NCBI GenBank assembly: GCA_030595715.1
Contig: JAUVCN010000023.1
Location: 1 to 32,341 of the forward strand
Length of the DNA: 32,341 nucleotides
Direction: 5' to 3'
Source: Thermoplasmatales archaeon
GTDB lineage: Archaea > Thermoplasmatota > Penumbrarchaeia > Penumbrarchaeales > Penumbrarchaeaceae
In this document: positions 1-32,341 of the stretch, piece after piece
Layout of the letters: the number at the start of each line of letters is the position of its first letter
Position numbering within the stretch: the stretch's first letter is position 1
Position numbers and translations under genes: made by a program
Notes under the pieces: model-generated
The model's input: only the letters and a program-made list of their open reading frames with translations
Database searches by the model: none
What the model was told of the DNA's origin: nothing

Positions 1-163
1 TATTCCCAACAATTATTGCAATAGAGAAGGCAAAAGCAAGATAGCCCATCAATATGATAGCTAACATTACATCATTTAGACCTAATACTACACCTACAAT
101 TAAAGATAAGCCGAGCCCTAGAGAAACGGAAACACTCCATATGAATATCAAAAAGAATTTCAT
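1..163 (-). CDS. Partial small membrane protein (C-terminus outside window)
   Basis: Reading the minus strand from an ATG at 163 gives an open frame of 54 codons that runs off the left edge. It starts MKFFLIFIWSVSVSLGLGLS and is almost entirely hydrophobic, with two likely membrane segments: a signal-like first helix (residues about 2-27) and a second one (about 32-53). An in-frame stop lies only nine codons upstream (TGA, then AAA TGG AGC), so the start is well bounded; no clear Shine-Dalgarno sequence is visible. No family is recognised. A plus-strand frame at 54-314 overlaps it but has no protein-like character. The second strand of support is that a diverged 28-bp repeat lies about 45 bp upstream, as it also does upstream of two neighbouring minus-strand genes. 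Confidence 0.6.
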   Translation of the reverse strand, partial: MKFFLIFIWSVSVSLGLGLSLIVGVVLGLNDVMLAIILMGYLAFAFSIAIIVGN

Positions 164-207
164 ATTTATAGGATCACAGCTCCATTTTCAATTCAATCTC
201 CTGAATT

Positions 208-235
208 GCCTTTTCCGTCCAATCTGGGAAACTCC
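208..235 (-). repeat. Diverged 28-bp repeat, copy 1
   Basis: First of three related stretches in the left 1.6 kb. The shared core on the plus strand is CCTTTTCCGTCC followed about 6-7 bases later by GGAAA. This copy matches copy 2 at about 20 of 28 positions by eye. It lies upstream of the membrane gene starting at 163. On the minus strand one frame reads FPDWTEKAIQEIELKMEL and stops 12 bases before that start. Confidence 0.45.
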
Positions 236-280
236 TCCCCTTCTTTTATTCTTTTCTCTCTTGGAGTATGATAATATATT

Positions 281-538
281 TTATAGTTCTCTTTCGTATA
301 TATTTCTTCGATGACCTACTGCTACAACCCATAATTCATCTCTGTCCCTTCTCCAGTCTATGATGGCTCTGTAATCACCAATTCTTAGGCTGAAATATGG
401 ATATCCTTTTAGTGGTTTGAGATGGTGATCCGGCCATTCCTTAATCATTTTCAACTTGGTATTGATCCTTTTTCGGGTTTCTCTTTCCAAATTTCTATAT
501 TGGTTAAGAGCAGGATCGGTGAATAATATTTCAGTCAT
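281..538 (-). CDS. RelE-family toxin (mRNA interferase type)
   Basis: An 85-residue protein with the features of RelE/ParE-superfamily toxins: a short beta strand at the N-terminus (EILFTDPALNQYRNL), a basic helical segment (residues 20-35), then the beta sheet with the typical motif LRIGDYRAII (about 51-60) and the C-terminal VGHRRNIYEREL. RelE toxins cleave mRNA, usually at the ribosome, and are held inactive by an antitoxin made from the gene before. Here the start ATG (538) overlaps the end of the antitoxin gene by 8 bp (ATGACTGA), so translation is probably coupled. The late VGHRRNIY segment carries the basic and aromatic residues expected at the RNase site. Whether it acts as an mRNase or, as in ParE, on gyrase cannot be told from sequence; the RelE form is favoured. 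Confidence 0.87.
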   Translation of the reverse strand: MTEILFTDPALNQYRNLERETRKRINTKLKMIKEWPDHHLKPLKGYPYFSLRIGDYRAIIDWRRDRDELWVVAVGHRRNIYEREL

Positions 539-770
539 CTAGTTCCTGCTCTACTTCTTCCAGTGATGTTCCAATTCCCTTATCAACCTGCATTTTTCCT
601 TCTTTGATCATCCTTAGAGTTTCTTCGGATAAGCGATTTTCATCTTCGATCAGATGTCTTATTGCATCACGAACCATTTCACTCTTGTTCATGTAGTACG
701 GGTGGGTTTCAAGAAATTCTTCTATTTTGGAATCCATTCGATTGGTTATCTTTACGTTAATTGCAGTCAA
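531..770 (-). CDS. Ribbon-helix-helix antitoxin
   Basis: A 79-residue partner of the RelE-type toxin. The first 45 residues fit a ribbon-helix-helix DNA-binding fold: a short basic beta strand (AINVKITNRM), helix A (DSKIEEFLET), a turn and helix B (NKSEMVRDAIRHLIEDE). The acidic C-terminal tail (about 48-79) is where such antitoxins wrap the toxin. The start appears to be a TTG at 768-770, with a GGTGA Shine-Dalgarno sequence about five bases upstream; no in-frame ATG is available before the next promoter element. Two perfect 11-bp repeats just upstream fit autorepression by the antitoxin or the toxin-antitoxin complex. Confidence 0.87.
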   Translation of the reverse strand: MTAINVKITNRMDSKIEEFLETHPYYMNKSEMVRDAIRHLIEDENRLSEETLRMIKEGKMQVDKGIGTSLEEVEQELDD

Positions 771-775
771 TATAT

Positions 776-797
776 CACCATGGTAACACCATGGTAA
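776..797 (-). promoter_or_regulatory. Tandem operator of the toxin-antitoxin operon
   Basis: Two perfect, directly adjacent copies of CACCATGGTAA (776-786 and 787-797). Each contains the palindrome ACCATGGT, so two dimer sites sit one helical turn apart. They cover the expected transcription start and touch the ribosome-binding site of the antitoxin gene. Ribbon-helix-helix repressors typically bind such tandem sites cooperatively; the assignment to this antitoxin is inference from position. Confidence 0.7.
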
Positions 798-804
798 TAT
801 GCTC

Positions 805-816
805 TATATATTATAA
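805..816 (-). promoter_or_regulatory. TATA box of the toxin-antitoxin operon
   Basis: TATATATTATAA on the plus strand, TTATAATATATA on the coding strand. It is about 25 bp before position 784, which falls inside the tandem operator, so a bound repressor would block transcription start. Confidence 0.6.
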
Positions 817-874
817 TTGCAGAATCATTCCATTTTTACAGTCTTATTGAAAAATATTCAAGTCTAAAAATTTT

Positions 875-902
875 CCCTTTTCCGTCCATTTCAGGAAATC
901 CT
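875..902 (-). repeat. Diverged 28-bp repeat, copy 2
   Basis: Second copy of the 28-bp sequence, closest to copy 1 (CCTTTTCCGTCCA is identical in both). It lies between the membrane gene ending at 1002 and the toxin-antitoxin promoter. A minus-strand frame through it reads DFLKWTEKGKFLDLN, sharing W-T-E-K with copy 1. Confidence 0.45.
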
Positions 903-1001
903 TTCCGAGATCTCCTGCAATGCTTGAATGGTGTTCTTGTTGCTTAACTGGTTGTATCACTTTGGGGGTTCACTCCAATATTATAAATATTCACGTATTA
1001 T

Positions 1002-1463
1002 CTAAATTTTCAATCCTTCTTTCTTTCTTTTATTAAGTTGAAAGCAAAGAATGAGACAAATTCCAATAAAGAATGCAGTCGGGAGATTGAGAGTCAAAAC
1101 TGATAATACAAGCGATACTATGAATACCCCAATTGCAGGTTTTATTAGTTTCACCATTGAAAGAATAAATCCAATTGTGAATAATGGTAACGGGATCGTT
1201 ACATAGAAAATCACATCACGATATGAATTTGCAGTTATCCAATTTGTTGCCATGTAATATTGGTATAGACAAAAAGCGATCACTCCACCAGCTAATAACA
1301 TGTAAATGATGAAGATTATTGCAATTCCCGGTCTTCTTAGAAAAATACTATCGTTAGGAACTGTATCAATGATCACACTATTCTTTTTCAATTCACCTGT
1401 TTGAAGATCGAAATTTTTTACAGGAGTATACCCTGCTGTAGGATCATAGCTATCATCTGACAT
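1002..1463 (-). CDS. Small four-helix membrane protein, unknown function
   Basis: A 153-residue protein with a polar, cytoplasmic-looking N-terminus of about 45 residues (MSDDSYDPTAGYTPVKNFDL) and four predicted membrane segments at roughly 46-70, 82-107, 110-126 and 127-143, ending in a basic tail (NKRKKEGLKI). A GGAGGG Shine-Dalgarno sequence lies about five bases before the ATG. The stop is TAG; the first seven codons after it would extend the frame only briefly to a TAA. No family is recognised. The gene is AT-rich, as are its neighbours, and stands alone between a toxin-antitoxin pair and a regulator, so it is likely accessory DNA. Confidence 0.7.
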   Translation of the reverse strand: MSDDSYDPTAGYTPVKNFDLQTGELKKNSVIIDTVPNDSIFLRRPGIAIIFIIYMLLAGGVIAFCLYQYYMATNWITANSYRDVIFYVTIPLPLFTIGFILSMVKLIKPAIGVFIVSLVLSVLTLNLPTAFFIGICLILCFQLNKRKKEGLKI

Positions 1464-1536
1464 TATATCCCTCCAATCTTTTTCTCTTAATGATCTCTTC
1501 CCGTGAAATTAAGAATACCTTTTCTTCTTTCGTCAT
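1453..1536 (-). CDS. Possible 27-residue leader ORF
   Basis: A minus-strand ATG at 1536 opens a 27-codon frame (begins MTKEEKVFLISREEIIKRKR) that ends in a TGA overlapping the start of the four-helix membrane gene by 11 bases. The predicted peptide is an amphipathic, highly charged helix. It has no good Shine-Dalgarno sequence, and another short frame ends at its ATG with an ATGA overlap. It may be a leader peptide, the remnant of a longer gene, or chance. Confidence 0.22.
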   Translation of the reverse strand: MTKEEKVFLISREEIIKRKRLEGYNVR

Positions 1537-1795
1537 AGTAGATATTTCATTTCTCCCCAATCTGATTTGCCTTTTCCAGCAATTTCCGGTAACACCTTTT
1601 CACCATTTAGATTTTACCTCTTTCGGCGAGAATAAGGGTAATGGCGAGGTCCTTTTTATCTAATGGACCTGTGATGAAGAAAAATGCAGATGACAGGAGA
1701 GATCAAAGGATCATTCACCATGATACCGATCTTTACAATAATATTGAACTTTGATACTTGCAAGATCCTTCGATGGTATTTCGATTCCGATAATT
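1537..1795. other. Intergenic region holding repeat copy 3
   Basis: About 260 bp without a convincing gene. It contains the third 28-bp repeat copy (1569-1596). No tRNA-like fold, strong hairpin or T-tract terminator was seen. A plus-strand frame at 1751-2038 enters the gene on the other strand and is not protein-like. Confidence 0.4.
1569..1596 (-). repeat. Diverged 28-bp repeat, copy 3
   Basis: Third and most diverged copy. CCTTTTCC and the later GG.AA are kept, about 19 of 28 positions agreeing with copy 2 by eye. It lies about 105 bp upstream of the membrane gene starting at 1463, a spacing similar to that of copy 2 from the antitoxin start. Confidence 0.4.
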
Positions 1796-2284
1796 CTAAC
1801 TTTCCTGATGTTTGCAGATGGCAACCAGGGATCTCTCTTTGATATCGATATCCTTCATATCCCTGTCACTGAGGAATATCATATTATGATCCTGATGATG
1901 ATACATATCTTTCAGACCATTTACTCTAACAAGGCTGTTCTTATTTCCATGAAAAACATCTATCTTATCACCGTTCCTCAATTCAAGATAGGACATCAAG
2001 AATTCAGGGATCAAGGCGTTTCCATCTGCCTGCATTGACTCACTGGACACACGGACCTTTTTTGTATCTTTGTACTTGGTTGCAATTTTCGGATCTATTT
2101 CATCAAGTTTTTGAAATATTTTTATTTTGATATCATGTTCTGTCATTCCCTTATGTTTCTCGATATCTTTGGCAATCCCCTTTGCGGTTATATGGTCCAA
2201 TCCCACAGTTTCAAGGGATCCCACGATATAGGACCTGTGAAATCTTTCCATCTCTCCGTCCTCCAATTTCACTTTAACTGACAT
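1796..2284 (-). CDS. ATP-cone protein with AbrB-like C-terminal domain (probable nucleotide-sensing regulator)
   Basis: 162 residues when started at the ATG at 2284, which has a strong AAGGAGGAG Shine-Dalgarno sequence eight bases upstream; a longer frame to 2320 would begin inside an operator-like palindrome. Residues about 3-72 match the ATP-cone pattern: a charged beta hairpin (VKVKLEDGEMERFHRSYIVG), helices with GLDHITAKGIAKDIEKH, then T-E-H-D-I and a final helix with DPKIATKY. ATP-cones sense ATP/dATP in ribonucleotide reductase and in the regulator NrdR. Residues about 76-122 resemble a SpoVT/AbrB swapped hairpin: VRVSS, ALIP, LELRNGDKIDVF. The remaining 40 residues are not recognised. 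There is no zinc ribbon, so this is not NrdR. The gene is divergent from nadA. ATP-cone assignment is good; the AbrB call is weaker; the regulator role is inference. Confidence 0.72.
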   Translation of the reverse strand: MSVKVKLEDGEMERFHRSYIVGSLETVGLDHITAKGIAKDIEKHKGMTEHDIKIKIFQKLDEIDPKIATKYKDTKKVRVSSESMQADGNALIPEFLMSYLELRNGDKIDVFHGNKNSLVRVNGLKDMYHHQDHNMIFLSDRDMKDIDIKERSLVAICKHQES

Positions 2285-2300
2285 TGTATCACTCCTCCTT

Positions 2301-2322
2301 CTGTGATAAAAGAATATCACAG
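2301..2322 (-). promoter_or_regulatory. Perfect palindrome at the ATP-cone gene promoter (probable operator)
   Basis: CTGTGATA and TATCACAG, 8-bp arms with a 6-bp spacer (AAAGAA), no mismatches. It sits 17 bp before the start codon of the ATP-cone gene and overlaps the transcription start expected from the TATA box at 2343-2351. Position and symmetry fit an operator for a dimeric repressor, possibly the gene's own product. Confidence 0.6.
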
Positions 2323-2342
2323 TGGTAATACATGGGAGAGAG

Positions 2343-2351
2343 TTTTATAAA
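2343..2351 (-). promoter_or_regulatory. TATA box of the ATP-cone gene
   Basis: TTTATAAAA on the coding strand, placing the start of transcription near 2318-2322, within the palindrome. Confidence 0.5.
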
Positions 2352-2407
2352 TCATTTATTGAACTGTGCAGTTCTCGATCGTCATCATCAAATCTTCCGG
2401 ATGGGCC

Positions 2408-2420
2408 GATCGGTCCGATC
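2408..2420. promoter_or_regulatory. Perfect inverted repeat between the ATP-cone gene and nadA
   Basis: GATCGG, one T, then CCGATC: a perfect 13-bp dyad in the shared upstream region. A second inverted repeat with 6-bp arms (GTTAAT/ATTAAC) spans 2454-2475, nearer to nadA. Both may be protein-binding sites for the divergent promoters; neither has the same sequence as the palindrome at 2301-2322. Confidence 0.4.
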
Positions 2421-2490
2421 TACCGTTATTGTGTGAGGGAACACGAAGACCTGGTTAATAATGCTATTAATTAACATGCCAATGACGAAA

Positions 2491-2500
2491 CATTAATAAT
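2491..2500 (+). promoter_or_regulatory. TATA box of nadA
   Basis: CATTAATAAT lies about 27 bp before the nadA ATG at 2522, and no Shine-Dalgarno sequence precedes that ATG. The spacing points to a leaderless transcript. Confidence 0.45.
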
Positions 2501-2521
2501 CGTGTCCTTATTGCATCGCTC

Positions 2522-3430
2522 ATGGGAGACCTGTCTTCTGTACAAAAGAGGATCCGGGACCTCGCTGCAGAAAAGGATGTCATCATTCTCGCCCATAATT
2601 ATCAGGTCCCAGAGATCCAGGATATTGCGGACATCGTAGGGGATTCCCTCGTTCTTGCCCTGAAGGCCCGGAACGTGACCCAATCGACAATTCTTTTCTG
2701 TGGTGTTGATTTCATGGCAGAGTCCGCCAAGGCCCTCTCACCCGAAAAGAGGGTGATCCATCCTGTTCCCGATTCACAATGTCCCATGGCACACATGGTC
2801 GATGTCGAAGGTCTGCAGTCATATAGGGAAGAACATCCCGGTGCTCCGGTGGTCACCTATGTGAACTCCACAGCCGAGATCAAGGCCCATACGGATATCT
2901 GCTGCACATCTGCAAATGCTGTCAAAGTGGTCAGGTCCTTGAAGGAAGATGAGATAATATTCGTTCCCGACTCCAATCTCGGAGCATATGTCCAATCCCA
3001 GGTCCCAGGAAAGAAGGTCCATCTCTGGCCCGGATACTGTCATGTTCACAACGATATAACCACTGATCAGATCCTTCAGGCAAAGAAGGACCATCCTGAT
3101 GCTCTGGTGATGGTCCATCCGGAATGCAGGATGGATGTCATCGATCTTGCTGACAAGGTAGCTTCCACAGAGGGAATGATCAGGTTCTCGGCCTCGAGTG
3201 ATGGAAAGGAGTTCATAGTTGGTACAGAGGAGGGCCTTGTCCACCGCCTTGAAAAGGAGGTCCCGGGTAAGATCTTTCATAGATTGGAAACTGCCGTCTG
3301 TCCCAATATGAAGAAGATCACACTATATGATGTTCTGAAGGCACTTGAGAATATGGGGCCCACGGTCGAGCTGGACCCGGAGATAATTGAACGGAACAAA
3401 GCGCCTCTTGAAAGGATGCTGGCACTTTAA
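2522..3430 (+). CDS. nadA: Quinolinate synthase NadA
   Basis: 302 residues, the usual length. NadA condenses iminoaspartate with dihydroxyacetone phosphate to quinolinate, the first ring of NAD, using a 4Fe-4S cluster. The three expected cluster cysteines are visible: Cys60 (ILFCGVDFMAES), Cys173 (GYCHVHNDIT) and Cys260 (TAVCPNM). Further conserved motifs are LAHNYQ (24-29), CCTSANAV (127-134), FVPDSNLG (147-154) and VHPECRMDV (198-206). No aspartate oxidase/dehydrogenase or NadC gene is nearby, so the rest of the pathway must be elsewhere. The transcript seems leaderless, and a T-tract terminator follows. It is divergent from an ATP-cone regulator-like gene, with inverted repeats between them, which suggests but does not prove control of NAD synthesis by nucleotide level. 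Confidence 0.96.
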   Translation: MGDLSSVQKRIRDLAAEKDVIILAHNYQVPEIQDIADIVGDSLVLALKARNVTQSTILFCGVDFMAESAKALSPEKRVIHPVPDSQCPMAHMVDVEGLQSYREEHPGAPVVTYVNSTAEIKAHTDICCTSANAVKVVRSLKEDEIIFVPDSNLGAYVQSQVPGKKVHLWPGYCHVHNDITTDQILQAKKDHPDALVMVHPECRMDVIDLADKVASTEGMIRFSASSDGKEFIVGTEEGLVHRLEKEVPGKIFHRLETAVCPNMKKITLYDVLKALENMGPTVELDPEIIERNKAPLERMLAL

Positions 3431-3470
3431 CGGCTTCCGATAGTCCGTTGATAATCTGGGAAAATGAACA

Positions 3471-3491
3471 TATTTTTTCTTTTTTTTTTAT
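3471..3491 (+). terminator. T-tract terminator after nadA
   Basis: A run of thymines broken only by a C, with A at each end (TATTTTTTCTTTTTTTTTATT), starting about 40 bp after the nadA stop. Archaeal RNA polymerase stops at such tracts without needing a hairpin. Confidence 0.6.
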
Positions 3492-3543
3492 TAAATTCGA
3501 AACCAGTTTGGAGTTCGTACTATCATACGATCATAAGAAATTC

Positions 3544-3551
3544 TTTTATAT
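3544..3551 (+). promoter_or_regulatory. TATA box of the surface-protein gene
   Basis: TTTTATAT about 50 bp before the ATG at 3598. It predicts a short leader carrying the GGGAGGA Shine-Dalgarno sequence at 3584-3590. Confidence 0.4.
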
Positions 3552-3597
3552 CTCAACATCACGTAGTCTTTACATATCCAATTGGGAGGATCAAGAT

Positions 3598-6570
3598 ATG
3601 AGGTGGACAAGATCTCTGATAATAGCGCTGGCACTTGTGATGGTATCTTTATTGCCTCTGTTAGCATATGAAGGGGTGGCCGATGAGCCTCCGTCAAGAG
3701 CACCCGATAAATACGGTTCGATCACATCGGACGAGACCTGGTCAGGCCCCCTTGCTGTTTCTGATGTCACGATCGAGGAGAATGTGACCGTCACCATCAG
3801 CAATGGGGCGGTCATCAGCATGTATGATGGGGCGGAGATATGGGTCAGGGGGACATTGTTGGTTCAGGGGTCGGAGGCTGCTTCCGATGTGGTGACCTTC
3901 AAACTATCCTTCGGATCCTACTGGGACGGTATCGTTATCAATGATACCGGAACCGCCGACATCCAGAATGCCTCTTTCTCGGGAGGTCATAATTATATTG
4001 TTATCCGGGGAGACGATGTGAGGTTGAAGAACGTTCTCTTCGACACCGGATGGTCCGGTGTCTCCGTATTTGGTGGAAGTGGACATGATATTGATTATAT
4101 TCTCGGGAAATACATGAACAATGTGCTGTTGGTCCAATCGAATACGGGTCCTATTGACATTTTTTGGGTCAGGGGGATCGAGGTTACCTACGAGGTCGTC
4201 CATCTGAGCAATGTCCATGATGTCACCGTTGGGTCAATATTCTCATCTGATTCCGGAACCGGATTGAGGATCGATGGTGGCTGCGGTGGTGAATGCGGCA
4301 ATATTACAATAAACAGGATCATTGTCAATCAGACATCACCCGCGGACCCGGGTTCAAATGGGGTCGTTCTCTGGGGACCCGTCCATGGCCTCTACCTGAA
4401 TGATGTCGGGTTAGGTACTCTCTCTACAGGGATGGACATCAATACGGATCCCGGTTCAACGGTGACAGTGAGGAACCTGATCACGGACGGATCGGTTTTC
4501 ACTCTTTTCAACCTTGACCAGGATGTCCACGGCATCGACATGGAAGTCTTCGATTCGGTTCTTGAAGCAAGCGGTGATATTGTGAACCTGAGATCGGATA
4601 CTGCAGATGTTCACCTGAACGCGATAAGCTCCAGGATAGAACCAGGTTCAATAACCCTCCTGGGTGAAGCTCTGTTCAATGTCAGCTGGTATCTAAATCT
4701 CACCTTCCAGGATGGAGCTTTCAACCCCATGGACTGCACCCTGAATACTTACCATCACGGAGGAGGCCTGTTCTCATCTTTTCATATGCCCGATGGTGAG
4801 GGTCAGATGATCCTGCCCGAACGTTCGATTTTCGAGACAGGACAAACTATCCATTACTTCGATCTCGACCTTGTCGTTCCGAACGACGTTCCTGTCGTGT
4901 ATATGCTGGAAGAGAACATCAACATCGACGAGAACAACGATCTGTTCTTTGTATTTGACATTCCACCCTACAACGATATGCAGGATGAGATCGAGTTCGA
5001 GGAGGATGGGGTCTATGAGGTGAACCTGTCGGTTTTCTTCCATGATCTCGAGAACGATCTGACCTACGATATTTCTGCAGGACCTGAACTCGACCCGATA
5101 TACATGGGTGGAGGACCTTACCCCTTGCTGATCATCGAAACAGTTGAAGATGATTGGAATGGTGTATCCTGGGTGAATATCATTGCCATCGATGGTGCCG
5201 GGAACACTACCTCTGCAAACGTCACGGTCACTGTAATTCAGGTGAACGATATCCCTTTCTTCATAGATGATGTTCCGGTCCTGACCATGGAAGAGGACAC
5301 CATCATCTTCATCAATTTCACCGGTCTGGTGGTGGATGTGGATGGTGATGAGGTACTGATGACCACAACAATAGCGGAGAACTGCACACTTTCCTGGGAT
5401 GGGTCGAACCTCACGATCGAACCGGACGAGAACTGGTTCGGTATACTTGATATCGAACTGAACATTACCGATGAGATCGGATACACACTTCATAATATGA
5501 AGGTCAACGTGACCCCTGTTGATGACATGCCAACTGCCGTTGTCAGGATCATGAATGGTTCGGAAGCGATCTTCGGGACATTCCCTGTTAATGAGACTAT
5601 CTCCATTGACACCTATATCTTTACCCTTGAGGAGGATTCTGAGATATCATTCTGGATAGATGCGATCGATATCGAGGGAGATCCCATCATATACGGGTAC
5701 AACGGGTCGGTGCTCACCTTCGGTAACCTCATCCAGGGAAATGATACCTGGCCCATGAACTTCACATTCGCTCCCCTCGAGAACGCATTTGGAACGATCG
5801 ATACGATCCTGTATCTTGCATACGGGGAGGAAGGACACGTTGATGATGTGGAGATATCCGTGAGGTTCGATATCACACCTGTCAACGATGCACCTGTCCT
5901 TGATGCACCGGTTGATTGGCATTATTCGATCGAGGAGGGTGTGGAGCCTGTGATCGATATATCTGCAATGATCTCCGATGTCGATGAGGACGCGCTCTCG
6001 ATCACCGTACATCCCGAGAGCTTCGCTTCTGTCATTGGAACCAGGATAACATTGACGATACCAGACGATGTTGCAGAGGACGACGTGGAACTGCTCATCA
6101 ATATCTCCGATGGGCAACTGAGCGATTCCGCGGTTCTCAAAGTATTCCTTCTACCTGGGACCATACCTTTACCAGAACCCGCTCTGGACGTGGACAGTCT
6201 TGAGATAGTTCCGGGAACCGATGGATGGACCATCAATGTCTATGGCGTGGAGGGTCAGACGATATACATTGTCGTGGAGGATGGAGCGGGGAACACGGAG
6301 ATATATCCATTGACATACAAGGATGGGAAGTATCACACGATGATCTACGGAGAGTTCCATGATGACGGTGATAGGATATATCTGTCGGACAATCCCGGCG
6401 GAGGGGAGATACTGCCATCTTTTTCGGAGAGCCTTCCTGAGCTTGCAGAGGTTGATGAAGGGACAGACTGGGCCCTATACCTGATCATTGGTGTTCTTCT
6501 GGTGATGGTGCTGATCGTTATCGTCTTCCTGATATCGAGGTCCAGGCGAGACGAGTATTACGAGGAATGA
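3598..6570 (+). CDS. Large beta-helix and cadherin-like cell-surface protein, C-terminal membrane anchor
   Basis: 990 residues when started at the ATG at 3598, chosen because GGGAGGA lies eight bases before it and a classic signal peptide follows (RSLIIALALVMVSLLPLLA); the frame opens 50 codons earlier, with no protein-like sequence there. Residues about 40-400 are short repeats rich in G, N, D and V typical of a right-handed parallel beta helix. Residues about 440-890 hold about four Ig/cadherin-like modules of the tandem-95 kind, marked by V-N-D-I/A-P and DVDGDE or DVDEDA at their borders; many N-x-T/S sites could be glycosylated. A membrane helix (about 956-979) and a short tail SRSRRDEYYEE end the protein. 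Probable role: adhesion, polysaccharide binding or cell-envelope structure. It ends 2 bp before a convergent gene. Confidence 0.85.
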   Translation: MRWTRSLIIALALVMVSLLPLLAYEGVADEPPSRAPDKYGSITSDETWSGPLAVSDVTIEENVTVTISNGAVISMYDGAEIWVRGTLLVQGSEAASDVVTFKLSFGSYWDGIVINDTGTADIQNASFSGGHNYIVIRGDDVRLKNVLFDTGWSGVSVFGGSGHDIDYILGKYMNNVLLVQSNTGPIDIFWVRGIEVTYEVVHLSNVHDVTVGSIFSSDSGTGLRIDGGCGGECGNITINRIIVNQTSPADPGSNGVVLWGPVHGLYLNDVGLGTLSTGMDINTDPGSTVTVRNLITDGSVFTLFNLDQDVHGIDMEVFDSVLEASGDIVNLRSDTADVHLNAISSRIEPGSITLLGEALFNVSWYLNLTFQDGAFNPMDCTLNTYHHGGGLFSSFHMPDGEGQMILPERSIFETGQTIHYFDLDLVVPNDVPVVYMLEENINIDENNDLFFVFDIPPYNDMQDEIEFEEDGVYEVNLSVFFHDLENDLTYDISAGPELDPIYMGGGPYPLLIIETVEDDWNGVSWVNIIAIDGAGNTTSANVTVTVIQVNDIPFFIDDVPVLTMEEDTIIFINFTGLVVDVDGDEVLMTTTIAENCTLSWDGSNLTIEPDENWFGILDIELNITDEIGYTLHNMKVNVTPVDDMPTAVVRIMNGSEAIFGTFPVNETISIDTYIFTLEEDSEISFWIDAIDIEGDPIIYGYNGSVLTFGNLIQGNDTWPMNFTFAPLENAFGTIDTILYLAYGEEGHVDDVEISVRFDITPVNDAPVLDAPVDWHYSIEEGVEPVIDISAMISDVDEDALSITVHPESFASVIGTRITLTIPDDVAEDDVELLINISDGQLSDSAVLKVFLLPGTIPLPEPALDVDSLEIVPGTDGWTINVYGVEGQTIYIVVEDGAGNTEIYPLTYKDGKYHTMIYGEFHDDGDRIYLSDNPGGGEILPSFSESLPELAEVDEGTDWALYLIIGVLLVMVLIVIVFLISRSRRDEYYEE

Positions 6571-6572
6571 TC

Positions 6573-7589
6573 TCAAACCTTCGGAGCGAGGCCGCTATCG
6601 AAGAGGACCCTGTTCATCAATGCAAACCAGATGAACGGGACAATGAAAAGAAGAAGGGTTGGAGCAACCCCTATGAGGGGCATGACCACAAGCAAGCTCA
6701 ATCCGAACGATAGGACCTCATGCTTTGCAAACGTCCCGATAAGGTCCTTTCTGGATATCCTGACCATCTTCTGAAGGAAGATCAATGAATGTGCAAAGAC
6801 AGCGATACCCCAGACCGATACAAGGATAACTATCCATTCATCCCATCCTTCTTTCTCGGATATCAGGAAGGAGAACACCGCAGCTGTCAGGACCAGCATC
6901 ATCCTGAGCAATGTTCCCCAGACCAGTATCTTCCCACCTGGTCTCAGTAATCCTTTTTCAAATTTTGCCCCCGTTACGACCGCAAGGGTCTTCGTATTGG
7001 ACCTTCTGTCATTTGCAACATCCTTCAATCCACCCTCAACGGAGTTGTTGAAGAGTATATGCAGGAACCCGATCACGGCAATTGCCCAGACACCGATCGG
7101 AAAGGAGATCCCTTCACTCCCGGCAGATGCGCCAGCGAGAACGAGAAAGAACATCCAGAGGGCTATGGATATGTCCATCATGGGGACCTTCTTCCCCCAT
7201 CTATTGTAGGTCCATCCGAAGATGGACGCAAGTGCAAGGAACACCATCACGGTGAATATGTTCCCTCCAAAGAAGTAGGCCGAGATCAGGAAGAGGATAC
7301 CCGCCATGAAATGGAAGATCCTTGAAATGATAATGGCCGATCTGATATCCATCCTTCCTGAAACAAGGGGTTTGTGCTGTAATTCCCTGTTCCTTCTGTC
7401 CACTTCGAGGTCCACGATCTCGTTCATGGAGAAACCCCATGAATGATGGATCATGGAGCCAAGGACCACGAAGAGGACCGCCCACCATCCACCACCTGCC
7501 GCCAGACATCCTGCTGCCGGCACCGCTGCGGTCACCATGGCAGTGTGTACCCTTCCGAGCCTCATGATGTCAAGGATGGAAATACCCAT
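6573..7589 (-). CDS. UbiA-family prenyltransferase
   Basis: 338 residues with about eight or nine membrane segments. The two aspartate-rich motifs of the UbiA superfamily are visible: the first as NEIVDLEVD (N56, D60, D64), followed by RRNRELQHKPL; the second as DVANDRRSNTKTLAV in the later loop. These enzymes transfer a prenyl chain from its diphosphate to an aromatic or glycerol acceptor, with Mg2+ held by the two motifs. In archaea the family makes digeranylgeranylglyceryl phosphate (membrane lipid), quinones and heme side chains; sequence alone does not choose. The gene follows the ParA-partner gene by 48 bp on the same strand and may share its transcript. It has no obvious Shine-Dalgarno sequence. 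Confidence 0.85.
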   Translation of the reverse strand: MGISILDIMRLGRVHTAMVTAAVPAAGCLAAGGGWWAVLFVVLGSMIHHSWGFSMNEIVDLEVDRRNRELQHKPLVSGRMDIRSAIIISRIFHFMAGILFLISAYFFGGNIFTVMVFLALASIFGWTYNRWGKKVPMMDISIALWMFFLVLAGASAGSEGISFPIGVWAIAVIGFLHILFNNSVEGGLKDVANDRRSNTKTLAVVTGAKFEKGLLRPGGKILVWGTLLRMMLVLTAAVFSFLISEKEGWDEWIVILVSVWGIAVFAHSLIFLQKMVRISRKDLIGTFAKHEVLSFGLSLLVVMPLIGVAPTLLLFIVPFIWFALMNRVLFDSGLAPKV

Positions 7590-7637
7590 TGTACATCTGT
7601 AGCACTAACAATTAGAAAAAGTGAATGGATGCATCGT

Positions 7638-8828
7638 TCAAAGCTTGGATGAGATCCTTCTGATCATGAAACGGGCTTTCGATGAGTCAGGGTCCTTCTT
7701 CAGGATCTCCTTGAAGATGGTGAGGGATTCCTCGAGTTTACCCGCCTTGTATGTATCCTTTGCCAATTCCATCAGTTCATCGACGGAAAGGTGAGAATAC
7801 TGATCATCGAGAACTTCCTCGACTTCAGGTTCCTGGGGGGCTTCTTCTGTGTTTGTCGGTTCAGGTTCCACTTCCTCTGGTGCAGGTTCATGGATATCCT
7901 CTTCTTGCTGGACCTCTGGTTCTTCTATGGCCCCTTCTTCAACGGTTTCGTTCTCTTCGGTCTCGATGAGTTTTTCGGCATTCTTTTTCATTGAATCGAT
8001 ACGGTCCAGTTCATTCTCGATCTCCTTTGAAAGATGGGGATACTGGAATTTGATCTTGATCTCCTTCGACTCATTCTGGAATCCGGTCATGTCCATTCCA
8101 TTGAACCTCTCCTTGATGAACTCCATCTTCTGAATATCCTTCTCGAACTGTTCAACATCCTTTTCGACCTTCTTTCGGTCCTCGGTCAGGGATTTCTTCA
8201 GACCGTCGACGAAATATCCCCTTTCCTCCCATGCTATGATCTGCATCAGTAATGGATCATCCTCGATCTGTAGGGAGAATGCGTCACTGATGTCGTTCAG
8301 ATCATCCAGAAGACCATCGAGGGCTACCTCATTGATATGTATGTTCTTGGCATCGCCTTTTTCTTTCAAGATCTCTGATTTTTCCTTCAGGACCTTTGAT
8401 AATTTACTACCTGGCAATCCCTTTACCTTGGCTTTGATATTATGTTCTGTTTGTGCCCTGTCCTTCAATTCCTCTACAGTTCTCAGCACTTCAACAGCTT
8501 TGGTGGGATCCTTGATCTGATCGTAGATTGCCTCGATATCTTTGGTATAACCATAACCTTCAAGGGTCCTGATTATTGTCTGGGCAGTGCTCAGTATCCG
8601 GACAGCGGATCTGTAGTCCTCGATACCTTTCGAGATATCTTCGGGTTGTTTCCCTTTCAATTCCTTCAAAGGCTCCACATTGAGCCCCTGCGCCTGGTAT
8701 CTGGAGATATTAACCTTCAATTCCTCATGTGGGCTGATCTTCTCCTTGGAAGGGCCCTTCTTCTCGGGAATTCCGAAATTCTTGGCGATCAGGTCTTTCA
8801 TTCCTTTGCCTAAAGCCGCTTTACTCAT
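7638..8828 (-). CDS. ParA-partner protein: ParB-like N-terminal peptide, helical repeats, acidic linker, TPR
   Basis: 396 residues, soluble. The first residues, SKAALGKGMKDLIAKNFG, closely resemble the N-terminal peptide of ParB proteins (LGKGLxALI type) that contacts ParA and stimulates its ATPase. The rest is not ParB: no HTH or CTPase motif is seen. Residues about 38-290 are charged alpha-helical, with three related units of about 45 residues, the clearest at 198-245 (IAWEERGYFVDGLKKSLTED...), others near 43-90 and 92-130. A very acidic Glu/Pro linker (about 289-343) leads to one TPR-like pair of helices (about 348-382; AKDTYKAGKLEESLTIFKEI). The start ATG overlaps the parA stop (ATGAGTAA, 8 bp), so the two are probably made together. 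Likely role: adaptor linking ParA to chromosome or cargo; inference. Confidence 0.8.
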   Translation of the reverse strand: MSKAALGKGMKDLIAKNFGIPEKKGPSKEKISPHEELKVNISRYQAQGLNVEPLKELKGKQPEDISKGIEDYRSAVRILSTAQTIIRTLEGYGYTKDIEAIYDQIKDPTKAVEVLRTVEELKDRAQTEHNIKAKVKGLPGSKLSKVLKEKSEILKEKGDAKNIHINEVALDGLLDDLNDISDAFSLQIEDDPLLMQIIAWEERGYFVDGLKKSLTEDRKKVEKDVEQFEKDIQKMEFIKERFNGMDMTGFQNESKEIKIKFQYPHLSKEIENELDRIDSMKKNAEKLIETEENETVEEGAIEEPEVQQEEDIHEPAPEEVEPEPTNTEEAPQEPEVEEVLDDQYSHLSVDELMELAKDTYKAGKLEESLTIFKEILKKDPDSSKARFMIRRISSKL

Positions 8829-9582
8829 GTATTATCACTTCTCTTGCAAGATCCATGTAGGCCACCGCACCGGTGGATTCAGGGGCATAGAGGATCGAAG
8901 GTTTGCCGAAGGATGGAGCTTCCCCCAGTTTCACGTTCCTTGGAATGATCGTGTTATAAACCTTGTCACCGAAATAGTTCTTGACCTCTGCGACCACCTG
9001 CTTTGACAGGTTTGTCCTCTGGTCATACATGGTCATCAGGATACCTTCTATGGTCAGGTCCGGATTGAGGTTCTTCTGGACCAGGAAGATCGTGTCAAGC
9101 AGTTCCGACATACCCTCGAGAGCAAAATATTCACACTGAAGAGGAATGAGAACGGATTCCGCTGCCGTCAGGTTATTGAGTGTTATCAATCCCAGGGATG
9201 GTGGAGAATCGATCAGAATGAAATCGTATTCATCATTTACCTCCTTCAAGGCATTTTTAAGGATCCTCTCTCTTTCGGGGATATTTACCAATTCAACCGA
9301 TGCGCCTGCCAGATTGATGTTGGATCCAATGATGTCCAGGTTCTCAAGATCAGTGTGTATGATGGAATCTCTGATGCCACATTGTGATGTCAATACCTCG
9401 TACACGGTATTTTCCAACTCGTTCTTATCAAAACCAAGTCCGGAAGAGGTATTCCCCTGTGTATCGGTGTCGATGAGAAGTGATCTTTTTCCCAAGAATG
9501 AAAGTGAGGCAGAAAGGTTGATGGCAGTGGTGGTTTTTCCCACACCTCCTTTCTGGTTTACTATTGTGATGATCCGTGCCAT
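8821..9582 (-). CDS. parA: ParA/Soj-type chromosome-partitioning ATPase
   Basis: 253 residues, the size of chromosomal Soj/ParA proteins without an N-terminal HTH. The deviant Walker A box is complete: QKGGVGKTTTAINLS (residues 10-24), with the signature Lys11. Walker A' is LLIDTDTQGNTSSGLG (35-50) and Walker B is FILIDSPPSLG. ParA binds DNA non-specifically as an ATP dimer and is released when its partner stimulates hydrolysis, which moves DNA or protein cargo. The gene overlaps the partner gene by 8 bp; that partner is not a ParB but starts like one. The ATG is preceded by GGGGGAT and by a TATA-like box at 9601-9610, so a very short leader is likely. Confidence 0.93.
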   Translation of the reverse strand: MARIITIVNQKGGVGKTTTAINLSASLSFLGKRSLLIDTDTQGNTSSGLGFDKNELENTVYEVLTSQCGIRDSIIHTDLENLDIIGSNINLAGASVELVNIPERERILKNALKEVNDEYDFILIDSPPSLGLITLNNLTAAESVLIPLQCEYFALEGMSELLDTIFLVQKNLNPDLTIEGILMTMYDQRTNLSKQVVAEVKNYFGDKVYNTIIPRNVKLGEAPSFGKPSILYAPESTGAVAYMDLAREVIIHE

Positions 9583-9600
9583 TCATATCCCCCAGATTTG

Positions 9601-9610
9601 TGTATAATTC
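9601..9610 (-). promoter_or_regulatory. TATA box of the parA operon
   Basis: GAATTATACA on the coding strand, centred about 24 bp before the parA ATG. It lies in the 107-bp gap after purF, so parA can be transcribed separately from the fbp-purF cluster. Confidence 0.4.
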
Positions 9611-9689
9611 AATATGTTCAAAATAAGTTGCAGTTAGTATATGTATGTTTTGGGTAAATTAATCCGGGTGGAAAATAATCGAAGATCGT

Positions 9690-11207
9690 TCATTTTTTGC
9701 ACATCGATCTGTTGCAGAAACTTTTATAATTCTTCGCATCCAAAGTCTGCCCCGTGGGGGTGGGATACTGCCTGTTCAAACAGGCCATACAGAGACTGTC
9801 ACGGTCCTTCCCAATGGCTGAAACAAGACCGTCATGGGTTATGAATTTCAACGAATCCGCATTGATAATTCTTGCGATCTCTTCTTCTGCTTTTTCCGAA
9901 ATGATCCCATTGTTGATATGTTCCTGGTAGGGAGCTGCTATCAGTTCCTCGAAGGACCTCATGTCGATCCCGTAATAACAGGGAGCAACGATCGGAGGGG
10001 TCGCGATCCTGACATGGACCTCTTTGGCCCCACCGAGCTTCCTGAGATGGTATTTGATCAGGGTCGCCATGGTCGTGGACCTCACGATCGAATCATCGAT
10101 CACAATGACCTTTTTACCTTTGATGACGGATGGGATGGGAAGGAACTTCCTTTTCACTTTCTTGGACCTGTCACCTTCATCTATGAACGTTCTTCCCTTG
10201 CCGTATGCGATCAATCCCTCATCGAATATCTGTGGGACACCTATTGCCTTGGCATATGAGTTCGCGATGGGTCTTGCGGTATTTGGAACCGGGATAACGA
10301 CCCATTCCTTGTCATTGATGTTCTGGGTCTCGATCCTTGCCAGTTCCTCTCCACATCTTTTTCTGGTCTCGTAGACCGATCGCCCATCGATGTTGGATGT
10401 TACATCTGCAAAATAGATGTATTCAAAGAAACAGAGGGATCTTCTACGGGGTTTGGCATATTGATGGTAGGTTATCTCTCCATCCTCGAGGATGGCCATT
10501 TCACCAGGTTCGATGTGCCTGATATTCTCGGTACCTTGACGGTAAAGTGCACAGGTTTCGGAGGATATGAACGCGCCCTTTTCGGTCTGCAAGGATGAAA
10601 GCGGTCTGATGCCCCATGGATCCCGGATCGCAACCTGCCTTCCTTTGCCATCGAGGAAGATGATATTGTAAGCCCCGTCAAAATCCTCCGAGACCATCTT
10701 GAAGACCTCTTTGAGATCTCCCCCGGTGTCGGATACATGCTTTGAGAGGTAGTGCATCATCACCTCGGTGTCTGTGTCCAGCATCAGGTGATAACCGTCT
10801 TTCTTGATATTCTCTTCAAGTTCCTTCCTGTTTGCGATGTGGCCGTTGAATCCGAACGAGAACCATTTATGGTATACACCGTGGGTCCTTTCAAAAGGCT
10901 GGACATGTCGTGTTGAAAGGGAGCCCGATGTTCCATAACGATTATGACCTATGCCAATGGAGGCCCCGAACTTGTTCATAAGCTCTTCGAACCTCTCTTC
11001 ATCATCCCCGCCAAAAACATCATTGACCTTTCCGGTCCTTTTGTAGGTCCTGAGAAGGATCTTTCTGCCGGGGTCGTATGTGGAGATCCCGGCTCCCGCC
11101 TGTCCTCTATGCTGGAGATCGCACAGCATCTGATACAGATCATAGGCTGCATTCATTCCCGGGATGTTCGCTGCGCAGATACCGCAGAAATCCACCTTGT
11201 CATCCAT
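9690..11207 (-). CDS. purF: Amidophosphoribosyltransferase PurF
   Basis: 505 residues from the ATG at 11207 (GAGG seven bases upstream); the frame could extend 18 codons to 11261 but that part is not conserved-looking. PurF makes 5-phosphoribosylamine from PRPP and glutamine, the committing step of purine synthesis. The N-terminal glutaminase has Cys8 in DFCGICAAN, LQHRGQAGAG, GHNRYGTSG and FGFNGHIANR. The PRPP loop is VIVIDDSIVRSTT in the C-terminal half. Cysteines at about 257 (SLCFFEYIYF), 409 (APCYYGID), 472 and 475 (LCMAC) fit the four ligands of the 4Fe-4S cluster of Bacillus-type PurF. Catalytic Cys is preceded by seven residues, so a short propeptide must be removed. Last gene of a probable fbp-fba-tpiA-purF operon. 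Confidence 0.95.
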   Translation of the reverse strand: MDDKVDFCGICAANIPGMNAAYDLYQMLCDLQHRGQAGAGISTYDPGRKILLRTYKRTGKVNDVFGGDDEERFEELMNKFGASIGIGHNRYGTSGSLSTRHVQPFERTHGVYHKWFSFGFNGHIANRKELEENIKKDGYHLMLDTDTEVMMHYLSKHVSDTGGDLKEVFKMVSEDFDGAYNIIFLDGKGRQVAIRDPWGIRPLSSLQTEKGAFISSETCALYRQGTENIRHIEPGEMAILEDGEITYHQYAKPRRRSLCFFEYIYFADVTSNIDGRSVYETRKRCGEELARIETQNINDKEWVVIPVPNTARPIANSYAKAIGVPQIFDEGLIAYGKGRTFIDEGDRSKKVKRKFLPIPSVIKGKKVIVIDDSIVRSTTMATLIKYHLRKLGGAKEVHVRIATPPIVAPCYYGIDMRSFEELIAAPYQEHINNGIISEKAEEEIARIINADSLKFITHDGLVSAIGKDRDSLCMACLNRQYPTPTGQTLDAKNYKSFCNRSMCKK

Positions 11208-11265
11208 GTGAGGTCCTCGATGGTCTTTACACTGTTGAACGTAATGTGATCTGTCTTGCACTATC

Positions 11266-11943
11266 TCATTTCTTCAGGAGTCCTTCTGCAAGTGAGAGAA
11301 GCACAGCCTTTTGGTCCTTTGCCTTGATGACGCCCGATGCAAGCAGTACTCCGTGAGTTCCAAGTTCCAATGCCTTGGAGACATCTTCCCTGGTCTTGAC
11401 ACCTGCTCCGGTCAGGACCTTCACATCCGGGGAGATCTTCGAGACCTCCTCCACCGTGGACCTTACTATGTCTGGATCTGAAGAGGTGACCGAGATGTCC
11501 CCCCCTATCAGTTCCGGTGGTTCCATTGCGACCATATCAGGTCCCATCGCAGCGGACGCTTTTGATACGGCCACATTGTTCGAACAGACAATGGTATCAA
11601 GGCCCAGCTCTTTCGCTCCTGTGATCAAGGCCTCAATATCGGCCAGGAGTCTTCTGCATTCGGAGTGATTGATCAGTAGACCTGTGGCACCTGCCGCTTT
11701 CACCGCGCTCAGGGAAACCGTGCCGGTTTTTACCGAACCGTCCCATGTATCAACGTTCTGGGCGAGAACAGGTATTGCCACCTCTGATGCCACTTTCGAT
11801 AATTCGATGCTCGGAGGACAGATGGCTATTGATATTCCGGTCTCATCATGGACCTCTTGGCATATCCTTGCCATTTTCAAAGCACCTTCTCCTTCGACCT
11901 GACCGTATGTTTTACAGTTGAGGATGATAACCGGGAGTTTCAT
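11266..11943 (-). CDS. tpiA: Triosephosphate isomerase, archaeal type
   Basis: 225 residues, the short archaeal form (bacterial and eukaryotic enzymes are about 250). It interconverts dihydroxyacetone phosphate and glyceraldehyde 3-phosphate. Catalytic residues are in place: Asn9 and Lys11 (LNCKTYGQ), His93 (LINHSECRR) and Glu141 (VAMEPPELIGG). Phosphate-binding glycines are seen near the C-terminus (LTGAGVKTREDV and GTHGVLLASG). GAGGTGA lies eight bases before the ATG. The gene starts 10 bp after the aldolase stop, so it is in one operon with the enzyme that makes its two substrates. Confidence 0.96.
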   Translation of the reverse strand: MKLPVIILNCKTYGQVEGEGALKMARICQEVHDETGISIAICPPSIELSKVASEVAIPVLAQNVDTWDGSVKTGTVSLSAVKAAGATGLLINHSECRRLLADIEALITGAKELGLDTIVCSNNVAVSKASAAMGPDMVAMEPPELIGGDISVTSSDPDIVRSTVEEVSKISPDVKVLTGAGVKTREDVSKALELGTHGVLLASGVIKAKDQKAVLLSLAEGLLKK

Positions 11944-11953
11944 CTATTTCACC

Positions 11954-13096
11954 TCACTTGTTCTCGATATATTCTCTGACAGTGGATGCTGATCCCTTTG
12001 CCTCAAAGGCCCTGAAGAATAGATTTGCTTCAGCATAGGAAACGGCTTCCATGGCAGAGATGGTATCCTTGGAAAGGTTCCAGTTCCTCTCAATGAATGG
12101 TTTGAACGCATTCTTTGCATTCTTCACCCAAACGACCTCATCCGATCTTCCCGGGTCCTTCGTGCCATACGTCTGAATGACCCATTCCTTCATGTCGGCA
12201 TAGAGTTCGGGCTCGTAGATCTTCATCACATCATAGAACACGTTCTGCCAGTGGGTGCCGACATTTCCTTTTAGAATATCCCCCTTTGGGAAATGGAGGT
12301 TTATTGTCTCTCTTGGGGTTCCTGTGATACCGTGTTGTGCGATCCCGATATCCAATTCTGCATCCCTTATCGCTTTTGCCACGGCAACTGTCTGGGGTAT
12401 GTCAATGGAGATCTGTGGGATAACATTCCCATCATCATCAACGGTGTTTCCATGGGCGGAACCGTTGGCTATTGCCAGAAGGTTCGGATCCACTCCGTTC
12501 TCCTTCAATGCAGTGAGGAATGTGGTTGCTTCCTCAGGGGATGTCAATACCCTGCCGCTACCATCGGTCTTTCCGATCTCTCCCACCTCGACCTCCAGAC
12601 CAAAGGTCCTTCCACCGATAGTGTCTTCGATGAACCTCGCCATCTCCGTGGTACATCTGATGTTATCGGCAAGTTCCTCTCTGAGGTCCTTGCCCTTGAA
12701 ATCGAAGAGGTGGGAAGCGTCTATGGCAAATGATGTGTACCCTGAATGGATCTGGTGTTCTATCAATGCCCTTGTCTTTTCCAGGTCTTCCTCATCTCCT
12801 TTCTTGATGCTGATATGATCCGCATGTACAACGAACATATCGTGGTCGACATCATGGGCGGCCGAGACCACCTCATTCAAGAATACTTCGGGGGTCATGC
12901 CAGTGTATCCGCCGTTCAGATCGGATTCGGACCTGGCGATCTCGAAGATTATCACCGCATCATTGTCCTTTGCCGCTTTCATGATCCCGGTGGTTATACC
13001 TCTGGTCATGCGAACATTGCATGCCATTACAATGGTCCTCTTACCGTTCAACGATCTGAAGACGTCATCACCCGAAACGGGTTTTCTATGGCTCAT
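11954..13096 (-). CDS. fba: Class II (zinc) fructose-bisphosphate aldolase family protein
   Basis: 380 residues. The TIM-barrel pattern of class II aldolases is clear: HADH (91-94) with the first metal ligand, then acidic EVEVGEIGKTDG (168-179), ANGSAHGN (210-217) with a metal-ligand His215 and the phosphate-binding loop, and AQHGITGTP (253-261) with His255. The family splits fructose 1,6-bisphosphate or related ketose bisphosphates with Zn2+; tagatose bisphosphate cannot be excluded. Most archaea use a class I DhnA-type aldolase or the bifunctional FBP aldolase/phosphatase, so a class II enzyme is less usual here. The start overlaps the end of fbp by 4 bp (ATGA), and tpiA follows by 10 bp, supporting a role with fructose bisphosphate. 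Confidence 0.88.
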   Translation of the reverse strand: MSHRKPVSGDDVFRSLNGKRTIVMACNVRMTRGITTGIMKAAKDNDAVIIFEIARSESDLNGGYTGMTPEVFLNEVVSAAHDVDHDMFVVHADHISIKKGDEEDLEKTRALIEHQIHSGYTSFAIDASHLFDFKGKDLREELADNIRCTTEMARFIEDTIGGRTFGLEVEVGEIGKTDGSGRVLTSPEEATTFLTALKENGVDPNLLAIANGSAHGNTVDDDGNVIPQISIDIPQTVAVAKAIRDAELDIGIAQHGITGTPRETINLHFPKGDILKGNVGTHWQNVFYDVMKIYEPELYADMKEWVIQTYGTKDPGRSDEVVWVKNAKNAFKPFIERNWNLSKDTISAMEAVSYAEANLFFRAFEAKGSASTVREYIENK

Positions 13097-13989
13097 AAAG
13101 ATGCCTCCTTCTTCTTCTCCTCTTCAACGATGGAGATCTCTTTCTTCCCACCAATATAGATGGGAACCCTCTGGTCGAGCTTCTCAGGTATGATCTTGAG
13201 GATATCCATATCTCCGTTGGATATGGACCCGCCTGCATGATGTATGATGAAACCCATGGGGTTAGCCTCGAAAAGAAGTCGAAGCTTCCCCTGGTCCTTT
13301 CCGATGGAAGCAGGGTAGGTGAAGACCCCACCTTTGTGAATTATCTGATGAACATCCGCAACGAAGGATCCGCAGAACCTCAGTTTGTATCCTTCCTTTT
13401 CCATCCTTTCAATGAATCGGGTGTGGAACGGCAGCCACTCCTTCCTCAACGCCCCGGGTGCATAGATCTTGCTTTCTCCCACAATGAGGTTTTCGTGCTG
13501 GAGTAGATAGTTCCCATCCTTATCGAGAACGAACTCATGTATTCCCTTGCCTATGGTGTATGTGAGAGTGGTAAGGGGGCCGTATAGGATATACATGGCC
13601 CCGACCATTTCCGATCCGGGCCGGAAGGGGTCCGGATTCTCGAATATTCCAACTATGGTCCCGACCGTCAGATTGATCCCCATCAGCGAGGAGCCGTCAA
13701 GAGGGTCGAAGGTCACGGAATATCTGCCATCCTTCGAACAGTAGATGACATCATCTCTCTCTTCAGATGAAAGGGAAGCTACGAATGGTAGGTTCCTCAA
13801 TCCGTCAACAAGGACCTTATCTGCCCATTTATCCATTTCAACCTGGGTCTCCCCATACATGTTCTGGGTGTCGGCAACACCCTGATTTAAAAGGAAACCA
13901 TCCTTTATACTCTTCCCCAATCTGGAAATGGTAAGGATCAGTTCTTTCAGGTCCCCTGTGTCATCCGGTAGATGCTCGTTCAAGAACAT
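13093..13989 (-). CDS. fbp: Class I fructose-1,6-bisphosphatase
   Basis: 298 residues, slightly shorter than the bacterial and eukaryotic enzymes. It removes the 1-phosphate of fructose 1,6-bisphosphate in gluconeogenesis. The metal-binding signature FDPLDGSS is at 94-101, with an acidic pair upstream (SSEERDD, 74-80), and the second signature LLFEANPMGFIIHHAGG lies near residue 240. An E. coli-type class I enzyme is uncommon in archaea, many of which use the bifunctional aldolase/phosphatase instead. It is the first gene of the minus-strand cluster with fba, tpiA and purF and overlaps fba by 4 bp. A TATA box is at 14034-14042, with a weak GGGGGA Shine-Dalgarno sequence before the ATG. The truncated regulatory N-terminus suggests simpler allosteric control; that is inference. 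Confidence 0.94.
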   Translation of the reverse strand: MFLNEHLPDDTGDLKELILTISRLGKSIKDGFLLNQGVADTQNMYGETQVEMDKWADKVLVDGLRNLPFVASLSSEERDDVIYCSKDGRYSVTFDPLDGSSLMGINLTVGTIVGIFENPDPFRPGSEMVGAMYILYGPLTTLTYTIGKGIHEFVLDKDGNYLLQHENLIVGESKIYAPGALRKEWLPFHTRFIERMEKEGYKLRFCGSFVADVHQIIHKGGVFTYPASIGKDQGKLRLLFEANPMGFIIHHAGGSISNGDMDILKIIPEKLDQRVPIYIGGKKEISIVEEEKKKEASL

Positions 13990-14033
13990 TGGTCAGTCCC
14001 CCATTCTTTGAATGTGGATAGAAATGACCTCCC

Positions 14034-14042
14034 TTATATATG
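14034..14042 (-). promoter_or_regulatory. TATA box of the fbp-fba-tpiA-purF operon
   Basis: CATATATAA on the coding strand, about 45-53 bp before the fbp ATG, giving a leader of about 20 bases. Confidence 0.5.
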
Positions 14043-14315
14043 AGTTTCCAACCCCCTGATCCATGGGACCCGATGAAGATCTATCCTGTGTCGGACCTTC
14101 CCGACCCATCCGCAACCTTCAGGGGGGTCGAGTGGGTTCCCGGTTGTGGAAATGATATTGCCAGATCATCGCTTCTTTGTCTCCGTCACCATCTGATGAT
14201 CTGAAAAGGAGAAATACCTAACTGTCAAGATGGCCAGAGTAGCAACAAGTAGACCGGGACGGGACCTTTTCGATCCCCTTACGGGCATCCTCGTAAATAT
14301 TTTCAGTATGGCCAA
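14043..14315. other. Divergent intergenic region with two inverted repeats
   Basis: About 270 bp between the fbp and B3/B4-protein promoters. It holds a perfect 9-bp inverted repeat, CAGATCATC at 14162-14170 and GATGATCTG at 14195-14203 with a 24-base loop, and a weaker one (CCGCAACC 14110-14117, GGTTGTGG 14142-14149, one G-T pair). A tRNA-like GGGAC...GATCCC near 14255 does not complete a tRNA. The repeats may be operator sites or an unlisted RNA; no ORF is convincing. Confidence 0.35.
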
Positions 14316-14323
14316 GATATAAT
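14316..14323 (+). promoter_or_regulatory. TATA box of the B3/B4-protein gene
   Basis: GATATAAT, about 30 bp before the ATG at 14352, with no Shine-Dalgarno sequence after it. This fits a nearly leaderless transcript and helps choose that start. Confidence 0.45.
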
Positions 14324-14351
14324 TCCTTTACCCTCTTCTTTGAAATATCAA

Positions 14352-15011
14352 ATGATCTTTCATGTTCACATGGAGATCGAAATTCCACTCGACATCAGCC
14401 AACTTGGGATCGAGATCATGTCAGATGAGCTCTCGGACGTTTCCATAAGACCATCCAGGAAGGAAGTGTTCGATATTCTGGCAGGCGAGGTCAAGATCGA
14501 GATCCGGGAACGGATCAAAAGACTGAAATTCCTTCCAGATGAACCCACTATCAGAGCTTTAAGGAAATTATACTGGAAGATAGGTATCGATCCGACAAAG
14601 ACCCGCCCCTCATCTGAAGCGCTTGTCAGACGCCTTTTCAGGAAGGGTTTGCCAATGATCAATAATATGGTAGACGGAGGAAACCTCGCATCTGCCAGGA
14701 CATTCATACCCATTGGTCTTTATGATATGGACATGATCCAGGGAGAGCTTCGAATAGGTAAGACCACTGGTGGTGAGCAGTTCAGGGGTATCGGGTCGCA
14801 GGAGGAGAAGCTGCGGGGTGGCATTCCAGCCCTTTTCGATGAAGCTGGAGCGATACATCTCTATCCACATCGTGATTCCATGAGGACCAGGATGACCGAG
14901 GCGACCAGTGAGGTCCTCATCCTCTCATGCGGGGCAAAAGGGGTCAGAAAGAAGGACCTTGATAGGTCCATCGAAGAGGTCAAGTATTTTTACGATCAAC
15001 TGAGGAGCTGA
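14352..15011 (+). CDS. B3/B4 domain protein (PheT-like, tRNA-synthetase editing-domain family)
   Basis: 219 residues if started at the ATG at 14352; a TTG at 14340 and an ATG at 14370 are alternatives. Residues about 60-200 match the B3/B4 fold found in the beta subunit of phenylalanyl-tRNA synthetase and in stand-alone proteins: PSSEALVRRLFRKGLPMINN, then ARTFIPIGLYDMDMI, IRGIGSQEEK-like RGIGSQEEKLRGG, and the C-terminal VLILSCGAKGV. In PheT this domain hydrolyses mischarged Tyr-tRNA; stand-alone versions are thought to act on tRNA or amino acids, but the substrate is unknown. It is followed by RNase HI after 4 bp, so the two are co-transcribed. Synthetase-editing role is inference from family. 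Confidence 0.8.
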   Translation: MIFHVHMEIEIPLDISQLGIEIMSDELSDVSIRPSRKEVFDILAGEVKIEIRERIKRLKFLPDEPTIRALRKLYWKIGIDPTKTRPSSEALVRRLFRKGLPMINNMVDGGNLASARTFIPIGLYDMDMIQGELRIGKTTGGEQFRGIGSQEEKLRGGIPALFDEAGAIHLYPHRDSMRTRMTEATSEVLILSCGAKGVRKKDLDRSIEEVKYFYDQLRS

Positions 15012-15015
15012 ATCC

Positions 15016-15429
15016 ATGCTCACTGTGCACATCTATACGGATGGGGGAAGCAGAGGGAATCCAGGACCTGCAGCATCAGCCTACATGGCGTTGGTGATCA
15101 AGGATGGAAAGGAGAGGGTCCTGAGGAAGATGGCAAAGAGGATCGGGAAGCGCACGAACAATCAAGCTGAATACCGTGCCATGATCTTCGCTCTGGAATG
15201 GGCGATCTCCCGGGGATTCGATGATCTTGTCCTACACTCCGATTCAGAGCTGATGATCAAGCAGTTGAACGGTGATTATGCCGTAAGGTCCGAGAATGTC
15301 AAGGACCTCAACCGCAGATTGATGGACCTCCTCTCGGGTGTGAAATGGAAAGCTGTCCATCACAATCGTGATGAACCTCATATCACCATGTGCGATTCAC
15401 TGCTGAACAAGGTGTTGGATGAGGCTTGA
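15016..15429 (+). CDS. rnhA: Ribonuclease HI
   Basis: 137 residues, the size of compact archaeal and bacterial type 1 RNases H. It cuts the RNA strand of RNA-DNA hybrids. The D-E-D-D metal site is complete: Asp9 (YTDGGSRGNPGPA), Glu52 (TNNQAEYRA), Asp76 (LHSDSELMIKQL) and Asp127 (MCDSLLNKVL). The basic protrusion helix of the E. coli enzyme is absent, as usual in archaeal forms. The ATG is 4 bp after the B3/B4-protein stop. A strong hairpin starts right after the stop and could belong to the 3' end of this transcript. Confidence 0.93.
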   Translation: MLTVHIYTDGGSRGNPGPAASAYMALVIKDGKERVLRKMAKRIGKRTNNQAEYRAMIFALEWAISRGFDDLVLHSDSELMIKQLNGDYAVRSENVKDLNRRLMDLLSGVKWKAVHHNRDEPHITMCDSLLNKVLDEA

Positions 15430-15431
15430 AC

Positions 15432-15532
15432 CTCCGTACTGAATTGAAGTGTCCGGTTGAATGGGAATGAATGCCCTGAAGAATAACGAGGGGTTGGAAA
15501 CTCGCGGACGAGGACCCCTCGTTAGAACGGAG
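15432..15532 (+). ncRNA. Structured RNA or 3' UTR element with kink-turn-like hairpin
   Basis: Three nested helices. An outer stem pairs CTCCGT (15432-15437) with ACGGAG (15527-15532). Inside it a perfect 10-bp stem pairs TAACGAGGGG (15484-15493) with CCCCTCGTTA (15515-15524). At its tip a CTCG/CGAG stem closes a CGGA tetraloop. The internal loop is TTGGAAA on one side and GA on the other, which fits a three-base bulge plus tandem G-A pairs of a kink-turn, though two extra adenines remain. No box ACA or C/D pair was found, and no promoter of its own. It may be a small RNA bound by L7Ae, or a 3' stability element of rnhA. Confidence 0.38.
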
Positions 15533-15636
15533 TGGGGCTAAGAAGAGAGGATTGAATGCGTGATGAACAAAAAGTTCCACTTCCACCCCGTCAGGCCATT
15601 ATTGTAATATTTGTATATAATGTTAATGCAGCCGGA

Positions 15637-17976
15637 TCATACATGGTCTTGTTCTAACAATGTTCTGGAGATCCCCATCTCCCTGATCAGATGTGATCCA
15701 TTATCCCTCAGCATGGAATCCAGTATGGCCCTTCTCCTGTGGTCCAGAAGAACTTCCTTTGCACGGTTCCTCCTTCTCATTTCCTGCTCCGCAATTTCTT
15801 GAAGATGAAGGCTCATCGTTCTGAACTTATCGGGATGAAATCTCCGGGCGAACTTTTTGTAGGCCGATCCGATCATGATATCGGTCGCGTTATGAGGCAC
15901 ATCCAGTATCATGTATGCCATAAGATCATCCATTGTAACCTCATCATTTACTGTCGGTCCAAGGATATCCAGCGCTTCCTCCACTGAACCTTCCAATGGT
16001 TCCACAATGATATTTCCGCTGTTTTCTCCCTCCAGGTCCCTATCCCAGGAGGGAGCAGATGACATGCCTATATCAGGAAGGGCATTGTTGATCATGGGGG
16101 TATCTTCCCTCATCCTGATGCATGAGTCCACAAGGTTGCGATCGATCGGTATCGTATCCAGATCAGCATCGCACAATTTTTTCTGCTCCCTCCTCCTTCT
16201 TATGATCATCGCCAGGCCGACGATAGAAATGATCATCAGGAATGAGAGGAATGTTATGATCAGAAGGATCCTTGAAGATCCGTCACTTTTTTGTCCATCC
16301 CTTGAGGACCTTATTGATGGTTCCTCCTTTCCAAAAATGGTAAAATCTCCTGTGGTGTATGTATCTGTCAAGTTCAGGTACGATGAATCATAGGCAATGA
16401 ACTTCAACGAATAGGTTCCTGATCGAAGCTCTGTCGTATTCCAGAAGACATGGTCCTCATTTCCTCCATTTGGATCATTGATCCTTATGGGGTCCCCGTT
16501 CTCACATCTGTAGAACAGAGAGACCCTTACATGATCTCCATCCGGGTCCCATGTCCTCCAGGACAGTTTGATCTCCCCCATCAGGTCATCACCTGTGTCG
16601 GGGAATGTTACGGGAGAGATGACCGGTGCGGTCGGGTGGTCAATGATGATCTCCCGTATCTCTCGCTCGTCTGAAAGAGCTGGAAAGAGTCCATTGAATA
16701 TCTTCAATGTGAAACATGCCTTCCCTTCGGGCAGGTCTGTTGTGTCTATCCACATTTCTCCATCATCGGTCGCACTGTCTCCGACGATCATATCCCCATC
16801 CCTCGGATGGTGATAGATGATGTGAACGGAGAAATGGTCATTTTCAATCTCTTCGGTTGTATATGAGGTCCAGATAAAATGGGCGTATGTGTCACAAATG
16901 ATCGTTGTTGTCATGAGGTCCTGTATCACTGGTGATGATTGGTCGCAAATGGAGATATTGATCGAATACGAGGATGAATAGGTGCCATCTATCATCCATG
17001 AATCCATGTACAATTTGTACTGACCTCTCTCCATGATCGAAGGGTCCCACATCCTCGTGTTGGGGAACTGGTGATTCCTTGCAATGTATGTTTTCATCCC
17101 AGTTCTCTCATCCCTCAGATAAAGATCCGTTAATACCTGATACAACTGATCAAGGTCAGGGTGAGGTATCCAGGAGATCTCCATCTCTTCCCAGACGACC
17201 GAACCTTCTTCCGGTTCCATGAAACCAAAGGTTGGGATGGATATCTTCGATACAACATAATTTCTCACTACGAAATGCATGCTCGTGTTCGAGGCTTCTC
17301 TTCCGTATACGTCCGTTACGGTTATCCTGATGAAGTAGGTCTCATCCAGGAGAAGCGATGATGTATCGATCCATGCATTGTTCCCACGATGATGTATCGA
17401 AGTGGTCAATACAGGTTCCATGGTTTCATTCAACATCACATCCAACAATATATCATAATCACATATCGGATCATTGGACAGTTCCCATGATACCATCATC
17501 TCATCGGGAGCGGTTCCATTTTCCAGATCAAGATCGACATCCACATCGAACATCTCTGTAACCATGATGGAGAAGGAGAACCCAAGATATCCATCATGAT
17601 ATCTCCCATCTTTGCTGAACGCCATGACCCTGAGTGTATAGCCATTTCCATTTTCCAGTTGAAATAGTTCCGGATCCAGAATGAAAGAGCCCGTATCCTG
17701 AATGTCATATTCGAGACACCTCCATCCCTCAATATTCTGCCCGATATAGATCGAAATGAGGACATCGGAACCCTTTGAGTTCATCGTTTTCCAATCGAGA
17801 TGGACAGGCCCCATCACTGTGGAGTTGAACAGCCGGTCCTTGAATCCTTGAACGTCGATCTCAAGTTCAAGTCCTTCTTCTTCCCCGCTGATAGATGTCG
17901 TGATCGATAGAACGGATGCAAAGATGATCATAATCATGCAGAAGATCACAGGAATGTTTCCGATCCATCTTGCCAT
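15637..17976 (-). CDS. Transmembrane protein: extracellular beta modules plus cytoplasmic J domain
   Basis: 779 residues. A signal peptide (GNIPVIFCMIMIIFASVLS, residues 6-24) is followed by about 530 extracellular residues made of several Fn3/Ig-like modules; conserved strands such as EIKLSWRTWDPDGDHVRVSL and repeated W-x-D-T-T/S-x-L endings mark their borders. One membrane helix (about 570-592) ends in RRRREQKK. After an unstructured cytoplasmic stretch, residues about 690-760 form a J domain: YMILDVPHNATDIMIGSAYK, then KKFARRFHPDKF with the HPD motif at 714-716, then a helix rich in R and E. J domains recruit and activate Hsp70 (DnaK). No G/F or zinc-finger region is present, so it is not DnaJ. 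A protein joining a surface sensor or receptor to a J domain is unusual; role unknown. Confidence 0.82.
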   Translation of the reverse strand: MARWIGNIPVIFCMIMIIFASVLSITTSISGEEEGLELEIDVQGFKDRLFNSTVMGPVHLDWKTMNSKGSDVLISIYIGQNIEGWRCLEYDIQDTGSFILDPELFQLENGNGYTLRVMAFSKDGRYHDGYLGFSFSIMVTEMFDVDVDLDLENGTAPDEMMVSWELSNDPICDYDILLDVMLNETMEPVLTTSIHHRGNNAWIDTSSLLLDETYFIRITVTDVYGREASNTSMHFVVRNYVVSKISIPTFGFMEPEEGSVVWEEMEISWIPHPDLDQLYQVLTDLYLRDERTGMKTYIARNHQFPNTRMWDPSIMERGQYKLYMDSWMIDGTYSSSYSINISICDQSSPVIQDLMTTTIICDTYAHFIWTSYTTEEIENDHFSVHIIYHHPRDGDMIVGDSATDDGEMWIDTTDLPEGKACFTLKIFNGLFPALSDEREIREIIIDHPTAPVISPVTFPDTGDDLMGEIKLSWRTWDPDGDHVRVSLFYRCENGDPIRINDPNGGNEDHVFWNTTELRSGTYSLKFIAYDSSYLNLTDTYTTGDFTIFGKEEPSIRSSRDGQKSDGSSRILLIITFLSFLMIISIVGLAMIIRRRREQKKLCDADLDTIPIDRNLVDSCIRMREDTPMINNALPDIGMSSAPSWDRDLEGENSGNIIVEPLEGSVEEALDILGPTVNDEVTMDDLMAYMILDVPHNATDIMIGSAYKKFARRFHPDKFRTMSLHLQEIAEQEMRRRNRAKEVLLDHRRRAILDSMLRDNGSHLIREMGISRTLLEQDHV

Positions 17977-18056
17977 GTACTATCCCTGATGAAGGATAGC
18001 GCAAGGGGGATTTAAGGGGAGGCCGTTCATGAAACAGGGCCTGTACACATGTGATA

Positions 18057-18485
18057 TCAATCGAGAAGCTTCTGCTTCGCGCGGGAATATTCAACATCTG
18101 TCAGAATACCTGTTGAGTGAAGTTTGCTGAGAAGTTGAAGTTCCGATACGATATTTGGGTCCATCATGTCATGAGATGATCCTATCTTTGACTGCATTCG
18201 ATCCATCAGTTCGAATATCAATCTCTTGACATGGGTGTCCTGATAAGGGCCGAGTCCCATGTTATTCCCCTTGATCTCGATCATGGATCCATTTTCCTTC
18301 TCGGTGACCCTGATCTGTACTTCCACCGGATTGTACGGGTCGAACCTGAGCTTCTCCTTGAATATCACAAGGTCTTCATTCCGATCCTCGAACAACAATC
18401 CCATCTCCTCCAGGATAGACTGTCCGCTCCTGATGATCTCTGCTTTGGTAGCGTTTGCCCGGAACTCACTGGAGAACCTTGACAT
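18057..18485 (-). CDS. SHOCT-domain protein
   Basis: 142 residues, soluble. The C-terminal 30 residues (about 112-142, VSELQLLSKLHSTGILTDVE then YSRAKQKLL) are a clear SHOCT domain, a short helical hairpin found at the C-terminus of many bacterial and archaeal proteins and thought to aid oligomerisation or binding. The first 100 residues form a small mixed alpha/beta region (EVQIRVTEKENGSMIEIKGN) of unknown family that looks like a lipid- or ligand-binding PH-like fold, with low confidence. The gene lies 80 bp before the J-domain protein and 80 bp after a DUF4190-like gene, all on one strand, so it may be part of the same run. Confidence 0.75.
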   Translation of the reverse strand: MSRFSSEFRANATKAEIIRSGQSILEEMGLLFEDRNEDLVIFKEKLRFDPYNPVEVQIRVTEKENGSMIEIKGNNMGLGPYQDTHVKRLIFELMDRMQSKIGSSHDMMDPNIVSELQLLSKLHSTGILTDVEYSRAKQKLLD

Positions 18486-18565
18486 TACATCCCACTCTGA
18501 TGGAAGCGATTACACGGATATTATCTTATAAGGATGCTCCAAGGTAGGGCGAAAGTAAGCCCGGA

Positions 18566-18871
18566 TCATGCTCCAAGAGCGAATATGGAGATGCCCATTA
18601 TCAAGAACATTATCACATACAAGAAAGTGACTGTAACGAGCATTAGAAGGACGGTGACCCCCCTGATCAGACCAACCCAGAACCCGATCTGAGCCAATGT
18701 CTTTCCACCGTATGTCTCCGGGTCCTCCTCGATCCTTTTCAATTGTATCCTGCCGCAGATCACTGCGATAATGCTCATCGCAATTGGCGTCATCATGAAA
18801 CCCAGTATGGCCGTTACCAATGAAATGATAGCAAGTGTCTGGTCATCTCCTTCTTTCATGATCTCCCACAT
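18566..18871 (-). CDS. Small two-helix membrane protein, DUF4190-like
   Basis: 101 residues. Two long hydrophobic segments (about 14-40 and 67-97) flank a basic loop with GRIQLKRIEEDPETYGGKT and LAQIGFWVGLIRG, the layout of the DUF4190 family of small membrane proteins. Their function is unknown, though they often sit beside envelope and stress genes. The start could be the ATG at 18871 or the one at 18859; the former is kept because the latter has its purine-rich stretch only three bases away. It follows ileS by 43 bp on the same strand. Confidence 0.7.
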   Translation of the reverse strand: MWEIMKEGDDQTLAIISLVTAILGFMMTPIAMSIIAVICGRIQLKRIEEDPETYGGKTLAQIGFWVGLIRGVTVLLMLVTVTFLYVIMFLIMGISIFALGA

Positions 18872-18914
18872 TCAAGTAATGGACCCTTACTATCTTTACC
18901 TTTCCTCGGTAAGA

Positions 18915-21900
18915 TCATTCGATCTGAATATGGAGGATTCCCTGATCGATCTTCCATTCCTTGCCATCAGGAGGATCAAGGATCTCCATGGAATCTGCCA
19001 GTGTTTCATGCATTATGTAATCCCTGAACGACCGGACACCGTCATTGATCGGACCATCTCCCGATAATTTGATCGATATCCTTGCATCATATGCAAGGTC
19101 CATGTCCTTTCTCATCGTCTGGATCCTTCTGACGACCTCTCTGGCGATCCCTTCATTTACAAGATCATCATCCAGATGCAGATCGAGTATGACCTCGATA
19201 TCTCCTTCCTCACCGAGAGCCCATCTCTCACCAAGGACCTCATGGAACCTGAAATCCTCTTCGGTGAGATGATATTCGTGTCCATCTATCTCGATCCTTA
19301 TCCCATCCTTCTTGACCTTTTTTGCCAGCTCCTTCGAATCTCCGGATAGCAGTATCTCTCTGGCCTTTCCTGCGTGGGATCTTAACTTGGGGCCGATCTT
19401 CTTTGGATCGGGTTCTGCGGTCATTTCGAAGTATTTCGAAAGGTTTTCCTCGAAGATCAATTCCTTGATGTTCAGTTCTGATCTGATGATAGATCCAAGT
19501 CCCTCTCCGAATGGTTCGGCTCCCTTTATTACAACCTTGGAAAGAGGTTGCCTTATCTTGACGTTCTTTGAACCCCTGGCAGCTCTTCCAAGTTCAACAA
19601 CCTGTTTCAACAGCTCCATGTCCTTCTGAAGGGTCTCATCTATCAGATCCTGGTCGAACGAGGGATAACTTTCGAAGTGGACCGAATCCTTCTTGTCCTC
19701 AATACCAAGGGCCATGTAAACCTTCTCAGCGTGGAAAGGTGCAAATGGAGCCACCAACTTGGAGATGGTCAATAAAGATTCGGCAAGTGTGTCGTAGGCA
19801 GTCCTTTTTTCCTCCGAGTCCTCAGTTCCCCAGAACCTCCTTCTGTTTACCCTGACATACCAGTTCGAGAGTTCTTCCACGACGAAGTATTTGATAGCCT
19901 GAGCAGAACCTGTCAGGTCAAAGTTCATCATCCTCTCGTCGACATCCCTGGAAAGTAAGTTCAGCTTGGATAGCAGCCATCGGTCGATATCGGGTCTGAC
20001 CTTTGGATCGGACCTGTTCAACGGCTTATATCCGTCAAGATCAGAATAGGTCCTGTAGAAACCGAGGACATTCCTCAAGGTTCCAAGGAAGGACCTGTTC
20101 GCCTCGTTCACCCCATCCTTCGAGAAGAGTTTTGGTTTCCAGGGCTGGGATGAAGATAGCAGATACCATCTGACAGCATCCGCCCCATCCGAGTTGAGGA
20201 CCTCCCAGGGGTCGATGACGTTACCCTTGGACTTGGACATCTTCTTTCCTTCTCCGTCCAGGACAAGCGCATGACAGATCACGTTCTTGTATGATGGCCG
20301 GCCGAATACAGCTGTGGAGATGGCGAGCAGAGAGTAGAACCAACCCCTTGTTTGATCGATGCCCTCGGCGATATAATCCCTGGGGAACTGCTTCTTGAAC
20401 TCCTCCTCGTTCTCGAAGGGATAGTGATGAGAAGCAAAGAAAGCAGACCCTGAATCATACCAGCAGTCGATCACATAATCCACTCTCTTCATGGTCTTAC
20501 CGCATTCCTTGCATGGGAATTCAATGGTATCCACATAGGGCCTGTGAAGTTCAGGGATGTCATCCTTCCCTGTCAGTTCCTTTATCTCGTCCCTTGAACC
20601 TATGACATGTTCATGCCCGTCAGGACACCTCCAGAGGGGAAGGGGAGTGCCCCAGTATCTCTCCCTTGAAAGGTTCCAGTCCTTCACCTCCTCTAAGAAA
20701 TTTCCGAACCTGCCTTTCTTGATATTTGAAGGATACCAGTTGATCTTTTCATTATTGTCCATGAGCTCCTTTCTGAGCCTGGACATCCTGATGAAAACAG
20801 ACTTCCTGGCGTAGTACAGCAGGGGAGTATCGCATCTCCAGCAGAATGGGTACTGGTGGGGATACATGTGGATGCCCTCAAGGAGTCCTCTATCTTCCAG
20901 CTCCTTGATGATCAGCTTGTCCGCATCCTTGACGAACATCCCCTTCCATGGTGTGACCTCTTCCTTGAAGGTCCCATTGGAGTGAACTGCCTGGATGAAC
21001 GGAAGATCATACAGGATACCAACCTGGTAATCGTCCTCACCAAAGGCCGGTGCAACATGGACGATCCCCGTTCCATCATCCATTGTGACGAAATTTGCTG
21101 TTATCACGAAGTGACCGGGTCTATCGGGTGTGAAGAAATCAAAGAGTGGTTCATATTTCAGACCTTCGAGGTCCGAACCCATGATCCGCTGGAGGATCTC
21201 ATATTCTCCGTCCTTCAAAAGGGCCTTGACCCTTTTTTCAGCGAAGATCACCTCTTGACCTTTATGCATGACCCTGAGATAGAATTCATCGGGATTGACT
21301 GCCAATGCAACGTTCGAAAGTAGAGTCCAGGGTGTTGTGGTCCATGCAAGGAGATATGTGTTCTCCTGTGTTGCAACTTTGAATTTGATGAAGATCGAAG
21401 GTTCAGTGACCTCCTTGTATCCCTGGGCTACTTCATGGGATGAAAGGGATGTACCGCACCTTGGACAGAACGGCACTATTTGATGTCCTTCCTCGAGGAG
21501 TCCCTTCTTCCAGATCTCCTTCAGGGACCACCAGACGGATTCGATGTATGTGTCCTTCATCGTTATATACGGATCATCAAGGTCCAGCACATATCCGATC
21601 CTCTCCGTCATCTTTGACCAGTGATCGATATAGGTGAAGACCGATTCTCTGCACTGTTCGATGAATGGTTCGATGCCGTAATCCTCTATCTGTTCCTTGT
21701 TCTCGATACCGAGCTTCTTTTCCACTGCCAGTTCAACCGGCAGGCCATGGCAATCCCAGCCCCCCATTCTGGGGACGAAGTATCCTTTCATATTCCTGTG
21801 TCTATCAATAGCGTCCTTGATCGTCCTTGCGAAGATGTGGTGTACTCCTGGGGGAGCATTGGCTGTCGGAGGTCCTTCCAGGAATCTGAAATACTCATTG

Positions 21901-22019
21901 CCTTTGTTGTGTTGAAGGAGACGCCTGATGATATCCAGGTCTCTCCAGCGTGCTAATACCTCCTCTTCGAGGGCCACCGAATCACTGACCTGGCTCTGAC
22001 CTGTTCGATCTTCTTTCAT
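18915..22019 (-). CDS. ileS: Isoleucyl-tRNA synthetase, type 2
   Basis: 1034 residues from the ATG at 22019, chosen for the GGAGG seven bases before it (the frame begins at 22040). It charges tRNA-Ile. The HIGH-type motif reads PPGVHHIFARTIKD (about 56-69), as in eukaryote-like type 2 enzymes that tend to resist mupirocin, and KMSKSKGN lies at about 592-599. The CP1 editing domain is recognised by LLAWTTTPWTLLSNVALAVNP and DDGTGIVHVAPAFGEDD. Zinc ligand pairs are seen as CPRCGTSLS, CWRCDTPLL and CKECGKTMK. The C-terminal anticodon-binding region is complete. It is divergent from the OsmC-like gene, with a promoter between 22041 and 22076. Genes after it on the strand (DUF4190-like, SHOCT, J protein) follow with short gaps. 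Confidence 0.97.
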   Translation of the reverse strand: MKEDRTGQSQVSDSVALEEEVLARWRDLDIIRRLLQHNKGNEYFRFLEGPPTANAPPGVHHIFARTIKDAIDRHRNMKGYFVPRMGGWDCHGLPVELAVEKKLGIENKEQIEDYGIEPFIEQCRESVFTYIDHWSKMTERIGYVLDLDDPYITMKDTYIESVWWSLKEIWKKGLLEEGHQIVPFCPRCGTSLSSHEVAQGYKEVTEPSIFIKFKVATQENTYLLAWTTTPWTLLSNVALAVNPDEFYLRVMHKGQEVIFAEKRVKALLKDGEYEILQRIMGSDLEGLKYEPLFDFFTPDRPGHFVITANFVTMDDGTGIVHVAPAFGEDDYQVGILYDLPFIQAVHSNGTFKEEVTPWKGMFVKDADKLIIKELEDRGLLEGIHMYPHQYPFCWRCDTPLLYYARKSVFIRMSRLRKELMDNNEKINWYPSNIKKGRFGNFLEEVKDWNLSRERYWGTPLPLWRCPDGHEHVIGSRDEIKELTGKDDIPELHRPYVDTIEFPCKECGKTMKRVDYVIDCWYDSGSAFFASHHYPFENEEEFKKQFPRDYIAEGIDQTRGWFYSLLAISTAVFGRPSYKNVICHALVLDGEGKKMSKSKGNVIDPWEVLNSDGADAVRWYLLSSSQPWKPKLFSKDGVNEANRSFLGTLRNVLGFYRTYSDLDGYKPLNRSDPKVRPDIDRWLLSKLNLLSRDVDERMMNFDLTGSAQAIKYFVVEELSNWYVRVNRRRFWGTEDSEEKRTAYDTLAESLLTISKLVAPFAPFHAEKVYMALGIEDKKDSVHFESYPSFDQDLIDETLQKDMELLKQVVELGRAARGSKNVKIRQPLSKVVIKGAEPFGEGLGSIIRSELNIKELIFEENLSKYFEMTAEPDPKKIGPKLRSHAGKAREILLSGDSKELAKKVKKDGIRIEIDGHEYHLTEEDFRFHEVLGERWALGEEGDIEVILDLHLDDDLVNEGIAREVVRRIQTMRKDMDLAYDARISIKLSGDGPINDGVRSFRDYIMHETLADSMEILDPPDGKEWKIDQGILHIQIE

Positions 22020-22030
22020 GGCTTTTCCTC

Positions 22031-22042
22031 CATTGTACAATG
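22031..22042. promoter_or_regulatory. 12-bp palindrome in the ileS leader
   Basis: CATTGTACAATG, perfectly symmetric, ends 11 bp before the ileS start codon and covers part of the Shine-Dalgarno region. The likely TATA element for ileS (GTTAAATATGATA, about 22066-22078) would place the transcript start close to it. It may be an operator or chance. Confidence 0.3.
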
Positions 22043-22102
22043 CAATGGGCAGGAGGAGAAAGAAGGTATCATATTTAACTTATTCAACAAGGAGGGATAC
22101 TC

Positions 22103-22136
22103 ATTCCAGGGGGAAAGATTTATAGGACCCTGGAAT
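22103..22136. promoter_or_regulatory. Perfect inverted repeat enclosing the OsmC-gene TATA box
   Basis: ATTCCAGGG (22103-22111) and CCCTGGAAT (22128-22136) are exact reverse complements, 16 bases apart, and the TATA box GATTTATAG (22117-22125) lies exactly between the arms. The OsmC-like ATG is at 22168. A dimeric repressor on both arms would cover the TBP/TFB site, or a redox regulator could control it. The arrangement is too symmetric to ignore, but no regulator gene lies nearby. Confidence 0.6.
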
Positions 22137-22167
22137 CTCATTGGTCGAATACAAGGAGTTTACAACC

Positions 22168-22590
22168 ATGTCCCATGTAAAACCCACGGAAGGATTGGCC
22201 CTTATCGGTTTCACGGACAGCGGGCACCAGGTGCCCATGGATACGAAAAAGATAGTGGGGGGCCTTGAAACTGCCGGGGCGCCGATGGAGATGGTCCTGC
22301 AGGCGCTTATGGGCTGCACAGCCATGGACGTGGTTTCCATATTGAAGAAGATGAAGGTAGACTATGATTCCTTCGAGGTCCATGAGACAAATGAAAAGGC
22401 TGAAGCTCATCCGAAGATCTTTACCAAGATACATCTCATCTTCAAATTCGAAGGAGTAGACCTTGACCGGGAGAAGTTGAAGAAAGCGGTATATCTCTCA
22501 AAGGACAGGTACTGCTCCGTTTCGGCCATGCTTAAGCCGACCGTGGAGATCTCGCACGAGATCATTTTGAACGGTGAGAAGATTAGCTGA
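22168..22590 (+). CDS. OsmC/Ohr-family peroxiredoxin-like protein
   Basis: 140 residues from the ATG at 22168, with AAGGAG nine bases before it; the TTG at 22141 would add nine unlikely residues. The fold and the two redox cysteines of the family are present: Cys50 in LMGCTAMDVVSIL and Cys116 in RYCSVSAMLKPTVEI. OsmC proteins reduce organic and lipid hydroperoxides with a reactive cysteine pair. The chain begins directly with the beta region, so it is the YhfA/OsmC-like short form rather than Ohr; the conserved Arg of Ohr is not evident, so peroxidase activity is likely but not certain. It shares 8 bp with the convergent TrmO gene. The perfect inverted repeat around its TATA box suggests tight control. 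Confidence 0.85.
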   Translation: MSHVKPTEGLALIGFTDSGHQVPMDTKKIVGGLETAGAPMEMVLQALMGCTAMDVVSILKKMKVDYDSFEVHETNEKAEAHPKIFTKIHLIFKFEGVDLDREKLKKAVYLSKDRYCSVSAMLKPTVEISHEIILNGEKIS

Positions 22591-23062
22591 ACCTGTCATC
22601 CGCATACTCTGACAGGAACCTTTGAAGCTTCCCTTCGAGCCAGCCTATCCTTGCATCCGTCCTCTCATCCCCCTGTGGGATGTATGGTTTGATATCAAGG
22701 ACAGGAGTCCCGTCTATCATATCGATATCGAGGATGTTCAGGTTGTTTCCTTCTATACTGACCAATCTTACCAGATGAAGGCCGATCGGGTTCGGCCTTC
22801 TTGGGGCCCTGGTGGAGAAGACCCCCCTTTTCACATCGTCAAGGAACGGTGTGACCAGCAGATCATAATCTTTACTCTTATGGAAATAGGTGATGACAAT
22901 GATGTGTGAAAAGCCATCAAGGTCCGATAATCCTTCCACGTATTCGTCCAGGATCTCGATGGAACCTTCGATATCACTTCCTGCTCTGGTCTGGATAGGA
23001 ACTCCTGAAGGTTCCTTGAAAGGTGATCTGACGTAACCTATCGGTGAAAATTCTATCTTCAT
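22583..23062 (-). CDS. trmO: tRNA (adenine-N6)-methyltransferase TrmO family (TsaA/YaeB)
   Basis: 159 residues, single-domain size. The family uses S-adenosylmethionine to methylate N6 of t6A37 in certain tRNAs (m6t6A). Diagnostic motifs are FSPIGYVRSPF at the N-terminus, EILDEYVEGLSDLDGFSHII in the middle, and FSTRAPRRPNPIGLHLVRL with the SAM-binding ARAP.RPNPIG-type segment. The C-terminal domain of bacterial TrmO is absent, as in many archaeal homologues, so the target may differ. The stop overlaps the end of the OsmC-like gene on the opposite strand by 8 bp. Confidence 0.9.
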   Translation of the reverse strand: MKIEFSPIGYVRSPFKEPSGVPIQTRAGSDIEGSIEILDEYVEGLSDLDGFSHIIVITYFHKSKDYDLLVTPFLDDVKRGVFSTRAPRRPNPIGLHLVRLVSIEGNNLNILDIDMIDGTPVLDIKPYIPQGDERTDARIGWLEGKLQRFLSEYADDRFS

Positions 23063-23164
23063 GATCGATGAACCGGATATGGAGTATTACATCTTTCTGA
23101 TGCTATGGCAAGAAAAATGAAAAATGACATGCGTCCGGCCATTTAAAGAGCTGCTTAATCATTT

Positions 23165-23377
23165 ATGTCAATGGTCGGTGAATATTCCCCAATTGTAACC
23201 TTCACTATACTTTAGATTACTATATTGCTATCAGCATTTGTTTTCATTGACATTAATAATATCAGGATCCGTCTGATCGCTATTGCAGTAGCAGTTACTA
23301 TCCATTTATTGATGATCAAAACCTACAGACAAGCAGAATGCACGATTATCCTTTTTAGATTAATGGAACAAAGCTGA
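23165..23377 (+). pseudogene. Broken small hydrophobic ORF with in-frame TAG
   Basis: A 71-codon plus-strand frame (including the stop) between trmO and the FG-GAP gene starts at ATG 23165 and is interrupted by one TAG at 23213. Beyond the TAG it encodes 53 residues with two membrane-like segments (TILLSAFVFIDI and RLIAIAVAVTIHLLMI). A TATA-like ATTTAAAG lies about 20 bp before the ATG. TAG also ends clear genes in this window (1002, 1796), so readthrough as pyrrolysine is not supported. Either a decayed gene or a 51-residue protein from the TTG at 23225. Confidence 0.35.
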
Positions 23378-23434
23378 ATTTGAATGGGGCTCATCCATAT
23401 TCTTATCTTGAAGATCCTCAAATTATTCCGTGCA

Positions 23435-26320
23435 CTACCAAGTGCCCTCCTCCTCCCTCTTTTTCCAGATCATGAAGCCAACACCAGCGATAAAAATGAT
23501 CAATAGAACTATGGTAATAATATTCAGGACATTTCCAAGTCCGATCTTACCTGAGCTATCATCCTGGTCCTTTGATAGATCTCCAATATCTTTTTCCAAT
23601 TCCGAGAGCATATCCAGCTCCTGATCGATCTGGTCAAGCTCTCCGCCAATTTCATCCAGTTGTGAAAGTGTGGCCATATCTCCAGATATTCCCGTCAGTG
23701 AACTCAAAGTTGAATTTTCGAATTCCACTACTCCATCTTGAACTTCCTGGATCATCTGAAGAAGCAAGGTATCATTCTCTCCAGACATATCGATGAGCTC
23801 ATTCAACAGTGAATGAATATCTGCTAAAGTCGACATTGAGAGGTGATCTATCATACTATATATATCCAATGCCAGAGCTTCATTTCCATCATCAACCACT
23901 TCCAGTATATTCTCAAGCTCCGGTTCAAGCCAGGTTCTAAATGAATTGATCTGCGCAGATAATGTGGACATTTCTTGAAGGATCGAAGCATTCAATTCGG
24001 CTATAGAAGCAAGTAATGATGCTGAATTCAGATCGACATGATATTGAAGTTCATCTATCCTATCTCTCAGAGTCTCATTCAAAGATGAGATATCGCTGAG
24101 AACAGAAAAAAGGGTTGACCTTACCTCATCTCCAAGAATACCTACAGAACCTGCAAGTGAGGTTAAATTTGTATCGATACCCATCAACATCTGTGACTGC
24201 GATGATTGGATTGTTATTATCTGACCAAGCATCAGCTCCATTCGAGTGAGGTTCTCTGATATTGAATTATTCATCAATTCCATAAATAAATCAATACCAT
24301 TAACAGAAGAATCGATTTCATGTAGCAAGGTCATGGTTCCATCAAGGGGATTCAAAGGATAAGGATCATTGAAATCCAAGATGCCGTCATTATCATCATC
24401 AAAATCAGCAAGATTCCCAGTACCGTCAAGATCTGTATCCAGCCACTCTTTTCTATTTAACGGAAACATGTCCCTTCCATCGTCGTATCCGTCACCATCA
24501 TCGTCATCATCGTATGCATTACCAATACCATCTCTGTCTGTATCAAGATCACATAGAATGGATGCGGTTCCTCTTATCTCTGATAAAGCTCCATCTCCAT
24601 CAATGCAAACAACAGTGTAGGAATAGACTCTCCCAAGGGTTACGTCGGTATCATTGAAACTGTTCATGGAGACTCCTATCAGTTCATAATTTGATCCATC
24701 ACTTGACCGAAGGACCCTGTATCCAACAATGGGTTCATTCCAGTAAAAACTGGTATTCCATGATATCGAGATCTGTCCTCCATCTTTGGAACACTCTGCA
24801 TCAATATTCTGGACTGGAGGAGGAGTAGAATACATATTGAACAGGTATACCTGACCGCGGTTGGTTCCACCTTCATCCCTTTCTGCGGCGCCAATGAGGA
24901 CGTCAGCGAAACCATCACCATTGACATCACCCGCACCACTGATCTCCGACCATTTGATATCACCATAATTTTCACGTTCGATGGAAATATCGGCCTTTTC
25001 CAATATGTCAGAATCCATGGACCATCCATTCGCGCGACCTTTGATGATGAAAATCTCTCTATAAGATGAGAGATAACCATCGGATTTCAGTAGAATATCA
25101 CAATATCCGTCCCTATCAACATCTCCAGCTCCTGACATAAATTGTCCAATTCCAATCTGTTGAGTGTTCCCTATGATCGAAGCATCCGCATTCGAAAGAT
25201 CCGTGTCCAATGACCAAACGACACTCCTTCCGAAAAAAATATAAGCCTGCCCTGCCTGCGATCCTCCATCATCATTTCCATAAGCACCAATTAGGAAATC
25301 ATCGAACCCGTCCCCATTCATATCTCCGATGCCGTCCACATCGAGTCCAGCTTTATCATATGCGGACTCTCCAATAAAAGATGCTGAAATCGCACTGGAT
25401 GAGAGGCTGACATTCTTGGACCAGTATTTTTTCCCCAATATCAAATAAGCCTTTCCAGAACTATAACCACCATCACAATTGTATGGCGCTCCAATGAGAA
25501 TGTCATCATATCCATCATTGTTAACATCACCAGCACCTGAAACACTATAGCCCGATCTATCCTGATAAGCTTCAGCGATATATGAAGCATCAGAGATTGA
25601 AAGGTTCGTATCCATTCTCCAATCTGACTCTTTACCTAATATCAGATACGTTTTCCCCCCTCCAGTCATGTCCACGGGATTGTAATAAAGGTAAGCTCCA
25701 ATTAATATATCACAGAATCCATCATTGTTAACATCACCGGCACTGGATATGGAAAAACCTGAACGATCCTGGCTATACTCCCCATAAAAAGATGCATCTG
25801 AACCAGATAGGTTCATGTCCTTTTCCCAACCTGTCATCTTTCCGAAGATCAAATAACTCTGTCCTGATGATATACCATTTTCATCGTTACCGGGTGACCC
25901 AACCATAATATCATCATACCCATCACCATTAACATCGCCAACACTTGTTACAACTCCAGCAAGATCACCACTATTCTCCCCTATAAATGAAGCATCCGCG
26001 TTGGATATATTAAGGTCCATTTGCCATCCGTTCTCTTTCCCAAAGAACAGGTAGGACTGGCCCGCATTATCTCCACCTTCATCATTTCTGCTACATCCGA
26101 TCAAGATGTCATCATATCCATCGCCATTTACATCTCCAGCACTGCTCAGACACCAACCCAAATAGTCCTCATCGCCCTCACCGATGAAGGACGCATGAGC
26201 CAGACCAAGGTTGATCTTTTTCTTGTATTCAATAGCATCCGCTTCATCTTCGAATATCGGTATCGCTGACATTACCACACAGAATGCTATCGATATTGCT
26301 ATTATCCATTTGATTCTCAT
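23435..26320 (-). CDS. Surface protein: seven FG-GAP blades, Fn3, calcium-binding repeats, coiled-coil stalk, membrane anchor
   Basis: 961 residues. A signal peptide (about 1-22) precedes seven integrin-alpha-like FG-GAP repeats of about 65 residues, whose calcium loops DVNGDGYDD (or DMNGDGFDD, DVDRDGYCD) begin at about 63, 129, 197, 265, 333, 400 and 465, enough to close one seven-bladed propeller. A fibronectin-type module follows (about 500-590), then Asp-rich thrombospondin-3-type repeats (DTDRDGIGNAYDDDDDGDGYDD and following, 590-660). Residues about 670-915 are long helices of a stalk, with Asn-x-Ser/Thr sites, and a membrane helix near 925-950 ends in WKKREEEGTW. Probable role: calcium-dependent adhesion at the tip of a stalk. 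It is preceded on the same strand by a small acidic membrane protein 25 bp away. Confidence 0.88.
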   Translation of the reverse strand: MRIKWIIAISIAFCVVMSAIPIFEDEADAIEYKKKINLGLAHASFIGEGDEDYLGWCLSSAGDVNGDGYDDILIGCSRNDEGGDNAGQSYLFFGKENGWQMDLNISNADASFIGENSGDLAGVVTSVGDVNGDGYDDIMVGSPGNDENGISSGQSYLIFGKMTGWEKDMNLSGSDASFYGEYSQDRSGFSISSAGDVNNDGFCDILIGAYLYYNPVDMTGGGKTYLILGKESDWRMDTNLSISDASYIAEAYQDRSGYSVSGAGDVNNDGYDDILIGAPYNCDGGYSSGKAYLILGKKYWSKNVSLSSSAISASFIGESAYDKAGLDVDGIGDMNGDGFDDFLIGAYGNDDGGSQAGQAYIFFGRSVVWSLDTDLSNADASIIGNTQQIGIGQFMSGAGDVDRDGYCDILLKSDGYLSSYREIFIIKGRANGWSMDSDILEKADISIERENYGDIKWSEISGAGDVNGDGFADVLIGAAERDEGGTNRGQVYLFNMYSTPPPVQNIDAECSKDGGQISISWNTSFYWNEPIVGYRVLRSSDGSNYELIGVSMNSFNDTDVTLGRVYSYTVVCIDGDGALSEIRGTASILCDLDTDRDGIGNAYDDDDDGDGYDDGRDMFPLNRKEWLDTDLDGTGNLADFDDDNDGILDFNDPYPLNPLDGTMTLLHEIDSSVNGIDLFMELMNNSISENLTRMELMLGQIITIQSSQSQMLMGIDTNLTSLAGSVGILGDEVRSTLFSVLSDISSLNETLRDRIDELQYHVDLNSASLLASIAELNASILQEMSTLSAQINSFRTWLEPELENILEVVDDGNEALALDIYSMIDHLSMSTLADIHSLLNELIDMSGENDTLLLQMIQEVQDGVVEFENSTLSSLTGISGDMATLSQLDEIGGELDQIDQELDMLSELEKDIGDLSKDQDDSSGKIGLGNVLNIITIVLLIIFIAGVGFMIWKKREEEGTW

Positions 26321-26345
26321 ATTTGTCCCTCCAGATTTTAATATA

Positions 26346-26705
26346 TCAACTGATCCTTAGATTGTGTCTATTATTAGGCAATTTGTTCATTGGTCGTCTT
26401 CTAATGATTGTAAACATCAGCAAAGCGGAGATCAATACTCCCATAACTCCCATCATCCCAAAACGGGGACTTGAGGAACTTTCATCTGTATAATCTTCTG
26501 TGGTGTCATCGTCCGAGGGATCATCATAGTCATCCCCTGGGGGATCTTCAAATCCTATCAGGTCCATCCCAACATCGTCAGTTGCAGATGCGGAGATTCT
26601 CAATATTTCCCCGTGACCATCAAGATGTTTCTTGTCAATCTTTTGGCCCCCTGCAGAAACGATCGTTGATAAAAGGGCCAACATCAATGCCATAGCTTCG
26701 ATCAA
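26346..26705 (-). CDS. Small acidic, membrane-anchored surface protein
   Basis: 119 residues from a TTG at 26705, or 115 from an ATG at 26693; the start is uncertain since no convincing ribosome-binding site is near. A short signal-like hydrophobic segment (AMALMLALLSTIVSAGG) is followed by about 35 mixed residues, a disordered Asp/Ser-rich linker (DPPGDDYDDPSDDDTTEDYT), then a C-terminal membrane helix FGMMGVMGVLISALLMFTII and a basic tail RRRPMNKLPNNR. The linker would project a small domain from the surface. It ends 25 bp before the FG-GAP gene, so both may be one transcript; a partner role is speculative. No family is recognised. Confidence 0.6.
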   Translation of the reverse strand: MIEAMALMLALLSTIVSAGGQKIDKKHLDGHGEILRISASATDDVGMDLIGFEDPPGDDYDDPSDDDTTEDYTDESSSSPRFGMMGVMGVLISALLMFTIIRRRPMNKLPNNRHNLRIS

Positions 26706-27153
26706 TAGAACGTTTGCAACTCCCGTTCTTGTCCCCCCATATCCAATCCAACGAAATCAAATGAAATAGCAAATGTAAACATGATACATAATAGTTACTA
26801 ATTGGTTATAATTACCATATTATCTTAATTTATCCACTCATATCAGGAAAGGGTAATGTTTAATACCCATATTGGCAACATATATTTATTCACATGTATT
26901 GAGATACGCAAATCTACCTAACATGTTAAAAAATATGGCTCTTCTCCAAGTTTAGGTCAGAATTGCGTAGTCGTATATGAGCAATATCATCAATATAATA
27001 ACATATTATGATGAATAAATAATAAATTGATTTGGGAATATTCATTTCTATTAACGTATATGGAATTCTAAAGGCTTCAAAGATCACTCGACTATGTTAT
27101 TCAATTCCAGATTAGTCCGATGAATTATCTATTGAAAGATGTGTTCATATTGG

Positions 27154-27171
27154 TCTCCCTAAATTGGGAGA
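27154..27171. repeat. Hairpin next to A/T palindrome
   Basis: TCTCCC and GGGAGA pair across a 6-base loop; the downstream plus strand has a T-rich tract. It could act as a bidirectional stop, though no gene ends close to it on the plus strand. Confidence 0.3.
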
Positions 27172-27257
27172 TGAATCAAAAATATTTTTTGATTTGATTT
27201 TACCCTAATTTGAAAAAACAAGGTCCGATCAAAAGCATTGTGCCTTGACTCAACAAG

Positions 27258-27275
27258 AGAAAAAAAAGAAAGGAT
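27258..27275 (-). terminator. T-tract terminator of the restriction operon
   Basis: Eight thymines followed by CTTTC on the minus strand, about 130 bp beyond the last gene. This is the first strong T-tract after that stop and is where archaeal polymerase would be expected to end. Confidence 0.4.
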
Positions 27276-27402
27276 AAAGGACCCACTTGAGCGTTTTTTG
27301 CCTTAATTCCCGATTTAAAGGATCAAACGGCTACCTAGTTTTAATTTCCTATAGGACAAGAAAACCGCTATCATTGTATGATCATGTCAAGAAGGTATCC
27401 TA

Positions 27403-28224
27403 CTAAGCCATCATTAATATCCATATCATTAACCCTATAATCGATGGCAAGGTTCCTGCAACTCCAAGAATGACCCTCCACTTGAACACTCTCTTTTCCA
27501 TAATGCTCCCTTTGATGATCATCGGTAGAAATGCAGAAAGGATGGAGAGCGTCGAAAGACCAACAAAGATCCATGAGCCTGTCACTACCGCATCGATATT
27601 CTCTTCATCGATCAGGAAACCTCCATCCCCGTATCCTTCCGGATCTGCAGTCTGATTCCGATCATCTTCTGCAGGTAGGCCATCCAACGTACTGCTGAAG
27701 ATCAGCAGGAATATGGCTACGAAAAGACCAAAGGTTGCTATCGTCTGCGGAAATGTGAATATCAATAGGCTGCTAGAGAATGGATACCGTTCTCTATTGT
27801 ATGATGAACTCCGATAACGCCCTTGCTTACGGAGTTCCTTGAAGTCGGGTTCTTCCTCCTTCAGATAATCCTTCATGAAATAGGATATAAGTATACCTTG
27901 GGAAACCAGCGAGATCACAGCTGGAATTCCAAGGACCCAACCGACCATGTCAACCGCTCTTTCCTGGTAATGTTCCACAATCTCCCCTGTACTTATGAGA
28001 ATAGCGATCGGAACGATACCGTAAAAAGCAGGAACGATCGCTGTTAGGAGAAACATGATCACATAGCGTCTTTTATTCTTGACGATCTCCGAGATATCCT
28101 TCCTTTCCATCCGGTACTCATCTAGACCCCTCTGAAATGAGGCCCAGATTATAAAGGACATGATGATGCCTGTGATCAATGGAAGAGCTATGCACAGTAT
28201 CCATACAAGTATTGGAATTTCCAT
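27403..28224 (-). CDS. Six-helix membrane protein resembling a three-hairpin A/V-ATPase proteolipid (K/c subunit) without carboxylates
   Basis: 273 residues from the ATG at 28224, which has AGGAG nine bases upstream; the frame runs on to 28254 inside hsdR. Three helical hairpins end with the same kind of segment: LLTAIVPAFYGIVPIAILIS, IFTFPQTIATFGLFVAIFLL, and GVAGTLPSIIGLMIWILMM. This P-x-T...G-L...A..L pattern is that of the proton-binding helix in subunit K, where P-E-T carries the essential Glu. Here the position reads Ala, Gln and Ser, so ion transport by the rotor mechanism is not expected. Loops between hairpins are longer and more charged than usual. It lies 14 bp after hsdR, so it is in the restriction operon. 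Family assignment is by eye and moderate. Confidence 0.5.
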   Translation of the reverse strand: MEIPILVWILCIALPLITGIIMSFIIWASFQRGLDEYRMERKDISEIVKNKRRYVIMFLLTAIVPAFYGIVPIAILISTGEIVEHYQERAVDMVGWVLGIPAVISLVSQGILISYFMKDYLKEEEPDFKELRKQGRYRSSSYNRERYPFSSSLLIFTFPQTIATFGLFVAIFLLIFSSTLDGLPAEDDRNQTADPEGYGDGGFLIDEENIDAVVTGSWIFVGLSTLSILSAFLPMIIKGSIMEKRVFKWRVILGVAGTLPSIIGLMIWILMMA

Positions 28225-28238
28225 GTCAAAATCTCCTA

Positions 28239-31200
28239 TCAAGTTTCCCCACATAACAATTCTGCTTGCTCAAGAACGGTCTTTGTTGCCTTTTCCTGCA
28301 TGTCAGGAGGATACCCGTATTTTCTAAGGATCCTCTTCACCATGATCCTCATCTTCGCCCGGATGCTTTCTTTTACCGACCAATCGATAGTTGCATTTCG
28401 ATGAACTGTTTCAACAAGTTCCCTTGCAATGATCTTTAACGTGTCATCTCCAAGGACCTTGACCGCACTATCATTAGTTTCCAATGCGTCATAAAAGGCA
28501 ACTTCCTCAGCTGATAGGCCAAGCTTCTCTCCTCTTTTCTTCGCTTCTCTCATCTGTTTTGCAAGTTTAATGAGTTCTTCAATGATCTGCGCTGTCTTGA
28601 CAGATTGATTTTGATATAGATTAATGGTCTTCTTGAGCATTGCTGAAAAAGACCTGGACTGAACGAGATTTGTTCTTTTCACTTCCTTCATCTCTTCCAG
28701 CAGTAGCTTTCTTAACAGCTCAACAGCCAGATTCTTGTGTTTCATGCCCTTGACTTCTGCCAGAAATTCATTGGATAGGATGGATATATCCGGTTTTTTC
28801 AAACCTGCAGCATCGAAAATATCAACAACCTTGTCTGTTGCTATTGCGGATGAGATTATCTGTTTGATGGCTTGATTGATCTCCTCCGGACTTCTACCAG
28901 TTTTTGATGTGGATTTATTTAAAGCTGCTTTTACTGCCTGGAAGAAACCAACATCATTTCTGATCTCATGGGTTTTTTCATGTGGTACCGAGAGTGCAAA
29001 TGCCTTGGATAGATCGCCAACGATCCTGTTCAACCTGCTTTTTCCATCATCTTGTTCAAGAATATGCTCCTGTGCTGCCGGGATCAAGCCAAGTTTCTGT
29101 TCCGGTGTTCCCGTGATCCATTTTGTATAATCGAATCCATGGAAAAGGTTACAGCATTTCTCGTATTCTCTTATCATCACAGCCACAGCTTGATCCTGAT
29201 CGATGGCCGTATTGCCTTTCCCTCCACTTTCAGTATAATTTGATAGAGCTATCTTCAGTTGATGGGCAAGTCCCAGATAGTCAACGATCAATCCGCCAGG
29301 TTTGTTCTTGAAGACCCTGTTTACTCTGGCGATGGCCTGCATCAATCCATGACCTTTCATTGGTTTATCCACATACATGCTGTGCAAACTGGGAGCATCG
29401 AATCCGGTAAGCCACATATCCCTGACAATTACGATCTTGAAATCCTCATCCGGGTCTTTAAATCGGGTTGCCAGGGCTTCTCTTCTTCTCTTGCTTCTGA
29501 TATGCATTTGCCAATCTTCTGGATCGGATGCTGCTCCGGACATTACAACTTTGATCTCCCCCTTTCCATCATCTTCACCATGCCACTGTGGTTTGATCTT
29601 TGTAATTGCATTGTACATATCAACGCAGATCCTTCTGCTCATGCAGACGAACATCGCCTTCCCTTCCATAGCTTCAAGTCTATCTTCAAAATGGGAAACG
29701 AAATCTTCGGCGATCTTCTTGATCCTGTTCTCCGTGCCAACAATAGCTTCGATCTGAGCCCATTTGGATTTCAGTTTTTCCTTTTTCTCGATCTCCTCTC
29801 CTTCTGTTGCTTCTTCAAAATCCTCATCTATCATGTCAAGATGTGACCTGTCGATGTCAAGTTTGGCCCATCTTCCTTCATAGTAGATCGGCACGGTTGC
29901 TCCGTCATGAACAGCCCTCTGGATATCATAGATACTGATGTAATCTCCAAAGACCGCCTTTGTATTTCTGTCTGTTAATTCCAATGGGGTTCCTGTGAAA
30001 CCGATGAATGACGCATTTGGTAAAGCATCCCTCATGTGTCTCGCAAAACCATCGATGAAATCATACTGGCTTCTGTGAGCTTCATCCGCGATGACAATGA
30101 TATTCGACCTATCCGAAAGCTGTGGGTAATCTTCTCCTTTCTGATCCGGCATGAACTTCTGTATGGTTGTAAAGATCACTCCACCAGACGCTACTTGCAA
30201 TTTCTTTCTCAGGTCTTCCCTGTTTTCAGCTTGTTTTGGCGATTGTCTAAGAAGTTCATGGCATTTCGAGAATGTACCGAACAACTGATCATCAAGGTCG
30301 TTTCTGTCCGTGATAACTACCACAGTTGGATTTTCCATAGCATGTTCAAGGATCATCTTTCCGGTGTAGAATGCCATTGAAAGGCTCTTTCCACTCCCTT
30401 GGGTATGCCAGACAACACCGATCCTTTTCTTTCCAAAGTGATCTTTATCGAAATCATCATCTTTTTGTTTATAATCAAGAGGCAGATCATCCTCTCCACT
30501 CTTGAATGGATAAGATTGGATGTCCAGAACTCCACAGGCAGATAGAGTATATTCTACTGCTTTCAAAACTGCATGGAATTGATGGTATCCAGCTATCTTC
30601 TTTGCATATGATCCACCTGCAATTTCCTCATAAACCACGAAGTGTCTGATGTATTGAAGGAACCTATCTTTTTGGAACAAACCCTTGATCATTACCTCAA
30701 TTTGAGGCATTGTCGTAGGTGCTAGTTCTTCTCCTTCGATGGTCCTCCAGGGTAGGAACCACTCTCGATTTGCGGTCAAGGACCCGAACCTGGCTTCCAA
30801 TCCATCTGAAATGATCAACATCTCATTTGTGTTGAACAGAGATGGTATCTGACTCTTGTATGTCTGTAATTGATTGTAAGCGGACCATATCGTTGCTTTC
30901 TCATCGGTAGGATTCTTCAACTCGATAACAGCCATTGGTAAACCATTGAGAAACATCACAATGTCAGGTCTTCGATTATGCTCCCCTTCCTCAACAGTAA
31001 ATTGATTCACGACCAACCAATCATTATTGTCAGGATCCTGGAAATCAACGATCCGGGCATTATCATGAACGATCCGACCATCAGATCCAACATACTCCAC
31101 CGGAATCCCATTGACCAGCATCTTATGGAATTCGTGATTATTGATCACAGTTGATGGAGACTCGGGTCTTGTCACCTTCCTGAAAGCTTCCTCCAAAGCA

Positions 31201-31394
31201 TCTGAAGGGATCTTTGGATTCAACTTGATCAAGCAGTCCTTGAACCTTCTTTCGAGTATAGTTTCATTGTAAGAACTTCTTTCAGCAGAAGGCTCTTCAG
31301 GTGCAATTTCAGGTCCGTAGAGATTGGAGTAGCAGAGTCTTTCGTACAAGTTGAGTGCAATTTCCTCGACATCTGATTCGGTGATCTCACTCAT
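28239..31394 (-). CDS. hsdR: Type I restriction enzyme, R subunit (HsdR)
   Basis: 1051 residues, the usual length. HsdR supplies DNA translocation and cleavage in the HsdR2M2S complex. The N-terminal nuclease has the PD-(D/E)xK motif: D144 (RRPDIVMF), E158 and K160 (AVIELKNP), and the QxxxY-like NQLQTYK at 174-180. The helicase motor has Walker [14 protein letters not shown] (G333-S337), DEAH at 437-440 ([10 protein letters not shown]), FTGTPLE, and motif VI-type QAIARVNR with GGLIVDYLG. The C-terminal helical part is complete. The start overlaps the winged-helix gene by 4 bp (ATGA). The M and S genes are not in the window but may lie to the right, beyond 32341. Confidence 0.95.
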
Positions 31395-31699
31395 TTCAGG
31401 ACCTCCCAGTGGTCTCCCTTGGCCGGGCCTATCCGACGCAAGCTGCCTTCATTCTGTAACTTTCGAATATTTCGTTCTATTGAAGGTTCAGTTATTCCTA
31501 TGATTGTTGCCAACTCTGGAATAGTTATCTTTTCATTCTCCCTTATGGCACTGATGATTTTTCCCGATGTCTTACCGACACTTTTCCGACGGTTTACCGA
31601 CGTTTTCCCCGACACTATTCCCGAACTTTTCAACGATTCTTGACGTTGATTTATAGGGACAATTATTGGGACATCAGTATTAGAAAATTTTAGATTCAT
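31391..31699 (-). CDS. Winged-helix protein with repeated Gly-Lys-Thr linker
   Basis: 102 residues. Residues about 46-102 form a winged helix: [40 protein letters not shown] and [15 protein letters not shown], the kind found at the C-terminus of AlbA/AAA_4-type regulators, here stand-alone. Before it, residues 24-48 hold imperfect repeats (VSGKTS, VGKTSG), coded by a row of CCGAC units about 12 bp apart at 31575-31612. It overlaps both neighbours by 4 bp, so it is translated with hsdR and may control or modulate the restriction system. Alternatively it is the surviving end of a longer regulator whose catalytic part was lost. Confidence 0.7.
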
Positions 31700-32286
31700 G
31701 AAGAACCTCCCGAATCTGAAAGTTTCTTTTCGAGTTCTTCCTTGAAATATGATAGATTCTCATGAAATCCCCACCCCATTATCTCTGTCTGATCTACATA
31801 TTTTTTAATTCTTGCCAGGGCAGTATCAATATCAATTTGGGACTTATTTTTGATTATAAATTCGCATGTTTTAATGAACATATTCTCGATATTGTCGTAA
31901 TAATCTTCCCACATGTCCCCGTATTTCACGGTGAATTCCACCCCGTGCTGGAAATGGTCAAGCATTAAATCAAGCAGGACGATAGGATCATCTGTTGAAC
32001 TTTTCGCCAGAGTGATTATTTTCTTTGCCTCTTTGAGGTTCGCGCCCTTTGGAGCTCCGTTCTTCTCAGCGTCCCAGAATGCTTTTAAAAGCCTATCTTT
32101 CAGATTTGAAATGATTTTCACATTTTCTTCGTGTCCTTCTGACAATGTTAGTGAGAGTCTGATCTTTACATCTGGACTGACCTTGTAGCAAACTCCAATA
32201 ATATTGATAAGGTCCTTTTCAGTCTTCCCACTTAAACGCTTTTTCACTTCGCGCCAGGGTAGAGTACCAGCGTCATTCGTTGCCAT
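31696..32286 (-). CDS. Hypothetical helical protein of the restriction operon, DUF6155-like
   Basis: 196 residues, soluble and mainly helical. The opening WREVKKRLSGKTEKDLINII and the centre GDMWEDYYDNIENMFIKTCE recall DUF6155 proteins, a family often seen near defence genes; the resemblance is from memory and not checked. No catalytic motif is recognised. The ATG at 32286 shares one base with the preceding stop (TAATG), and its own end overlaps the winged-helix gene by ATGA, so it is firmly part of the operon. Possible role: accessory protein or regulator of restriction. Confidence 0.6.
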   Translation of the reverse strand: MATNDAGTLPWREVKKRLSGKTEKDLINIIGVCYKVSPDVKIRLSLTLSEGHEENVKIISNLKDRLLKAFWDAEKNGAPKGANLKEAKKIITLAKSSTDDPIVLLDLMLDHFQHGVEFTVKYGDMWEDYYDNIENMFIKTCEFIIKNKSQIDIDTALARIKKYVDQTEIMGWGFHENLSYFKEELEKKLSDSGGSS

Positions 32287-32341
32287 TACAATTCTCCCTT
32301 CACCTTAGTATAGGGTTCTTCTCTTAGCCATTCTTTCCGTT
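32286..32341 (-). CDS. C-terminal tail of an upstream gene (partial)
   Basis: The last 17 codons of a minus-strand gene entering from the right edge, reading RKEWLREEPYTKVKGEL before TAA at 32286-32288. The stop overlaps the next start as TAATG, the usual tight operon joint. By place this could be hsdS or hsdM, but the tail is too short to identify. Confidence 0.5.
   Translation of the reverse strand, partial: RKEWLREEPYTKVKGEL

Follow-up and report, generated by a model that had tools for sequence, protein, structure and literature searches.

Results

The window, by which we mean the whole stretch of 32,341 nucleotides analysed here (Thermoplasmatales archaeon, assembly GCA_030595715.1, contig JAUVCN010000023.1), carries on its minus strand a gene for a 162-residue protein, P0001, in which an N-terminal ATP-cone is joined to a C-terminal two-repeat barrel (Table 1). 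Its ATG start codon is found at 2282–2284 and its stop codon at 1796–1798. A perfect palindrome lies 17–38 nt 5′ of the ATG and abuts the Shine-Dalgarno sequence. Since the palindrome is located about 20 nt downstream of the TATA-like element, it is plausible that it overlaps a transcription start near position 2320. The ORF and the palindrome are both present as the initial annotation had described them.

Table 1. Coordinates of the features at the P0001 locus
Feature	Position	Strand	Basis
Gene for the 162-aa ATP-cone/double-psi-barrel protein (P0001)	1796..2284, stop codon included	−	ORF and translation, 26-member family alignment
ATP-cone half, residues 1–73; degenerate nucleotide site, L7/E8/Y19 replacing K/R/K	2066..2284	−	PF03477 in relatives, alignment, Foldseek
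Two-repeat barrel, double-psi (VAT/Cdc48-N) type, residues 74–162	1799..2065	−	Pfam matches in relatives, PDB profile, hhalign, Foldseek
Shine-Dalgarno AAGGAGG of the P0001 gene	2294..2300	−	Sequence
Perfect palindrome CTGTGATA-N6-TATCACAG; unproven operator, possible RNA leader hairpin or chance repeat	2301..2322	strand-neutral	Sequence
TATA-like element TTTATAAA, presumed promoter	2344..2351	−	Sequence

No conserved operon or gene neighborhood was found across lineages, and common neighbors occur only among close relatives. A link to the divergent neighbor nadA was considered and rejected, as neither the orthologue nor any other relative examined has nadA next to its gene. In one genus-level group (loci L113, L114, and L116) the gene lies, as judged by eye, between PolD large subunit-like and GTPase-like ORFs near rps4. 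Elsewhere in the window, the minus strand at 281–770 encodes a probable toxin-antitoxin pair, with a ParE-type toxin (PF05016, 4.6e-8) at 281–538 and, before it, an antitoxin-like ORF of 79 aa at 531–770.

A conserved family of ATP-cone/barrel fusions

As a single query, P0001 gave nothing significant or informative against Pfam, NCBIfam, and the PDB, and an Rfam search gave no match. P0001 is difficult to place by itself, and its classification came through its relatives. Its own genome (G000) encodes a paralogue with 31% identity, and the Candidatus Thermoplasmatota MAG M17C-73-04 (G002) contains an orthologue with 47% identity together with a second paralogue. Two further full-length members were retrieved by a phylum-wide profile search, and full-length members are present in 21 of the 300 sampled genomes of another Thermoplasmatota class (the class of G360), under seven family labels. 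Within the taxonomic family to which the window belongs, the fusion was found among the sampled genomes only in G000 and G002, and with the remaining genomes devoid of it the distribution is patchy. In the phylogenetic tree, P0001 and its orthologue group together with a support of 100/98 within a four-member clade of this taxonomic family (100/99). Viral contigs searched with the family alignment A1 yielded no relatives, and a viral structure search returned mostly ATP-cone ribonucleotide reductases (RNRs) and noise. No curated family for the ATP-cone and double-psi barrel pair was found in Pfam or NCBIfam with 19 members, nor did any title or abstract among the papers searched, which took in little of the subscription literature, describe such a protein. 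There is, then, an unnamed conserved ATP-cone architecture in an uncurated Thermoplasmatota family of proteins of about 160 residues, which supports the earlier proposal of an ATP-cone fusion built from parts other than those of NrdR.

The ATP-cone profile PF03477 matches 18 of the 19 members, at best with 4.7e-11, and the paralogue from the same genome scores 41.1 bits against a cut-off of 25.8. The sole exception is P0001, which does not reach the curated cut-off and gives no match even at E = 10. The N-terminal ATP-cone of the initial annotation is therefore correct, although it becomes visible only by way of the relatives. The predicted structure of P0001 superimposes on the NrdR cone with an rmsd of 1.8 Å over 80 columns (Foldseek). 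Free-standing ATP-cone proteins of about 95 residues, having no effector domain, are encoded in other Thermoplasmatota families (L025, 2903–3190, minus strand; L026, 179–553, plus strand).

Loss of the nucleotide-contact lysines

Among sensors of the dATP/ATP ratio the ATP-cones are the best known. They have so far been described from RNRs, NrdR, and a few enzymes, and in known proteins the domain is an oligomerization switch under ATP/dATP control. In Streptomyces NrdR, nucleotide binding is impaired when V48, K50, E56, or K62 is mutated (PMC9110341). By our own motif-alignment mapping these residues correspond to positions 5, 7, 13, and 19 of P0001, where the family alignment places V5, L7, E13, and Y19, so that both lysines are gone. 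K7 is present in all aligned members covering that position except P0001 and its orthologue, both of which have leucine, and position 19 is lysine or arginine in every aligned member but P0001. The orthologue has lost one of the key lysines and P0001 both, and the second paralogue in each of the two genomes retains them. Taken together with the tree, this pattern indicates that canonical and degenerate copies coexist in G000 and G002. The charge of the cone follows the same division, with a net of +11 and +14 in the two canonical copies, 0 in P0001, and −2 in the orthologue. Given the replacement of the K50 and K62 equivalents, nucleotide sensing by P0001 itself, as had been proposed, is not supported; the nucleotide site does retain E13 and F15, and residual nucleotide binding may persist.

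The C-terminal barrel

The C-terminal domain of P0001 comprises about 87 residues in two repeats, of which only the GD-box motif is AbrB-like. Among the 19 members, Molydop_binding matches 12 and CDC48_N matches 10 (Pfam), the CDC48_N matches of single members falling below the Pfam cut-off; MazE is absent from the Pfam matches at E up to 1, and an NCBIfam AbrB model matches one member weakly (0.0015). Against the PDB, the family profile retrieved designed double-psi barrels (1e-5) and Cdc48 N-domains (7e-4) over approximately positions 74–153. The barrel aligned by hhalign with CDC48_N proteins of related archaea over 69–71 columns (94% at 71 columns), whereas AbrB/MazE proteins from those same genomes covered 30–36 columns and the first repeat only (73% at 36 columns). 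The two halves of the barrel are alike in a profile-profile alignment (81%).

The AlphaFold2 models of P0001 (pLDDT 77) and of a canonical paralogue (pLDDT 76) both place a beta-rich domain after the cone. Foldseek searches with the two models matched the NrdR and RNR ATP-cones at about 2–3 Å, and the barrel matched PhS018 and, best, VAT/VCP-type double-psi barrels at about 4–6 Å, with low-confidence loops. Sequence accordingly gives the double-psi assignment good support, and the models give it moderate support; because the latter are of middling confidence and the double-psi match lies at 4–6 Å, another cradle-loop topology (PhS018/RIFT or MraZ-like) may apply. MraZ is a DNA-binding regulator. 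It is an AbrB-type barrel with two AbrB-type repeats per chain (PMC4739770), and for this reason we dropped the argument that two repeats alone would exclude a DNA-binding barrel; by analogy with MraZ, DNA binding would be compatible with the fold. An evolutionary relationship connects AbrB with the double-psi barrels (Coles et al. 2005, 2006, cited by PMC4739770), which makes the earlier impression of an AbrB-like domain a reasonable one: the GD-box and the barrel superfamily that includes AbrB stand, and the swapped hairpin gives way to a two-repeat, double-psi-like barrel.

Stand-alone relatives of the barrel were seen at several loci. Those of L022 (about 800–1180, minus strand) and L023 (about 3680–4090, minus strand) have a lysine-rich tail and lie near genes for a prokaryotic RING-finger protein (PF14445), cysS, and TBP, and that of L024 (3783–4070, plus strand) is immediately 5′ of trkA-like and trkH-like genes.

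The palindrome upstream of the gene

The window contains 11 perfect inverted repeats with arms of at least 8 and a loop of 0–12, against 10.9 ± 3.5 expected. For a repeat of this kind to arise by chance, P is ~0.015 when only the 80 bp before the ATG are considered and 0.057 for the entire intergenic region; the position of the palindrome is thus mildly notable, and its existence is at chance level. None of 25 relatives, namely the 47% orthologue, two paralogues, and 22 others, has the palindrome upstream of its gene, and all 25 also lack any perfect inverted repeat with 7-bp arms and a loop of 3–12 within 110 bp of the start. The best similarity found there was 11 of 16 positions (the orthologue and G360), for which the chance of at least 11 is about 3.6% per sequence. 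No second perfect copy exists in the genome of the window. When as many as two mismatches are allowed, 28 sites are found, compared with 4 for a reversed control, an excess that may reflect local trinucleotide bias; the 15 sites inspected, many of them inside ORFs, formed no coherent gene set that would suggest a regulon. One copy with a single mismatch (L028, 1501–1520; G000:C46:1983–2002) is located about 90 nt 5′ of a glutamate dehydrogenase-like ORF.

An origin of the palindrome by chance, as an inverted repeat within an AT-rich promoter, agrees with the repeat count, with the 5.7% probability for the intergenic region, and with the lack of conservation, and we hold it only a little short of an even bet, considering that the repeat is the sole perfect copy in the genome and sits at the presumed start site. 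It is unlikely that the palindrome acts as an mRNA leader hairpin controlling translation or stability rather than as a DNA operator. As RNA it would form an 8-bp stem of −9.1 kcal/mol (z = −2.3 in context) abutting the Shine-Dalgarno sequence, and its 3′ arm could pair instead with the GTGATA that follows the latter (−3.6 kcal/mol). However, any perfect palindrome would be expected to fold alike, the GTGATA looks like an ordinary extended Shine-Dalgarno, the transcription start on which the hairpin depends is only presumed, and the element is unconserved between lineages. Five members of another lineage (L017, L018, L110, L111, and L112) have in their leader an invariant GC-rich 17-mer, GCGCCGAGGCGGGGCGC, with 5-bp arms about 35–52 nt upstream of the start codon, which is a possible conserved regulatory element and lends the hairpin some plausibility.

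In the initial annotation the protein was envisaged as a nucleotide-responsive transcriptional repressor of its own gene, with the C-terminal barrel bound to the palindrome where transcription of that gene starts. This would fit the location of the palindrome, the DNA binding of some barrels of the superfamily (AbrB, PMC4739770), the basic barrel halves of many relatives (net charge +3 to +6), and the weak AbrB match noted above. Nevertheless, the barrel of P0001 has a net charge of −1, and such repeats occur at chance frequency in the window. With the lysines lost, a barrel that is not an AbrB fold, and a palindrome shared by neither the orthologue nor either paralogue, a nucleotide-sensing autorepressor is unsupported for P0001, and we judge it quite improbable. 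Two findings had been named in advance as counting against it, a C-terminal half without an AbrB-like fold and a palindrome not conserved upstream of orthologues, and they are largely what was obtained. An operator role for the palindrome is possible but unsupported, and the palindrome is left out of the finding unless a closer relative proves to have it.

Relation to ribonucleotide reductase

A class II enzyme without an ATP-cone is the only RNR found in the genome of the window. In 20 of the 21 genomes of the other class that encode the fusion, the fusion copies are the sole ATP-cone matches, though a hand count finds ATP-cone ORFs of RNR length in roughly 70 of the 300. This would suit a trans-acting regulator of RNR activity, in which the ATP-cone has moved from the enzyme to a separate protein docking via the barrel. 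On the other hand, many genomes have neither, G421 has both, the counts are uncorrected for relatedness, and the fusion gene never adjoins an RNR gene at the loci examined; such a regulator seems to us improbable. At four other sites (G362:C26, G391:C42, G408:C46, and G414:C83) ATP-cone ORFs of about 155–162 aa adjoin RNR-length ATP-cone ORFs, and these are probable archaeal nrdR-RNR pairs.

Discussion

The explanation that we favor, with a probability of about 0.5, is that P0001 belongs to an uncurated family of ATP-cone/double-psi-barrel switches, in which it would represent a nucleotide-blind partner or constitutive form. The N-terminal cone would carry the two-repeat VAT/Cdc48-N-type barrel as a binding module in a stand-alone protein. 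In canonical members the oligomeric state, and with it the presentation of the barrels to a partner, which may be a protein or a nucleic acid, would depend on the nucleotide bound by the cone. P0001 and its one known orthologue are a derived branch in which nucleotide-contact lysines have been lost, and P0001 most likely acts beside the canonical paralogue as a nucleotide-blind partner subunit or as a constitutive form. What the sequences establish is the architecture, the family, the paralogy, the loss of the lysines, and the non-conservation of the palindrome. The cone-cone contacts and the hetero-assembly that this explanation presupposes are extrapolated from NrdR, and we infer the nucleotide response, the oligomerization, and the ligand or partner of the barrel in the same conditional sense. 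Though the pattern of fusion and RNR genes fits a role in trans, many genomes have neither, and we therefore commit ourselves only to a presentation of the Cdc48-N-like barrel that is nucleotide-switched in canonical members and nucleotide-blind in P0001.

A broader proposal is that these archaeal proteins represent a nucleotide switch of a new class: an ATP-cone released from RNR would have been joined to a barrel resembling Cdc48-N, some lineages would employ two paralogues, one that senses ATP/dATP and one that no longer does, and the switch would act in trans on RNR, on a Cdc48-type machine, or on transcription. We regard this as rather doubtful. Given that NrdR is described as rare in archaea (PMC9110341, PMC12176259), a conserved archaeal family with the cone on such a barrel would amount to a nucleotide-sensing architecture that has no function assigned to it, and the pair of canonical and degenerate paralogues makes it directly testable.

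Among known systems, NrdR (TIGR00244), a repressor composed of a zinc ribbon and an ATP-cone, is likewise a small two-domain protein with the same cone fold (Foldseek 1.8–2.0 Å over about 80 columns). It differs in that P0001 has no zinc ribbon and no CXXC zinc-ribbon motif in its 162 residues, in that the family has its cone at the N-terminus and its barrel at the C-terminus, and in that P0001 lacks the K50 and K62 equivalents and has no NrdR-type box shown for it. The NrdR model matches four of the 19 members weakly, at best over the cone (0.022). Archaeal 2-phosphoglycerate kinase (NF003259) shares an ATP-cone-like N-terminus, with weak matches over the cone, but its kinase domain is absent from P0001. 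With regard to the barrel, AbrB/MazE proteins resemble the family in the first repeat and the GD-box motif, yet an AbrB chain contains a single repeat and dimerizes, whereas the family has two repeats in one chain. The N-domain of VAT/Cdc48/p97 (CDC48_N, PF02359) aligns with the whole C-terminal barrel, although below the Pfam cut-off, and the family has no AAA ATPase domains and bears an ATP-cone instead. PhS018 (2glw), which has been termed a RIFT barrel (PMC11258233), and the stand-alone barrels of L022, L023, and L024 are, unlike the family, devoid of an ATP-cone; they are nonetheless small archaeal proteins with a single two-repeat barrel, and the stand-alone relatives align with the barrel of the family over 80 columns (98%).
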